Positions 1-64,000 of a stretch of 64,000 nucleotides of DNA are shown here, one piece after another. The stretch is from positions 86,386 to 150,385 of the forward strand of contig NZ_JADPCJ010000002.1 of assembly GCF_015670795.1 (NCBI RefSeq). Reading direction: 5' to 3'. How positions within the stretch are numbered: the first letter of the stretch is position 1; each line of letters begins with the position of its first letter. Source of the stretch: Collinsella aerofaciens (GTDB lineage: Bacteria > Actinomycetota > Coriobacteriia > Coriobacteriales > Coriobacteriaceae). Both the position numbers and the translations under genes were made by a program. The notes beneath the pieces were generated by a model, which saw only the letters and a program-made list of their open reading frames with translations, was not told the origin of the DNA and did no database searches.

Positions 1-54
1 GAGCGCGCACGCGCGGCCGTGGTCGATTGGGTTGTCATGGATTTGCGTTCGCAT
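1..54 (-). CDS. 5' end of an unidentified gene, cut by the window edge
   Basis: Only the first 18 codons are in the window, reading MRTQIHDNPIDHGRACAL with no stop. The ATG at 54 is preceded by CAAGGAGG five bases upstream, a strong ribosome binding site, so this is a real start although the product cannot be named. The gene diverges from the membrane LuxR regulator at 263. In Coriobacteriia such regulators often control an adjacent divergent gene, so it is a likely target; that link is inference. Confidence 0.6.
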   Translation of the reverse strand, partial: MRTQIHDNPIDHGRACAL

Positions 55-84
55 GTGAGCCTCCTTGTCGTAAGGGGTGCTTCT

Positions 85-99
85 GTAACACCATGTTAC
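85..99. promoter_or_regulatory. Short inverted repeat between divergent genes, possible operator
   Basis: GTAAC and GTTAC are separated by five bases in the roughly 210-base gap between the divergent partial gene and the LuxR-type gene. The position suits an operator for the adjacent regulator. No binding is shown, and a 5-bp repeat can arise by chance. Confidence 0.25.
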
Positions 100-262
100 G
101 GGAAGATATCCGGATCCCGGAGCACAAATTATCAAGTGGCGCATCTGCCAGCGCAAAAGGCAACGAGCATACGATTGCCAAGCGCGCCCAGAAAGGCCCA
201 CCCCCTACCGTCATGGTCTACAATCGAGGGCGCGATTGTTCCGTCCACCCAAAGGACCGTCC

Positions 263-1666
263 TTGAACCTGAGTAAGCCTAAAATCAACGCGCTTCTGGC
301 ACTTGCGCTCTTTACCTTTGTCTTTCTTGCCGCCGAGTTTCGATTCGACATTAATGTCGGGCTGCTCGCCGGTGCCGAGCGTGTTGTAATTGCGCAGGGC
401 TTCATCCTCGGCGCCAGCGTGATCGGCTTTATCGGATATGCGCCGCTGCTTGGGCTCGCACAGCGCAAAGGCCGGCCTCAGGCAGTTGTCAGCGCCGCCG
501 TTCCCATCGCCATCTTGGGGTTGACTCAGATTCAGTCCCCCACGGACCTGCTTGCGCTCGAGATTTTGGGCTGCATGGCATTCTTTGGACTCGGCCTGCT
601 GGGCGCCGCTGCGCACCATGCCTTTTCGTTAGCATTCCAGGATGACCCCAAACTCGCCACCGGCGCGGGAGCAGCCTATGCCGCGGGCATCTTGATGCAG
701 TTCGCCATCAACCTGCTCAATTGCGGCGGCATCGCAGAGCTCATCGTCCTTGGCATAGCGACGATCGTCATCTCCACCCTCAGCGTCGTTTCCCAAAAGG
801 CTGCCGAGAGCTCAAACCCCACCATCAATCCCTTTGTTGAGCCATCGCACGCCCTCGCCAAGCAGGCATGTTGGAGCATCGTGCTCGTCATGATTCTCGC
901 CTGCCTGTTCTCTACTCTCGATAACGTGGTCACGTTCTCCAACGCCCACGGCACCATCGCCGTGCAGACCTGGCCGCGCCTCTTTTTGGCAGCGAGCGGC
1001 CTGGCCGCCGGCATCGTCTTTGATCTCGCCGAGCGTCGCTACATGGGACTTGTCATGCTCGGCATCGCCGTGCTCTCGACCATTTCCATCCTGGCCGTGG
1101 AGGCCGGCGCTGATCCCAACCTGGGCCTTGTCGTCTTTTACCTGAGCTCGGGCTTTTTTGTCACGTTCTTTACCGCCACCTTTACACAGCTGGCACCGCG
1201 CATGCATGCGCCCGCCCTTTGGGCCGGCATGGGACGCGCCGCCAACAATGTGTGTGCGTTCACTACATCGGGCATCTCGCTTGCCCTCGTGACCTCGGGC
1301 AACGTTGCCCTCATCATGATCGGCGCGCTCGTTTTGCTCGTCGCCGCCTGCGCAGCATTCGTGGCAGCCGGTTTGTTCCGCCTGCCCCAAACCGAGCAGG
1401 AGCGCGAACATCAACAGCTTGCCGAGGAGGCGCTGGCAGCACCGAGTATCGAGGAGCAGCGTCAGGCCTTCATCACCGATCACGCTCTCACCCCGCGCGA
1501 AGTCGACGTGCTCGTGGCCGTAACCCAGGACGAACGCCCGCTCAAGCAGATCGCCGAGGAGCTCGGTATCTCGATGCGCATGGTACAGCGCCACCTGAGC
1601 TCTATCTACCAAAAGACCGACACGCAAACGCGCGCCGGTCTCACCAAGGCCTTCCCCTCGGCCTAA
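263..1666 (+). CDS. Membrane-embedded LuxR-family transcriptional regulator
   Basis: This is a 467-residue protein with about 12 hydrophobic segments resembling a major-facilitator fold over residues 5-375. A C-terminal LuxR-type helix-turn-helix follows at about 409-467 (LTPREVDVLVAV, then ISMRMVQRHLSSIYQKT). Membrane-anchored LuxR regulators of this layout are abundant in Coriobacteriia and are thought to couple sensing of a small molecule to control of nearby genes. I chose the TTG at 263 because AAAGGA lies six bases upstream. An in-frame TTG at 236 has no such site. The ligand is unknown. The divergent partial gene at 1-54 is the likeliest target. Confidence 0.85.
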   Translation: MNLSKPKINALLALALFTFVFLAAEFRFDINVGLLAGAERVVIAQGFILGASVIGFIGYAPLLGLAQRKGRPQAVVSAAVPIAILGLTQIQSPTDLLALEILGCMAFFGLGLLGAAAHHAFSLAFQDDPKLATGAGAAYAAGILMQFAINLLNCGGIAELIVLGIATIVISTLSVVSQKAAESSNPTINPFVEPSHALAKQACWSIVLVMILACLFSTLDNVVTFSNAHGTIAVQTWPRLFLAASGLAAGIVFDLAERRYMGLVMLGIAVLSTISILAVEAGADPNLGLVVFYLSSGFFVTFFTATFTQLAPRMHAPALWAGMGRAANNVCAFTTSGISLALVTSGNVALIMIGALVLLVAACAAFVAAGLFRLPQTEQEREHQQLAEEALAAPSIEEQRQAFITDHALTPREVDVLVAVTQDERPLKQIAEELGISMRMVQRHLSSIYQKTDTQTRAGLTKAFPSA

Positions 1667-1670
1667 AACA

Positions 1671-1710
1671 AAAACCACCACAAAGGTGCTGTCCCCTTTG
1701 TGGTGGTTTT
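1671..1710. terminator. Bidirectional terminator between convergent genes
   Basis: The 16-bp arms 1671-1686 and 1695-1710 (AAAACCACCACAAAGG and its complement) flank a short loop and end in T-runs on both strands. It separates the convergent LuxR-type and cytidylate-kinase-like genes. The second half contains GGGGACAG when read on the minus strand, a motif that recurs in other intergenic hairpins here. Confidence 0.85.
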
Positions 1711-1716
1711 GGTCGG

Positions 1717-2340
1717 CTAGCCTTCGAGCTGGGCCACTTTGTAGCGGTAGGCAGCGGCGATAACGTCTTTGCAGCCCTCGCGGCCCAGCTTGGCGCGGTT
1801 AACGACGATGTCTTTACCGCTCGTCATCTTCCACTTTCCGGCACTGTAGCGCTTATAGAACGCCTCGCGCGCCTTCTGCTGCTGTTTGACCAGCTTGGCA
1901 CCCTTCTTTTTGTTAAGGCCACGCTTCTTGCGCACGATCTCGACGCGGTCCTCAAAGGGTGCGGTCACCAGCACGGCAATGTGGTTGGGGTTGTTGCGCA
2001 GCAGATAATCGGACAGGCGGCCTTCGATAATGCAGCTCTCGGTCTCACCCAGATCCAAAATCACCTGGCTCATCTTTTGGAACAACTTGTCCGAGTACGA
2101 ACGCGCATCGTAGCGGTCGGGCAGAAACGCCATGTTCTCCACGGCCAGACGCTCATCATAGGCGGCCATCTTATCGAGCGACTCGCCCGCGCGCAGCGAC
2201 GCACGTACCAGCAGCTCGTTATCGTACAGCGGAATCCCCAACTCGTCGGCAAGCATGCGGCCAATCTCGTGGCCCTCGGCGCCAAAGTCGCGCGCGATGG
2301 TAATGACCACAGGATTCTTCTTATTCTCCAGATCGCTCAT
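1717..2340 (-). CDS. Cytidylate kinase-like family protein
   Basis: This 207-residue protein belongs to the Cytidylate_kin2 type of P-loop kinase-like proteins. The N-terminal stretch TIARDFGAEGHEIGRMLADE, followed by GIPLYDNELL, matches the family pattern. Substrates of this subfamily are poorly defined, so nucleotide kinase activity is an inference. The ATG at 2340 has AAAGGA upstream; a longer reading from 2385 lacks a good site. It is the last gene of the amino-acid ABC transporter cluster, separated from the permease by a palindrome at 2357-2387, and may be partly uncoupled from it. Confidence 0.75.
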   Translation of the reverse strand: MSDLENKKNPVVITIARDFGAEGHEIGRMLADELGIPLYDNELLVRASLRAGESLDKMAAYDERLAVENMAFLPDRYDARSYSDKLFQKMSQVILDLGETESCIIEGRLSDYLLRNNPNHIAVLVTAPFEDRVEIVRKKRGLNKKKGAKLVKQQQKAREAFYKRYSAGKWKMTSGKDIVVNRAKLGREGCKDVIAAAYRYKVAQLEG

Positions 2341-2356
2341 CGCGATTCCTTTCTCT

Positions 2357-2387
2357 ATGTGACAAAGGGGCTGTCCCTTTGCCACAT
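2357..2387. repeat. Imperfect palindrome with GGGACAG core
   Basis: The arms ATGTGACAAAGGGG and CCCTTTGCCACAT pair with two mismatches around a three-base loop. The reverse strand reads GGGACAGCCCC. It sits between the permease stop and the ribosome binding site of the kinase-like gene and may attenuate or process the operon mRNA. It belongs to the dispersed GGGACAG family. Confidence 0.6.
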
Positions 2388-2388
2388 T

Positions 2389-3027
2389 CTACGCTGCCAC
2401 CATTCGCCTCTGATATGCGCGAACCAGCAGCGAGATACCAAAGTTGAGCACAAAGTACATCGCAAACACCAGGCCGTAGAGCATAAGCACCTGCGACAGG
2501 TCGATCGCGTGGGCCATCACCACGTTTGCCGTGTACATGAGCTCGGCCACGTTAATGCCCGAAAGATACGAGCTGTCCTTAATGACGGTCGTGCACTGGC
2601 TAAACAGCGCCGGAATGATCGTCTTAAACGTCTGCGGCAAAATGATGTAGCGCATGGTGGCAAAGAAGCCGAAGCCCTGGCTCTGCGCTGCCTCAAACTG
2701 GCCGCGCGGAATCGAGTTGAGGCCGCCGCGCACAATCTCGGCCATAACAGCGCTGGTAAACAGCGTAAAGGCGATGGTCGAAATCACAATGTCCAAACCC
2801 TGCACCGTAAAGTAGATAAACAGGATCCACAGCAGGTTTGGCGTGCAACGGAACAGTTCGATATAGGCGCTCACCAAAATACGGAACGGGCGGGGCGCAT
2901 AGCTCTTAACGAGCGCCAGCACCGTGCCAAAGATGAGCGAGAAAAAGATCGACAGCGCCGAGATCTCGATTGTCTTAACAAAGCCGCCCCAAATGTAGAG
3001 CAGGTTGGTCGCGTTGAAGATTTCCAT
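2389..3027 (-). CDS. Polar amino-acid ABC transporter permease
   Basis: This 212-residue inner-membrane permease of the His/Glu/Gln family has about five membrane segments. The ATPase-contact EAA loop is visible as GGLNSIPRGQFEAAQSQGF followed by YIILPQTF. It starts three bases after the preceding permease gene ends, with GAGGAGG upstream. The two permeases presumably form a heterodimer with the ATPase at 4687-5418 and the lipoprotein at 3803-4678. Substrate specificity is not readable from sequence; glutamate, aspartate or glutamine is typical for this family. Confidence 0.9.
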   Translation of the reverse strand: MEIFNATNLLYIWGGFVKTIEISALSIFFSLIFGTVLALVKSYAPRPFRILVSAYIELFRCTPNLLWILFIYFTVQGLDIVISTIAFTLFTSAVMAEIVRGGLNSIPRGQFEAAQSQGFGFFATMRYIILPQTFKTIIPALFSQCTTVIKDSSYLSGINVAELMYTANVVMAHAIDLSQVLMLYGLVFAMYFVLNFGISLLVRAYQRRMVAA

Positions 3028-3030
3028 GCG

Positions 3031-3777
3031 CTAGGCCTCCTCTACGTTGTCGAGCCCCAGCTCGGCCAGGCTCACGCCGCGCGGACGCTCCTTGGAGCGG
3101 CGCTCGAGCCACTGCACCAGCATGGCGAGCGGAAAGCAGATGATGAAGTACATAAGGCAGCAGACGATGTATCCCTGCAGGTAACCGTACAGACTCACAA
3201 AGTTGTCGGAACGGTACATAAGGTCGCCGCCGGCCACAAGCGCCAGCACCGACGTGTTCTTGACCAGGTTGAGCGCCTGGTTACACAGCGGCGGCAGAAT
3301 GATCTTGAACGTCTGGGGCAGCACGATGTACCAGTAGGCCTGCGCACGGGTGAAGCCCTGGCTCTGGGCCGCCTCCATCTGACCGCGCGGAACCGCCTCG
3401 ATACCGGTGCGGATGACCTCCGAAATGTAGGCCGCGTGATACAGGCCCACGCCCAAGAAGCCCAGCACGAACGGCGCGATGCGCACCGGCTGGTCGGCAC
3501 CGGTTATGGCCTGCAAAAACTGTGGACCGGCCATGTACATAAAGAGCACCTGCACGGGCAACGGGGTGTTCTGGTAAAACTCCACGTACACGCGGCTTAT
3601 GGCGCGCAGCACGCGCGAACGAGTGGTGGAGAACACGCCCAGCAGCGTGCCCAGCACCAGCGACAGCAGCAGACCGGCAACGACCACCTGCAGCGTCACG
3701 CCAAAGCCCTCCCAGAAGGGCCCCATGTTTTGAAATGTCGTCGACCAACGGTCGGCGTCAAATAATCCTTCGAGCAT
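3031..3777 (-). CDS. Polar amino-acid ABC transporter permease
   Basis: This 248-residue permease is the partner of the gene at 2389-3027. It carries the EAA loop GIEAVPRGQMEAAQSQGF followed by YIVLPQTF. The ATG at 3777 is chosen because GGAAGGA lies six bases upstream; an upstream in-frame start near 3810 lacks one. Gene order ATPase, binding protein, permease, permease on one strand with small gaps indicates one operon. Confidence 0.9.
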   Translation of the reverse strand: MLEGLFDADRWSTTFQNMGPFWEGFGVTLQVVVAGLLLSLVLGTLLGVFSTTRSRVLRAISRVYVEFYQNTPLPVQVLFMYMAGPQFLQAITGADQPVRIAPFVLGFLGVGLYHAAYISEVIRTGIEAVPRGQMEAAQSQGFTRAQAYWYIVLPQTFKIILPPLCNQALNLVKNTSVLALVAGGDLMYRSDNFVSLYGYLQGYIVCCLMYFIICFPLAMLVQWLERRSKERPRGVSLAELGLDNVEEA

Positions 3778-3802
3778 TTGATTCCTTCCTTGGACGATGC
3801 GC

Positions 3803-4678
3803 CTATACAAGACCCCAGGTCTTGACCTCTTGGTCGAGCCAGCCGTCGGCCAGGCGATCGCAAATCACCTGATCGACCACGGCCGAAAGGTCGCAGCCCT
3901 TCTTGGTTGCCACGCCGTAGCCCTGCTCGCCAAACTTGACCTCGGGCTGCAGCAGCTCAACGGTCTCGTTCATGTAACCGGCCAGCGTGGAGCGGTCCAT
4001 GGCGAAGACGTCGATATTGCCGGCGTCGAGCGAGCTCTTGATGATGGGGTAGCCGCTAAAGGCCCTAAACTCGGGCTTGCAGCTAAAGCCGTTGTCCTTG
4101 ATCATCTGCTCGATGAGGCCCTGCGTGGTGGCACCCTGGCTCACACCAATGACCTTGCCATCCAGATCTTCAATCGAGGTAAAGCCCGAACGCTTCTTGA
4201 CCATAAGTCCCACGTAGTCGGTACGGTACGGCGTCGAGAAATCCCAGCTCTTCTTGCGCTCGTCGGTGATGGTGTAGGTCGCCGCGACCACGTCGAGCTG
4301 GCCGTTATCGATCAGCGGGCCGCGCGTCTTGGGCGTTACGTCGGTAAACTCGACAAGCTCCTGGGCACGGGCATCCTTGTAGCTCACACCAAAGACGGCA
4401 GCGGCGATCTGGTAGCACAAATCGACTTCCATGCCCTCAAAGCGGCCCTTGGCGGTGTCGTAATAGCCATAGCCGGGAACATCCTTCTTAACGCCGGCAT
4501 TCAAATGGCCACGCGACTTGATGGCCGCAAGCTTGGACCCCTTGTCGGAGCCCTCGCCGCTGGTGGAGTTGCCGCAACCGGTAAGCGCGGTCCCCGTCAG
4601 CGCAAGCATGCCGGCGCCAGCCAGCTGCAAAAAGTGACGGCGCGACACGGCCGCCCTCGTCATATCCGTCATGTCCAT
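3803..4678 (-). CDS. Amino-acid ABC transporter substrate-binding lipoprotein
   Basis: This family 3 solute-binding protein of about 291 residues delivers an amino acid to the adjacent permeases. The N-terminus has a twin-arginine-like signal (SRRHFLQLAGAG) followed by a lipobox ending LTGC, so it is probably a Tat-exported lipoprotein anchored outside the membrane. The body shows family features such as LAAIKSRGHLNAGVKKDVPG, MEVDLCYQIAAAVFG and the ligand-binding WDFSTPYRTDYVGLMVKK region. Several ATG/GTG codons cluster at 4660-4681 and none has a strong ribosome binding site, so the exact start is uncertain. Confidence 0.9.
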   Translation of the reverse strand: MDMTDMTRAAVSRRHFLQLAGAGMLALTGTALTGCGNSTSGEGSDKGSKLAAIKSRGHLNAGVKKDVPGYGYYDTAKGRFEGMEVDLCYQIAAAVFGVSYKDARAQELVEFTDVTPKTRGPLIDNGQLDVVAATYTITDERKKSWDFSTPYRTDYVGLMVKKRSGFTSIEDLDGKVIGVSQGATTQGLIEQMIKDNGFSCKPEFRAFSGYPIIKSSLDAGNIDVFAMDRSTLAGYMNETVELLQPEVKFGEQGYGVATKKGCDLSAVVDQVICDRLADGWLDQEVKTWGLV

Positions 4679-4686
4679 CACCGCGC

Positions 4687-5418
4687 CTAGTGCAGAATCT
4701 TGGACAGGAACTCGCGGCAGCGCGGGTTCTCGGGGTTATCGAAGAAGTGCTCGGGCGTGCCCTCCTCCAGAATGCGGCCGTCCTCCATAAAGATGACGCG
4801 GTCGGCCACCTGGCGCGCAAAGCCCATCTCATGCGTCACGCAGATCATGGTGATATCCTCCTGCGCGAGCTCAATCATAACGTCCAGGACTTCCTGGACC
4901 ATCTCGGGGTCGAGCGCCGAGGTCGGTTCGTCAAACAGGATGATGGGCTGCTTGGTGCACAGAGCACGGGCGATGGCGATGCGCTGCTGCTGACCGCCCG
5001 AGAGATTCTGCGGATACTCGCCGGCCTTATGCGCCATGCCGACGCGCTTGAGCGCGGCGATGGCGATCTCGGTCGCCTCCTCCTTGCTCTTCTTTTGCAG
5101 CTTGATGGGCGCGAGCGTCAGGTTGCCGAGCACCGTCATGTTGGGATACAGGTTGAACTGCTGAAACACCATGGAGCTGTACTTGCGAGCCATCTCCAGG
5201 TGATTCTTTTTGGTGAGCGGCGTACCGTCGATAACGACCTCGCCCGACGTGGGCTCCTCCAGATAATCGACGCAACGGATGAGCGTCGACTTACCCGAAC
5301 CGGAAGGCCCGATCATTACGAGCTTCTCGCCGCGCTTGACGGTGAGATTGATATCTTTGAGCACATGCAGGTCGCCAAAGTACTTGTTGAGATGCTTGAT
5401 CTCGATCATGTCTGCCAT
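4687..5418 (-). CDS. Amino-acid ABC transporter ATP-binding protein
   Basis: This 243-residue ATPase powers the transporter encoded just downstream. Walker A is GPSGSGKST, the signature is [15 protein letters not shown] and Walker B is [13 protein letters not shown], as in the GlnQ/ArtP group. AGGGA precedes the ATG at 5418. It is the first gene of the operon ATPase, lipoprotein, two permeases, cytidylate-kinase-like protein. Confidence 0.92.
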
Positions 5419-5524
5419 GAATGTCCCTTCCCTGCGTTTACACGAGTTGAACTATTGTACGGAAAGAACCGCGTTTCCGCAGCCCACACTACATTCCCGT
5501 AAAGAACCCGCAACCTTTAACCCA

Positions 5525-5591
5525 CTCATTGGGGACAGACTTAAATGAGTGCCCGCTCATTGGGCACTCATTTAAGTCTGTCCCCAATGAG
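5525..5591. repeat. Perfect 30-bp-arm palindrome with GGGGACAG
   Basis: The arms 5525-5554 and 5562-5591 are exact reverse complements around a 7-base loop. Each arm contains CTCATTGGGGACAG followed by ACTTAAATGAGTGCCC. It lies in the 277-base gap upstream of the ABC operon and downstream of yqeY. There is no T-run, so it is not a standard terminator. It is the longest member of the GGGACAG family here. Confidence 0.9.
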
Positions 5592-5633
5592 CGCCCAATG
5601 ACCAGCCAGGGAAGGCGCCCTTCATCGGCCAAC

Positions 5634-5666
5634 AAAAAAGGGGCGCGACCGCGATGGTCACGCCCC
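5634..5666 (-). terminator. Rho-independent terminator of yqeY
   Basis: On the minus strand GGGGCGTGACC and GGTCGCGCCCC form a stem with one mismatch, followed by CTTTTTTG. It begins about 30 bases after the yqeY stop. Confidence 0.8.
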
Positions 5667-5695
5667 CTCGACATCAACTATGTACCGCTAGGACC

Positions 5696-6139
5696 CTATG
5701 CGAGCTTGGCGCCGACGATCTTTGCTGCGGCAGGCTTATCGAAGTTGCCGCCGGTGGCCTTGCCGAGTGCTCCCATGACCTGGCCCATCTGCTTCTTGGA
5801 AGTAGCGCCCAGCTCGGCGATGACCTGCTCGATCAGGGCCTCGAGCTCCTCACCCGAAACCTGCGCGGGCAGCAGGCTTTCCAGAATCTTGACCTGCTCG
5901 GTCAGGTTGTCGGTACGCTCCTGGTCAGTGCCGGCCTTGATGGACATCTCCAGTGTCTCGCTCGTCTGCTTGATCAGACGCTTGATCATGCTGTTGACGT
6001 CTTCCTCGGTCACATCGCGGCGCTCGTTGACCTCGATGTTCTTCACCTCGGCCTTAACCTGGCGAATGATGGACAGGCGAACCTTGTCCTTGGCCTTCAT
6101 GGCCGCAATCATTTCCTTCTGCAGCTCTTCGTTGGTCAT
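5696..6139 (-). CDS. YqeY / GatB-tail domain protein
   Basis: This 147-residue helical protein is of the YqeY family, related to the tail domain of the GatB amidotransferase subunit. The family pattern EEMIAAMKAKDKVRLSIIR-like start is visible as LQKEMIAAMKAKDKVRLSII, with the conserved end QMGQVMGALGKATGGNFD. The cellular role is not established; a tRNA-related role is often assumed. AGGAGG lies eight bases before the ATG at 6139, which I prefer to an in-frame TTG two codons earlier. Confidence 0.9.
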   Translation of the reverse strand: MTNEELQKEMIAAMKAKDKVRLSIIRQVKAEVKNIEVNERRDVTEEDVNSMIKRLIKQTSETLEMSIKAGTDQERTDNLTEQVKILESLLPAQVSGEELEALIEQVIAELGATSKKQMGQVMGALGKATGGNFDKPAAAKIVGAKLA

Positions 6140-6193
6140 CTGCAAATCCTCCTCAATAGTGCGGACGGCACTCGCACGAGCGCCGCCCCATGA

Positions 6194-7414
6194 TTACTCA
6201 GTCGTCGACGAATCGTCGGTCGAGCTCTTGGTGACGCCCTTCAGACTCACGTTATAGGGTACGTCCTTGGGCATGGGGTTGACGGTAATGTCGGCGTCCT
6301 TCTTGTACTGCTCCAGCCACTCGCTGTATGCAGTACTGGCCGCCTGCGTCTTCACCACGTTGGAGACGTACTTCTTGATGGCTTTGGGCACCTGGTTGAT
6401 GTCATCGACCTGATTATCGACATGGAAGTAGTCGGTGCACTTGATGATGTGGTAACCATAGGTCGACTCGACGACTCCGCTCACGTCGCCCTTGTTGAGC
6501 CCCTCGAGCGCCGTCTGGTAGCTGTCAACAAAGGTGGTGAGCTTATCCCAGCCCACATCGCCCTTCTTCTCCTTGGAACCGGTGTCCTCGGAGTACTGCT
6601 CAACGGCGTCCTCAAAACTCAGCTCACCGGAGTTGATCTTGTCCAGGCACTCCTGCGCCTTGGCCTTGGCGGCAGCCTTGTCCTCGTCGGAGGCGTCGGA
6701 ATCAACCTTGATCAGGATGTTCGACGAGCGGCGAGCATCGTTGTAGTTAGACAGATTCTCGTTGATGTAATCGACGATCTCGCTGTCCTTGGGCTTGCTG
6801 GTGGGCGCCACGGCATCCTTGAGTTTCTGCTGCGCCAGGCTCTCCTTGAGCGAATCCTTGTAGGTGTCCTCGGTATAGCCGTAGGTCTTGAGGGTCTTCT
6901 TAAAGGCCTTGGCACCGCCCGCGCTCTTGCACGCGTCCTTCCAAGCCTTCTCGACCTCCTCGTCCGACACCGTCACGCCGTTCTCCTTCTGTGCCTGTTG
7001 AAGCAGAATCTGCTGCGTGTAGGAGTCGATGAGTTGCTTGCGGTACTTCTTGGGCGTGAGGTCGTTGTCAACCAGATACTGCGCCCAATCCTTATCCTTG
7101 GTGTAGCCGTAGGACGTGCGCATGCTCATGATCTGCTTGGTCACGGTGTCCTCGGTGAGGTTGATGCCGTTGATAGTTGCAGCAACACCGCCGGTCAGCT
7201 TGTAGCCCGAGGTGTCCTCGGCCTGCGACATAAGGCCGGAGCACGCCATCACCGAGACGGAAAGCAGCATCGCCAGCACGCCGATGACCACCAGGACGAT
7301 CTTGACGGTCTTAGACACGTACGTCTTGCGCTGCTTCTTGCGAGAGCTGGAGGCAGCGCGGGCCTGCTGCTCGGGCGTCGGCGCGGCCTCGGAGTTCTTT
7401 TTCTTATTTGCCAT
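6194..7414 (-). CDS. Parvulin-type peptidyl-prolyl isomerase (PrsA/SurA-like foldase)
   Basis: This 406-residue exported folding factor has a basic cytoplasmic N-terminus and a hydrophobic segment at 37-57 ending VMAC, a weak lipobox, so it is either lipid-anchored or a signal-anchored protein. A SurA-like N-terminal region covers about 75-215 and a rotamase domain about 228-330 (GDVGWDKL, then GVVESTYGYHIIK). It probably assists folding of secreted proteins outside the membrane. The ATG at 7414 has AAAGG six bases upstream; the longer frame to 7513 reads through a repeat element and is rejected. Confidence 0.88.
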   Translation of the reverse strand: MANKKKNSEAAPTPEQQARAASSSRKKQRKTYVSKTVKIVLVVIGVLAMLLSVSVMACSGLMSQAEDTSGYKLTGGVAATINGINLTEDTVTKQIMSMRTSYGYTKDKDWAQYLVDNDLTPKKYRKQLIDSYTQQILLQQAQKENGVTVSDEEVEKAWKDACKSAGGAKAFKKTLKTYGYTEDTYKDSLKESLAQQKLKDAVAPTSKPKDSEIVDYINENLSNYNDARRSSNILIKVDSDASDEDKAAAKAKAQECLDKINSGELSFEDAVEQYSEDTGSKEKKGDVGWDKLTTFVDSYQTALEGLNKGDVSGVVESTYGYHIIKCTDYFHVDNQVDDINQVPKAIKKYVSNVVKTQAASTAYSEWLEQYKKDADITVNPMPKDVPYNVSLKGVTKSSTDDSSTTE

Positions 7415-7482
7415 AGTTGGCCTTTCGCATAACGAATCGAACAAACGCCATTGTGTCACAACGCGGCCCCCGCGGCACGCTT

Positions 7483-7571
7483 GGTGCATTGGGGACAGGT
7501 TAATCTGCACCATTTTGGTGCAAAGGGGACAGCTCTGACAGCCGGCAGTTAGGGACAGTCCCCAAGTGCCG
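7483..7571. repeat. Cluster of three GGGACAG elements
   Basis: GGTGCA (7483-7488) pairs with TGCACC (7506-7511) around TTGGGGACAGGTTAATC. A second GGGACAG lies at 7526-7532. A third, at 7552-7558, sits inside an imperfect palindrome from 7543 to 7571 with CGGCA and TGCCG ends. They fill the gap between the EIIA and foldase genes. Confidence 0.65.
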
Positions 7572-7584
7572 ACTCATCCCCACC

Positions 7585-8049
7585 TTAGAAGTGGCGGCGG
7601 ATGGCGTCGACCATGCCCTGGGGCGTGGTCTGGCCGAGCACGTCGGCTGCGGCATCGGCGTCCATAAAGATATTCATGAGCGCCTGCAGAGCCTCGACCT
7701 GGCCGCCCGGCTCGGCGATGCCCAGATTGATGACGATCTGCGCCGGCACCGGAGCGCCCATGCCAGCCATAGCGTTAAATGTCACGGGCGCGGCGGGCTT
7801 CACCACCGCGATATAGGGCTTGGCCACAAACCCCGGATCGGTATGCGGAATGGCAATGTTTGCCGCCGGCATGGCAAGACCCGTGGGATAGGCATCCTCG
7901 CGCGTGCGAACGGCGTCGAGCCAACCGGACGCAATGTAGCCACGTGGTGCAAGCTCGCCCTCGAGCCCCGCAAACACCTCATCCGGCGTTGCACACTCCC
8001 AATCAAAAAACACCAGCTCAGGCGTAAACAGCGCTTCGTTATCCGCCAT
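7585..8049 (-). CDS. PTS sugar transporter subunit IIA, stand-alone
   Basis: This 154-residue protein is of the fructose/mannitol/galactitol EIIA fold. EIIA passes phosphate from HPr to a membrane EIIB/EIIC. The likely phosphorylated histidine is H69 in NIAIPHTD, the family's conserved site. GAGGTGA precedes the ATG. No EIIB, EIIC, HPr or regulator gene is adjacent, so its partner is unknown; it may act with a distant galactitol-type permease or in regulation. Confidence 0.85.
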   Translation of the reverse strand: MADNEALFTPELVFFDWECATPDEVFAGLEGELAPRGYIASGWLDAVRTREDAYPTGLAMPAANIAIPHTDPGFVAKPYIAVVKPAAPVTFNAMAGMGAPVPAQIVINLGIAEPGGQVEALQALMNIFMDADAAADVLGQTTPQGMVDAIRRHF

Positions 8050-8133
8050 GCGCTCACCTCTCTCATCTAGTCACCTGCGACGTTCTTGAATGACCAGTCG
8101 TTAAAGACCGTTCCCGATGACTACCCAAAACAA

Positions 8134-8169
8134 AAGGTGGCCACGCGCGCCTTGGCGCCAATGACCACC
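8134..8169 (-). terminator. Probable purN terminator
   Basis: On the minus strand a stem-loop with GGTGG/CCACC outer and GGCGCC-type inner pairing is followed by TTTTGTTTT, about 30 bases past the purN stop. Confidence 0.6.
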
Positions 8170-8201
8170 CTGACTACTCGGCTAAATTGTACTGTGCGCC
8201 G

Positions 8202-8903
8202 CTAGCCGCGAGGCGCGTCAATTGCGACCTTGCCGCTCTCCAGCACGTGGACGCGGCCGTCGGCGAGCATTTGCACGACCTCGGGATACAGCACGTGCTC
8301 AATCGCGTGGATGTGCTCCTCGAGCGTGTCGACATCCCAACCTTCCTCGACAGCCAGCGCACGCTGGGCGATGATGGGACCGTTGTCGTAGATCTCGTTG
8401 GCAAAATGCACGGTCACGCCAGTTACCTTGACGCCGCGCGCAAAGGCATCGTCAATCGCATGCGCACCGGTAAAGCTCGGCAGCAGCGCCGGATGCAAAT
8501 TGACCACGCGGTTGGGAAACGCCGCCAGCAGAGGCGTGTGCACCATGCGCATGTAGCCGGCCATGACCACATACTCGCAGCCGCGCTCGAGAAGCTCGTG
8601 CGCGATGATCTCGTCGGCGGCGATGGGGTCGGCGTAGACATCCTTGGACAGCGTAAGCGTCTGGATACCTGCACGCTCAGCGCGCTGCAAACCCTTAGCC
8701 GAGGGACGGCTCGACACCACAAGCTCAATCGAAGCGTTGAGCTTGCCGGCGGCGATCAGATCGATCAGCGCTTGCAGGTTGGTACCCGAACCGCTGATGA
8801 GCACACCGATCTTGAGCGGCTCGGCCGTATCGGTGCCGCTCGGACGGGTATAGGGCACAAAGTCCAGGCCCTCGGCGGCAGCCATCTGCTCGTTAGCGCT
8901 CAT
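8202..8903 (-). CDS. purN: Phosphoribosylglycinamide formyltransferase
   Basis: PurN transfers a formyl group from 10-formyltetrahydrofolate to GAR in step three of purine synthesis. The protein has 233 residues. The phosphate-binding SGSGTNLQ, the catalytic histidine region NLHPALLPSF, and an aspartate in EIYDNGPII are all present. About 30 extra N-terminal residues precede the conserved fold. Its start overlaps the end of purM by 11 bases, so the two are translationally coupled. Confidence 0.95.
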   Translation of the reverse strand: MSANEQMAAAEGLDFVPYTRPSGTDTAEPLKIGVLISGSGTNLQALIDLIAAGKLNASIELVVSSRPSAKGLQRAERAGIQTLTLSKDVYADPIAADEIIAHELLERGCEYVVMAGYMRMVHTPLLAAFPNRVVNLHPALLPSFTGAHAIDDAFARGVKVTGVTVHFANEIYDNGPIIAQRALAVEEGWDVDTLEEHIHAIEHVLYPEVVQMLADGRVHVLESGKVAIDAPRG

Positions 8904-9996
8904 CGGAGTACACGACCTTACCGGAACCCTCGACGCACTCGCCCACGCGGAACGGCTTCTCGCCCAGCGCGACCAGGGCCTCGGTAACCGCGGCCTCGTC
9001 CTCGGGGGCGACGATCAGGCACAGGCCAACGCCCATGTTGAAGGTCTTGCATGCCTCGTTGGGCGCGAGCTCGGCCTGGCGCGCCACGTAGGTGATGACG
9101 GGCGGAACGTCCCAGCCCATCTCGGCACCGTTGCGGGTGACCACGGCGTCGACGTCGTCGGCGAGCGCGCGGTTGAGGTTCTCGGTAATACCGCCGCCAG
9201 TGATGTGGGCGATAGCGTGCACGTTGGCGCCGCCGCGGAGCAACTCAAGAATCGGCTTGACATAGATGCGCGTGGGGGCCAACAGGGCGTCTGCCAGCGA
9301 TGCGCCGCCGAGCTCCTCGAGCGGACGGCTCAGCTCCTCGGCCTTAGCGGCGGCCTCGGGCGTGCCCGGCTTAATGCCGTCGACGCCAATGACCTTGCGC
9401 ACGAGCGAGTAACCGTTGGAGTGCACGCCGGTGGAAGGCAGGCCCAGAATCACGTCGCCGGGGCGGACGTTTGCGGGATCGAGCATCTTGGGACGGTCGA
9501 CGACGCCCACGGTAAAGCCGGCAAGGTCGTAGTCGGCCGGAGCCATGACGCCGGGGTGCTCGGCCATCTCGCCGCCCACGAGCGCGCAGCCCGCGAGCTT
9601 GCAGCCATCGGCCACGCCCTTGATGATCTTTGCCATGTGCTCGGCCTCAATGTGGCCGATGGCAACGTAGTCCAGGAAGAACAGCGGCTCGGCGCCCGAA
9701 GCCAAAATGTCGTTGACGCACATGGCGACCAGGTCCTGGCCCACCGTCTCGTGACGGTCCATGATCTGGGCGAGCACGAGCTTGGTGCCCACGCCGTCGG
9801 TACCGCTGATCAGAATCGGGTCTTCCATATCCTTAAGCGCGGCGGCCGAGAACAGGCCACCAAAGCCACCGATACCGCCGATGACCTCGGGACGGTTGGT
9901 GTCCTTAACCATTTGCTTAATGGCGTCGACGGCGCGGCCGCCCTCGGCGGTATCGACGCCGGCGTCCTCATACGTCACATGCTTGCTGTCGCTCAT
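8893..9996 (-). CDS. purM: Phosphoribosylformylglycinamidine cyclo-ligase
   Basis: PurM closes FGAM to AIR with ATP, step five of purine synthesis. The 367-residue length is typical. Family signatures include the N-terminal YEDAGVDTAEGGRAV, the GTDGVGTKL nucleotide-site loop and DLAGFTVGVV. GAGGAAGG lies five bases before the ATG. It forms a purM-purN pair downstream of purF. Confidence 0.96.
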   Translation of the reverse strand: MSDSKHVTYEDAGVDTAEGGRAVDAIKQMVKDTNRPEVIGGIGGFGGLFSAAALKDMEDPILISGTDGVGTKLVLAQIMDRHETVGQDLVAMCVNDILASGAEPLFFLDYVAIGHIEAEHMAKIIKGVADGCKLAGCALVGGEMAEHPGVMAPADYDLAGFTVGVVDRPKMLDPANVRPGDVILGLPSTGVHSNGYSLVRKVIGVDGIKPGTPEAAAKAEELSRPLEELGGASLADALLAPTRIYVKPILELLRGGANVHAIAHITGGGITENLNRALADDVDAVVTRNGAEMGWDVPPVITYVARQAELAPNEACKTFNMGVGLCLIVAPEDEAAVTEALVALGEKPFRVGECVEGSGKVVYSDER

Positions 9997-10112
9997 CTGA
10001 GCCTTCCTCTCCCACTACCGTCCGCCGCGCGGGCGCCAAACGGTGCTCATAGTTGCGTTCATTTCGGCGCGCGCCATAACAGCACGCGCCGTCATATCAA
10101 CAAAACAGCAGG

Positions 10113-10155
10113 TAAAACCTACCAAAATGAACCTGTCCCTACATGGCAGGTTTTA
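10113..10155. repeat. Palindrome overlapping the purF stop codon
   Basis: TAAAACCT (10113-10120) and AGGTTTTA (10148-10155) enclose a loop that carries CTGTCCC, the complement of GGGACAG. The right arm includes the purF stop codon. It probably works as a weak terminator or mRNA end-stabiliser between purF and purM. Confidence 0.5.
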
Positions 10156-11823
10156 GGCCTCGCCGTGCTTCTCTTCCCAGCTGCGGTCGTCGTATTTCTC
10201 GACCACGGCGTCGTCGTCAAAGTGCAGCGGCTTATCCAGGTTGCGGGGCTTAAAGCCCTCCATAAACTTGTCGCGGCCAAAGCTCTCGGGAATCGCCACG
10301 GGGTAGCGGCCGGTAAAGCACGCATCGCAGTAACCGCCCTTGGGCATGACCTTAAGCAGGCCCTCGACCGAAAGGAAGGCCAGCGAATCGGCGCCGATAT
10401 ACTCGCAAATCTCGTCGACCGTCTTGTTGGCGCTGATAAGCTGCGACTGTACGTCGGTATCGATACCGTAGAAGCACGGCCAGATGACCTCGGGCGAGTT
10501 GATGCGGATATGAATCTCCTTGGCGCCGGCGTTGCGCAGCATCTTGACGAGCTGCACCATGGTGGTGCCACGCACGATGGAGTCGTCGATGACGACCAGG
10601 CGCTTGCCCTCGATGTTGTCGCGCAGCGGGTTAAGCTTCATACGCACGCCCATGGCGCGCAACTCCTGCGTAGGCTCGATAAACGTACGGCCCACGTAGC
10701 GGTTCTTGATGAGGCCCTCGCCAAAGGGAATGCCGCTCTCGTGCGAATAGCCCTCCGCGGGCGGCAGGCCGGAGTCGGGCACGCCGATGACCAGGTCGGC
10801 CTCGACGGGCTCCTCGTGTGCCAGCTGACGACCCATGTCGTAACGGCAGGCATAGACGCTCTTGCCGTTCATGATGGAGTCGGGGCGGGCAAAGTAGACC
10901 TGCTCAAAGATGCAGTTGGCGGGCTCTTCGGCTGCAGGCACGCCCTGCTCGGATACCAGACCCTCGGCGCTGATGCGCAAGATCTCGCCGGGACGGACGT
11001 CACGGACGTACTCGGCACCCACGATGTCGAGTGCGCAGGTCTCGGAAGCAACGACCCAGCCGCCGGCGCGCGTGACACGGACGGCGGAGTCGACCGTAGC
11101 GGCGCCGTCCTGCGACGGCAGCTGCGAAACGGATGCGGCATCGGCCTGGTCCAGACCCTCGTCTACCAGCTTGCCCAGCACGAGCGGGCGAATGCCGTGC
11201 GGATCGCGGAAAGCGTAGAGCGCCTGCTCGTTGATGAGCGTCATGGCGTAGCCGCCGCGCACGAGCTCCATGGTCTTGCGAATGCCCTCACGCAGATGGC
11301 CTGTACGCTGAGTAAAGTAGCCAATGAGCTTGGTCGCGACCTCGGAATCCGAATTGGAGAGGAACGGCACGCCCAGCTCGATCAGCTGGCGGCGCAGCTC
11401 GTCGGTGTTGACCAGAGTGCCGTTGTGAGCAAGCGCGATAATGACGCTGTTGATGGTGGAAAGATGCGGCTGCGAGGCTTCCCAGCTCTTGGCGCCGGCG
11501 GTGCCATAGCGCACGTGGCCCACGGCCAGCTGACCGGAGAGCGTCGACAGGTCGGCGTTGGAGAACACGCGGTCGAGCAGTCCCAGGTCCTTGCGAACCA
11601 TAACCGTGCCGCCATCACCCACGGCGATTCCCGCCGATTCCTGGCCGCGATGCTGTAGCGCGCGCAGACCAAAGTACGTCAGTCGAGCCACGTCGCGATC
11701 GGGCGCCCACACACCAAAAATGCCGCATTCCTCATGCAGCTGGTCGGAGTCCGGATCATACGTCGACATGGTCTTCACCTGTCCCGCGGCGCGCTCGGCC
11801 GCGCGGATGGTTTCTTGAGACAT
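10153..11823 (-). CDS. purF: Amidophosphoribosyltransferase
   Basis: PurF makes phosphoribosylamine from PRPP and glutamine, the committed step of purine synthesis. It has 556 residues: an N-terminal class II glutaminase followed by a phosphoribosyltransferase domain with the PRPP loop VVIDDSIVRGTT. The catalytic cysteine is C33 in EECGIFGVW, so the first 32 residues look like a cleaved propeptide, as in the B. subtilis type. GAGGGGA precedes the ATG at 11823. A TATAAT box sits upstream at 11865-11870 on the minus strand. Confidence 0.96.
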   Translation of the reverse strand: MSQETIRAAERAAGQVKTMSTYDPDSDQLHEECGIFGVWAPDRDVARLTYFGLRALQHRGQESAGIAVGDGGTVMVRKDLGLLDRVFSNADLSTLSGQLAVGHVRYGTAGAKSWEASQPHLSTINSVIIALAHNGTLVNTDELRRQLIELGVPFLSNSDSEVATKLIGYFTQRTGHLREGIRKTMELVRGGYAMTLINEQALYAFRDPHGIRPLVLGKLVDEGLDQADAASVSQLPSQDGAATVDSAVRVTRAGGWVVASETCALDIVGAEYVRDVRPGEILRISAEGLVSEQGVPAAEEPANCIFEQVYFARPDSIMNGKSVYACRYDMGRQLAHEEPVEADLVIGVPDSGLPPAEGYSHESGIPFGEGLIKNRYVGRTFIEPTQELRAMGVRMKLNPLRDNIEGKRLVVIDDSIVRGTTMVQLVKMLRNAGAKEIHIRINSPEVIWPCFYGIDTDVQSQLISANKTVDEICEYIGADSLAFLSVEGLLKVMPKGGYCDACFTGRYPVAIPESFGRDKFMEGFKPRNLDKPLHFDDDAVVEKYDDRSWEEKHGEA

Positions 11824-12117
11824 GGCATCCCCTCAGAGCCTCGTTATTTGGCGTTACCTGCCCTATTATACGCACGGCAAGACAAGCACTCCCGCGCATG
11901 AACAGCGCTTTTTAAAAGCCCACCGAGCTTATAATCCGTTTTGCAGCCAAACATTTTATTGGGCAACCGCCTCGAGGCCGACGATCCCGCATACTTCCGT
12001 TGCGACGTGTCTCACCCGCCGTTGGGGCTTGCATTGTTGCAATTGGGACGTTCGTCCTGTCTTTTGGCAGGTCGGCGGCGTATCCTTGTACCTACAGCAA
12101 AACGAGAAAGGTTATGT

Positions 12118-13347
12118 ATGGATCGAAACGAACTCGACCCCAGCGTCCCCAGCGCCACGGAGGTCAAGAAGATCCCCCTCATCATTAAGGTGTACGCCGT
12201 CCTGTGCATCCTGTCCGGCGTGGGCACGCTCCCTTCGGTCGGCGCCTTTATGTGGCAGGTCATCACCGCGCTCATCAACGGCAACGCCGCCGCCAAGCTC
12301 GGCGACAACACGCTCGTCGCGGTCGGCCTTATCGTCGCCGGCATCATGCTCTCTGCGGCAAGCGCCGTCATCCTGATCATCTTTGGCCTGGACCTCATCA
12401 AGAACCAGCGCCGCAATGCCGCGCGTCTGTCCTATATCCTTATCGCGTTTACCGTCGTCGAGCTTTTGGTTGACGTGATGCTCCAGGGCATCGGGCCCTT
12501 CTTGCTTCGCCCTGCCATCCAGCTCGGCATCCTCGTCGCGCTTTCGGCCACCGTCGACCCCACGCTGCGCCAGGAGCGCGAGCTGCAGCGCCGCCTGCAG
12601 GAGATGCTTGATCGCGACGCCGCCGCCGAGGGCATGCTCGGCCGCGACGAGACCGGCGAAGGCTACATCAAACTCAACTACTTCAACCTGTTCTGGGTAT
12701 TCTTTGTCTGCTGCATACTCGGCCTGATCGCCGAGGACATCTGGCACATGACGGTCGACGACCCGGGCGTCTACCAGAACCGCGCCGGCATGCTGTTTGG
12801 CCCCTTCAGCCCCATCTACGGATTTGGCGCCGTACTCATGACCATGGTGCTCAACCGCTTCTACAAAAAGAACCCCATCATTATCTTTTTGGTGAGCGCG
12901 CTGCTCGGCGCAAGCTTTGAGGTGTTCGTGGGCTGGTTTATGCAGACCTCGTTTGGCGTGGTCTCGTGGAGCTACTCGCATATGAAGCTCTTTGGCATGC
13001 CCGATCCGCTCGCCGTCCTTACCGGCGGACGTACCTGCACGGGCTTCGCCTGCCTGTGGGGCCTGGGTGGCCTCATCTGGATCAAGCTGCTGCTGCCGAG
13101 GCTGCTCAAGCTCATCAACATGATTCCGTGGAAGAGCCGCTACTCGGCTACCGTCATCTTCACCATCATTATGCTGGTCGATGGCGTTATGACGCTGCAG
13201 TCGCTCGATTATTGGTATCAGCGCGTCAACGGCACGGAACCGGATATTCCCGTTGCGCAGTTCTACGGCAAGTACTTCGATAATGACTTTATGGAGAATC
13301 GCTTCCAGAGCATGACCATGAGCCCCAAGGATGCGACGCGCGTGTAG
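12118..13347 (+). CDS. Multi-pass membrane protein, putative ABC-transporter type IV (CmpB-like) family
   Basis: This 409-residue membrane protein has an N-terminal half of about four hydrophobic segments and a short charged linker rich in R and E (about 145-175). The C-terminal half resembles the putative ABC-transporter permease family, with GMLFGPFSPIYGFGAVL and a conserved SFGVVSWSYSHMKLFG stretch. No ATPase partner is adjacent, and the transport role assigned to this family is unproven. AAAGG precedes the ATG at 12118; the longer frame from 11941 is rejected. It is one of few plus-strand genes on this side of the origin. Confidence 0.75.
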   Translation: MDRNELDPSVPSATEVKKIPLIIKVYAVLCILSGVGTLPSVGAFMWQVITALINGNAAAKLGDNTLVAVGLIVAGIMLSAASAVILIIFGLDLIKNQRRNAARLSYILIAFTVVELLVDVMLQGIGPFLLRPAIQLGILVALSATVDPTLRQERELQRRLQEMLDRDAAAEGMLGRDETGEGYIKLNYFNLFWVFFVCCILGLIAEDIWHMTVDDPGVYQNRAGMLFGPFSPIYGFGAVLMTMVLNRFYKKNPIIIFLVSALLGASFEVFVGWFMQTSFGVVSWSYSHMKLFGMPDPLAVLTGGRTCTGFACLWGLGGLIWIKLLLPRLLKLINMIPWKSRYSATVIFTIIMLVDGVMTLQSLDYWYQRVNGTEPDIPVAQFYGKYFDNDFMENRFQSMTMSPKDATRV

Positions 13348-13369
13348 CGCCAACCGCGCCCAAAACGCA

Positions 13370-13407
13370 AAATGCCCGCCGGTATCACACGTACCGGCGG
13401 GCATTTT
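13370..13407. terminator. Bidirectional terminator
   Basis: A stem of about 15 bp (AAATGCCCGCCGGTA and complement) with a six-base loop is followed by TTTTT on the plus strand. The A-run upstream gives a T-run on the minus strand. It lies between convergent genes. Confidence 0.9.
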
Positions 13408-13437
13408 TATAAACGAGCCTTCTATCGTCGCAAGCCT

Positions 13438-13854
13438 CTACGCCTCGCGCTCGACCTCACTCACGCATTCATTCTTGATGGTGCCAACGAGCGCCTGCAG
13501 CGCATCGACCACGTGCGGGCGAATGTCCCCACCGATGAGCACGAGCATGATGTCGTCACCTACGGCAAGCTCGCCGCTTGCCAGCCACACGCGCACATAG
13601 CCGATACCCGGCATCGCGCGCGTCGCCTCGATGGCGGCCTGTACCTTGCTGGCGTCGTAGCCAAACACCATGCCGCCCACCTTGTGGCCCGGCGCCACGC
13701 CATCGGTCTCGACACCGCGCGCCTCGGCCTTGGGCGTCGCGCGCACCACACCGTTATGTGTCAGATACATACCGCACGCAGGTGCCGACGAATCGGCCTT
13801 GGCCTCGCGCAGCCAAGCATCAACCGAAGGCATCGTTTTGCCATTCTCGAGCAT
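13438..13854 (-). CDS. MoaE-like protein (molybdopterin synthase large-subunit family), divergent
   Basis: This 138-residue protein resembles MoaE over its second half, with VGGMVFGYDASKVQAAIEA and VRVWLASGELAVGDDIMLVL matching the family's fold-defining strands. The usual C-terminal lysine-rich active-site stretch is not clear; it ends GTIKNECVSEVE. No other molybdopterin gene is adjacent. It may be a true MoaE in an organism with scattered cofactor genes or a repurposed homolog. Two ATGs are adjacent; I use the second because its spacing from GGAG is better. Confidence 0.6.
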   Translation of the reverse strand: MLENGKTMPSVDAWLREAKADSSAPACGMYLTHNGVVRATPKAEARGVETDGVAPGHKVGGMVFGYDASKVQAAIEATRAMPGIGYVRVWLASGELAVGDDIMLVLIGGDIRPHVVDALQALVGTIKNECVSEVEREA

Positions 13855-13875
13855 CATTTCTCCCTTACCGTCGTC

Positions 13876-13912
13876 GAGTAGCCAATTTGGAACGGGGCTT
13901 TTTTAGCTACTC
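13876..13912. repeat. GTAG...CTAC hairpin repeat, copy A
   Basis: GAGTAGC and GCTACTC flank CAATTTGGAACGGGG and CTTTTTTA. A related 37-base copy lies at 43006-43042. The stem differs between copies by paired changes, and both carry a GGRACRG core followed by a T-run. It lies between the sortase stop and the MoaE-like gene. Confidence 0.7.
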
Positions 13913-13921
13913 TCGAACAAC

Positions 13922-14926
13922 TTATTCCTCGACCGGCGTGAGCACCATGACGGCACGCGTGTTGCTCAGCGATAACGAACGACAGGTCACAAGCGTTACG
14001 ACCTTGGTTGCCGAAGCAGCACGATCGGTGGCATCGCTCGCCACGGCAGAGGCACCGTCGAGCATCTCGGACAGGTAGTTCTTGAGCCCGTCGTCGCCCT
14101 CAAAATTGGGTGTGCGCGCCTTGGCATACGTGTCCTCGACAACTTTGGTCGCCAGTGGTCGCAGCTTATACGTAGCATCCCGTGTGATGTAATACACAAA
14201 CTCAATGCTGTCGAACGTCGCCTGGTCGGTCGTGTCCGAGATCACATTGAACATCGACCCGTCGTTCATGTGGTGGCCGTAGATCGTGGTCTGCTGGTCA
14301 ACCATTCCCGGCGCGGTGTCATCACTATCTAAGAAAATGGCACCGGACGCGTTAGATGTACCGTCAAACAGCGTGTTGAGGTATTTGGAGTTGTTGTTGG
14401 TCTGCACCACGGGGTAGTTGATGTTGGTGCCGGGCGCGTAAATCCAACCCACAACCTCGGGATTTGTCTGGGCAAGCGCATTAAAGTCAATAATTGGCAC
14501 GCCACTGGCGTCCTTGTCGCTCACATATTGTTTTTCGATCTTTTGGTACGACTCGCTCGCCTGCTTGTAACCGATCTGCGCATTGATAAAGATGGCTGCA
14601 GCGGCAACGATTAGGCCGATGCCAATAATGATGAGCAAGATGGGGATAACGGAGCGGCGCTTTTTGCGCGGCGGCTCGGTATAGCTCGACGGAGCGGCGC
14701 CCGACTGTTTCGTAGAACGCGATTCTTTCTTGGCCGTATCATACGACGAAGGGCGATATGCAGCCGGCGTATCCTGGCGATGATGGGACATCGGCGTTAC
14801 GGGACGCGGCGCGCGCGGCTGCTGAGGAGAGGATGTCCGACCCTGCTGTGCCGCACGGGCAGCACCCGGCTTCGACGGATCGGGAATCTGAGAAGCCTTG
14901 AATCGTTTTCCCTGATAGTCGGACAT
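13922..14926 (-). CDS. Class B sortase
   Basis: Sortases are membrane transpeptidases that attach surface proteins to the cell wall. This 334-residue protein has a long disordered cytoplasmic N-terminus (1-88), one membrane segment (92-115) and a catalytic domain with class B features: NPEVVGWIYAPGTNINYPVV, the histidine motif IYGHHMNDGSMF (H218/H219), C315 in TLVTC and R324. The ATG at 14926 has AAGGAG upstream. No substrate gene is adjacent; the only LPXTG-like proteins seen here are 20 kb away at 33.8-39.2 kb. Confidence 0.92.
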   Translation of the reverse strand: MSDYQGKRFKASQIPDPSKPGAARAAQQGRTSSPQQPRAPRPVTPMSHHRQDTPAAYRPSSYDTAKKESRSTKQSGAAPSSYTEPPRKKRRSVIPILLIIIGIGLIVAAAAIFINAQIGYKQASESYQKIEKQYVSDKDASGVPIIDFNALAQTNPEVVGWIYAPGTNINYPVVQTNNNSKYLNTLFDGTSNASGAIFLDSDDTAPGMVDQQTTIYGHHMNDGSMFNVISDTTDQATFDSIEFVYYITRDATYKLRPLATKVVEDTYAKARTPNFEGDDGLKNYLSEMLDGASAVASDATDRAASATKVVTLVTCRSLSLSNTRAVMVLTPVEE

Positions 14927-14961
14927 GGCTCTCCTTATACTGCGGTGAAACGGCGGAACGC

Positions 14962-15426
14962 CTAGGCGTCGGCCATCTCCTGCTTCATCTTCTCGATAAC
15001 CTTGCGGTACTCGGGGTCGCATGCGCCCAAGATCTGCGTGGCATAGATGGCGGCGTTCTTGGCGCCGTTGATGGCAACGCAGGCCACGGGTACGCCCGAA
15101 GGCATCTGCACCATCGACAGCAGCGAATCCATACCGCCCAGGTCACTCGTCTTCATAGGCACACCGATAACCGGTAGCGGCGTAAAGGCAGCCACGACAC
15201 CACCCAAGTGAGCGGCCTTGCCGGCGGCGGCAATGATCACCTTAATGCCACGGTCGGCAGCAGTCGAAGCCCACTCGTGGACCTTCGCCGGCGTACGGTG
15301 TGCGCTCGCAATGACAAGCTCATAGGGCACACCGAGCGCCTCGAGCTCGGCGGTGCAGCCTTCCATAACGCCCAGATCGGACTTGGAGCCCATGATGATC
15401 CCGACAACCGGCTTTTGATCTGCCAT
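14962..15426 (-). CDS. purE: N5-carboxyaminoimidazole ribonucleotide mutase
   Basis: PurE converts N5-CAIR to CAIR in purine synthesis. It is 155 residues long, with the substrate-binding MGSKSDLGVMEG, SAHRTP and AAGKAAHLGGV motifs of class I PurE. AGGAGG precedes the ATG at 15426 by nine bases. No purK is adjacent. Confidence 0.96.
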   Translation of the reverse strand: MADQKPVVGIIMGSKSDLGVMEGCTAELEALGVPYELVIASAHRTPAKVHEWASTAADRGIKVIIAAAGKAAHLGGVVAAFTPLPVIGVPMKTSDLGGMDSLLSMVQMPSGVPVACVAINGAKNAAIYATQILGACDPEYRKVIEKMKQEMADA

Positions 15427-15521
15427 AAACAAAGACCTCCTGTTGAGAGCGGCGACGCGGCCAATCCGCGACCCTTAACTACTGAGAGTAGTATAGCTGC
15501 TCCCGTCCCTGCGGTCTGCGT

Positions 15522-15609
15522 GGTGCTTTGCGGGCGGGCCAGGCTTTATCTTCACTCCGGTTGCTTTGCAAAGTCGTTCAGATAAAGCCTGTCCCGCCCG
15601 CAAAGCACC
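15522..15609. repeat. Long-armed inverted repeat, element 1
   Basis: The arms 15522-15550 and 15581-15609 match at 28 of 29 positions. The 30-base loop, read on the minus strand, is TGAACGACTTTGCAAAG followed by CAACCGGAGTGAA. That sequence matches the loop of element 2. Confidence 0.85.
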
Positions 15610-15698
15610 CCTCGACCTACCGGGGATTGCTATGACGTACGTTGGCTGATTTGATTTGAAATGGGAGGTTGACGAGACTGACAGGCCCCATACAAAAC

Positions 15699-15734
15699 GT
15701 GGGCCCTGCCGTTCGAACGAACGGCGGGGCCCAC
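15699..15734 (-). terminator. Hairpin terminator downstream of carB
   Basis: GTGGGCCC and GCCGTTCG pair with their complements with one mismatch. On the minus strand the hairpin is followed by GTTTTGT. It would end the carAB transcript after element 2. Confidence 0.6.
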
Positions 15735-15807
15735 ACTCATTTTCTATTCAGCCCTAGTCATCGCTCAAAGCCCCTTCGGCAGCACACGGTGCAGCCAAGT
15801 CACCGCA

Positions 15808-15898
15808 GGCCGGGGCGGGAGGGGCCGAGTTTCCTCCTGAGCGACTCTGCTTGCAGCCGGAGCGAAAGGGGGAAATCTCGGCCCCTCCCGCCCCGGCC
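15808..15898. repeat. Long-armed inverted repeat, element 2
   Basis: The arms 15808-15834 and 15871-15898 are complementary apart from one inserted base. The loop holds CTGAGCGACTCTGCTTG followed by CAGCCGGAGCGAAAG. The arms are very GC-rich and unlike those of element 1, but the loop cores align. Confidence 0.85.
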
Positions 15899-15909
15899 GG
15901 CCAGGTCAA

Positions 15910-18900
15910 CTACACCGTGTGCTGCGGCAGGTCCTGCAGGGCGATGACGTCCATGCCCATGTCGTTGGCGCTGCCGTGACCCTGCTGGTCCTCGCGCACG
16001 GCCTCGATGGCACTCACGTACGTGTTGGCCGCAGACATCGCCGTCACGCAGGTCACGCCGCGGCGCACGGCCTCGGTGCGCAGAAGGTAGCCGTCGCCAC
16101 GCGAACCCGGGCCGTACGGCGTGTTGATGATTACCGCGATCTTGCCATCGGCGATGAGGTCACCGATGTTGGGACGCTCGCCGTCGTGCGGGCCGCTGAT
16201 CTTCTCCACGACTTCGCACGTCACGTTGCCGCCGCGCAGCACGCGCGCCGTACCCTCGGTGGAGCAGATGTCAAAGCCCAGGTAGCGCAGGATGCGGGCG
16301 ACCGAAAGGATGTGACGCTTATCTCGGTCGCACACGCTAATGAACACCTTGCCGGCGCTCGGGTCGGGCAGCTTGTAGTCAATCGCCAGTTGCGTCTTGG
16401 CGTATGCCTCGGGATAGCTCTTGGCGATACCCATGACCTCGCCCGTCGACTTCATCTCGGGACCCAGGATAACGTCGGCGCCCGGGAAACGACCCCAGGG
16501 CATAACGGCTTCCTTCATGCAGAACCAGTCCAGCTGACGCTCGTCGCTCGGCAGGCCCAGGCTGGCGATGGAATCGCCCGCCATGATACGCGCCGCGCAC
16601 TTGGCCAGCGGCACGCCGGTGGCCTTGGAGATAAACGGCACGGTACGGCTGGCACGCGGGTTGGCCTCGATCACGTAGACGGTCTCGCCCTTAATGGCGT
16701 ACTGCACGTTGACCAGGCCGCGTACGCCCAGCGCCATCGCGATGCGACGCGTGGTCTCGCGAAGCTTTGCCTGCAGGCTCTCGCTAAAGCTGAACGGCGG
16801 GATGCAGGTCGCGGAGTCGCCGGAGTGGATACCGGCCTCCTCGATATGCTCCAGAATGCCGCCAATGTAGACCTCTTCGCCATCGCACAGGGCGTCGACA
16901 TCGGACTCGATCGCACCCTCCAGGAAGCGGTCCAGATACACCGGGTAGTCGGGGCTAATGCGCGCAGCCTCGGCCATGTAATCGCGCAGATGCTCGGCAT
17001 CGTAGGCGATCATCATGCCGCGGCCGCCCAGCACGTAGCTCGGACGCACCAGCAGCGGGTAGCCGATGTGCGTGGCAACGGCCTCGGCCTCCTCAAACGA
17101 GGTGGCCTGGCCCGCCGGCGGGTACATGATGCCCAGCTTGTCAAGCAGAGCAGCGAAGCGCTCGCGGTCCTCGGCAAAGTCGATGGCATCGGGCTTGGTG
17201 CCCATGATGTTCACGCCGCTCTCCTCGAGCATGCGCGCCAGCTTAAGCGGGGTCTGGCCGCCAAGCGTCACCACGACGCCATCGGGGCGCTCAACGTCGA
17301 TAACGTCCATGACGTCCTCGTAGGTGAGCGGCTCAAAGTACAGGCGGTCGGACGTGTCGTAGTCGGTCGAAACGGTCTCGGGATTGCAGTTGACCATGAT
17401 GGTCTCAAAGCCGCGGGCCGCCAGCGCGTAGCTCGCGTGCACGCAGCAGTAATCGAACTCGATACCCTGGCCAATGCGGTTGGGGCCGGCGCCCAGGATC
17501 ATCGCCTTGGGCTTGTCCGCCGGCGTGGTCTCGTCGGGAGCCACGCACTTCTTGGCATCTGGGCTCGTGCGGTAGATGTTCTCGTACGTCTTGTAGTGGT
17601 ACTCCGTGGCGCTCGAGAACTCCGCAGCGCAGGTATCAACCGTCTTCATGCTGGGAACCACGCCCAGGCCCTTGCGGTAGGCGCGCACAAAGCGCTCGTC
17701 CGAGCCGGTCAGCGCGGCGATCTCGGCGTCGCTCGTACCGTACTGCTTGAGCAGGCGCATCGCATCGGCGTCGATATCCTCCACACGCAGGCCGCGGATG
17801 CTCTCCTGGACCTGTACCATATCGTTGATACGGTTGAGGTACCACGGATCGATACCGCAGATGGCATGGATGCGAGCGATGTCCCAGCCACGGCGCAGGG
17901 CCTCGACCACAAAGAAGATGCGATGCTCGGTCGGGGTCGCCACGGCCTGAGCAAGCTCGTCGTCGCTCAGCTTATCGGCACCCTCTTTGCCACCGGCGCA
18001 AATGCCCTGGTGACCGTCCTCCAGCGAACGCATGGCCTTGCCAAAGGCCTCCTCAAAGGTGCGGCCGATCGCCATAATCTCGCCCACGGCCTTCATGCGC
18101 GTGGTGAGCGTGGGGTCGGTACCCTTGAACTTCTCGAAGGCAAAGCGCGGCACCTTGACCACACAGTAGTCGATCGTGGGCTCAAAGCAGGCGGGCGTAG
18201 CCTTGGTGATGTCGTTGACGATCTCGTCGAGCGTGTAGCCCACAGCCAGGCGCGCGGCAGCCTTGGCAATGGGGAAACCCGTGGCCTTGGAGGCCAGCGC
18301 GGACGAACGGCTCACGCGCGGGTTCATCTCGATGACGATCAGGCGGCCGGTCCGGGGGTTCACGGCAAACTGCACGTTGGAGCCACCGGTCTCGACGCCG
18401 ATCTTCTCCAGAATGGCGAGCGAGGCCACGCGCATGCGCTGATACTCAAGGTCGGAGAGCGTTTGCGCCGGCGCCACGGTGATGGAGTCGCCGGTATGCA
18501 CGCCCATGGGGTCGAGGTTCTCGATGGAGCACACGATGATGCCGTTGCCGGCGTGGTCACGCATGACCTCCATCTCATACTCTTTCCAGCCCTCGATGGA
18601 CTCCTCGACCAGCACCTCGTGGGCGGGCGAGAGCTCGAGGCCCTGGCTCACGATGGAGACGAGCTCCTCGTGGGTATGTGCGATGCCGCCACCGGCGCCG
18701 CCGAGGGTAAAGCTCGGGCGCAGTACGCAGGGATAGCCCACGCGCTCGGCGATAGCCTCGGCGTCGGCCACGCTGTAGGCATAGCCCGAGCGCGCGACCT
18801 CCAGGCCGATCTCGGCCATAGCCTCGTTAAAGAGCTTGCGGTCCTCGCCGCGCTCGATGGCGGCCAGGTCGCAGCCGATCATCTCGACGCCGTACTTGTC

Positions 18901-19224
18901 GAGCGTACCGTCTTTCGCCAGCTCGACGGCGGCGTTCAGACCGGTCTGGCCGCCCAGTGTGGGCAGCAGCGCGTCCGGGCGCTCTTTCTTGATCACGCGC
19001 TCGATAAACTCGGCGGTGATGGGCTCGACATAGGTGCGGTCGGCAAGACCCGGATCGGTCATGATGGTCGCCGGGTTGGAGTTGACCAGGATGACCTCAA
19101 AGCCATCCTCCTTGAGCACCTTGCAGGCCTGGGCGCCGGAGTAGTCAAACTCGCAGGCCTGGCCGATAACGATGGGGCCCGAGCCAATGACGAGGATGCG
19201 CTTGATGTCAGTACGTTTAGGCAT
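15910..19224 (-). CDS. carB: Carbamoyl phosphate synthase large subunit
   Basis: CarB makes carbamoyl phosphate from bicarbonate, ATP and ammonia supplied by CarA, feeding pyrimidine and arginine synthesis. The 1104-residue protein has two homologous ATP-grasp halves, the first beginning [18 protein letters not shown] and the second near [19 protein letters not shown]-terminal regulatory MGS-like domain begins near [20 protein letters not shown] precedes the ATG at 19224, and the carA stop is one base away. Confidence 0.96.
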
Positions 19225-19225
19225 G

Positions 19226-20656
19226 TTAGTTCTCCTCGGTCTCAGTCTCGGCGAAATTCCAGCCAGCCAGGCGTTCCTTCGCGGTGTCGATGTCCAGGTA
19301 GTTCTCCTCGCCGTCCATGAGTCGCGTAAAGGCGGTAAAGAGATAGTGAGCATCGGTGGGGCCAGGCGAGGCCTCGGGGTGGTACTGGACCGAGAAGCAC
19401 GGGGCGTCGAGCAGCTGGATGCCCTCGGCGGTGCCGTCGTTGAGGTTCACGTGCGTCAGGCGAATGCGGCCAAAGCGCTCGTTCATCACGACCGGCGCGA
19501 TTCCGCGGCGCACCCAGACGCGCAGATCTCCATCGACCGCATGCTCGGTCTCGCCGCCGGAAAGCTCGGGGACAAGCTTGCCCAGGCTGGGGAACAGCAG
19601 GCCAAAGCCATGGTTTTGCGCGGTGATCTCCACGCGACGGCTTACCAGGTTCATGACCGGCTGGTTGCCACCGCGGTGACCGAACTTAAGCTTTTCCATC
19701 TGGGCGCCGCAGGCCAGGCTGATCATCTGGTGACCAAGACAAATACCAAAGACCGGCACCTTGCCGATCAGCTGCTGCACCTGCTCGTAGGTCTCCACCA
19801 CGGCGTCGGGGTCGCCGGGGCCATTGGACAAAAAGACGCCGTCGGGATTCATGTCGAGCACCTCGCTCGCGGGCGTATTCCACGGCACGACGGTAAGGTC
19901 GCAGCCGGCGCGGACCAGCCCTTCCAGAATGCCGCGCTTCACACCGCAGTCGTAGGCGACCACTTTGTGACGGGCAGGAGCGGCAGCCGAAAGCGCAAAG
20001 TCATGCGTGGCAGGCAGGTCGGCGGCCACAAACTCATGAGGTGCGGGGCAACTTACGGTCTTGACCAGGTTCTCGCCTACCAGCGTAGGCGCTGCGGCCA
20101 GACGCTCGGCAAGCTCGTCGACGTCGAAGATCTCGGTCGAGATAATGCCCATCTTGGAACCATTGTCGCGCAGATGGCGCACCAGAGCGCGGGTGTCGAC
20201 ACCCTCGATAGCAACGATGCCGTGTGCGCGCAGGTACTCCGGCACGCTGACGGCCGAGCGCCAGTTAGAAGGCGTGGCGCACATGTCGCGAACGATCATG
20301 CCGCGCATGGCCGGAGCGCTCGCAGAGCGCACGGCGTCGCCGGGGAAGGCCGACTGGACGTCGGTCTCGTCGATACCGTAGTTGCCGATCTGCGGATAGG
20401 TCATGGTTACGATTTGGCCGGCATAACTCGGGTCGGTCATGACCTCAAAGTAGCCCTCGAGCGAGGTGTTGAAGCAGACTTCGCCGGTCGCGGTGCCCTC
20501 GGCGCCGCATGCACGTCCATAAAAAATGGTCCCATCCTCAAGATACAGGATGCAGGGACCGCAGGTGCCCTTGCTGGTTTTGGCCAGCATGCGCTGGCAA
20601 AGCTCGCTGGGCGCGAAGGTGCGGGCGGCAGCGCCCGCGGTATGGTTGTTCGCCAT
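19226..20656 (-). CDS. carA: Carbamoyl phosphate synthase small subunit
   Basis: CarA hydrolyses glutamine and channels ammonia to CarB. This 476-residue protein has the class I glutaminase nucleophile in [10 protein letters not shown] and the His-Glu pair in [11 protein letters not shown]. The usual CarA start (LEDGTIFYG) lies about 45 residues in, so this protein has an N-terminal extension. AAGGAG precedes the ATG at 20656. A PyrR-type hairpin at 20668-20685 abuts that site, which implies control by pyrimidine nucleotides. Confidence 0.96.
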
Positions 20657-20667
20657 AATTCTCCTTC

Positions 20668-20685
20668 CCGGTCTCACAGGACCGG
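20668..20685 (-). promoter_or_regulatory. Candidate PyrR-binding hairpin overlapping the carA translation start region
   Basis: The minus-strand RNA reads CCGGUC, loop CUGUGA, then GACCGG, followed at once by GAAGGAG and the carA ATG. Its central GGUCCUGUGAGACC fits the known PyrR-target pattern (RGUCCNGNGAGRCY). PyrR binding with UMP would be expected to mask the ribosome binding site, as proposed for actinobacterial pyr leaders. No pyrR is in the window. Confidence 0.7.
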
Positions 20686-20815
20686 CTTAAAGGTGTGTAG
20701 TTAGGCCTCGCGGTATTGTAACCGCAAGCATGCCTCATGGCGTTAATTTCATCGAAATGTTTACGAAATGATAATTATGACTTTCTATGCATAATGATTT
20801 TTCTGGGACGGGGAT

Positions 20816-20857
20816 TAAAAAATCATCCCGCGGGGCTTGTGGCTCACGCGGGATGAT
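20816..20857 (-). terminator. Terminator downstream of the 20867 gene
   Basis: ATCATCCCGCG and CGCGGGATGAT form an 11-bp stem followed on the minus strand by TTTTTTAAT. It ends the ABC exporter and small membrane protein transcript before carA's promoter region. Confidence 0.88.
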
Positions 20858-20866
20858 GGCGTCTTA

Positions 20867-21829
20867 TTATTTCTTGTCCTGCTCCAGCAGTTCGGACGGT
20901 GTGCGATCGGGCTTGCCGCCGCGGAAAATCTCGCGGCCATGCAGACGATGTTCCAGGTCACGTTCGGCCTTTTCCTCGTCGATCTTAGTCTGGCTAACCA
21001 CCGGGTCCTCAATCAACGACGACACCGAGTTCACCTGCTTCTGAATGCGCTCGGCGATGGTGTCATCCATACTCACGATGCGCATCTTCCAGTCGATACT
21101 CGTGGCGTTGGATGAGCTCTTGGTCCACACGAACGTCAAAATGGCGCTCTGGTGGCCCCGCGCGGGGAACATGCCAAAGAAGGAATCGTGCTGAATGTTG
21201 CTATCCTCGTCGATATAGGCGTGAACGTTATACACCACGCGGTCGATCTTATCGTTGAGCAGCGCGTTGGTCGCAAGCGCCGCGGCCTGGATCTGCCCGT
21301 TGGACAGCAGCTCGAGCTCGTTGGCAGACGATGTGTCCAACACCGTCACCTCGACCGTGCCCGTACGCTCATCGGCTTCATCGACGGTAAAGTCGAGCGG
21401 GAACTGCGTAAAGCCGTTGCCCCACTCAAGGCCGCCCTTCAGCGCCGTCGAAACGGTATCGACCGAAACGCTCTCGGACAGGTTGGCGGTGTTCAGACGA
21501 CGCATCACGCCGTAGCCAATCTGCATACCCACGATCAGCACCAAAATACCAATGACCACGGCCATCGCGGTCTTCGTAATGGTATGGCTCACCTGCGAGC
21601 CCGAAGGATCGTCCTCGGACAGCGGGTCGATATGTTTTGCCTGGCTCGCGCGGTCCTCGCTGCGCAGCTGCGCTAGCGCCGCTTTGTCACCGCGCTTGGC
21701 CGCAGCCTCCTTCTCACGCATGCGCTCGGTACGCTTTTTGGCGAGCGTGGGATCCAAGACGCCGGATGCATCGATTTCGGAGAATAACTCCGTCACTTCT
21801 TCCGGAGTCAAAGGGTTCTTGTCAGCCAT
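20867..21829 (-). CDS. Unrecognised single-pass membrane protein
   Basis: This 320-residue protein matches no family I recognise. The N-terminal 85 residues are charged and probably cytoplasmic, with LDPTLAKKRTERMREKEAAA suggesting helix. One membrane segment follows at about 86-108, then an external domain of about 170 residues, and a charged C-terminal tail. AGGAAG precedes the ATG. It starts 19 bases after the ABC exporter stop, so the two are probably co-transcribed; an accessory role to the exporter is inference only. Confidence 0.7.
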   Translation of the reverse strand: MADKNPLTPEEVTELFSEIDASGVLDPTLAKKRTERMREKEAAAKRGDKAALAQLRSEDRASQAKHIDPLSEDDPSGSQVSHTITKTAMAVVIGILVLIVGMQIGYGVMRRLNTANLSESVSVDTVSTALKGGLEWGNGFTQFPLDFTVDEADERTGTVEVTVLDTSSANELELLSNGQIQAAALATNALLNDKIDRVVYNVHAYIDEDSNIQHDSFFGMFPARGHQSAILTFVWTKSSSNATSIDWKMRIVSMDDTIAERIQKQVNSVSSLIEDPVVSQTKIDEEKAERDLEHRLHGREIFRGGKPDRTPSELLEQDKK

Positions 21830-21848
21830 AAACTTCCTGTCATATCAA

Positions 21849-23621
21849 TCAGTCGAGCTCGTGCGTACGCGCACCTTCGAACTGCATTCGATAGTAACGG
21901 GCATAGGTGCCGCCACGGGCGAGAAGCTCCTCGTGCGTGCCACGCTCCACAACGCGACCATGCTCAACGGTCGCAATCTCATCGGCGTGTTTAATGGTCG
22001 AGAGACGGTGGGCGATGATGATTGTGGTACGGCCGCGTGCCAGCTCTTCGAGCGACTCCTGCACCGCCTCCTCGCTCTCGTTATCCAAAGCACTCGTCGC
22101 CTCGTCCAAGATCAAGATTTTGGGATTCTTGAGAAACACACGCGCGATGGCAACGCGCTGCTTCTGTCCGCCCGAAAGACGGCTGCCGCGCTCGCCCACG
22201 ACCGTGTCATAGCCCTGTGGAAGCGACTCGATAAAGGCATCGATGTTGGCGCGACGGGCCGCCTCGGCGATCTCTTCCGCCGTAGCGCCCGGCTTGCCGT
22301 AGGCGATGTTCTCGCCAATCGTACCGTCAAACAGATAGACATCCTGCTGCACCAGGCCGATGGCGCGACGCAGGCTCTGCTGCGTCACATCACGCACGTC
22401 CTGGCCATCGATGCTAATGGATCCGGCAGCCACGTCATAAAAGCGCGGCAACAGCGAACAGGTCGTGGACTTGCCACCGCCCGAAGGGCCAACCAAAGCG
22501 ATGGTCTGCCCGGGCTTGATGGACAGATCCATATGGTCGATAACGGGACGCTCGTCGGCATCGCCCTCGCCCAGCTCAACGTCCTCGTAGTTAAAGCACA
22601 CGTCGTGATACTCCACGGCGCCGGCAGTCACCTGCAGATCCGTGGCGCCCGGCTTGTCCTGGATATCCGGCGCGGTCGAGAGCACCTCGTCCATACGCTT
22701 AAAGCCGGCGATAGCCTTCTGATACGTTTCGGCCGAATTGACGAGCGTCTCAAGCGGCGTGCAGAACAGCGAAATATAGAGTGCAAAGGTCGCCATATCG
22801 ACCGCCTGCAGCTGTCCCTGGGCGACCAGCCAGCCGCCCAGCAGCACCACGATCACATAGAGCACACCCGAGAGCAGGCCATACGTCGCGGTATAGACGC
22901 CCATGGCGTGATACATGTTCTCCTTGGACGAAAGATAGCGATTGTTTGAGGCGCGCAACTTGAAGCGTTCGGTCTCCTCATTGGCAAAGCTCTTGACCAC
23001 ACGCATGCCCGCCAGCGAATCCTGCAGCTGCGCATTGATGCCGCTGATTTTTTTGCGGTTGTCGCTAAAGACCTCGCGCATGCGCATGTTCTGCCAAAAC
23101 ATGATGACCGCAAACGCCGCCGTCACCACGGCCATGGCGAGCGCCAGCACCGGGGCAATGGTAAAGAGGATCACAAACGAGCCGATGATCTCGATGCCGC
23201 AGATGATGATCCACTCGGGCACGTGGTGCGCCGCCTCGCAGATATCGAACAGGTCGTTGACCACGCGGCTCATCATGTCGCCCGAGCTGTTGCGGTCGAA
23301 GTATGCAAAGCTAAAGCGCTCATACTGGTCGAACAGGTCCTCGCGCATTTTGGACTCCATACGCGCGCCCATCACGTGACCCCAATAGCTCACAAAATAG
23401 CGGCAGGCGCAGCGGACGGCATACATCAGCACCAAGCCCACCGCGATCATGCCGAGCGCCTGCATAATGGCAGCCTGACCCTGAGTAAACAGCCCACCGG
23501 TCAAATTGCGCAGGATAATGGGGAACGCCAGGTCAATGGCGGCAAGCACCAGAGCACAAACAGTATCAGCAACAAAAAGCCCCATCTGGGGCTTGTAATA
23601 CGAAAGAAACCTCTTCAGCAT
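21849..23621 (-). CDS. ABC exporter, fused permease and ATPase
   Basis: This 590-residue half-transporter has six membrane segments over about 15-300 and a C-terminal ATPase domain. Walker A is GPSGGGKST, the signature LSGGQKQRVAIARVF and Walker B ILILDEATSALD. Such proteins act as homodimers, or as heterodimers with a second gene, which is not present here. The substrate cannot be predicted. GAGGAT precedes the ATG. Confidence 0.93.
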   Translation of the reverse strand: MLKRFLSYYKPQMGLFVADTVCALVLAAIDLAFPIILRNLTGGLFTQGQAAIMQALGMIAVGLVLMYAVRCACRYFVSYWGHVMGARMESKMREDLFDQYERFSFAYFDRNSSGDMMSRVVNDLFDICEAAHHVPEWIIICGIEIIGSFVILFTIAPVLALAMAVVTAAFAVIMFWQNMRMREVFSDNRKKISGINAQLQDSLAGMRVVKSFANEETERFKLRASNNRYLSSKENMYHAMGVYTATYGLLSGVLYVIVVLLGGWLVAQGQLQAVDMATFALYISLFCTPLETLVNSAETYQKAIAGFKRMDEVLSTAPDIQDKPGATDLQVTAGAVEYHDVCFNYEDVELGEGDADERPVIDHMDLSIKPGQTIALVGPSGGGKSTTCSLLPRFYDVAAGSISIDGQDVRDVTQQSLRRAIGLVQQDVYLFDGTIGENIAYGKPGATAEEIAEAARRANIDAFIESLPQGYDTVVGERGSRLSGGQKQRVAIARVFLKNPKILILDEATSALDNESEEAVQESLEELARGRTTIIIAHRLSTIKHADEIATVEHGRVVERGTHEELLARGGTYARYYRMQFEGARTHELD

Positions 23622-23653
23622 GTGATCCTCAAAGAAATATCAGCAACGTAAGG

Positions 23654-23690
23654 CCCTGGGACAAAGCAATCAGTAGTACTTGTCCCAGGG
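23654..23690. terminator. 11-bp-stem hairpin, possible terminator
   Basis: CCCTGGGACAA and TTGTCCCAGGG pair around a 15-base loop between the NUDIX and exporter genes. There is no T-run, so it may act on mRNA stability instead. It contains GGGACA, close to the recurrent motif of the window. Confidence 0.5.
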
Positions 23691-23703
23691 CTATCCCCAC
23701 TCG

Positions 23704-24399
23704 TTAAAGCTCCGTGCCCCCAAGGCGGTGCGCGATGCTGTCGCAGGCAAGCGCACCCACGACGGTCTTGGCGTCTTCGATCTTGCCGTCGAGCACGGCA
23801 TCGATCAGCTCGTGCAGCGGCACCAGGTCCACGTTGACAAACTCGTCATCATCGGGGTTGGGCGCATCAAACTCGAGCTTGGTAGCCAAGTAGATGTGGA
23901 TGATCTCATCGCAAAAACCGCAGGACGTGACAATCGACGTCAAAAAGCGAATACGACCGGCCCTAAAGCCCGTCTCCTCATGCAGTTCGCGCTTGGCGCA
24001 ATCGAGCGGGTCCTCGCCTGGATCGAGCTTGCCGGCGGGAATCTCGACCGTCACGCGGTCGATGGCGGTGCGGTACTGACGCACCAGTACGATCTTGCCG
24101 CTCTCGGTCAGCGCCACAACGGCCGCCGCACCCGGATGGCGAACGATATCGCGGGCGCTGCGGTGACCGTTGGGCAGCTCAACCTCAAGACGGTGGACGT
24201 CGAGGATCTTGCCCTTCCAGGCGCACTCCTCCGAAAGAATCTTCTCGTGCAGCTCGGCATCGTGCGGGTCGTCGTCGCCCAGCACCAGCGCCGGCTCGTC
24301 AGCGACCTCGCCGCCAGGCTCGCCCTCGGCGTGCCCATACACGCGGCTGTCCTCCTCGACGATCTGCGCATCCACGAGCTCTTCGTTCTTCTCGTCCAT
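23704..24399 (-). CDS. NUDIX hydrolase, ADP-ribose pyrophosphatase type
   Basis: The 231-residue protein carries a complete NUDIX box beginning GKLDPGEDPLDCAKRELHEE and continuing TGFRAG. It follows VEIPAG, as in ADP-ribose diphosphatases, so hydrolysis of ADP-ribose or a related sugar nucleotide is likely. An acidic N-terminal extension of about 45 residues (EEDSRVYGHAEGEPGGEV) is unusual for the family. The ATG at 24399 is chosen because AAAGGA is nine bases upstream; the earlier ATG directly abuts it. It follows purD by 21 bases. Confidence 0.88.
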   Translation of the reverse strand: MDEKNEELVDAQIVEEDSRVYGHAEGEPGGEVADEPALVLGDDDPHDAELHEKILSEECAWKGKILDVHRLEVELPNGHRSARDIVRHPGAAAVVALTESGKIVLVRQYRTAIDRVTVEIPAGKLDPGEDPLDCAKRELHEETGFRAGRIRFLTSIVTSCGFCDEIIHIYLATKLEFDAPNPDDDEFVNVDLVPLHELIDAVLDGKIEDAKTVVGALACDSIAHRLGGTEL

Positions 24400-24420
24400 C
24401 CGTCTCATTCCTTTCGGACT

Positions 24421-25725
24421 TTAGGCATCCCAGGCGTCTCGGCCGCGCAGCGCGCGCAGGCCGATATCGTGACGCAGGGTCTTACCCTCAAAATCAATCT
24501 TCTCGCAGGCCTCGTAGGCAAGGTTGCGAGCGTTCTCGAACGTGTCGCCCAGAGCGGTCACGGCAAGCACGCGGCCACCATTGGTCACGAGCTGGCCGTC
24601 CACCACGGCAGTGCCCGCGTGGTACACGGTCACGTTCTCCATGGCCTCGGCATCGGCGATACCGGTAATGACCTTGCCTTTCTCGTAGCTGCCGGGATAA
24701 CCCGCACTCGTCAGGACAACGGCCACGGCCCACTCGTCACGCCAGTCGAGTTCAATCTGGTCGAGCTCGCAGTTGGCACAAGCCAACATGACCTCGACCA
24801 GGTCGTTCTTAAGGCGCGGCAGAACGACCTGCGTCTCGGGGTCGCCAAAGCGGGCATTGAACTCCAGCACCTTGGGGCCGGCAGGCGTGAGCATAAAGCC
24901 GCCGTACAGGCAGCCGCGGTAGTCGATGCCCTCGGCGGCGAGCTCAGCCACGGTCTGCTCCATGACCTTCACCATGGTGGCGTGCTCCTCGTCGGTCACA
25001 ATGGGCACCGGGCTGTAGACGCCCATGCCGCCGGTGTTGGGGCCCTTGTCGCCCTCGAGCGCGCGCTTGTGGTCCTGCGAGGTGGCCATGGGGCGCACGG
25101 TCTTGCCGTCGGTAAAGGCCAGCAGCGAGCACTCGGGACCAACGAGCATCTCCTCGATGACCACGGTATTGCCGGCATCGCCAAAGGTGCCGCCAAAGCA
25201 CTCGCGCACGGCCTCCTCGGCCTGCTCAAGTTCGGTCGCCACGATAACGCCCTTGCCCGCGGCAAGGCCGTCGGCCTTCACGACCAGCGGGGCGCCCTGC
25301 TCGCGCACGTAGGCGAGAGCCGAAGCCTCGTCGGTAAACGAACCATAGGCCGCCGTCGGAATGCCCGCACGCTCCATGAGCTGCTTGGAGAACAGCTTGG
25401 AGCCCTCCATCTGGGCGCCCTCGGCACCCGGGCCAAAGCAGGGAATACCCGCCGCGCGCACGGCGTCGGCCACGCCCGCCACGAGCGGAGCCTCGGGGCC
25501 AATTACCACGAGTCCGCATCCGTGGCTCTGCGCAAACGCCGCCACGGCCGCAGGATCGCAGTCGTCGAGAACAACGTTCTCGCCGCAGCTCGCGGTGCCG
25601 CCGTTACCCGGCGCGATGTAGAGCTTGCCGGCGCGCGGTGATGCTGCGAGCTTAGCTGCCAAAGCATGCTCACGGCCGCCGCTGCCCAACAACAGGATGT
25701 CGATGGTTTGAGTGTCCGCCTTCAA
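24421..25725 (-). CDS. purD: Phosphoribosylamine-glycine ligase
   Basis: PurD joins glycine to phosphoribosylamine, step two of purine synthesis. The 434-residue ATP-grasp enzyme has the N-terminal [18 protein letters not shown] and the central [14 protein letters not shown]. The start is a TTG at 25725 with GAGGAGG five bases upstream; the longer frame to 25893 runs through the purA terminator and is rejected. It is probably co-transcribed with the NUDIX gene. Confidence 0.95.
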
Positions 25726-25779
25726 GGGTGCCTCCTCTATGGATGAACGGCCCGCTCCGCGCGAGCCCTTTGCAAGCAA

Positions 25780-25822
25780 ATATACCCCTCGGCCGCCCGT
25801 CCGGGCTGCAAAGGGGTATATC
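25780..25822 (-). terminator. purA terminator
   Basis: TATACCCCT and AGGGGTATA pair around a GC-rich inner hairpin just after the purA stop, with a short T-run beyond it on the minus strand. Confidence 0.65.
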
Positions 25823-25843
25823 GCAATAACCAAATAGTCCCGA

Positions 25844-27139
<1,296 letters not shown>

Positions 27140-27223
27140 TTACATTCATGGACTGTCTACGCGCCACGCCGGCACGCAGAAGCACAAAACATTCCCAGTA
27201 TACCCGTGCAACGGGCGCCTGTC

Positions 27224-28615
27224 CTACTCCTCGGCATGTGCCCCATCAAGCTCATAAAACTTGGTGGATGCCGGCAGGAACATCAGATCGACGTCGCCGA
27301 TCGGGCCCGAACGGTTCTTGGCCACGACGATACGCGTAACGCCCTCGTCGGGTCGATCGTCGCGCGAGGCTTCGGCCTCGTCGGCGGAGCGGTCCAAGAA
27401 CATGACGATATCGGCGTCCTGCTCGATAGAGCCCGATTCACGAAGGTCGGAAAGCTGCGGACGCTTGCCGGTACGGGATTCGACCTGACGCGAGAGCTGC
27501 GATAGCGCGATGAGCGGGATCTTGAGCTCCTTGGCCATGATCTTCAGACCACGCGACATCTCCGAAACCTCGACGGTACGGCTCTCGGAGCGGCGTCCCG
27601 GCGGAGGACTCACCAGCTGCAGGTAGTCCAGGATGATGATTGCCTTCTCCTTGTTATGGAGCATGCGGCGGCTCTTGGCGCGAATCTCGGTCACTGTGGT
27701 GCCGGGCGTATCGTCAATCAGAATATCCAGCTTGGACAAGGTCTGCGTGGCCTCGTTGATATTGGCCCACTGCTCGGGGCTAATGCGGCCCATGCGGAAA
27801 TCACTGATCGAGATCATGGCATAGGCGCAAATCAGACGCTGGGCAATTTCCTTGCCCGACATCTCCAGCGAGAAGAAGCCGACGGTATAACCAGCAGCGG
27901 CAGCGTTGAGCGCCAGATTCAGAGCGAACGACGTCTTACCCACGGCAGGACGGGCACCGATGATGATGAGCTGGCCTTCGCGAAAACCCATGAGCATGCG
28001 GTCGAGCGACGGGAAGCCCGTGGGCACGCCCGCAGCCTGGCCACCGGCCTGGCACACTTCCTCGGCCTCGTTATAGGCCTCGACCATAAACTCGGTCAGC
28101 GTCTTGTAGCTCGACTTGACCTCGCGTGCCGTGACCTTGAGCAGCTTGCTCTCGGCCAGCTCGACAACCTCTTTGGTGTCGGTGGGGGCGTTATATGCCA
28201 GCGCGTTGATCTCGTTGGTGGCGCCGATCAGCTCGCGCAGCATCGAATCGCGGCGAACGATGGCGGCATGGTGCTGCCAGTTGACGAGCGACAGGGTATG
28301 ACCCATCAGCTCCAAAATGTACGCCTCGCCGCCCACGGCATCGAGCTTGTTGATGCTTCGCAGGTAATCGATCAGCGAGATGGAGTCGATGGGAATGCGG
28401 CTGTTGTACATATCGACCATCGCAGTATAGATGGTCTTATGAATGGGCCGGTAGAAGTCATCGGGCTGCAGCTCGACCTGGGCCTCTTCGACCACCTCGG
28501 GCGATAGCAGCATAGCGGCCAGTACATTGGCCTCTGCATCTTGGTTTTGGGGAAGACCCAACTTTGAGCCGCGGTCCTCGACCGTCAGCCCGGTCTCCCT
28601 ATCGTCATATGCCAT
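27224..28615 (-). CDS. dnaB: Replicative DNA helicase
   Basis: DnaB unwinds DNA at the replication fork. The 463-residue protein has an N-terminal helical domain starting LGLPQNQDAEANVLAAML and a RecA-like helicase domain with Walker A GARPAVGKTS and Walker B IIILDYLQLV. No intein is seen. GAGGAT precedes the ATG at 28615. The gene follows rplI, as in many Gram-positives. The possible loader DciA is encoded at 48366-48929. Confidence 0.96.
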   Translation of the reverse strand: MAYDDRETGLTVEDRGSKLGLPQNQDAEANVLAAMLLSPEVVEEAQVELQPDDFYRPIHKTIYTAMVDMYNSRIPIDSISLIDYLRSINKLDAVGGEAYILELMGHTLSLVNWQHHAAIVRRDSMLRELIGATNEINALAYNAPTDTKEVVELAESKLLKVTAREVKSSYKTLTEFMVEAYNEAEEVCQAGGQAAGVPTGFPSLDRMLMGFREGQLIIIGARPAVGKTSFALNLALNAAAAGYTVGFFSLEMSGKEIAQRLICAYAMISISDFRMGRISPEQWANINEATQTLSKLDILIDDTPGTTVTEIRAKSRRMLHNKEKAIIILDYLQLVSPPPGRRSESRTVEVSEMSRGLKIMAKELKIPLIALSQLSRQVESRTGKRPQLSDLRESGSIEQDADIVMFLDRSADEAEASRDDRPDEGVTRIVVAKNRSGPIGDVDLMFLPASTKFYELDGAHAEE

Positions 28616-28777
28616 GAGCATCCTCATTCATATCGCTTGCGAGCATCCATAGTATCAGCCACGGTCCCAAAACGCGCCGCGCGCCGCCAATCATCACCGA
28701 ACCAAACGGATGAACGGTCCTGTATATAGGATTTTGACGCGACGTTCACCACAACACTCACTCAGCGCAAAAAACAA

Positions 28778-28807
28778 AAGGGCGCCCCGGTTTCCCAGAG
28801 CGCCCTT
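28778..28807 (-). terminator. Terminator after rplI
   Basis: AAGGGCGC and GCGCCCTT pair, followed on the minus strand by TTTTGTTTTTTG. It lies between rplI and dnaB, so dnaB may have its own promoter in the 28616-28777 gap or depend on readthrough. Confidence 0.8.
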
Positions 28808-28839
28808 CTTAGAACAAGATTGTTGCGTTGCAGCAAATG

Positions 28840-29379
28840 CTACTCGGCAGCAGCCTCAGTCTCGACCTCGGCGGTCTCGGCCTCGGCGGTCTCGGCGGCC
28901 TCCTCGACCTCAGCCTCGGCAGCGAGCTCCTCGGCGGTAACGCCGACGAGAACGACAACCTCGGCCTTGATCTCGCGATACAGCGAGATGGCAACGGTGT
29001 GGGCACCGGCAACCTTGATGGGCTTACCGAGCTCGACGCGCTTGCGGTCGATGTCCATACCGAGCTGAGCCTTGATGGCGTCAGCGATCATAGCGGCGGT
29101 AACGGAGCCAAAGAGGATGCCCTCGTCGCCGACCTTGACGTCAACGGTGACCGTCTTGCCCTCAAAGGCAGCTTTGGTCTCGTTGGCGGTAGCCAGACGG
29201 ACGGCCTCGCGCTTGGCGATGTTGTTGCGACGCTCGTCAAGCTGCTTGAGGTTGCCCTTGGTGGCGGCAACAGCGAGCTTCTTGGGGAACAGGAAGTTCT
29301 CAGCGTAACCCTGAGCGACCTCTACGACGTCACCCTCGCCGCCCTTGCCCTTGATCTCATCGAGAAGAATAACCTTCAT
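28840..29379 (-). CDS. rplI: 50S ribosomal protein L9
   Basis: bL9 binds 23S rRNA at the base of the L1 stalk. The 179-residue protein begins MKVILLDEIKGKGGEGDVVE, the family start. About 28 extra residues rich in Ala and Glu form an acidic tail not found in the classical 149-residue protein. It is the fourth gene of the rpsF operon. Confidence 0.96.
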   Translation of the reverse strand: MKVILLDEIKGKGGEGDVVEVAQGYAENFLFPKKLAVAATKGNLKQLDERRNNIAKREAVRLATANETKAAFEGKTVTVDVKVGDEGILFGSVTAAMIADAIKAQLGMDIDRKRVELGKPIKVAGAHTVAISLYREIKAEVVVLVGVTAEELAAEAEVEEAAETAEAETAEVETEAAAE

Positions 29380-29394
29380 GATGCGTCTCCCTTC

Positions 29395-29661
29395 TTAGCC
29401 GCGGTCGCGGTTGCCACGAGAGGAAACCACGGGGACGGTGTACGGCAGGAGAGCCATCTCGCGGGCGCGCTTGATGGCGTTGGCGATGTCATGCTGATGC
29501 TGCGTGCAAGCGCCAGTGACGCGACGGGGCTTGATCTTGCCACGGTCGGTCATGTACTTACGGAGAAGCTGAGTGTCCTTATAGTCGATGAACTCAGTGT
29601 TCTCCTTGCAGAACTGGCAGTACTTACGACGCGGCTGACGTGCAGAAAAATCATTAGCCAT
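29395..29661 (-). CDS. rpsR: 30S ribosomal protein S18, zinc-binding form
   Basis: bS18 pairs with S6 on the small-subunit platform. The 88-residue protein contains YCQFC and [19 protein letters not shown], giving the CxxC...CxxxH pattern of zinc-binding C+ forms. The ATG at 29661 has AAAGG upstream; the longer frame to 29712 overlaps the gap and is rejected. Confidence 0.95.
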
Positions 29662-29733
29662 GTCAAAATACCTTTCATTTGGCAACTTCGGCGAACCGAA
29701 GCCGCCTCTCACTCAAAAATAGGTGAACAACCC

Positions 29734-30186
29734 TTAGAACGGGATGTCCTCATCGTAGACGTCGACCGCGGGCGGCGTAGCCACCGGTGCGGTGGGACGT
29801 GCTGCGGGCGCGGGAGCTGCGGGGGCGTAACCGCCCTGATCGTAGCCACCCTGGCCACCACGGGAGCTCATAAACTCAATCTCATCGACGATGACCTCAA
29901 GCTTGCTCCGGCGCTGGCCGTCGCGCTCCCAAGAGCTGTAGCGCAGCTTGCCCTCGATCGCGACCTTGTTTCCCTTTGCCAGGAAACGGCTCACGGCCTC
30001 GGCGCGGGTGCCGAACATGGTGCAGTCGACAAAGTTGGGATAGTCCTCCCACTCGCCAGTCTGCGCGTTGCGGCGACGATCGTTCACGGCAACGCCAAAG
30101 GACAGAACCTGGGTTCCGCCGGCGGTGGCGCGCAGCTCGGGATCGCGGGTGAGGTTACCGGTGATGTTCACTCGATTGATGCTCAT
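29734..30186 (-). CDS. ssb: Single-stranded DNA-binding protein
   Basis: SSB coats single-stranded DNA in replication and repair. The 150-residue protein has an OB fold starting INRVNITGNLTRDPELRATA, a Gly/Ala/Pro-rich linker and the acidic tip YDEDIPF that recruits partner proteins. It lies between rpsF and rpsR, the usual bacterial position. Confidence 0.96.
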   Translation of the reverse strand: MSINRVNITGNLTRDPELRATAGGTQVLSFGVAVNDRRRNAQTGEWEDYPNFVDCTMFGTRAEAVSRFLAKGNKVAIEGKLRYSSWERDGQRRSKLEVIVDEIEFMSSRGGQGGYDQGGYAPAAPAPAARPTAPVATPPAVDVYDEDIPF

Positions 30187-30234
30187 AACTCACTACTTCC
30201 TCTTGGGGCACAAGCCCAGTCCAAAACGACAGTC

Positions 30235-30528
30235 TTACTCCTGGTCGTCGCGACGGACGATCATGTGGCGGACCACAGCGTCGGTGATGCGCAGGACGCG
30301 ATCAAGCTCGGCGATCTGGGTAGGATCTGCGTGGAAGTTGATGAGGGTGTAGTCACCATCGGTGAGGTCGTTGATCTCGTAGGCGAGCTTGCGCTTGCCC
30401 CACTCGTCAACGGAGTCGACCTTGCCAGCGCCCTCAGCGATCGTGGTATCGATACGCTTCATAACAGCGAGACGAGTCTCGGGGTCGAGCGACGGGTCAA
30501 CAAAGAACAGCAGTTCATAAGCCTTCAT
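30235..30528 (-). CDS. rpsF: 30S ribosomal protein S6
   Basis: bS6 binds S18 on the ribosome. The 97-residue protein begins MKAYELLFFVDPS. GGAGGTGA precedes the ATG at 30528. It heads the rpsF-ssb-rpsR-rplI operon and has a hairpin in its leader. Confidence 0.95.
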   Translation of the reverse strand: MKAYELLFFVDPSLDPETRLAVMKRIDTTIAEGAGKVDSVDEWGKRKLAYEINDLTDGDYTLINFHADPTQIAELDRVLRITDAVVRHMIVRRDDQE

Positions 30529-30555
30529 ATTGTCACCTCCTCTGGGCAAATGTGG

Positions 30556-30582
30556 CTTCAGGTCGTGAAGGTGCGCCTGAAG
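30556..30582 (-). promoter_or_regulatory. Leader hairpin upstream of rpsF
   Basis: In the rpsF 5' leader CTTCAGG and CCTGAAG form a 7-bp stem with loop GCGCACCTTCACGA-like content, ending about 28 bases before the ATG. S6:S18 autoregulatory RNA structures occupy this position in many bacteria; whether this one belongs to that class is inference. Confidence 0.4.
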
Positions 30583-30599
30583 CAGGAAAAGACTTGGTA

Positions 30600-31032
30600 A
30601 TAATATCTTTCAACCTCCTAGGCTGCAAGAATTTGCAGCTACAACCTCATGACCTCCACATATGCCCATACTCGCACGACGTTTCATGCGCATTCCAACC
30701 AAATGCCGACCAAAAGCTTGACGGATCTGTGGACAAGATACGGTGCCGTGGGGACAAGCTGAGCCAAGCCACAGGTCAACGGGCACAAGGCTGTGGTCGC
30801 AAAATGCATACCAGTGGTCCACAACACCACCCAAAGATTTTTATATTCATTGCCAAGTCGCTTATGAATACCCCTTTTGAACAATTGAGTTGATCAACCA
30901 GGCTGGTCGGAAGCCGTTTTTTGGCACCTCAAACCCCACTGCAACGCCAAGCGCGGCCAAGCGTTTTAAAAAATGCCAACTTTTCTGTTTGCACTTTGCG
31001 ATTCCTCGTGTATACTGACTTTCGCATTTAAC
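30600..31032. other. Intergenic region between rpsF leader and tRNA-Ser
   Basis: No gene is convincing in these roughly 430 bases. A perfect hairpin (GCTGCAA, GAAT, TTGCAGC) lies at 30622-30639, and the tRNA promoter lies at the right end. The small reading frames here lack start signals and family features. Confidence 0.5.
30989..31016 (+). promoter_or_regulatory. Promoter of tRNA-Ser(GGA)
   Basis: TTGCAC at 30989-30994 and TATACT at 31011-31016 are 16 bases apart, about 17 bases before the tRNA 5' end. Confidence 0.75.
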
Positions 31033-31123
31033 GGAGAGTTGTCCGAGTGGCCGAAGGAGCACGATTGGAAATCGTGTAGGCGTCAAAAGCGTCTCCAGGG
31101 TTCAAATCCCTGACTCTCCGCCA
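31033..31123 (+). tRNA. tRNA-Ser (anticodon GGA)
   Basis: The acceptor arm GGAGAGT pairs with ACTCTCC. The molecule has a long variable arm as expected for a class II tRNA, anticodon GGA in a TTGGAAA loop, T-loop GGTTCAAATCC and an encoded CCA. A terminator follows at once. Confidence 0.95.
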
Positions 31124-31132
31124 GTTAATTCC

Positions 31133-31162
31133 AAAGCAGGCCTTCGAGCCTGCTTTGTTTTT
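31133..31162 (+). terminator. Terminator between the two tRNA-Ser genes
   Basis: AAAGCAGGC and GCCTGCTTT form a 9-bp stem followed by a G-T5 run. Confidence 0.85.
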
Positions 31163-31171
31163 ACCCCACGC

Positions 31172-31262
31172 GGAGGGGTGGCAGAGTGGTTGAATGCGGC
31201 GGTCTCGAAAACCGTTTGGCCTGTATAAGGTCACGAGGGTTCGAATCCCTCCTCCTCCGCCA
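31172..31262 (+). tRNA. tRNA-Ser (anticodon CGA)
   Basis: The acceptor GGAGGGG pairs with CTCCTCC with one G-U pair. The anticodon CGA sits in TCTCGAAAA, a long variable arm is present, T-loop GGTTCGAATCC and CCA are encoded. A 27-base inverted copy of its 3' end lies 62 bases downstream. Confidence 0.95.
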
Positions 31263-31273
31263 TTTTGGTTGAG

Positions 31274-31304
31274 AAAGCTCCCGGGAATGGGAGCTTTTTT
31301 GTTT
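31274..31304 (+). terminator. Terminator of tRNA-Ser(CGA)
   Basis: AAAGCTCCC and GGGAGCTTT with a six-base loop are followed by TTTGTTTT. Confidence 0.9.
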
Positions 31305-31324
31305 TGAGTCCCTAACAAGCAAAT

Positions 31325-31453
31325 ATGGCGGAGGAGGAGGGATTCGAACCCGCCAGAGCACGGAGCGTAAAGAAAACGCGCCCGTGGCGCGTTTTTAGCG
31401 CAGCGCGGTCGGCGCAAGCCGACCGGATAAATTTTGAGCGGAGCTCAAAATTT
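31325..31453. repeat. Inverted tRNA-Ser 3' fragment followed by three tandem perfect hairpins
   Basis: Bases 31325-31351 are the exact reverse complement of 31237-31263, the T-arm and acceptor end of tRNA-Ser(CGA). Next come three perfect hairpins: AAAACGCGCC/GGCGCGTTTT (31373-31395), CGGTCGGC/GCCGACCG (31406-31425) and AAATTTTGAGC/GCTCAAAATTT (31429-31453). No gene is seen from 31264 to 31631. This may be a remnant of element insertion or rearrangement at the tRNA. Confidence 0.75.
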
Positions 31454-31631
31454 GGACATCCCTCCTATTCGACCACGCCCCCATCGCGTTCAGCATCAAC
31501 CCGGATCCCCTAACATGGAACCTATGACCGTACCCAGTCCCGACCGTTTGCCGAGCAATAGGGTCGCAATCGGCGCCGAACATGTACTATGTACGGGCAT
31601 TGTCTAAACCCGTAACTCAAAGGACCCCATC

Positions 31632-32321
31632 TTGCCCGTTGCCGCCGCTATGATCGTTACCGCACACGCCTCGGATGCCATGGTTGCCATCCCGTTTTGG
31701 CTCGAGATGTTCGCCGTCGGCGCGGCATCGATCTCGGGCGTGTTGGTCGCACGCGAGCACAAACTCGACCTGGTGGGCGCCGTCGCGCTCGCCGTGGTCT
31801 GTGGACTGGGCGGCGGTCTTTTGCGCGATATGACGCTGCAGGTGGGCAACGTCTACATCCTCAACCAACCGATGGCGCTCCCGCTCTCCATCGCCACCGC
31901 GGCCATCATCTACATCTTCCCGGCAATCGTCGACAAGCCCGAAAAGCTCATTCCCCTGCTCGATATCATCTCGGTGGGTATTTATGCGGCAACCGGCGCA
32001 GACAAGGCGCTGGTCTACGGCTTTGCGCCGGCGGTGTGCATCATGATGGGCTTTTTTACCGCGGTGGGCGGCGGCATGCTGCGAGATGGTTTTATGGGTG
32101 TGGTGCCGGGTATCTTCCAGCGCACCAACTTCTATGCCATCGCGGCCATCGCCGGATCGGCAAGCTATGTTTGCCTTGTCATGAGCGGCTTGGTCAGCAA
32201 TGTCGTCGCACTGGTCGTTTGCGTCGTGGTGACCATGGGACTACGCTGGCTGTCGCTGCGCTTTGATATCAAAAGCCCCACCGAGGATGACATCGCACGC
32301 TTTTTGCACCGCAAAAAGTAG
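31632..32321 (+). CDS. TRIC cation channel family protein (YicG-like)
   Basis: This 229-residue protein has seven hydrophobic segments in two homologous halves, each with the family's glycine-rich turn: GLGGGLLRD and AVGGGMLRD. Prokaryotic TRIC proteins form trimeric monovalent-cation channels; the physiological role here is unknown. The start is a TTG at 31632 with AAAGGA seven bases upstream; an ATG six codons later is possible. It stands alone on the plus strand. Confidence 0.88.
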   Translation: MPVAAAMIVTAHASDAMVAIPFWLEMFAVGAASISGVLVAREHKLDLVGAVALAVVCGLGGGLLRDMTLQVGNVYILNQPMALPLSIATAAIIYIFPAIVDKPEKLIPLLDIISVGIYAATGADKALVYGFAPAVCIMMGFFTAVGGGMLRDGFMGVVPGIFQRTNFYAIAAIAGSASYVCLVMSGLVSNVVALVVCVVVTMGLRWLSLRFDIKSPTEDDIARFLHRKK

Positions 32322-32427
32322 GTGGCGCGGGCTCATCCTTCGAAATGCAACCGAGAGGTTCTTTTAGAGCGCCCACGCGTTGGGTACCCTGTTAGGTGCA
32401 TGTCGAGCATCTGACGAAGGATTCACT

Positions 32428-33573
32428 ATGCCCTGTAATCAATTCCCGTCGACCCAGCGCCGTAAAGCGTGGGGCCGCATCACGATCTTATTCGCGCTCA
32501 TCGCTCTAGCGGTCACCGCGCTTCCCACGGCGTCGTTCGCCGGCACGGACACCGCAGGCAACGTACTTGCGACCGACAATGACGCCAATTCGTCCGGCGT
32601 CGAAGGTGACCTGTACTGGGCCGGCCAGGCCCTCAACTTGGACGATGCGTCCATTGACCGCGATATCATCGCCGCGGGCGATACCCTCTCTATCCGCGAC
32701 TGCACGGTGGGCGGCGCCGTCCGCTTGGCGGCACGCACTATCGATATCGCCAAGACCACGGTTGATGGCAGCGTCACGGTCGTCGGTCAGCACGTTGTGC
32801 TCAATTCCGACAGCACCGCCAACTGTTTCTACGCGATAGGTGAGACGGTTGCCCTGCGCGGCTCCACCAAGTCGGCAGCGCTTGCGGGCGATACGGTGAC
32901 CATCGATGGCACCGTCGAGGGCGATGTCGAGGTTTGGGCCGACAAGCTCATCCTGGGCAAGAACGCCCACATCACCGGCACCGTGAACGCGCACGTCTCC
33001 GAGGACCCCGAGCGTGCCGCGGGAGCCGAGGTCGGCGCGCTCAAGATCGACCGCACCGAGAACGAGGATACTTCCACCGTTAACGATGTCATCGGCGGTA
33101 TCGTCGCCGCGGCACTCTCGACCTGCTTTGTCGCTCTGCTGCTCGAGCTCGTCTTTCCGCGCGCGACCGCCAGCGCCGCCGGCATGCTCCACCAGCGCCC
33201 CATGCCCCTGTGGGTGAGCGGTCTTCTGAGCACGATTGCTATCGTCCCCGCCGTCCTATTGCTGATTATCTCTATCGCCGGTCTGTCGCTTGCCGGAGCC
33301 CTCTTGTGCGGTGTTATTGGCATCGCACTGGTGTCGAGCGCCTTTGCGGGGTGCGCGATCGCGCGCATGGTCGGAAACAGCCAGAACCGCTACGCCATGG
33401 CGGCTGTGGGCGGCGTGATTGCAGGCGCCCTCACGGGGCTTCCTCTCGTAGGCGACTTCATCAGCGGCGTGGCCTTCGTCTTTACACTCGGCTACATCAT
33501 CCAAATCATCTGGCGCAACGCCCACCTCAAACCGCAGCAGCCGGCTAACACGCCAGGACTCCCCACCGCTTAG
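32428..33573 (+). CDS. Exported bactofilin-like (polymer-forming) membrane protein
   Basis: This 381-residue protein has a signal-like hydrophobic start (ILFALIALAVTALPTASFAG). A stretch of beta-helix-type repeats follows at about 50-190 (SIRDCTVGGAVRLAARTIDI, then VTIDGTVEGDVEVWADKLIL). Four or five membrane segments occupy about 225-370. The repeats resemble bactofilins, cytoskeletal polymer formers, but here they seem to lie outside the cell. GAAGGA precedes the ATG at 32428. Function is unknown; a cell-envelope scaffold is inference. Confidence 0.7.
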   Translation: MPCNQFPSTQRRKAWGRITILFALIALAVTALPTASFAGTDTAGNVLATDNDANSSGVEGDLYWAGQALNLDDASIDRDIIAAGDTLSIRDCTVGGAVRLAARTIDIAKTTVDGSVTVVGQHVVLNSDSTANCFYAIGETVALRGSTKSAALAGDTVTIDGTVEGDVEVWADKLILGKNAHITGTVNAHVSEDPERAAGAEVGALKIDRTENEDTSTVNDVIGGIVAAALSTCFVALLLELVFPRATASAAGMLHQRPMPLWVSGLLSTIAIVPAVLLLIISIAGLSLAGALLCGVIGIALVSSAFAGCAIARMVGNSQNRYAMAAVGGVIAGALTGLPLVGDFISGVAFVFTLGYIIQIIWRNAHLKPQQPANTPGLPTA

Positions 33574-33580
33574 CAGCTAA

Positions 33581-33637
33581 CCACTACAAAGATGCCGAGC
33601 ACCTTTGTGGTGGTGCAAAGGGGTCAGGTTACTTTGC
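33581..33637. repeat. Two adjacent hairpins, one of the GGGACAG family
   Basis: CCACTACAAAG pairs imperfectly with CTTTGTGGTGG. Next, GCAAAG (33615-33620) and CTTTGC (33632-33637) enclose GGGTCAGGTTA, a one-base variant of GGGACAGGTTA seen at 7492. Confidence 0.6.
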
Positions 33638-33650
33638 GCCAACAAACGAA

Positions 33651-33689
33651 GCGGGGCACCCGATCGCATCGACCGGGTGCCCCGCTTTT
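33651..33689. terminator. Bidirectional terminator
   Basis: GCGGGGCACCCG and CGGGTGCCCCGC form a 12-bp stem followed by TTTT on the plus strand, between the bactofilin-like and pilin genes. Confidence 0.85.
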
Positions 33690-33794
33690 CTTGGAGGGTT
33701 CTCTAGTAACTTTTTCAAAACCAATGATCATCAGGTCGGTAGGCCTGTGCGTCACTCGCTACGGAGGCAGTACGCCATTGAGCAAGAAGGGCAA

Positions 33795-35438
33795 TTATTT
33801 TTCACGGCGACCTCCTCCCCGCTTGATGACGAGCGCGACAACAATAGCCGCCACTCCGATGGCAGCCAAAACCGCCACCAGTACCAACGTTCTATCTCCC
33901 GTCGAGGGCATAAAGCCTCGACCTGCTTCTTTGCTTGGGGTGTTGAGCACCGACAGCTCAATCGAACCCGTCCTGGCATCGGCGGTATCAACCCGCAGAG
34001 GGTTTTCGACCGATACGGTCACCTTGGGCTTCGCGGTCGCCACTTGTTTAACGTCCAGACCCTCAGCCGTAACCGTCACCGTACGCTTGCCCTCAAAGGC
34101 GGTGTAGCCCTTGGGTGCCGCGATTTCCTCGACGGTATAGACACCCGCGTCCACACCGCTCAATTCCACATGGCCATCCGCGTCCGTGGTGATGCACGCG
34201 TCGGCATCCGTCGACCACGAGCCGTCAGTCGTTAGGATGCGACCGCGGTCGTCGATGATGCGCAGTTTGGCGCCCGCGAGCGGCTTATCGTCCGAGCTTG
34301 AGCGCTTGATCAGACTGAGTCCCCAGGTGTAGGCGCACGCGTCATCGCTCGGCGTGCGGGTGAATCCGGCGTCGCCGGACTGGTCGGCGAGGGGAGAGCG
34401 CGGGTAACGCAGGTAGACCTCGTTGGGGTTGCCCTTGGTAGCGCCTTGATTGCAGTTGGCCCCCAACGGCGCATTGTAGACAGCGACCATGCGGGCGCCC
34501 GCGGTAAAGGCGTCGGCCCCGCCGAGCGCGGCGACCAGGTCGCCGGTGCACACGGTGAAGGCATTGCCCTCGATCGAGACCTTGCACTGTGAAGTAATGT
34601 CTGTCCACCCTTTAGCCGGCGTCGAGCTGGCGTTGCCGCCCTCACATGCGACGGCGTCGAAGCCGCCGTCCGCGCCCGCCGCCACGTACACGCGCATGCT
34701 CGCGGCCACCTTGGAGGGGTCGAGCCCCGCGCTCATGGTGTCGACGAACCGCACCGTATAGGTGTCGTAGGCGGTAAGACCCGCCGGGACCGTAGCCGAG
34801 AGGCGCCAGTACAGGTCGTCGGCGACCGTGGCGTCGGCGGCCTTCTGCCATGCGGCGGCGCTGTCCTCCAGCACGTGCTTGGACACCTTGGGCGTCGCCG
34901 CCTTGGGCCTGACGGTGACGGCGCTGCCGCCCACCAGGGCCATGATCGGCGCGGTACCGGCCTCGTTCTGGGCGATGGCGTCGTCGTCGGCGACGATGAG
35001 CCAGTATCCACAGGGCAGCTCGGCCGCCGTGTCCGCGTTAAGGGCCACGGAAGTTGCGTCGGCATTGCAAATCGCGTGGGCAAGCTTTGCCGTCAGCGCG
35101 GTCGTCATATGCCCGCCGGCATTCATCCATTCGGCAGTCTCTTGCGCCGCCGATGCCGAGCCATCAAGCCCCGCATCATGAAGCACGGGAAGAACGGCTT
35201 GACAAACCGCGCCATTCGCCCACGTTACGTCAGTTGCAATTTTATGGCCAGCATCGTCATCATCGATAACTGTCGCCGAAAAGAGCTGGTACGCGTCATA
35301 CCGCGTCGCGACTGTACCGTCCACCGTAATGGCACCGGTGTCGGCAGCACGAGCCGTCCTGGGCAGCATCGCAAAAGAGAACATAGCGACCGTAGCTATC
35401 GTCGCGACGGCCAACAAGCGGTACCAAAGCCTACTCAC
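33795..35438 (-). CDS. Fimbrial isopeptide-forming pilin with MPSTG sorting signal
   Basis: This 547-residue surface protein has a signal peptide ending near RTARAAD. A pilin-motif-like lysine lies in VTVRPKAATPKVSKHV, a D2-type fimbrial domain occupies the middle, and a CnaB/SpaA domain near the end contains VEEIAAPKGY. The cell-wall signal is MPSTG at 510-514, with a hydrophobic stretch and KRGGGRREK tail. It is probably the pilus backbone. The GTG at 35438 overlaps the end of the upstream adhesin by 8 bases and has GAGGTG upstream. No class C sortase follows. Confidence 0.82.
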   Translation of the reverse strand: MSRLWYRLLAVATIATVAMFSFAMLPRTARAADTGAITVDGTVATRYDAYQLFSATVIDDDDAGHKIATDVTWANGAVCQAVLPVLHDAGLDGSASAAQETAEWMNAGGHMTTALTAKLAHAICNADATSVALNADTAAELPCGYWLIVADDDAIAQNEAGTAPIMALVGGSAVTVRPKAATPKVSKHVLEDSAAAWQKAADATVADDLYWRLSATVPAGLTAYDTYTVRFVDTMSAGLDPSKVAASMRVYVAAGADGGFDAVACEGGNASSTPAKGWTDITSQCKVSIEGNAFTVCTGDLVAALGGADAFTAGARMVAVYNAPLGANCNQGATKGNPNEVYLRYPRSPLADQSGDAGFTRTPSDDACAYTWGLSLIKRSSSDDKPLAGAKLRIIDDRGRILTTDGSWSTDADACITTDADGHVELSGVDAGVYTVEEIAAPKGYTAFEGKRTVTVTAEGLDVKQVATAKPKVTVSVENPLRVDTADARTGSIELSVLNTPSKEAGRGFMPSTGDRTLVLVAVLAAIGVAAIVVALVIKRGGGRREK

Positions 35439-38400
35439 GGCGACCACCTCGATCTTGATCGCGATGGCGGTGAGCATGCATCCATGTCGCGGCAAAGCAC
35501 AGCAGCGAAGCGCCAGCCAGATACGTCATAGTCAAGCCAGCCCCGCCCGCCTCGGGAAGCGTGGTCGAATACTTGTTGGTAAAGGTCGGTGGAGTCGGAG
35601 AGTCGTTATCGTAGGTGACGGTGACATCGAGCTTTCCGTCGCCATTAGCCACGACAACCTTAACCTTGTGCTCGGTCGTGTCATAGGTAATGTGATCCTT
35701 GACGTTGCCCTCGGCGTCCTTGGGAACGACCTCGGAGATCTTGTAGGTATAGGTTCCCGCCTTGTTGTACTCGACGGGAAAAGAGACGTTCCCCTCGGCG
35801 TCATTAGTCACCGTCTGGAGCACCTTGCCCTCGCCGTCCTTGAGCTCGAACGAGAACTGTCCTTCCTTGAAGGTTCCACCTTCAAGCACTTTCTTTGCTT
35901 TGATTTCCGTGGATACCGTCAGGCGATTATCGTAGATCCAAATCTTGTCCTTCTCGGCATCGCCGATGATCTCCGCGTTCCCGACAACGTCCCTCGCCTT
36001 TTCAAGCGCGGCCTGATATTCCTCCGTAGTCGCATCGCCCTTGAGCATGATCCATGTGGGGCTTGTTGTATCGTACCCCTCAGGCGCCTTCGACTCCACA
36101 AGCTTGTAGAGCACGCAATTAGTCATCTTTTTGGTGCTCGTGCCGAACGAGATTTTTCCGCTGCCATCGGTCTTGGCAGTCTGGAATTCCTCATCAGTCT
36201 CACCGGCGCCATCCATGGCCACACTGTAGAGCGTAAACTCCGCACCCTCGAGCGTCGCGCCGACCTGCTGGGCGTCGTATTTGGTCATCGTGATGCCGTA
36301 GCCGTTGCCACCTGCGGTAGCAGAAGCGCTCTTGACAATCCATTTTTGATCATCGATCGCGGAGCCATCAGTCACCCCCGTGAGCATGGCGGTGTTGGAA
36401 AGAGAAACTTCATCGCCAGGATTTCCGCTCGGGATCACCTCATACTCGACTTTGAGATACTTCTTATCGGGCACGTTAAGTGTCAGCTTCGTACGCGAGC
36501 CAGATTCATCCTTGACTTGCTCCATCTCCGATGAATAGTCCTCATCAGCCAGCGGTGACCAGGCACCATTCATCCGCTCATAGACCTTAAGCGTAGACGG
36601 CACCAACGTGCACTTGGCATCCATGGTGTCGACGAGCTCGAGGAAGTCAGTGCCGCTCTTAAGGGCAACCGCAGACTCGTTGACCAGAATGGTGTACTTG
36701 ATGCGATTGCTGTCAGTGACCCGCTCGCCGGTCTTGTTGATAACGTTGTTCTTGATGGTGACGGTTCCGCTGCCAGAGCTGAACTCCTTCTCACCCGACT
36801 TAGCGCTGGCAGAATTAGTGAACTTCACCTCGTTCGTAGAGGTGTCGAGCTTACCTCGCTTGACCGCCGTCCGATACGTAAGCTTGGCGTAACCAGCAAA
36901 TTCACCAAGCTCTGTTGTAGGAATGGAGAAGGTGACCGTGCTACCGTTGCTTTTCACGTTGCCGGCATCGAGCTGTTTGCCCGAAATGATCGTCTCTGCC
37001 TCGCTTCCGCTACCGTAGCCGGCATGCTGATCGTAGGGATTCTGCACGAGCGTGTATTTGCCGGAATTCACAACGTAGCTCATACCGTCCGGAAAGGTGT
37101 CGACAATATTCAGAGGTTTGTTGCCGAGTTTTCCGGCTCCGTAGTATTCGTACTCACCATTTGCGCCCTTGTTGCCCTGCTGGCGGTTCGCGTACACTGT
37201 CCAGTCGACGAGCCAAGCACCCTTCTCTGCCGAGCCGTCGACGGAGCTCCAGTCGAAGCTCTCGTTCCAAGACACCTTCGACTCCGCTTCCGGCTTCTCG
37301 ACCGCAGGCGTCGTTTCTTTGTTGACAACGTACATAACGAGGTCGGTGTACTGCCGCTGAAGGTTCAGGCCCGACGCACTGACCGACGCGAAGTTCGAGT
37401 ACCAGCCCGGCAACGCATCGGACGTGGTGGTGTAGGTGATGACGGCGTAGTCCTCGTTCTCGAGGGCGGCCTTTACCTTGTCGTTCACATTTATATCAAG
37501 GTTGAAATTTCTTTTTGTTCCACCGACCGTCCAGTTGGCCGTCAGGTCCCAGTCAGCGTTCTGGCCCCGTTTCAGCACAGTTTCGCCGATTGTGATGGAA
37601 ATGGAGTCTACGTCGATGCCGAGATTTTGCGACCACGCCGACTGAAACGTATCCTTCACCGTCACCTTGTCCGGATGGACCGCATTAACGATCGCTTTCA
37701 GCGCGACCTTCGTCTCCCACGTCGCCCTGCCCGTCGTCCCGGCCTCGTCGGAGCTCACGCGCCTCTTGGTGATCGGCGTACCCATCAGCTGCGGCGTAAA
37801 CTTGCCTTCGGCTGCTCCCAAGACGCGGCCTTCATGCTCGATAGTCGCATTGTTGTGCACGGTGTCATAGGAATTCGTATCGTTCATCCTGGTGTGATAA
37901 ACGATGCAGTAGGTGGCATACTTATCGTCTAGGTCGTCCCGAAACGTATAGGAAAAGGTATCTTTCGACGAATCAAGGGCACCCTCGTCGATCCTGACTC
38001 CATCCGATTCCGACGTACCCTTGTAAACTGTGTAGTAGCTCCCCGAATACGTTTGTTTATTGTCCAGCTTATCGGTGAACTTGCAGCCACTCATGTCGGC
38101 CTTGAGCTCGCCTTGGTTGAGCCTGACCGTCCATTTGATGTCCGACGACGTGCCCGAGCCGTTGGACTTGTTGATCATGTCATAACGAAATTGACTAGGA
38201 GCAGCCGTGGCCGTGCCGTTCTGGCGATCGTTAGGGCCGCCCCATTCCCACGCTGCCGTGTTTTTGGAGCCTCCCTGTTCGTTGATATACTCGCCGTTGT
38301 TCACGGAGACGTCGCTCTTCAGCTTGGTTTCATACGTAATCGTATGGACACCCCGGAGAAGGCTGCCCAAGTTCTCGATGGTCGCGGTCTGACCTTCGAT

Positions 38401-39162
38401 TGTTGGCTGCGATTCAATCGTCTTGCCGTCAAGCTTAAAGCTGCCCTCCACAAAGCTGAAGTTCTCGCCTAGCGTATCGGTGAACTTAACGCTTGTGGCA
38501 TACGGCTCGACGGTGAGCTTAACGGTCCAGGTGACCTTGGCCACGCCGTTGGAGCCCTGAGAGAAAACCCCCGACTTCTCTCCCTTAACGCTACCGTCCT
38601 TGGTGGAAATATCGACCTTCCCCACGCCGGGGAACACGACAGATGTCACGCCACCAGAACCAACGTCCTTGTTTTTAAGCTGGAACGAGAAGCTGGCCGC
38701 GACATGGATGTTCGCAGGGTTTTTCGCGAGCCACGCCTTGTCGAACGTAAAGATGGCCTTGTTGTTTTTAATCTCCCATGTGCCAGCTCTTACGGCATCG
38801 GTGCCCGTTCCCGCCATAAGGTCCACAGCGGCGCTATCGTCGACGGCTATGGTGTCAGGAAACTTGTAAACGGCAACATTGTTCCCAGGCGTAGGAGCCT
38901 CGCCAGTTTTGAAATTTGCCGAAAAAGCCCCGTAAAGGGTTGATACAGAGGTCACGGCACCTTTTAGCTCCTGAGTACGATACTCGTCGGTATAGAGCTT
39001 AACCGTAACGCTCGCTGTCTTCTCATCAATCACAATCGGCGTTGGTGCGCTCACATCCTCGGCGCGCACGGGGGCTGCACCGTGAAAAACTGCGGCGGTG
39101 AGGCTAATTAAAATGAAGACCAGGGTCGCCATACCCAGCGACCGTGAGCGGTGTGCGTTCAT
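35431..39162 (-). CDS. Large LPXTG-type surface adhesin / pilus tip protein
   Basis: This 1243-residue protein has a signal peptide (residues 1-35). Repeated collagen-adhesin-like domains follow (for example VKFTDTLGENFSFVEGSFKL). Then come a SpaA-type domain (ITMTKYDAQQVGATLEGAEF), a Spy0128/FctA-like isopeptide domain (KAKKVLEGGTFKEGQFSFEL) and the sorting signal LPEAG at 1202-1206 before a hydrophobic stretch and a basic tail. It is probably an adhesive pilus tip, with the backbone encoded immediately downstream. AAGGGA precedes the ATG. The gene is visibly richer in A and T than its neighbours. Confidence 0.85.
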   Translation of the reverse strand: MNAHRSRSLGMATLVFILISLTAAVFHGAAPVRAEDVSAPTPIVIDEKTASVTVKLYTDEYRTQELKGAVTSVSTLYGAFSANFKTGEAPTPGNNVAVYKFPDTIAVDDSAAVDLMAGTGTDAVRAGTWEIKNNKAIFTFDKAWLAKNPANIHVAASFSFQLKNKDVGSGGVTSVVFPGVGKVDISTKDGSVKGEKSGVFSQGSNGVAKVTWTVKLTVEPYATSVKFTDTLGENFSFVEGSFKLDGKTIESQPTIEGQTATIENLGSLLRGVHTITYETKLKSDVSVNNGEYINEQGGSKNTAAWEWGGPNDRQNGTATAAPSQFRYDMINKSNGSGTSSDIKWTVRLNQGELKADMSGCKFTDKLDNKQTYSGSYYTVYKGTSESDGVRIDEGALDSSKDTFSYTFRDDLDDKYATYCIVYHTRMNDTNSYDTVHNNATIEHEGRVLGAAEGKFTPQLMGTPITKRRVSSDEAGTTGRATWETKVALKAIVNAVHPDKVTVKDTFQSAWSQNLGIDVDSISITIGETVLKRGQNADWDLTANWTVGGTKRNFNLDINVNDKVKAALENEDYAVITYTTTSDALPGWYSNFASVSASGLNLQRQYTDLVMYVVNKETTPAVEKPEAESKVSWNESFDWSSVDGSAEKGAWLVDWTVYANRQQGNKGANGEYEYYGAGKLGNKPLNIVDTFPDGMSYVVNSGKYTLVQNPYDQHAGYGSGSEAETIISGKQLDAGNVKSNGSTVTFSIPTTELGEFAGYAKLTYRTAVKRGKLDTSTNEVKFTNSASAKSGEKEFSSGSGTVTIKNNVINKTGERVTDSNRIKYTILVNESAVALKSGTDFLELVDTMDAKCTLVPSTLKVYERMNGAWSPLADEDYSSEMEQVKDESGSRTKLTLNVPDKKYLKVEYEVIPSGNPGDEVSLSNTAMLTGVTDGSAIDDQKWIVKSASATAGGNGYGITMTKYDAQQVGATLEGAEFTLYSVAMDGAGETDEEFQTAKTDGSGKISFGTSTKKMTNCVLYKLVESKAPEGYDTTSPTWIMLKGDATTEEYQAALEKARDVVGNAEIIGDAEKDKIWIYDNRLTVSTEIKAKKVLEGGTFKEGQFSFELKDGEGKVLQTVTNDAEGNVSFPVEYNKAGTYTYKISEVVPKDAEGNVKDHITYDTTEHKVKVVVANGDGKLDVTVTYDNDSPTPPTFTNKYSTTLPEAGGAGLTMTYLAGASLLCFAATWMHAHRHRDQDRGGRRE

Positions 39163-39314
39163 AGTTGTCCCTTAATTCCTACAACACAGTGTGGAATACG
39201 GCGAATCGTCGGATCGAACACAAGCCTCACCATCAACGAGAACCTACCTAGCGCATTGCAAGAACCCATTGGGGAACACCTTCTAAGACGGTTCGTCTAT
39301 GCCACAATGCATAA

Positions 39315-39342
39315 AATATAATATAGATACCAGTCATGTAAA
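39315..39342 (-). promoter_or_regulatory. Candidate promoter of the adhesin-pilin operon
   Basis: On the minus strand TTTACA (39342-39337) and TATATT (39320-39315) are 16 bases apart, implying a leader of about 145 bases before the adhesin ATG. Confidence 0.45.
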
Positions 39343-39496
39343 CCGCAGGTCAAGAGGTCTTTTAATTTAATACCAGTTGATATTTACCTGTTAACAGTTT
39401 TGCATCATACCGACTATATTCAGTGGAATTATGTATATGTTTAAACAACTTTACTTTGGCTGGAAAGCCGATCGGAGGGATAGTCGCCCCAGCCGT

Positions 39497-39525
39497 GGTG
39501 CAAACTAACCCGTCCCCCTTGCACC
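39497..39525. repeat. GGGACAG-family hairpin near typA
   Basis: GGTGCAA (39497-39503) and TTGCACC (39519-39525) enclose ACTAACCCGTCCCCC, whose complement GGGGGACGGGTTAGT matches the loop of the element at 7483-7511. Confidence 0.65.
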
Positions 39526-39562
39526 AAAAAGGGCGCCGACCATTGCGGTCGACGCCCTTTTT
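39526..39562 (-). terminator. typA terminator
   Basis: AAAAAGGGCGCCGACC pairs with GGTCGACGCCCTTTTT with one mismatch around a five-base loop, 26 bases after the typA stop. Confidence 0.9.
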
Positions 39563-39587
39563 GGTTAGTCGCTATAAGCCCCAGCGC

Positions 39588-41426
<1,839 letters not shown>

Positions 41427-41543
41427 GTAGTTCCCCTATCTTCTATCTATATACAACCGGCACGCGTATGCGACCCACCCAGCAACGCAACGCTCGGCGG
41501 GAATATTGAGCCTTTTACCGAAAACTCGTTTATTTTAGCGATT

Positions 41544-41993
41544 TTAGATGAGAGGGGTTTCCTCACCTGCAGGTTCAGGGTCGCTCCACATAAAACCATC
41601 GCCGGCGCCCATGCCCTCATACAGCACATATGCCGAAAAACCACTCTCGAGCGTGGTTTCGAAGAAGCTCACGAGCAGAGCATCGTGATAGCCGCCGTCA
41701 ATCTCGACGCAGCCGGTGTAGCCGATGGCATAGCGAGCGATACGGCCCAGGCCCTCGTCCTTAAGACCCATCTTGTGCTCGGAGATAAAGTTGGTGGCCG
41801 CCTCGAGGCACGCCTCTTCGCCATCCTCATCGAGCGCCGCCAGATAACGGTTGGAAGCGGCGTCCTCAATTGCCACGACCACGCCAGGGTTTTCACCGGC
41901 GGCAAGGTCGTCCAAGAACGCGCCGATCAGATCGCACACCATGGCGTCGAGCTCGGCGGAGACGTTACCGGCGTCCTGCATATCCTGTGCCAT
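41544..41993 (-). CDS. Conserved-looking protein of unknown function
   Basis: This 149-residue acidic soluble protein is not recognised. It has no signal or membrane segment. Features include ISEHKMGLKDEGLGRIARYA and a central YTGCVEIDGGYHDALLVSFF. GGAAGGT lies six bases before the ATG, and codon use is like the neighbours, supporting a real gene. It is first in line after two small genes on the same strand, at 30-base spacing. Confidence 0.7.
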   Translation of the reverse strand: MAQDMQDAGNVSAELDAMVCDLIGAFLDDLAAGENPGVVVAIEDAASNRYLAALDEDGEEACLEAATNFISEHKMGLKDEGLGRIARYAIGYTGCVEIDGGYHDALLVSFFETTLESGFSAYVLYEGMGAGDGFMWSDPEPAGEETPLI

Positions 41994-42023
41994 CTTTAGA
42001 CCTTCCCATCGAGTCTGGCGTCG

Positions 42024-42413
42024 TTACAGTTCTTGTGCCTCGGCGGCGATCCTGGCGGCAGCGTCGCGGGCGCGCATCATATCCATCGCGCGCTTGTCGA
42101 GCACCTTGATCTGACTGGTCAGCATTACCGCGTCGACCACGCCCCAGATCACCAGGCCCGTAGAGATCGAAAACCCAAGCGCACCAACTGTACCACGAAG
42201 GCGCGAGCAGATTGCCGCGACAAGGGCGGAGACGACAACCATCTTGATAAACGAGCCGCGGCGCTCGTGAAGCGTGCGGGCCTGCGTCACATAGGCAATG
42301 CGAGCCGCCTCGGACGCCTCAGAGCGCATCTGGGCCTCACGGGCGATCGCAGCCGCCTCAGCCGACATACCGCCGGCCATCAGCGAACGCTCCGCATCCT
42401 GGCCGCCCCGCAT
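42024..42413 (-). CDS. Small two-segment membrane protein of unknown function
   Basis: This 129-residue protein has a charged helical N-terminus, two hydrophobic segments at about 58-105 (MVVVSALVAAICSRLRG, then SISTGLVIWGVVDAVML) and a helical basic tail. This resembles TM2-like small proteins but is not a clear match. Its ATG directly follows the stop of the bifunctional-nuclease gene, so translation is probably coupled; an internal ATG at codon 12 is an alternative. Confidence 0.6.
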   Translation of the reverse strand: MRGGQDAERSLMAGGMSAEAAAIAREAQMRSEASEAARIAYVTQARTLHERRGSFIKMVVVSALVAAICSRLRGTVGALGFSISTGLVIWGVVDAVMLTSQIKVLDKRAMDMMRARDAAARIAAEAQEL

Positions 42414-42914
42414 TTAGAAGTCATCGGGCGAGAGCGTATGGACGAACTCGTCGAACTTCTCGAACTCCTGCTCGTCGTCAACTTCCTCGGTATGGGCAGA
42501 AACAGTGCCCAGGCGATTCATGATGTCGTCCTCCACAAACATGGGGGCATTGCTGCGCACGGCAAGGGCAATGGCATCACTGGGACGGGCATCGATCTTG
42601 CGCTCGTCACCATCGGCCAGTACGACAATCGTCGCGTAGAACACCGGCGGCTCGGCGCGAACGATCTCGATGCGCTCGAGCTTGGCGCCCAGGGCGCCAA
42701 CAGTATCGAGCAACAGGTCATGGGTAATCGGGCGATCGGCGCGTCCGCTGTCGATGCCGCGGCTGATTGCCGCAGCCTCAAACGAGCCAGTCTGGATGGA
42801 GAGGGAGCGCAGCGGCGCGGGGGAATCCGACTTGCTGCAGCGTTCGCGAAGCACGATAAGCGATGGCACGGGACCGGCGGCCATGACGATGGTCTCTATG
42901 TCGACACGAACCAT
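42414..42914 (-). CDS. Bifunctional nuclease (DUF151/BFN) domain protein
   Basis: This 166-residue protein contains the BFN/DUF151 domain with the motif KIDARPSDAIALAVRSNAPM and the preceding FYATIVVLADG strand. Members have reported RNase and DNase activity, though the bacterial role is unclear. An acidic tail (EEVDDEQEFEKFDEF) follows. GGAGGTG precedes the ATG at 42914. It heads a cluster with the small membrane protein. Confidence 0.85.
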   Translation of the reverse strand: MVRVDIETIVMAAGPVPSLIVLRERCSKSDSPAPLRSLSIQTGSFEAAAISRGIDSGRADRPITHDLLLDTVGALGAKLERIEIVRAEPPVFYATIVVLADGDERKIDARPSDAIALAVRSNAPMFVEDDIMNRLGTVSAHTEEVDDEQEFEKFDEFVHTLSPDDF

Positions 42915-43005
42915 GGAACACCTCCGGTACGTAGCGGTTAACACGCGGCGGCCCGCCGCGTTGAATAGCTATACTACCCAAACTTTCGCGTAGCACACAA
43001 AATCA

Positions 43006-43042
43006 AAGTAGTTAATTTGGGACAGAGCTTTTTTGACTACCT
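43006..43042. repeat. GTAG...CTAC hairpin repeat, copy B
   Basis: AAGTAGT and ACTACCTT flank TAATTTGGGACAGAG and CTTTTTTG. Compared with copy A at 13876, the inner stem pair changed from GTAGC/GCTAC to GTAGT/ACTAC, which keeps pairing. GGGACAG is intact here. Confidence 0.7.
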
Positions 43043-43056
43043 TCTGTGGCTAAGAA

Positions 43057-43088
43057 AAAAGCCTCGAGGCAATTGCCCCGAGGCTTTT
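43057..43088 (-). terminator. tRNA-Ile terminator
   Basis: AAAAGCCTCGGGGC and GCCTCGAGGCTTTT pair with one mismatch on the minus strand, followed by TTCTT, 12 bases past the tRNA CCA. Confidence 0.88.
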
Positions 43089-43099
43089 AACAGTTTTGA

Positions 43100-43176
43100 T
43101 GGTGGACCTGACAAGATTCGAACTTGTGACCTCCCGGTTATCAGCCGGACGCTCTAACCAACTGAGCTACAGGTCC
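43100..43176 (-). tRNA. tRNA-Ile (anticodon GAT)
   Basis: The minus strand reads GGACCTGTAGCTCAGTTGG at the 5' end, with anticodon GAT in CTGATAA, T-loop GTTCGAATC and encoded CCA. The acceptor arm is fully paired. Confidence 0.95.
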
Positions 43177-43190
43177 ATCGCGCAAGGGAT

Positions 43191-43220
43191 ATATTAGACG
43201 AGTCGTTACGCGCGCGTCAA
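43191..43220 (-). promoter_or_regulatory. Promoter of tRNA-Ile
   Basis: On the minus strand TTGACG (43220-43215) and TAATAT (43196-43191) are 18 bases apart, 14 bases before the tRNA. Confidence 0.75.
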
Positions 43221-43247
43221 CAACTTTTTTGAAAATCTTTGGGAGGG

Positions 43248-43385
43248 GTTCGCCCCGGCCGCGCGGCGGCATATGAAGTCGCCTGCTCGGACAGTCCTGA
43301 CTCGCACGGAGAGCACATTAAGTGCTCTCCGGCTCGTGCGGAACTCGCGATCGACTTCATATGCCGCCGCGCGGCCGGGGCGAAC
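43248..43385. repeat. Long-armed inverted repeat, element 3, with nested hairpin
   Basis: The arms 43248-43281 and 43352-43385 are perfect 34-bp reverse complements, rich in GC with CATATG inside. The 70-base interior has its own stem, GGAGAGCAC/GTGCTCTCC (43308-43316 and 43322-43330), extended by CGCAC/GTGCG. It lies between gyrA and tRNA-Ile. The layout resembles elements 1 and 2, but the interior is only weakly similar. Confidence 0.9.
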
Positions 43386-43476
43386 GTGGGTCCAAAATTG
43401 TCAAAAAAGCGGTCGGCGCGCAGGTGCGCCGACCGCCGATATATGGGGTCTGATATTTTCTACCAGCTAGTTCCTC

Positions 43477-46218
43477 TTACTCGTCGAGGAGATCTTCTGG
43501 CATGTCGTTGCCGTCGCCTAAATCGACAGGGGTTTCTTCGGGGGCAGAGCCGTCTTCTGCACCTTCGCCCTCGGGCTTCTCTTTGGCGGCTGTCATGCGA
43601 GCTACGGCGCAGATGCGGTCGTTGTCGTCGACGGTCATCATTTTGACGCCCTGGGTGGCGCGGCCGGTCTGGCTGATCTCGTCGGTCTTGACGCGAATGA
43701 CCGTCGCGCCTTCCGTCACGATGAACAGCTCGTGTTGCGGGCCCACCGTCTTCATGGCCGCGAGGTTGCCCTTACGCTCGGTCATCTGAATGGTGTAGAC
43801 GCCCTGACCGCCGCGGTTCTGCTCTGGGTAGTCCGCAACCGGCGTGCGTTTGCCGTAGCCGCGCTCGGTGATAACGAACAGATCGCCGTTGCCGTTAGTG
43901 ACTTCCATGCCCAGAACGCTCACGCCGTCCTTCATACCGATACCGCGAACGCCGCTGGTATCGCGGCCGGTGGCGCGCACCTGCTCCTCGGAGAACATGA
44001 TCGCCTTGCCCGCGGTGGTGGCCAGGATAATCTTGTCGCCCTCGCGCACGCGGCGCACGTTCAGCAGCGCGTCGTCGTCACGCAGGTTGATAGCGATCAG
44101 GCCATCACGGCGGCTACGATCGTAAGCACTCATCACGGTCTTCTTGACCATGCCACTCTTGGTGGCAAACATCAGGTACTCGTCGGCCGGGAACTCGCGG
44201 CAGCTGATGACGCTCGCGATCTTCTCGCCCTCCTCGAAGGGCAACAGGTTGACGATCGCGGTACCGCGCGCCTGGCGCGTACCCACCGGCAGCTCGTGCA
44301 CCTTCAGGCGATAGACCTTGCCCTTGCTCGAGAAGAACAGCACGTACTCGTGCGTGGACGCGATGAACATCTCGTCGATGACGTCGTCCTCTTTGAGGTT
44401 GACGCCCGACACGCCCTTGCCGCCGCGCTTCTGGGCGCGGTAGGCGGCCACCGGGATACGCTTAACGTAGCCGGTGTGGGTGATGGTCACGACCATGTCC
44501 TCGTCGGCGATGAGGTCCTCGACATCCAGGTCCTTCTCAACCTGGCTGATTTCGGTACGGCGCTTGTCGCCAAACTTCTTGGAGATCTCGCGCATCTCTT
44601 CCTTGATGACGCCCAGAATCTTCTCCTCGTGCGCCAGCAGGTCCTCGTAGTAGGCGATGGCGCGGCGCAGGCCGTCCAACTCTTCTTGGATCTTGTCGCG
44701 CTCCAGGCCGGTCAGGCGGCGCAGCTTCATCTCGAGGATGGCCGTGGTCTGCTCGGGCGTAAAGCCAAAGCGTTCGATCAGTCGGCTGCTGGCCTCGGAG
44801 TCGGTCTGCGAGGAGCGGATGATGCTGATGACCTCGTCGATATGGTCAAGGGCCATCAGGTAGCCCTCGAGGATATGCGCGCGGGCCTGGGCCTTCTTAA
44901 GGTCGAAGCGGGTGCGGCGGGTGACGACGTCGACCTGGTGGTCGATGTAGTGCTGCAGCATCTCGCGCAGGCTCAGGCATTTGGGAACGCCGTTGACGAG
45001 TGCCAGGTTGTTGGCGCCAAAGGTCGTCTGCAGCGAGGTGTACTTATACAGGTTGTTGAGCACGACCTGCGGAATGACGCCCTTCTTGAGCTCGATGACC
45101 AGACGGATGCCCTTCTGGTTGGACTCATCGCGCATATCCGAGATGCCCTCAATGCGCTTGTCGTTGACGAGTTGGGCGATCTTCTCCTGCAGGGTGCCCT
45201 TGTTGACCATGTAGGGAATCTCGGTAAAGACCAGGCGGCTGCGGCCGGTCTTGGTGGACTCCACATGTGCCTTGGCACGCACGGTAATGGAGCCGCGGCC
45301 GGTCTCGTAGCTCTGCTTAATGCCGGCGCTGCCCATGATGATGGCGCCGGTGGGGAAGTCCGGACCGGGCATGATCTGCATGAGCTCGTCGACGGTGGCG
45401 TCGGGGTTGTCGATCAGGTAGCAGGTGGCCTCGATCGCCTCGGTGAGGTTATGCGGGGCGATGTTGGTGGCCATGCCGACGGCGATGCCCTGGCTGCCGT
45501 TGACCAGCAGGTTGGGGAAGCGCGCAGGCAGTGCCACGGGCTCGGCGAGCGATTCGTCGTAGTTGGGCTGCCAGTCGACGGTATCCTTCTGCAAGTCACG
45601 CAGCAGTTCCATGGCGGGCTTGGCCAGGCGGCTCTCGGTGTAACGCATGGCCGCCGCGCCGTCGCCATCGATGTTGCCGAAGTTGCCGTGACCGTCGATG
45701 AGCGGCGTGCGCATGGAGAACCACTGCGCCAGGCGGACCATGGCCTCGTAGACCGCAGAGTCACCGTGCGGGTGGTACTTACCGATAACTTCGCCGACCG
45801 TCCAGGCCGACTTTTTGTGTGGGCGGTTGGGGTAGATGCCGCTCTCGTTCATCGCGTACAGGATGCGGCGGTGTACCGGCTTTAAGCCGTCGCGCACGTC
45901 CGGCAGGGCACGCGCTGTGATAACCGACATCGAATACTCGATGAACGACTGCTTCATCTCGCGACCGAACTCCGAAATCTGGAGCTGGCCGCCGTTGATG
46001 TCCTCGCCGGCCGAGGCGCCACGATCGACTTCGCCAAAGCTCTCCTCGAGCTCACCGTCGTCGTCCTCTTCCTCATCATCATCGGCATCGGGGTTATAGG
46101 CGTCCGGATCGCCGTCCTCGCCCTGCTCAGCACGGGCAAGCAGGCGCTTCAGATCATCGGGCATACCGGCATCGCCGGCCTCGTCCATACCCTCGTTATT
46201 GTTGATATCGTCTGCCAC
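43477..46218 (-). CDS. gyrA: DNA gyrase subunit A
   Basis: GyrA cleaves and rejoins DNA in the A2B2 gyrase that introduces negative supercoils. This 913-residue protein has the catalytic tyrosine Y193 in MRYTESR and the quinolone region [11 protein letters not shown] with Ser154 and Glu158. C-terminal beta-pinwheel repeats include [10 protein letters not shown]. Usual GyrA begins near residue 85 ([19 protein letters not shown]), so there is an added acidic N-terminus of about 75 residues. The start is a GTG with GAGGAGG upstream, 11 bases after gyrB. Confidence 0.97.
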
Positions 46219-46229
46219 GTTACCTCCTC

Positions 46230-48302
<2,073 letters not shown>

Positions 48303-48313
48303 TTATCGTAAAA

Positions 48314-48339
48314 AAATACCCTCGGGAACGAGGGTATTT
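48314..48339 (-). terminator. Terminator between dciA and gyrB
   Basis: AAATACCCTCG and CGAGGGTATTT form a stem with a four-base loop, followed on the minus strand by TTTTTAC. It separates the dnaN-recF-dciA transcript from gyrBA. Confidence 0.85.
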
Positions 48340-48365
48340 GGCTCTACAAGGCCACCAGATGCGAT

Positions 48366-48929
48366 TTAAGGCTCTTTTTTGCTTTGCACGCCCTTGGCCC
48401 ACTCGGCACTGGCTCTCATGGCGTTCTCGAGGGCCTCGCGCAGTTTTTGGTCTTCGATGGGCGCCACTTGGCGCTCAATCTCGGTGCGCTCGGCATCGCT
48501 GAGGTCGGCGTGTGGGGCCGGCGGGCGCTCGGTCGCCGCTGGGCGAAGGCGCTCCTTGGCGGCGGGCGGCGTGTGACCGGGCGCGGTGGTTTTGAACACC
48601 AGGCCATCCACATGCGCACCGGCGCGCTCCATGCGCGCGCGGATGATCTCGCGCAACAACGTCATTTCCTGCGTCCACGAGGGCGAGTCGAGATATACCA
48701 GCAGCTCATTGGACTCGGGCAGGTAGCGCAGGCCCGTCACATGCCGCCCCTCGCGCGTGCCCGAGCACACCGCGTTCCACGCGCGATAGACCGCGCGCGA
48801 CTCCTCGGCGGCCTCCATCTGCGCACGGCGCTCAGGGGTCGCAGCCGCCAGGATGCGCTGGCGCTCTGCGTTCAACAAGCCACTGAAGGCGACCGTTTCG
48901 CTCTCGCGCTCGTAATTAGCACGTCTCAC
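48366..48929 (-). CDS. DUF721 / DciA-family protein
   Basis: DciA-type proteins are proposed loaders or partners of DnaB in bacteria without DnaC or DnaI. This 187-residue protein carries the DUF721 region at about 35-115 (YRAWNAVCSGTREGRHVTGL, then ELLVYLDSPSWTQEMTLLRE). A Pro/Ala-rich linker and a helical tail follow. Its position between recF and gyrB is typical for actinobacteria. The GTG start overlaps recF by 14 bases. Confidence 0.85.
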   Translation of the reverse strand: MRRANYERESETVAFSGLLNAERQRILAAATPERRAQMEAAEESRAVYRAWNAVCSGTREGRHVTGLRYLPESNELLVYLDSPSWTQEMTLLREIIRARMERAGAHVDGLVFKTTAPGHTPPAAKERLRPAATERPPAPHADLSDAERTEIERQVAPIEDQKLREALENAMRASAEWAKGVQSKKEP

Positions 48930-50022
48930 CCATGCTCACCACCTTGGCTCGATCAAGCAGGTCATCGGTAAAGTACCCCAGGTTGGTCGTGGTTATGACC
49001 GTCTGGATATCATCGCCGATCAGCCGCAGGAAAGCACCGCGGCGTTCGCCGTCGAGTTCGCTCATCACGTCGTCCAAAAGCAGCAGTGGGGCGGTGCCCA
49101 GGACATCGCGAGCCACGGCCACCTCCGCCACCTTCCAGGCCAGAACCAACGTTCGCTGCTGACCTTGGCTGGCAAATGAACGGGCGGAGCGACCCGCCAC
49201 AGCAAACTCAATCTCGTCGCGATGCGGTCCCACCAACGTCACGCCGCGGCGAATTTCCTCGTCGGCGTGCTCATCAAGGGCAGCCAGCATGCGCTCGTAC
49301 GCCCAGCCCTTCAGCTCTTCGCGATCATCGACCTGGGGCAAATCCCCCAGCGTGGACGCATAGGACACGTTGGCGGCTTCACCGGACGCCACTTGCCCGT
49401 AGGCAGTACGCACATGGCCCGCCAGCCGGTCGAGCAGGGCCAACCGGTGCACGAGCAGAGCCGCGCCCGCGCGGGCAATCGAATCGTTCCACGCGCCGAG
49501 CATCTCGCGGCAGCACCAGGCCTCCTTGAGCAAGGCGTTACGCTGGGTCACGCAGCGACCATAGGTGCTCGCAAGATCGGCATAGCGTGCGCTCAGTTGC
49601 ATGCCAAAGTCGTCGAGGGCGGCGCGGCGCACACTGGCGCCTCGCTTAACCATGTCCAGATGGTCGGGGCAAAACAGCACGCTCGGCAGAACCCCGCGCA
49701 CACCGGCGGCAGAGCATCTCTTGCCGTTGCGGCTAAACGAGCGTTTACCGTCCTCCGCGCTCAATCCCATATCAAGCACGCGGCCGTCGCCCTCGAGCCT
49801 CAGCTCGACCTTGCACGAGCCCACGCCGTCATGGACGAGCTCGGCTGCGGTCGGATGCCTAAACGAGGCGCCGCTCGTCAGCAGCTGCAGCGCCTCTATG
49901 AGATTGGTCTTTCCCGCCGCGTTGGGTCCCGCAAGTATCGTCACGCCCTCGTCCAGGGCAAGGCGATAGCTATCGAAGCTGCGGTAGTGCGCGACGGAAA
50001 GATCGCGGGCGAACATGGTCAT
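48916..50022 (-). CDS. recF: DNA replication and repair protein RecF
   Basis: RecF helps load RecA at gaps. The protein of about 368 residues has Walker A GPNAAGKTN, the SMC-like signature region and Walker B LLLDDVMSELDGERRGAFL. The family start (MFARDLSVAHYRSFDSYRL) fixes the beginning at ATG 50022 or 50016; neither has a good ribosome binding site, so translation may couple to dnaN, which ends 10 bases upstream. The much longer frame to 50286 is an overlap artefact. Confidence 0.93.
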   Translation of the reverse strand: MTMFARDLSVAHYRSFDSYRLALDEGVTILAGPNAAGKTNLIEALQLLTSGASFRHPTAAELVHDGVGSCKVELRLEGDGRVLDMGLSAEDGKRSFSRNGKRCSAAGVRGVLPSVLFCPDHLDMVKRGASVRRAALDDFGMQLSARYADLASTYGRCVTQRNALLKEAWCCREMLGAWNDSIARAGAALLVHRLALLDRLAGHVRTAYGQVASGEAANVSYASTLGDLPQVDDREELKGWAYERMLAALDEHADEEIRRGVTLVGPHRDEIEFAVAGRSARSFASQGQQRTLVLAWKVAEVAVARDVLGTAPLLLLDDVMSELDGERRGAFLRLIGDDIQTVITTTNLGYFTDDLLDRAKVVSMGETC

Positions 50023-50032
50023 AGGGCAGTTG

Positions 50033-51136
50033 CTAGATGCGGACCGGCATGACCAGGTACAGGTAGTTGATCTTGTCGTAGGACTTGAAGATGCCCGCCT
50101 GCGAGTAGCTCTTGAGCTCCAGCGTGATCTCCTTCTCCTTGGACAGGGCATTGAGGCAGCCAAAGATGTAGTGGTAGTTGAAGGCGATGGTGCCCGACTC
50201 GCCCTCGGCCTCGACATCGATCGTCTCCTGCGCAAGGTCCTGGTCATTGGAAATGGAGGACAGGCCCATCTGCCCGTTCTCGACATCGATCTCGAACTTG
50301 ACGGCGGGGTTGGCGCTCGCGATAACGGCCACGCGCTTGAGGGCGGCGTTAAAGGCGGCGACGTCGATCTTGACGCTCGTCACGCACGAATCGGGGATGA
50401 GCTGCTTGTAGTTGGGGTACACGCCCTCGATGCGGCGCGACACGTAGGTGGTGTTGCCGGCCTCAAAGACGACCTGGGTGTCGGTAGCCCCGATCATGAT
50501 GGTCGCCTGGCTGGCCATGATGTTCAGCGCGTCGTTAAAGGCGTCGGCCGGAACGTTGAGTTCAAAGGAGCCCTCGAGGGTTGAGGTCTCGACCTGCGTA
50601 TCGCACACGGCCAAGCGGAAGGAATCGGTCGCCACCAGGCGCACGGTGTTGTTCTCGACCTTCATGTGCACACCACCCAGGATGGGGCGGGCCTTGTCAG
50701 TCGAGGTGACGCGCCACACGCGGCCGACCATTTCGGACAAGATATCGGTCGGCAGTTCCACGGCGCTCTCGATGGCATAGGCCGGAAACTCGGGGAAGTC
50801 ATTGGCATCGAGCGTGTTCAGGCGGAAAGAGCTCTTCTCACAACCAATCAGCACCTGGCGCTCGGACAGCTCAAAGGTGACCGGGGCATCGGGGAGGGTC
50901 TTGGTGATATTGGAGAGCATCTTACAAGGGATAACCATCTCGCCCCCTTCTTCGACATGTGCCGCGATGCGATGACGGATCGAGATGGTGTAGTTAGAGG
51001 TCTGGAATTCCAAGATGCCGTCTTGCGCCTTGACGAGCACGCCCGACAGGATGGGAAGGGTGGACGCCGAAGCGACACCCTTCATAACGACGCCGATGGC
51101 TTGTGTAAGCGAGCTCTGGCTGACGGTGAACTTCAT
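50033..51136 (-). CDS. dnaN: DNA polymerase III beta subunit (sliding clamp)
   Basis: The clamp encircles DNA and tethers the polymerase. The 367-residue protein begins MKFTVSQSSLTQAIGVVMKG and ends YLYLVMPVRI, both typical of DnaN, with three repeated clamp domains. AAAGG precedes the ATG. The dnaA-dnaN gap upstream holds candidate DnaA boxes and an AT-rich stretch. Confidence 0.97.
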   Translation of the reverse strand: MKFTVSQSSLTQAIGVVMKGVASASTLPILSGVLVKAQDGILEFQTSNYTISIRHRIAAHVEEGGEMVIPCKMLSNITKTLPDAPVTFELSERQVLIGCEKSSFRLNTLDANDFPEFPAYAIESAVELPTDILSEMVGRVWRVTSTDKARPILGGVHMKVENNTVRLVATDSFRLAVCDTQVETSTLEGSFELNVPADAFNDALNIMASQATIMIGATDTQVVFEAGNTTYVSRRIEGVYPNYKQLIPDSCVTSVKIDVAAFNAALKRVAVIASANPAVKFEIDVENGQMGLSSISNDQDLAQETIDVEAEGESGTIAFNYHYIFGCLNALSKEKEITLELKSYSQAGIFKSYDKINYLYLVMPVRI

Positions 51137-51374
51137 CTTTTAATACCTTTCTTTAGATATAAATATCTTAATAATAGTAATAGCACTGACGAAACTGTTG
51201 ATTACTCCCAAAGACGCAGGTCAGACCCAGAAAGAGAATCGACAGCAACCTGTGTGCAACGGGGGTGGTTTTCCACGTTCAAAACCTGCGCAAAACTTTT
51301 CACCACCGCGGGTTGGGTTTTAGACACCTTATGCCCATGGTTTCGACAAGTTTTCAACAGGTGTCTCTATTTCC
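51137..51374. other. dnaA-dnaN intergenic region, candidate origin part
   Basis: The 238 bases contain a very AT-rich tract at 51143-51183 (possible unwinding element or dnaN promoter), TTTTCAACA at 51351-51359, TTTTCCACG at 51269-51277 and TTTTCACCA at 51297-51305. The first is the exact complement of two sites at 54552 and 54605. In many Gram-positives this gap carries part of oriC. Confidence 0.6.
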
Positions 51375-53099
51375 CTACGAGCGCAGTGTAATTTTATCGC
51401 GCAGCGATTTGAGGTCTTCGGTGACGGTACGGTCTTCCTGGATCATCTTCTGGACCTTTTTGTAGCTCGTGCTGACGGTCGAGTGGTTGCGGTTGCCAAA
51501 TTCGGCGCCCACCGCCGTGGTCGTCATCTCGCACATCTCGATGGCCAGGTAGATAGCGATATGGCGTGCTTTGGCGATATTGGCGTTGCGACGCGGGCCG
51601 ATGAGCTCCTCGTGCGTCACGCCGTACTGCTCTTCGATGACGGACTGAACCGTCTGGACGTTGATCTTTTTGGCCGATGTGTCGAAGTACTGGCTGGCGA
51701 TGGCGTCGATATCGTCAAAGGTGAGCTCCCCGCCCTCGCGCTCGCGGTCGCCCGCCTCGCCGGCGCAGCGCTCGCAAAAGCTCTCGAGTTCGCGGATGTT
51801 GGTGCCCGAGACCTCGGCCATGTGTTTAAAGTGCTCGTCGGTCAGGTGTCCGCCGTCGCCCCCATAGGCCGCCAGCAGCGAGTCGTCGCCTGCCTCGGGA
51901 GCGGCGACGATGGTGTTCTCGTAATAGCGCTGCAAGATCTTGTATTTCATCTCGTAGCTGGGCTCTGCGACCAGGCAGAGCATGCCGGCGTTGAAGCGGC
52001 TGGTCAGACGCTCGTCCATGCTCAGGTCCTTGGGGGCACGGTCTGCCGCGATGACGACCTTCTTGTTGTTGCGGATGAACTCGTCCATGAGCTGGAAAAA
52101 GTAGTCCACGCTCGCGCGCTTGCCGATGATGTTTTGGATGTCATCGATGATGAGCACGTCCACGCCGTGGTACGCCTGCATGATGGGGGCGTTGCTCTTC
52201 TTTTGGCGGTCGAACTCGGTCATCAGGTCGTCCAGATATGCCTGGGAGTTGGCATACTTGACCTTGATCTCGGGCGACTTCTCGGCGAGCTCGTTTTTGA
52301 TGGCAAGCAGCAGGTGCGTCTTGCCCAGGCCCGATTTGCCGTAGATGAACAGTGATGTGCATGTGCCGCGCTCGTCCGCGAGGGCGGCAAACTTGAGTGC
52401 CGAGCGATAGGCATGGCTGTTTTCGGGGCCGTAGACAAAGTTCTCAAAGGTAAATTTTGAGTTCGCGGCGAGCGGGGCTCCATCCGTATTCTGCTCGGCC
52501 GGCACGGTCGGCGCCGGTATGGGTGAAGCGGGGGTCGCAGCTTGCGTGGATTTAGTCGGCGCTCCGCCCTTCATCTGGTTCATCATGCGACGAAAATCAT
52601 CGGCCGAGAGCGTGTTCTTGATTGCAATGCCCGAATCCGCGCCCGCCGCTGCGTCGTGAGCGATAGGCATGTGCGTGACGGGTGCGTTCGTTGACGTCGC
52701 CGCCGCGGTCGGCAACGGTGCCATGGTTTCACGGGAAACATCGCTGTGCTGGTGCTCGATTGTCGGCACGTCGCCTGCGGAGGTCGGTGCCGCCGGGGAA
52801 GCGGCGGGAGCCGTGGCGGGCGCCGTCGCGGCAGCGGATTCCGTTGCGGCGCCTTGCGGTGCCACGATGTCGAGCGCGATCGGTGCAAAGGCGATTTCTT
52901 CCAGATAGGCCTCAATAGTCGGCTGATGCTTTTTGAGCTGCGCGATGGCAAAGCGCGAGGGAGCCTCGATCGTGAGCGTATCTTCGGTCAGGCTTATGGC
53001 CCGCGATTGCCCCAGCATGTTGATGAGGCGTGCATCTTGGCCGTCGCGCTGGCAAAAGGCGATGGCATCCCCCAGGATGATGCTTGCTTCCTCGTCCAC
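51375..53099 (-). CDS. dnaA: Chromosomal replication initiator protein DnaA
   Basis: DnaA binds origin boxes and opens DNA. The 574-residue protein has domain I (1-80), an Ala/Pro/Thr-rich domain II (about 81-212) and an AAA+ domain with Walker A GKSGLGKTH (254-262) and Walker B VLIIDD. The C-terminal DNA-binding domain ends ITLRS. Its signature reads GNRNHSTV (535-542), with Asn538 where GGRDHTTV has Asp. The GTG start has GGGAGA upstream and lies 15 bases after the GHKL-ATPase gene. Confidence 0.97.
   Translation of the reverse strand: MDEEASIILGDAIAFCQRDGQDARLINMLGQSRAISLTEDTLTIEAPSRFAIAQLKKHQPTIEAYLEEIAFAPIALDIVAPQGAATESAAATAPATAPAASPAAPTSAGDVPTIEHQHSDVSRETMAPLPTAAATSTNAPVTHMPIAHDAAAGADSGIAIKNTLSADDFRRMMNQMKGGAPTKSTQAATPASPIPAPTVPAEQNTDGAPLAANSKFTFENFVYGPENSHAYRSALKFAALADERGTCTSLFIYGKSGLGKTHLLLAIKNELAEKSPEIKVKYANSQAYLDDLMTEFDRQKKSNAPIMQAYHGVDVLIIDDIQNIIGKRASVDYFFQLMDEFIRNNKKVVIAADRAPKDLSMDERLTSRFNAGMLCLVAEPSYEMKYKILQRYYENTIVAAPEAGDDSLLAAYGGDGGHLTDEHFKHMAEVSGTNIRELESFCERCAGEAGDREREGGELTFDDIDAIASQYFDTSAKKINVQTVQSVIEEQYGVTHEELIGPRRNANIAKARHIAIYLAIEMCEMTTTAVGAEFGNRNHSTVSTSYKKVQKMIQEDRTVTEDLKSLRDKITLRS
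52725..52740. promoter_or_regulatory. parS-like site inside dnaA
   Basis: GGTTTCACGGGAAACA differs from perfect parS at 2 of 16 positions. On the coding strand it spells VSRET at residues 121-125 of the variable DnaA domain II. Confidence 0.45.
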
Positions 53100-53114
53100 T
53101 GTCTCTCCCGTTCT

Positions 53115-54512
53115 TTAGCTCTGAGCTCGCACGCGAGCGGCGCCGAGTTCGGTCAGATGGTATTTCTGGCCATGCTTGATGACCAAGCCGGCCTGCGCCA
53201 AGTCATTGAGCGTGCGTGACCAAGTGGGGGCCGAGTTTCCAAACGCCCTCGCCAGATCGGTTGCACCGCACGCTTGATTTTGCGCCAGATAGCCCAGCGC
53301 GGCGTTGCCGCGATCGCTTACGAACACGTCCGGTTGTGGCTGCGCATACTGATTTGCTGCATTAGGATACATCATTTGAGCTGCTGGTTGTTGAGAACTC
53401 TGCATCGGCGGCATTTGCTGTTGAAAACTTTGAGGCCACTGTTGGTAAGGCTGCAGAGGCATCTGTTGGGCCCAGGGGTTGTACTGCTGCTGCGGCATCT
53501 GCTGGTACGGCTGCTGATATCCCTGCTGGTACTGCTGCGGGAACTGCTGGCCATACCCCAGTGGCGGCATCTGCTGATATGGATATCCCCGTTGGTACGG
53601 CTGATAGCCCATTTGCTGGCCACCCGGTGCCCCCGTCGCCTGCTGCATTGCTGCTGCATCCTGATCTGCCAGCGGCATGGCCTCTGGCATGTTTGGCGTC
53701 ATCGACATAGATGCCGCCTGGGGCTCTTGTGTGGGAAGCATTCCGGGCTGCTGCATCTGCCCCACGGGGGGCTGCATCTGCTGCGTTGCCATGGGCTGCT
53801 GCGCAAAAGCTCCCGGCAGGGGATATGTGGGCTGCTCCGTCTCGGGCCGCACGGCAGCACCGCGTCCGCCGGCACGCTCGATTTCCTGCACGCGTTTAGG
53901 GTTCAGGCTTACCGTAACCACGGTGCCGTTGCCCATGTTGTCCTCGATGGATACGGCACCGCCGGCGTTTTCCAAATACTCCTGCACCATGGGAAACCCT
54001 GCTCCGGTTCCACGGATATAGCGCTTCATCTTGCTGTTTGCGCTGGTAACGCCAAAGTCGAAAGCGCGTTCCTTGTCGTCGATGCCGGGTCCTTGGTCAG
54101 CAAAGCGGATGGTGTCTCCGCCGTCCAGAATCGAGATGATGGGCTCTGCAAAGTGTGCGTGGATAAAGTTTTCGACAATCTCGCGGATGACCATGAGCGA
54201 GATATGGCCACCTTGTTCTTTCATGCACTGGTAGACGGTGTTGGTCGTCTCTTCCAAATACGTGCGGACATCTTGCGGATCGATGACGATCACACGCGGT
54301 GTCGACAGCATGTCGTCATAGACGGCGATGCGCGCGGCGTACATGGCTTTTGGCGCCTGCGTTGTCGTCTGTTCACCTTCGTCACGCTCTTCGCGCACGC
54401 CGGTGATGTGCTCGTTGTCGGGTGCCGGGTCTCCGGAATCGACCATGGTGTAAAAGTCGTCAGACATGCCGCTCGCAATCTTCCAAAAGGTTTCGAACAA
54501 ATAGTAGCTCAC
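53115..54512 (-). CDS. GHKL-ATPase protein with Q/P/M/Y-rich linker and C-terminal winged-helix-like domain, upstream of dnaA
   Basis: The protein of about 465 residues is not a named family to me. Numbered from a TTG at 54539, a GHKL ATPase domain covers about 80-212, with N-box REIVENFIHAHF, DQGPGI and GTGAGFPMV, closest to SpoIIAB-like anti-sigma kinases. A low-complexity linker at 235-403 is dominated by Q, P, M, Y and G. A winged-helix-like domain follows at 405-474 (ACGATDLARAFGNSAPTWSR). The start is uncertain: GTG 54512 is used, with TTG 54539 and ATG 54467 possible. It ends 15 bases before dnaA, suggesting one transcript. Confidence 0.8.
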   Translation of the reverse strand: MSYYLFETFWKIASGMSDDFYTMVDSGDPAPDNEHITGVREERDEGEQTTTQAPKAMYAARIAVYDDMLSTPRVIVIDPQDVRTYLEETTNTVYQCMKEQGGHISLMVIREIVENFIHAHFAEPIISILDGGDTIRFADQGPGIDDKERAFDFGVTSANSKMKRYIRGTGAGFPMVQEYLENAGGAVSIEDNMGNGTVVTVSLNPKRVQEIERAGGRGAAVRPETEQPTYPLPGAFAQQPMATQQMQPPVGQMQQPGMLPTQEPQAASMSMTPNMPEAMPLADQDAAAMQQATGAPGGQQMGYQPYQRGYPYQQMPPLGYGQQFPQQYQQGYQQPYQQMPQQQYNPWAQQMPLQPYQQWPQSFQQQMPPMQSSQQPAAQMMYPNAANQYAQPQPDVFVSDRGNAALGYLAQNQACGATDLARAFGNSAPTWSRTLNDLAQAGLVIKHGQKYHLTELGAARVRAQS

Positions 54513-54539
54513 CGTGCAATGTTTCTCATCTTTCGACAA

Positions 54540-54812
54540 ACTTTCAAAACCTGTTGAAAACTTTGGAAAATGGACGAAAAGTTCTCAACATTGCCAACAT
54601 GACCTGTTGAAAACTCGATGAAATATCATGAAAAGTTGCCATGCACCGCTAAATCGAGCTTGGCTTATGGGGGAACCGTGTGAACTGCGCAACCTTTTAC
54701 CTTTGATTTCTTGACATTTGAACATTGATTTCCCTACAATCTTCAAGCTCACGTGTCTATATCTGCGTCCGCGTCCCCGCGGACACTCGAAATGCAGCAG
54801 GAGGAACTTAAG
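54540..54812. other. Candidate replication origin between divergent dnaA and rpmH transcripts
   Basis: The gap has TGTTGAAAA at 54552-54560 and 54605-54613, both inside CCTGTTGAAAACT, plus the near matches TTCTCAACA (54582-54590), TTGCCAACA (54591-54599) and TTTGGAAAA (54562-54570). Gene polarity switches here from minus to plus. The sites differ from the E. coli box (TGTGGATAA) but are clustered. Confidence 0.65.
54711..54740 (+). promoter_or_regulatory. Promoter of the rpmH operon
   Basis: TTGACA at 54711-54716 and TACAAT at 54735-54740 are 18 bases apart, 72 bases before the rpmH ATG. Confidence 0.85.
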
Positions 54813-54947
54813 ATGAAGCGTACGTATCAGCCTAATAAGCGTAAGCGTGCCAAGACCCATGGCTTCCGTGCCCGTATGGCCACTAAGGGTGGTCGTGCCG
54901 TGCTCGCCCGTCGTCGCGCCAAGGGCCGCAAGCGTCTCACTGTCTAG
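54813..54947 (+). CDS. rpmH: 50S ribosomal protein L34
   Basis: The 44-residue basic protein begins [18 protein letters not shown] and ends KGRKRLTV, diagnostic for bL34. GGAGG precedes the ATG by nine bases; a longer frame from 54753 is rejected. It heads the operon rpmH-rnpA-yidD-yidC-jag. Confidence 0.97.
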
Positions 54948-54967
54948 CAGCGATACACACATCTCGC

Positions 54968-55306
54968 ATGAAGACTATTAAGTCTCGGCAAGATTTCGAG
55001 CATGTGTTCAGTCAGGGGCGTCGTTTCAATCACCCTCTGATTCGAATGACCATATGTGAATCGGTTGGCGAAGGCGACTCCGGAAGGGTCGCCTTCGTTG
55101 GTGCTAAGCGACTCGGTTGTGCCGTCGTGCGCAACCGATCTAAGCGTGTGATGCGCGAGGCCGCCCGCAGCTGCGGATTTCCCGTTGCGGGTTATGACAT
55201 CATCTTGTTTGCAACTCCCAAGACGAGGGTTTCCTCGCCGCAGGAGATGGACAAGGCGTTGCGTTCGCTTATGAAGCGCGCCGGCGTTGCCGGGGAGGAG
55301 CGATGA
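54968..55306 (+). CDS. rnpA: Ribonuclease P protein component
   Basis: RnpA is the protein cofactor of RNase P for tRNA 5' maturation. The 112-residue protein has the RNA-binding signature [13 protein letters not shown]. It follows rpmH by 20 bases and overlaps yidD by four. Confidence 0.95.
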
Positions 55307-55527
55307 GCAATCACGTTTTGCGACGTGTTGCCATCGCTCCTATTCGCATATATCAACAGGTTATTTCGCCCTTATTGCCTGACGCCTGCATTTATTACCC
55401 AACGTGCTCGCAATACGCCATCCAGGCGATTGAGAAGCACGGTGTTTTGAGAGGCTGCTGGCTTGCCGTGAGGCGCATCGCTCGCTGCAATCCCCTGCAC
55501 GTCGGCGGTTATGACCCTGTGCCCTAG
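55303..55527 (+). CDS. yidD: Membrane protein insertion efficiency factor YidD
   Basis: This 74-residue protein has the YidD core [19 protein letters not shown] and the end HVGGYDPVP. It assists YidC-dependent insertion. Its ATG overlaps the rnpA stop (ATGA). Confidence 0.95.
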
Positions 55528-55556
55528 CGGGCACTCGCTATCGGAGGAAAACTTAC

Positions 55557-56327
55557 ATGTGGGATTGGATCGTTAACATCCTTTTCGAGCTGCTCAAGCT
55601 CATCCAGACCTTTGCGGTCGACTGGGGCCTGTCCATCATCATCCTGGTGGTCATCATCCGTCTGCTGCTGACGCCGCTTATGCTCAAGTCGACCAAGTCG
55701 ACGGCTCGCATGCAGGTGCTGCAGCCCAAGATGCTCGAGATCCAGGAGCGCTATGCCGACGATCCCCAGCGTCAGGCCGAGGAGATGCAGAAGTTCTACA
55801 GCGAGAACAAGTTCAACCCCATGGCTGGCTGTCTGCCGCTGCTGATTCAGATGCCTATCCTGTTCGCCCTGTTTACATTGCTGCGCAACCTGCCGCAGTA
55901 CTTTAACAACGGCACGTTCTCGTTCTTCAACATCCTGCCCGACCTGACCACCACGCCGAGCGCTTCCTTTGCCGATGGCTTTATGGTTGCACTGCCTGCG
56001 CTGGTTTGCCTGATCCTGTTTGCCGTCCTGACCCTGATTCCGCAGCTCTATATGTCGCGCAACCAGACCGGCCAGCAGGCTCAGAGCATGCGTATGATGG
56101 CCGTTGTCATGACGGTCATGATGCTTTGGATGGGCTGGAGCCTTCCCGTTGGTGTTCTGCTGTACTACGACGTCTCGTCTGCTTGGCAGGTTATCCAGCA
56201 GATTTTTGTGACGCAGAAGGTCATCGACAAGGCGAAGGCCGATGAGGAGGAGCGTCTTAAGAACGCTCCGCTGCAGGTTGAGGTCACTCGTCGCGAGAAG
56301 AAGCCGCGCCCGCACAAGAAGAAGTAG
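55557..56327 (+). CDS. yidC: Membrane protein insertase YidC
   Basis: YidC inserts and folds membrane proteins. This 256-residue Gram-positive-type protein has five membrane segments, the substrate-groove arginine region IIRLLLTPLMLKSTKSTARM, and a basic C-terminal tail (TRREKKPRPHKKK) suited to ribosome contact. GGAGGAAA precedes the ATG. Confidence 0.95.
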   Translation: MWDWIVNILFELLKLIQTFAVDWGLSIIILVVIIRLLLTPLMLKSTKSTARMQVLQPKMLEIQERYADDPQRQAEEMQKFYSENKFNPMAGCLPLLIQMPILFALFTLLRNLPQYFNNGTFSFFNILPDLTTTPSASFADGFMVALPALVCLILFAVLTLIPQLYMSRNQTGQQAQSMRMMAVVMTVMMLWMGWSLPVGVLLYYDVSSAWQVIQQIFVTQKVIDKAKADEEERLKNAPLQVEVTRREKKPRPHKKK

Positions 56328-56344
56328 TGGGATATCAATCTTAT

Positions 56345-56356
56345 TTAGGTACCTAA
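56345..56356. repeat. Palindrome TTAGGTACCTAA, copy 1
   Basis: This perfect 12-base palindrome, followed by C, lies 15 bases before the jag ATG. The same 13-mer recurs at 59849-59861. Confidence 0.8.
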
Positions 56357-56371
56357 CTTTTGGAGTACGTT

Positions 56372-56941
56372 ATGTCTGAAGAGATCATCGAGGATATGCT
56401 TGAGGAGGTTGCCCCGCAGGTCGCGGGCGATTATCCCGAGATTGCACAGCGCTACAAGGCTGGTGAAGAGCTGACCGATGAGGAGCTCGACACCATTGCC
56501 GATGTTGCGATTTCCATCCTGCGTTCCATCCTTTCGCACTTCGATGCCGCCAACTCTCCTATCGATGAGTATGAGGGCGACGAGGGTGAGCTGATTTTGG
56601 ATGTAACGGCTCCCGACCTTGCTGTTCTCATTGGCCGTCATGGTCGCACTCTTGATGCTCTTCAGGTTATGTTCTCTTTGCTGGTGAGCCGCAAGCTTGG
56701 CTTTAGGTATCCGGTTGTAGTGGACGTCGAGGGATACAAGAGTCGCCGTCAGGATAAGGTCGCCTCCATGGCTCAGTCTGCTGCCGAGCGTGCCATCCGC
56801 ACTCATAAGAGTGTTTCGCTTCCGCCCATGAATGCCTACGAGCGCCGACTGGTTCACATTGCACTTCGTGGCAACGATGCAGTCGATACTCATTCTGAGG
56901 GTTCTGACCCTGATCGCCATGTGGTGATTGTTGCTCGATAA
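56372..56941 (+). CDS. jag: KH-R3H RNA-binding protein (Jag/KhpB)
   Basis: The protein of about 189 residues has an acidic N-terminal Jag-like part, a KH domain with the loop LIGRHGRTLDAL and an R3H domain around PPMNAYERRLVHIAL. KhpB proteins bind many RNAs and affect cell elongation and division in Gram-positives. GGAG precedes the ATG at 56372. A terminator follows, so it closes the rpmH operon. Confidence 0.93.
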   Translation: MSEEIIEDMLEEVAPQVAGDYPEIAQRYKAGEELTDEELDTIADVAISILRSILSHFDAANSPIDEYEGDEGELILDVTAPDLAVLIGRHGRTLDALQVMFSLLVSRKLGFRYPVVVDVEGYKSRRQDKVASMAQSAAERAIRTHKSVSLPPMNAYERRLVHIALRGNDAVDTHSEGSDPDRHVVIVAR

Positions 56942-56960
56942 TCTACTCGAGCTTATGCTA

Positions 56961-56991
56961 GGGGGACGTGGTTTCCACGTCCCCTTTTTTT
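56961..56991 (+). terminator. Terminator of the rpmH-jag operon
   Basis: GGGGGACGTGG and CCACGTCCCC form a 10-bp stem with a three-base loop and a run of seven T. Confidence 0.92.
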
Positions 56992-57037
56992 GTCAAAAGT
57001 TCTCGATACGCTGATTTTTGTCAGAAAGGAGCTTCTG

Positions 57038-57775
57038 TTGTTTGTACTTACCGATCAGCAGGCTGACGAGATGTTGAGTCGCCTAACTTCCTATTGCAAA
57101 GAATATTCCTTGAGCGTAACTGATATTGAGCTGAGGAAATGTATCCAGCATTTGGATTTGGTTCTAGAAACAAATAAGACAACCAATCTCACCCGTATTC
57201 TTAACGTAGAAGATGCTGCCGTACTTCATATCCTCGACTCACTTGTTTTGCTCCCCTATATCAATAAGGCTCCTGAGGGAGCTTTGCTCGATATGGGAAC
57301 AGGTGCGGGCTTCCCTGGTATTCCATTAACCATAACCACGCATCGTAAAGCTACTTATATTGACTCTGTTGGCAAGAAGGTTGATGCGGTTAATTCCTTT
57401 GTCCATGCTCTTGGATTGAAACATGCTCATGCGGTTCATGATCGTCTTGAAGAATATGCTCGAAGCCATAAGAAGCAGTTCTCCGTTGTAACCGCCCGCG
57501 CACTGGCCCCTCTACCGATTCTTGTTGAGTATGCGGCTCCGTACCTGAAGGATGGAGGGCTATTTGTTATCACCAAGGGCAATCCTTCGGATGAGGAGCT
57601 TGCTTCCGGCATGTCAGCAGCTAAGATTTGCGGCTTCACTTTGCTTCTGAATGACGCAATTGATTTGCCTGAAGGCTTGGGTCACAGGGAGTTCATTGTT
57701 CTTAAGAAGAGTCATTCAGCATCCGTTTCATTGCCTCGTGCAAATGGCATGGCAAAGAAGAATCCGCTTGCCTAG
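57038..57775 (+). CDS. rsmG: 16S rRNA (guanine-N7) methyltransferase RsmG
   Basis: RsmG methylates G527 of 16S rRNA (E. coli numbering) using SAM. The 245-residue protein has the SAM loop LLDMGTGAGFPGIPL and the conserved NLTRI near the N-terminus. The TTG at 57038 has AAGGAG six bases upstream and gives a normal family length; an in-frame TTG at 56990 lies in the terminator. The gene is clearly lower in GC than the window average. Confidence 0.93.
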   Translation: MFVLTDQQADEMLSRLTSYCKEYSLSVTDIELRKCIQHLDLVLETNKTTNLTRILNVEDAAVLHILDSLVLLPYINKAPEGALLDMGTGAGFPGIPLTITTHRKATYIDSVGKKVDAVNSFVHALGLKHAHAVHDRLEEYARSHKKQFSVVTARALAPLPILVEYAAPYLKDGGLFVITKGNPSDEELASGMSAAKICGFTLLLNDAIDLPEGLGHREFIVLKKSHSASVSLPRANGMAKKNPLA

Positions 57776-57776
57776 A

Positions 57777-57870
57777 TGTTTCACGTGAAACATAATGGTT
57801 ACTAACAGCTTGCAGTGTTTCACGTGAAACATAGCAGTTGCTATCGATTCGGAATGTTTCACGTGAAACA
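57777..57870. promoter_or_regulatory. Cluster of three perfect parS sites
   Basis: TGTTTCACGTGAAACA occurs at 57777-57792, 57816-57831 and 57855-57870, spaced exactly 39 bases start to start, between rsmG and parA. This is the ParB nucleation site that organises origin segregation. Confidence 0.97.
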
Positions 57871-57909
57871 TCCTCCGTTTGACAGCTTTAATACACACCA
57901 GGAGGGACC

Positions 57910-58710
57910 GTGGGATTTCGCGACGTTAAGCGTTCTAAGAGCGCAAAAGACACGCGTATCATTGCAATCATCAATCAAAAAGGCGGCGTCGGTAAGTCAA
58001 CGACGGCTGTAAACCTTGCAGCAGCACTGGGTGAGCAGGGTCGTAAGACACTGATTGTTGATTTTGATCCGCAGGGAAACAGCACCAGTGGATTCGGAAT
58101 TGAAAAAGAAGACCTTGATCACTGCATCTATGATGCATTGCTGAATGATGTGCCGGCAGAATCGCTTGTTCTTGATACAAATTGCAAAAAGGTATTCGTA
58201 ATTCCGGCTACAATTCAGCTTGCAGGCGCGGAAATTGAACTCGTAAGCGCAATTGCTCGTGAAACCCGTCTCAAAGATTTGCTTGAGCCGATTCAGGACG
58301 AGTTCGATTTTATTTTCATTGACTGCCCTCCTTCGCTCGGCCTGCTTACTATCAACGCTTTGACCGCAGCAGACAGCGTTTTGATTCCGATCCAGTGCGA
58401 GTATTACGCACTCGAGGGCGTTACGAAGCTGCTTGAGTCAATGAAGATGGTCAAATCTCGTCTGAACAAGGGCTTAGACACCTACGGTGTGCTTATGACC
58501 ATGTATGACTCGCGTACTTCTCTATCGAATCAGGTTGTTGAGGAGGTTCAATCGTACTTTGGTGATAAGGCATTTAAGACGTTGATCCCCCGTACGGTTA
58601 AAATCTCCGAAGCTCCGTCTTTTGGGGAACCGGTAATTACCTATGCACCTCAAAATAAGGGTGCAAAAGCATATATGAACCTTGCAAAAGAGGTGATCAA
58701 GCGTGCCTAG
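57910..58710 (+). CDS. parA: Chromosome partitioning ATPase ParA (Soj)
   Basis: ParA uses ATP to move ParB-parS complexes and can affect DnaA. The 266-residue protein has the deviant Walker A KGGVGKST near residue 23 and Walker B region FIFIDCPPSLGLLTINAL. The GTG start has GGAGG upstream. It overlaps parB by eight bases. Confidence 0.95.
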   Translation: MGFRDVKRSKSAKDTRIIAIINQKGGVGKSTTAVNLAAALGEQGRKTLIVDFDPQGNSTSGFGIEKEDLDHCIYDALLNDVPAESLVLDTNCKKVFVIPATIQLAGAEIELVSAIARETRLKDLLEPIQDEFDFIFIDCPPSLGLLTINALTAADSVLIPIQCEYYALEGVTKLLESMKMVKSRLNKGLDTYGVLMTMYDSRTSLSNQVVEEVQSYFGDKAFKTLIPRTVKISEAPSFGEPVITYAPQNKGAKAYMNLAKEVIKRA

Positions 58711-59608
58711 TGTAAAGAAACGTGGCGGATTGGGACGTGGACTCAATGCTTTGGTCTCAGAGGCCGAGTATGAGACCGGTGGTTCGGCTTCATCGGCTTC
58801 GAATGCCGCATCTGAAACAAAACTACCTATTGAGGATATCGTTCCCAACCCTAATCAGCCGCGAATTCACTTTAACGAAACTGAACTTCGTGAGTTGAGC
58901 GAATCAATCCAAGAACATGGCGTCTTGCAGCCGCTTTTGGTTCGCAAGCATGGAAACGGCTATGAGATCATCGCTGGTGAGCGTCGTTACCAAGCGTCAA
59001 AGCTTGCTGGTCTTGAGGAGCTGCCTGTCATCATTAAAGATGTTAATGATGAAGAGATGCTGGCTCTTGCTCTGATCGAAAACCTTCAGCGTTCTGATCT
59101 GAATCCCGTCGAAGAGGCTAAGGGCTATCGCCAGCTTATCGATGCCAGCGGTATGACCCAGGAGGCATTGTCGAAGGCAGTCAGCAAGTCACGCTCCGCA
59201 ATTACAAACTCGCTGCGCCTTCTCGATCTCCCTGAAGTTGTTCAGCAGATGATTTTTGAGGGCAAACTTACTGCTGGTCATGCACGTGCGATTCTTGCAG
59301 TTCCCTATGAGGACGCTCGAATTCGACTTGCAGAGAAGGTTGTTGCAGAGGGCCTTTCCGTAAGAGCGACAGAAAATCTTGCTCCGTTGTTTTCTGCCGG
59401 AGAGACACCTAAGACGCCGAGGCCTGCAACGCCTCAGTCTTTTAAAAAGGCTGCCCGCGTGCTTCGTCAGGTTTTTAATACCAACGTGCGTGTTAAGAGC
59501 TCGCGTGGAAAGAATAAGATTGAGATTGAGTTTAAAGACGAGGAAGAGCTCTCTCGTATTCTTGGCGAAATGATTCAGTTTGATCAAGGAGGCCAAGATG
59601 AGGAATAG
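58703..59608 (+). CDS. parB: Chromosome partitioning protein ParB (Spo0J)
   Basis: ParB binds parS and spreads as a CTP-dependent clamp. The 301-residue protein has the CTP-binding GERRYQASK, the ALIENLQRSDLNPVEEA stretch and a helix-turn-helix (EALSKAVSKSRSAITNSLRL). A C-terminal dimerisation domain follows. It overlaps parA and the next small gene. Confidence 0.95.
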   Translation: MPSVKKRGGLGRGLNALVSEAEYETGGSASSASNAASETKLPIEDIVPNPNQPRIHFNETELRELSESIQEHGVLQPLLVRKHGNGYEIIAGERRYQASKLAGLEELPVIIKDVNDEEMLALALIENLQRSDLNPVEEAKGYRQLIDASGMTQEALSKAVSKSRSAITNSLRLLDLPEVVQQMIFEGKLTAGHARAILAVPYEDARIRLAEKVVAEGLSVRATENLAPLFSAGETPKTPRPATPQSFKKAARVLRQVFNTNVRVKSSRGKNKIEIEFKDEEELSRILGEMIQFDQGGQDEE

Positions 59609-59852
59609 GATTTTAACTGCGATTGCATTGGCGACGACTGTCGCGGCTGGTGCCTTTGCTGGCTATAAGATCGCGACAGACGATGAACTTCGAGGTCGTT
59701 TGCTTCGTAGTGCGCAAGATATTGTCGATACATCCAAGAAGAAAATGGATGTTATGACAGAAGATGTTGCCATGCGTACGGCTCAGGTAACGAAGAATCC
59801 CAAGATTAATCAAGGTTGGGTTAGTAACCAATGGGAAAATGTAGGCTATTAG
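59598..59852 (+). CDS. Small YtxH-like membrane protein
   Basis: The 84-residue protein has an N-terminal membrane segment (ILTAIALATTVAAGAFAGYK) and a helical amphipathic tail, as in YtxH-type proteins of unknown function. AGGAGG precedes the ATG at 59598, which overlaps the parB end by 11 bases, so it is the last gene of the parAB operon. A role in chromosome segregation is unproven. Confidence 0.75.
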   Translation: MRNRILTAIALATTVAAGAFAGYKIATDDELRGRLLRSAQDIVDTSKKKMDVMTEDVAMRTAQVTKNPKINQGWVSNQWENVGY

Positions 59853-59860
59853 GTACCTAA
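59849..59860. repeat. Palindrome TTAGGTACCTAA, copy 2
   Basis: Identical to 56345-56356, also followed by C, and overlapping the stop codon of the YtxH-like gene. The two copies bracket the lower-GC jag-parB segment. Confidence 0.8.
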
Positions 59861-59880
59861 CAATTACTTAGCATATTTTG

Positions 59881-59922
59881 AGGGGTCCTTGTCTGATTCA
59901 CGAGGCAAGGACCCCTTATTTT
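59881..59922 (+). terminator. Terminator of the parAB operon
   Basis: AGGGGTCCTTG and CAAGGACCCCT form an 11-bp stem followed by TATTTT. Confidence 0.88.
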
Positions 59923-59977
59923 GGCCGTAAAAAATGGGACAGGTAGCAGCTGATTCAAAATTAAGGTCAATAAATAA

Positions 59978-60014
59978 AACGGCCCCGGTTGCATCTCCTG
60001 TAACCGGGGCCGTT
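59978..60014 (-). terminator. rlmN terminator
   Basis: AACGGCCCCGGTT and AACCGGGGCCGTT form a 13-bp stem followed on the minus strand by TTATTTATT. Confidence 0.88.
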
Positions 60015-60017
60015 CGA

Positions 60018-60033
60018 TGTTTCACATGAAACG
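60018..60033. promoter_or_regulatory. Near-parS site between parB and rlmN
   Basis: TGTTTCACATGAAACG matches parS at 14 of 16 positions and lies just beyond the rlmN terminator. Confidence 0.55.
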
Positions 60034-60051
60034 TTTTGGGGTGCGACTCCC

Positions 60052-61104
60052 CTATGCGTTCTTCTGAACTTTGAAGCGCTGCTTCAGCTGTCCGCAAGCG
60101 GCGTCAATATCGTTACCACGGGAGTTACGAATCGTGGTCTCGATGCCACGGGACTCAAGACGACGCTGAAGATCCTCAACCTTATGAATCGGCGACGGCT
60201 TGAGCGGGCTGCCCTCGATGTCGTTAAGCTGAATCAGGTTGACGTGGCACAACGTTCCCTCGCAGAAGTCGCAGAGCGCCTGCATCTCGGGATTCGTATC
60301 GTTGACGCCTTCGATCATGGCATACTCATAGGTCGGGCGGCGGCCAGTCTTCTCGGTGTAGAGTTGAAGCGCCTCGTGAAGGCGAAGTAGCGTGTACTTC
60401 TTAACACCGGGCATTAGCTTATTGCGTGTCGACTGGATGGCGGAATGCAGGGAAACGGCAAGCGTGAACTGCTCGGGGATGTCGGCAAATTTGCGAATAC
60501 CGGGAATAACGCCGCTGGTAGAGACGGTGAGGTGACGAGCACCGATACCGATGCCATCGGGGTCGTTGAGGATTCGCAACGCCTTGAGAACCTCGTCGTA
60601 GTTGGCAAACGGCTCGCCCTGGCCCATGAAGACAACGCTCGTGACGCGCTCGCCAAAGTCGTTGGATACATGAAGTACCTGGTCGACGATCTCTTGAGCG
60701 GTCAGAGAGCGCTTGAGGCCGTTGAGGCCGGTAGCGCAAAAGGCACAGCCCATGCCGCAGCCTGCCTGGGTGGAAACGCAGACGGAAAGCTTGTTGCGAC
60801 GGGGCATACCGACAGTTTCGACGGAAATGCCGTCGTGGTACTCGAGCAGATACTTGCGCGAGCCATCTTTGGAAACCTGCTTGGTGAGTTCAGTCGGCGT
60901 ATCAAAGGCAAAAGCCTCTTTAAGCTGCTCGCGGAAAGCCTTGGGAAGGTTGGTCATGTCGTCGAACGAACAAACGTTCTTCTCAAAGACCCATTCGATG
61001 AGCTGCTTCGCGCGGAAGGCGGGCTGGCCAAGCTCGGCCACGAGCTCGCGAATATCGTTTTGGCTCAAGTCGCGAATGTCCTGAGATTTAGTCCTGGGAT
61101 TCAT
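60052..61104 (-). CDS. rlmN: 23S rRNA / tRNA (adenine-C2) methyltransferase RlmN
   Basis: RlmN is a radical-SAM enzyme that methylates A2503 of 23S rRNA and A37 of some tRNAs. The 350-residue protein has the cluster motif CGMGCAFC and the methyl-carrying Cys region near the C-terminus (SRGNDIDAACGQL). AAAGG precedes the ATG. It reads against the local replication direction. Confidence 0.95.
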   Translation of the reverse strand: MNPRTKSQDIRDLSQNDIRELVAELGQPAFRAKQLIEWVFEKNVCSFDDMTNLPKAFREQLKEAFAFDTPTELTKQVSKDGSRKYLLEYHDGISVETVGMPRRNKLSVCVSTQAGCGMGCAFCATGLNGLKRSLTAQEIVDQVLHVSNDFGERVTSVVFMGQGEPFANYDEVLKALRILNDPDGIGIGARHLTVSTSGVIPGIRKFADIPEQFTLAVSLHSAIQSTRNKLMPGVKKYTLLRLHEALQLYTEKTGRRPTYEYAMIEGVNDTNPEMQALCDFCEGTLCHVNLIQLNDIEGSPLKPSPIHKVEDLQRRLESRGIETTIRNSRGNDIDAACGQLKQRFKVQKNA

Positions 61105-61143
61105 GGAAGCCTTTCGATTTTGGGGAAACGTAGAGGGTATCGC

Positions 61144-61149
61144 TACAAT
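61144..61149 (+). promoter_or_regulatory. Candidate -10 box of ddl
   Basis: TACAAT lies 41 bases before the ddl ATG in the 85-base gap to rlmN; no clear -35 box is seen. Confidence 0.35.
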
Positions 61150-61189
61150 ATGGTATCAGCTGCAGAAATTATAGAGGAGGAGTCTGCCC

Positions 61190-62155
61190 ATGCCGGGTAA
61201 AAGCCTAGAGAACATGCACGTAGCGGTCTTGGCGGGCGGTCATTCCGCTGAGCGCGAGATCTCGCTTAATTCGGGAAAGAACGTTGTGGTGGCACTGAAG
61301 GAAGCCGGCTACACCTCGGTGGAGCTGCTCGATACGGCCGCTGATGACTTTATGGTAACCATGGCAACCGGCGGCTTTGACGTGGCGTTTATCGCCATGC
61401 ACGGTGCCGGCGGCGAGGATGGCGCCATGCAAGGCGCCATGGAGACCCTGGGTATCCCCTACACGGCTTCGGGCGTGCTTGCCAGCGCCTGCGGTGCCGA
61501 CAAGGAGGTCTCTAAGCTCCTGTACGCCAAGGCGGGCATTCCCATTGCCCCCGGCCTTGCGCTCGAGGTGGGCGATGAAGTCGATATCGATCATATCGTC
61601 GAGGTTTGTGGCGAGCGCTGCTTTGTGAAGCCGGCCGTCAACGGTTCCAGCTATGGCATTTCCCTGGTCCATGAGCCCTCCGAGCTGCCCGCGGCAATCG
61701 CCAAGGCGTTTGAGTACGGCGACAAAGTACTGGTCGAGAAGTGCATCGAGGGTACCGAGATCACCGTCGGCGTATACGGCGAAGATGACGTGCGCGCTCT
61801 GCCGATTGTCGAGATTCGTAAGCCCGAGGACTGTGAGTTCTACGATCTGGACGTGAAGTATGTCGACCCTACGGACATCCATCGCATTCCGGCGCAGATT
61901 TCACCCGAGAATTACGCTCGTGCCCAGGAGCTTGCCTGTGCTGCTCACAAGGCCCTCGGTTGCCTGGGTATCTCGCGCAGCGACTTTATCGTGAGTGAGG
62001 ACGGCCCCGTTATCCTCGAGACCAATACCATTCCCGGCATGACCGATACGTCGCTGTATCCGGACGAGATCCGCCACACCGACGACATGACGTTCCCGCA
62101 GGTCTGTGACAGCCTGATCCGTATGGGCCTTCGTCGAGCGGGCATTGCATGCTAA
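61190..62155 (+). CDS. ddl: D-alanine-D-alanine ligase
   Basis: Ddl makes the D-Ala-D-Ala dipeptide of peptidoglycan. The 321-residue ATP-grasp enzyme has LAGGHSAEREISLNSGKNV, HGAGGEDGAMQGAMETLGIP, and metal-binding ILETNTIPGMTDTSLYP. GGAGGAG precedes the ATG. It overlaps the DinG-type gene by seven bases. Confidence 0.95.
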   Translation: MPGKSLENMHVAVLAGGHSAEREISLNSGKNVVVALKEAGYTSVELLDTAADDFMVTMATGGFDVAFIAMHGAGGEDGAMQGAMETLGIPYTASGVLASACGADKEVSKLLYAKAGIPIAPGLALEVGDEVDIDHIVEVCGERCFVKPAVNGSSYGISLVHEPSELPAAIAKAFEYGDKVLVEKCIEGTEITVGVYGEDDVRALPIVEIRKPEDCEFYDLDVKYVDPTDIHRIPAQISPENYARAQELACAAHKALGCLGISRSDFIVSEDGPVILETNTIPGMTDTSLYPDEIRHTDDMTFPQVCDSLIRMGLRRAGIAC

Positions 62156-64000
62156 TCGAGGACGCGGTTTCGTCAGGAACGCCGCAGTTTGTCATCGACT
62201 CCTATGCCACGCTTGCCGAACGCGCCAAAACGCAGTCCTTTGGTCTTATCGAGGAAGATGTGATTGTCCTCGATACCGAGACCACAGGTCTTTCGGTGCA
62301 GGACAATGAACTGATCGAGATCTCGGCGGCCCGTCTTTCGGGCCGCGAGATCGTCGACCGTTTCGATACCTTCGTGCATCCCAAGCAGCTGATTCCCGCC
62401 GAGATTACCGAGCTCACGAGCATTACAAATGCCGATGTGGCAGATGCCCCGTCGGCCGTTGAGGCCGTCGCCGCTCTCGCCGATTTTGTCGGTGGTTGCC
62501 CGGTGATCGCACATAACGCCACGTTCGACCGCTCGTTTATCGAGTCGGTCAAAGGCGGCGTCAACGTGAGCGATATTTGGATCGATTCGCTGGCGCTGTC
62601 GCGAATCGCGCTTCCGCGCCTGGCCTCGCACAAGCTGTCTTTTATGGCCGATCTGTTTGGCTGTGACTCGGTATCACACCGTGCCAATGCCGACGTCGAC
62701 GCCCTGTGTGGCGTATGGCGCGTGTTGCTCGTGGCGCTCACCGACTTGCCCCAGGGCCTCATGGCGCGCCTAGCCGACATGCATCCGGATGTGCCTTGGT
62801 CCTATCGTCCTATCTTCTCATTCTTGGCAGGGCAGAACCCTGGTTCTATCTTCTCTCTCAGCGCCGCTCGTGCTGACGTTCTCAAGGCCGATCGCGCCGA
62901 CGATCGGGTGGACGCCGACGAACTGCCGGTCCTCAAGATGCCGAGTCGTGAGGAGATTGAGGCAGACTATGCGCCAGGTGGCCTGGTCAATCGCATGTAC
63001 CCCACCTACGAGCCGCGTGATGAGCAGATTGCGATGGCGCTCGAGGTCCGCGATGCGCTGGTCACGGGCACTCATCGTGTAATTGAGGCGGGCACGGGCG
63101 TCGGCAAATCGATGGCCTATCTGGTGCCTTTTGCCGAGGCAGCACGCCGTAACAACATCACGGTTGGTATTGCGACCAAATCGAACAATCTCGCCGACCA
63201 GCTCATGTACCATGAGCTGCCAAAACTTGCCGAGCAACTGGACGGTGGTCTGTCATTTTGCGCTCTCAAGGGGTATGACCACTATCCGTGCCTGCGCAAG
63301 CTTGAGCGCATGAGCCGCGGCCAGGCCGAGATTACCACCAAGCGCGATCCGGCGGACACGCTCACGGCGGTCGCGGTCATTATGGCGTACGTCTGCCAAT
63401 CAGCCGATGGCGACCTCGACTCACTTGGCATTCGGTGGCGCAGCGTCAACCGCCCCGACTTTACGACGGCCTCGCGCGAGTGTGCTCGTCGCCTCTGCCC
63501 GTTTTTCCCTGATAAATGTTTGGTCCACGGCGCTCGCCGTCGTGCGGCGCATGCCGATGTGGTGGTCACCAACCATTCCCTGCTGTTCCGCAACGTTGCG
63601 GCCGAGGGCAGGATTTTGCCTCCGATTCGTCATTGGGTAATCGACGAGGCCCATTCCATCGAGCGCGAGGCGCGCCGCCAGTGGGCGCGCGTGGTGTCGG
63701 CGGACGAGTCACGCGTTCTGTTTGAGCGCCTGGGTGGCTCGAGCACCGGCGCGCTAAGCCAGGTTTCCCGTGATTTGGCAACCTCCGAGGGCTCTACGCT
63801 CTATCTGGGCCTTACTGCCAAGGCGACGTCGACGGTTGCGCGCGCGAGCATGGCAATCGCCGACGTGTTCGATGGCGTTCGCGAGCTCGGCCGCCGTGCC
63901 CGTGGGGGTTATGACAATGCTAATCTATGGATTGGCCCCGAACTGCGCGAATCTGACGACTGGCATGATTTCTTACAGTCGGCCTACGCTGCCATCGACG
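62149..64000 (+). CDS. DinG-type helicase with N-terminal exonuclease domain, 3' end cut off
   Basis: The open frame runs from ATG 62149 to the window edge (617 codons). Residues 35-200 form a DnaQ-type 3'-5' exonuclease (VIVLDTETTGL, HNATFDRSFIES, then HRANADVDAL). The helicase part has Walker A GTGVGKSMAYL, a four-cysteine region (YPCLRKLE; ASRECARRLCPFFPDKCLVH) that could hold an iron-sulfur cluster, and the box DEAHSIE. Gram-positive DinG proteins share this fusion. The role is probably DNA repair; the end of the gene is missing. Confidence 0.88.
   Translation, partial: MLIEDAVSSGTPQFVIDSYATLAERAKTQSFGLIEEDVIVLDTETTGLSVQDNELIEISAARLSGREIVDRFDTFVHPKQLIPAEITELTSITNADVADAPSAVEAVAALADFVGGCPVIAHNATFDRSFIESVKGGVNVSDIWIDSLALSRIALPRLASHKLSFMADLFGCDSVSHRANADVDALCGVWRVLLVALTDLPQGLMARLADMHPDVPWSYRPIFSFLAGQNPGSIFSLSAARADVLKADRADDRVDADELPVLKMPSREEIEADYAPGGLVNRMYPTYEPRDEQIAMALEVRDALVTGTHRVIEAGTGVGKSMAYLVPFAEAARRNNITVGIATKSNNLADQLMYHELPKLAEQLDGGLSFCALKGYDHYPCLRKLERMSRGQAEITTKRDPADTLTAVAVIMAYVCQSADGDLDSLGIRWRSVNRPDFTTASRECARRLCPFFPDKCLVHGARRRAAHADVVVTNHSLLFRNVAAEGRILPPIRHWVIDEAHSIEREARRQWARVVSADESRVLFERLGGSSTGALSQVSRDLATSEGSTLYLGLTAKATSTVARASMAIADVFDGVRELGRRARGGYDNANLWIGPELRESDDWHDFLQSAYAAID

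Follow-up and report, generated by a model that had tools for sequence, protein, structure and literature searches.

A GHKL ATPase-winged-helix family encoded directly upstream of dnaA in Coriobacteriia and other Actinomycetota: a candidate for replication control

Closest described systems and anatomy of the protein

The nearest solved architecture is that of DIP2311 from Corynebacterium diphtheriae (PDB 3lmm), a COG2865-type protein that carries an extra AlbA_2 domain besides its GHKL and winged-helix (wHTH) domains and is not known to be encoded next to dnaA. When a short homologue of the GHKL-wHTH protein described here is searched with Foldseek, DIP2311 is the best match (E 7.9e-8), followed by the catalytic domains of histidine kinases and BCKDK/PDK. 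Both proteins combine GHKL and winged-helix domains in a single chain, but they differ in length (about 480-560 residues for DIP2311 versus about 250 for the short homologue) and share only 12-17% identity. No AlbA_2/Schlafen-type domain is matched in the GHKL-wHTH family, whose core begins no more than about 45 residues from the N-terminus.

For the GHKL domain alone, the best sequence and fold matches are the CA domains of class I histidine kinases (HK853, WalK, ZraS, KinB). The usual N-box of histidine kinases is N/H-x3-N; the GHKL-wHTH protein has E-x3-N instead, is fused to a wHTH, and is devoid of DHp/His, sensor and membrane domains. The E-x3-N spacing is shared with the GHL ATPases MutL and GyrB, and MutL chains match the N-terminal half of the profile, but the transducer domain of these ATPases is missing and the ATP lid is short and of the kinase type. 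In the open-access literature searched, no description was found of a GHKL-wHTH family that stands alone and is tied to dnaA across classes; the domains themselves and the GHKL+wHTH pairing, as in DIP2311, are known.

The features of the locus are collected in Table 1, with positions referring to the window, i.e., the whole 64-kb stretch of Collinsella aerofaciens DNA analysed here.

Table 1. Features of the GHKL-wHTH-dnaA locus and its surroundings in the window.
Feature	Position	Strand	Basis or remark
GHKL-wHTH gene	53115..54467	-	450 aa, conserved ATG start at 54467
GHKL ATPase core, residues 46-189	53901..54332	-	Pfam HATPase_c, invariant columns, AF2, dN/dS 0.018
Q/P/M/Y/G/A low-complexity linker, residues about 203-380	53328..53861	-	predicted disordered; dN/dS 0.277
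C-terminal winged helix, residues 384-449	53121..53318	-	profile matches, AF2, dN/dS 0.093
GHKL-dnaA gap, 15 nt, with dnaA Shine-Dalgarno sequence	53100..53114	-	
dnaA, 574 aa, GTG start	51375..53099	-	Pfam Bac_DnaA 1e-41, Bac_DnaA_C 8e-21
DnaA-box-like TTTTCAACA, box 1 of upstream cluster	54605..54613	-	position conserved
Inverted DnaA-box-like TTCTCAACA (TTATCAACA in most relatives)	54582..54590	+	31-region alignment
DnaA-box-like TTTTCAACA, ~93 nt before GHKL start	54552..54560	-	best conserved of cluster
Conserved AGCTACTAT, -10-like (AGCTNNTATCCT in relatives)	54501..54509	-	judged by eye, candidate
TTTTCAACA within linker coding sequence	53419..53427	-	sequence match
DnaA-box-like TTTTCAACA, dnaA-dnaN intergenic region	51351..51359	+	sequence match
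DciA helicase-operator gene, between recF and gyrB	48366-48929		Pfam DciA 2.8e-6

The positions originally predicted for the GHKL gene, the linker, the winged helix and dnaA are confirmed, but the length of the protein, given as 465-474 residues, was slightly too long. The family N-terminus reads M-x-[DE]-D-F-Y-P-F-V-D-x-G-D-P, and in near-identical strains a stop codon stands directly 5' of KIASGMSDDFY. Because of this family conservation and these upstream stops, the start is assigned to the ATG at 54467, which gives 450 residues. The N-terminal region is composed of about 40 disordered residues, with a conserved tail MSDDFYxxVDSGDPAPDN, and of the first strands of the core. AF2 predicts two confident folds in the window protein (residues 45-187 and 384-449) on either side of a disordered linker, and models a linker-free homologue with a mean pLDDT of 91.8.

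Profile searches bear out both folded parts. HATPase_c matches the window protein with an E of 1.1e-10, and its C-terminal end is matched by HVO_A0261_N/MarR_2-type Pfam models; among 41 family members, the wHTH is matched by HTH_IclR in 31, TrmB in 23 and MarR in 21. In the AF2 model this end has the H-H-H-strand-strand succession of a winged-helix fold, with a pLDDT of about 97, and the K/R of its wing is conserved. The ATP site is formed by E96-x3-N100-x2-H103 (N-box), D124-x-G-P-G128 and the G153-x-G-x-G157 lid, so that the N-box Asn, the DxGxG motif (G1) and the GxGxG lid (G2) of the GHKL superfamily are all found. In 56 sequences, E96, N100, H103, D124/G126/G128 and the lid residues G153/G157 are invariant, and G155 is conserved in >90%. 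From these residues, ATP binding by the GHKL domain is predicted.

The likeness to SpoIIAB put forward in the original prediction did not withstand the comparison. The protein is, like SpoIIAB/RsbW, a small soluble GHKL protein with a Glu in the N-box (here E-x3-N-x2-H), but family match and gene neighbourhood rule this class out: HATPase_c_2, the SpoIIAB/RsbW-type model, matches merely 2 of the 41 members, and weakly (best E 0.0011), versus 41/41 for HATPase_c, the family has a wHTH, and neither a STAS antagonist nor a sigma factor gene adjoins the GHKL gene, which is consistently flanked by rpmH/rnpA and dnaA/dnaN.

Alternatively, the protein could be a GHKL kinase of the Ser/Thr type, using PDK/BCKDK or SpoIIAB chemistry with the Glu as general base; its wHTH would bring it to the origin, and it would phosphorylate DnaA or another product of the operon. 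The invariant E-x3-N N-box, the lack of a phospho-acceptor His domain (no HisKA match in Pfam, and no His/DHp domain in the AF2 model) and the presence of BCKDK/PDK among the profile and Foldseek matches are all in agreement with such a kinase. We nevertheless regard it as unlikely, since GyrB and MutL use the same Glu signature for simple ATP hydrolysis, the conserved neighbourhood offers no substrate or STAS partner gene, HATPase_c_2 is nearly absent from the family, and no GHKL-DnaA coevolution is detected (see below).

The linker, on which the original prediction had placed functional weight through condensation, is a variable and weakly constrained feature of this architecture. In Coriobacteriaceae it has a median length of 195 residues and contains 60% Q/P/Y/G/M, and with its predicted disorder it could make the protein an origin condensate scaffold. 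Outside the class, linkers comprise 13-82 residues (median 23) of another composition, the whole protein counting about 250 residues, and some families within the order have short linkers as well. Judging from the sequences, this Q/P/M/Y stretch varies among members and is a late, derived elaboration, as its median drops from 195 residues in Coriobacteriaceae to 23 outside the class. Because the proteins outside the class do without it, condensation is ruled out as the core function; the dN/dS values within the C. aerofaciens group (Table 1) and the weak constraint on both the linker and the N-terminus, the least constrained parts of the protein, likewise make a condensate scaffold highly improbable.

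Linkage to dnaA and distribution of the family

The distribution of the family was searched with a gapless 144-residue alignment of the core used as a profile. At 1e-12, this core profile finds the gene in 119/296 genomes overall, and a GHKL+wHTH profile finds it in 151/397. Within the class (Coriobacteriia), one copy per genome is present in 218 of 248 genomes and in 97 of 110 genera, including Collinsella, Enorma, Olsenella, Atopobium/Parafannyhessea and Olegusella; elsewhere in the phylum, copies occur in a wide range of families. The gene was searched for on plasmids and viral contigs, and not found there.

All 156 loci having both genes place the GHKL-wHTH gene directly 5' of dnaA and on its strand; these loci comprise 108 distinct cores when counted at <99.5% identity, and 50 when counted at <82%. 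These dnaA-linked genes include members from other classes (profile E down to 4e-14). The predicted precedence over dnaA thus holds throughout the survey, and homologues scattered away from dnaA, which would have spoken against it, were not seen; one apparent exception (L086) was dismissed, as a run of N breaks the scaffold. Outside the class the junctions are tight: in L144, for instance, the two genes overlap at TGATG, and in L129 and L134 they are 5-20 nt apart. The two genes have flipped together in L157, where their orientation is reversed against dnaN and rnpA; the inverted block spans 4996-7532 and carries inverted DnaA boxes at both ends, which could have mediated the inversion.

True absence from many genomes of the class is mostly ruled out. 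Among the 20 listed class genomes without the gene, 12 have no DnaA hit at all, which reflects an assembly gap at the origin, and one has a contig starting inside dnaA. The remaining seven have dnaA in a normal rnpA-dnaA region and look like real losses: the gene is near-universal in the class but can be lost. With at least seven such genomes, it is therefore dispensable in some lineages. When divergent homologues were sought with the family HMM in 17 upstream regions of families without a hit, a single weak match was obtained (E 1.6e-5), on the opposite strand.

DnaN, YidC and Jag all evolve faster than the GHKL core. The distances of the core track those of DnaN (r 0.88), and the gene is therefore, on this comparison of sequences, vertically inherited. 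A mirror-tree analysis gave no signal of specific GHKL-DnaA coevolution (r 0.30, partial -0.06), although DnaA fragments in some loci may add noise. The lack of any sign of specific GHKL-DnaA co-adaptation and the apparent losses in some lineages count against a replication regulator.

The rpmH-rnpA-yidC-jag-parAB / dnaN-recF-gyrB order is anciently conserved, and position alone is therefore no proof of function. As the non-replication genes rnpA, yidC, jag and rsmG are equally fixed at the origin, the protein could be a general or stress-regulon transcription factor, frozen beside dnaA by origin gene order and without any direct role in initiation, in line with its wHTH of the IclR/TrmB/MarR type and with its dispensability in some lineages. 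Such a regulator seems rather improbable to us, given that the gene shares the strand of dnaA, that in several lineages it overlaps dnaA or ends within 15-20 nt of it, that it follows DnaA boxes, and that it stays with dnaA in the inverted pair.

The upstream control region and the origin

The candidate DnaA boxes predicted beside the start of the gene are real, but their sequence is not canonical. The canonical box TTWTCCACA has no copy in the window, and TTTTCAACA has four (0.23 expected), all within 51351-54613; the 12-mer AGTTTTCAACAG occurs six times in the genome, four of them in the GHKL-dnaA locus. When the regions upstream of the GHKL gene are aligned for 31 Coriobacteriaceae, they contain, in order, TTTTCMACAGG, the inverted TTATCAACA, TTTTCAACA at about -93, a partial inverted box, AGCTNNTATCCT and the start codon, i.e., as many as four elements resembling DnaA boxes, together with one resembling a -10 element. 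This footprinting revealed DnaA-box-like and -10-like elements and nothing else that could be an operator of the wHTH. Several Collinsella and Enorma carry the box inside the linker coding sequence, some 310-334 nt ahead of the stop codon.

Precedents exist elsewhere for DnaA autoregulation and for bipartite origins on either side of dnaA (PMC8203912). The upstream region looks like a DnaA-autoregulated promoter/origin whose first gene is the GHKL gene instead of dnaA, and in Collinsella the GHKL-wHTH gene is apparently the leader of a DnaA-controlled operon. The predicted apparent operon with dnaA at the origin is supported, and relatives of the gene stay beside dnaA in every surveyed locus having both genes. 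The gap has the predicted length; it runs, however, from the stop codon to the GTG start of dnaA, and the Shine-Dalgarno sequence GGGAGAG is inside it rather than beyond it. A promoter or terminator separating the two genes, which would weaken the operon, was looked for on the coding strand: no such site is present between them in the window, but conserved -10-like elements occur in the longer gaps of Atopobiaceae (a box, then TATACT) and Eggerthellaceae (TACAAT). In these two families dnaA may have an extra promoter, and co-transcription is therefore not necessarily exclusive everywhere.

Several features of DnaA and of the surrounding region were observed alongside. DnaA of the window has a long domain II rich in Ala and Pro, and with 309 bits against NCBIfam TIGR00362 it does not reach the cut-off of 343.9 bits. 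Its domain IV signature GRDH[ST]TV is altered to NRNHSTV in the C. aerofaciens group, and reads GRSHATV, NRTHATV or GRKHATI in Atopobiaceae; DnaA of the window and of L013, L114 and L154 was compared. These altered signatures accompany TTWTCAACA-type boxes, although the two do not strictly go together among Collinsella with RDH, and a changed DnaA-box recognition is possible. Three perfect parS cores GTTTCACGTGAAAC are located directly upstream of parA (57778-57869, 39-nt spacing), one-mismatch sites are found at 52726, inside dnaA domain II, and at 60019, and L153 and L156 have parS-like sites between the GHKL gene and dnaA. L132 and L151 have 14-15 canonical DnaA boxes downstream of dnaA, in the dnaA-dnaN intergenic region, versus 0-3 in Coriobacteriia, and their main origin box cluster appears to be on the other side of dnaA.

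A possible role in replication control

To our knowledge, no initiation regulator with a GHKL fold has been described, and initiation control is largely open outside E. coli, Bacillus and Caulobacter. Many bacteria have no identified DnaA regulators, and DciA (Rv0004), once the product of an unknown gene in the dnaN-recF-gyrB cluster near the origin, turned out to be an essential protein of replication (PMC5720831). DciA thus provides a precedent in the same operon cluster, although its domain is unrelated and its gene lies on the other side of dnaN-recF.

We give about even chances to the GHKL-wHTH protein being a product of the dnaA operon that regulates the origin/dnaA promoter by ATP-dependent DNA binding. 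The observations behind this reading are the domain anatomy, the distribution, the conservation of the ATP site and of the wHTH, the position 5' of dnaA, the upstream boxes and the -10-like element; we infer from them nucleotide-dependent DNA binding, a target site and an effect on dnaA or initiation. In Collinsella, the regulator would be a soluble protein and the first gene product of the dnaA operon. Since its gene lies behind a DnaA-box cluster, production of the regulator would be coupled to the autoregulation of DnaA. The GHKL domain would bind ATP, and possibly hydrolyse it through the invariant Glu96, and thereby set a dimeric or conformational state; the tethered winged helix would then bind a site at the origin/dnaA promoter. 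Acting with DnaA, the regulator would in this way adjust transcription of the dnaA operon, origin firing or both to the ATP status.

More tentatively, the family might represent an ancient class of initiation control in the Actinomycetota other than Actinomycetes, in which a GHKL ATPase switch encoded in the dnaA operon and having its own DNA-binding domain couples ATP status to origin firing; we see this as possible rather than probable. Its fixed position and strong conservation make the protein a good candidate for a control protein of chromosome replication. A single gene that several classes keep 5' of dnaA, and whose conservation exceeds that of the sliding clamp, is a concrete and testable candidate, and one that is accessible in common gut bacteria such as Collinsella, Eggerthella and Olsenella.
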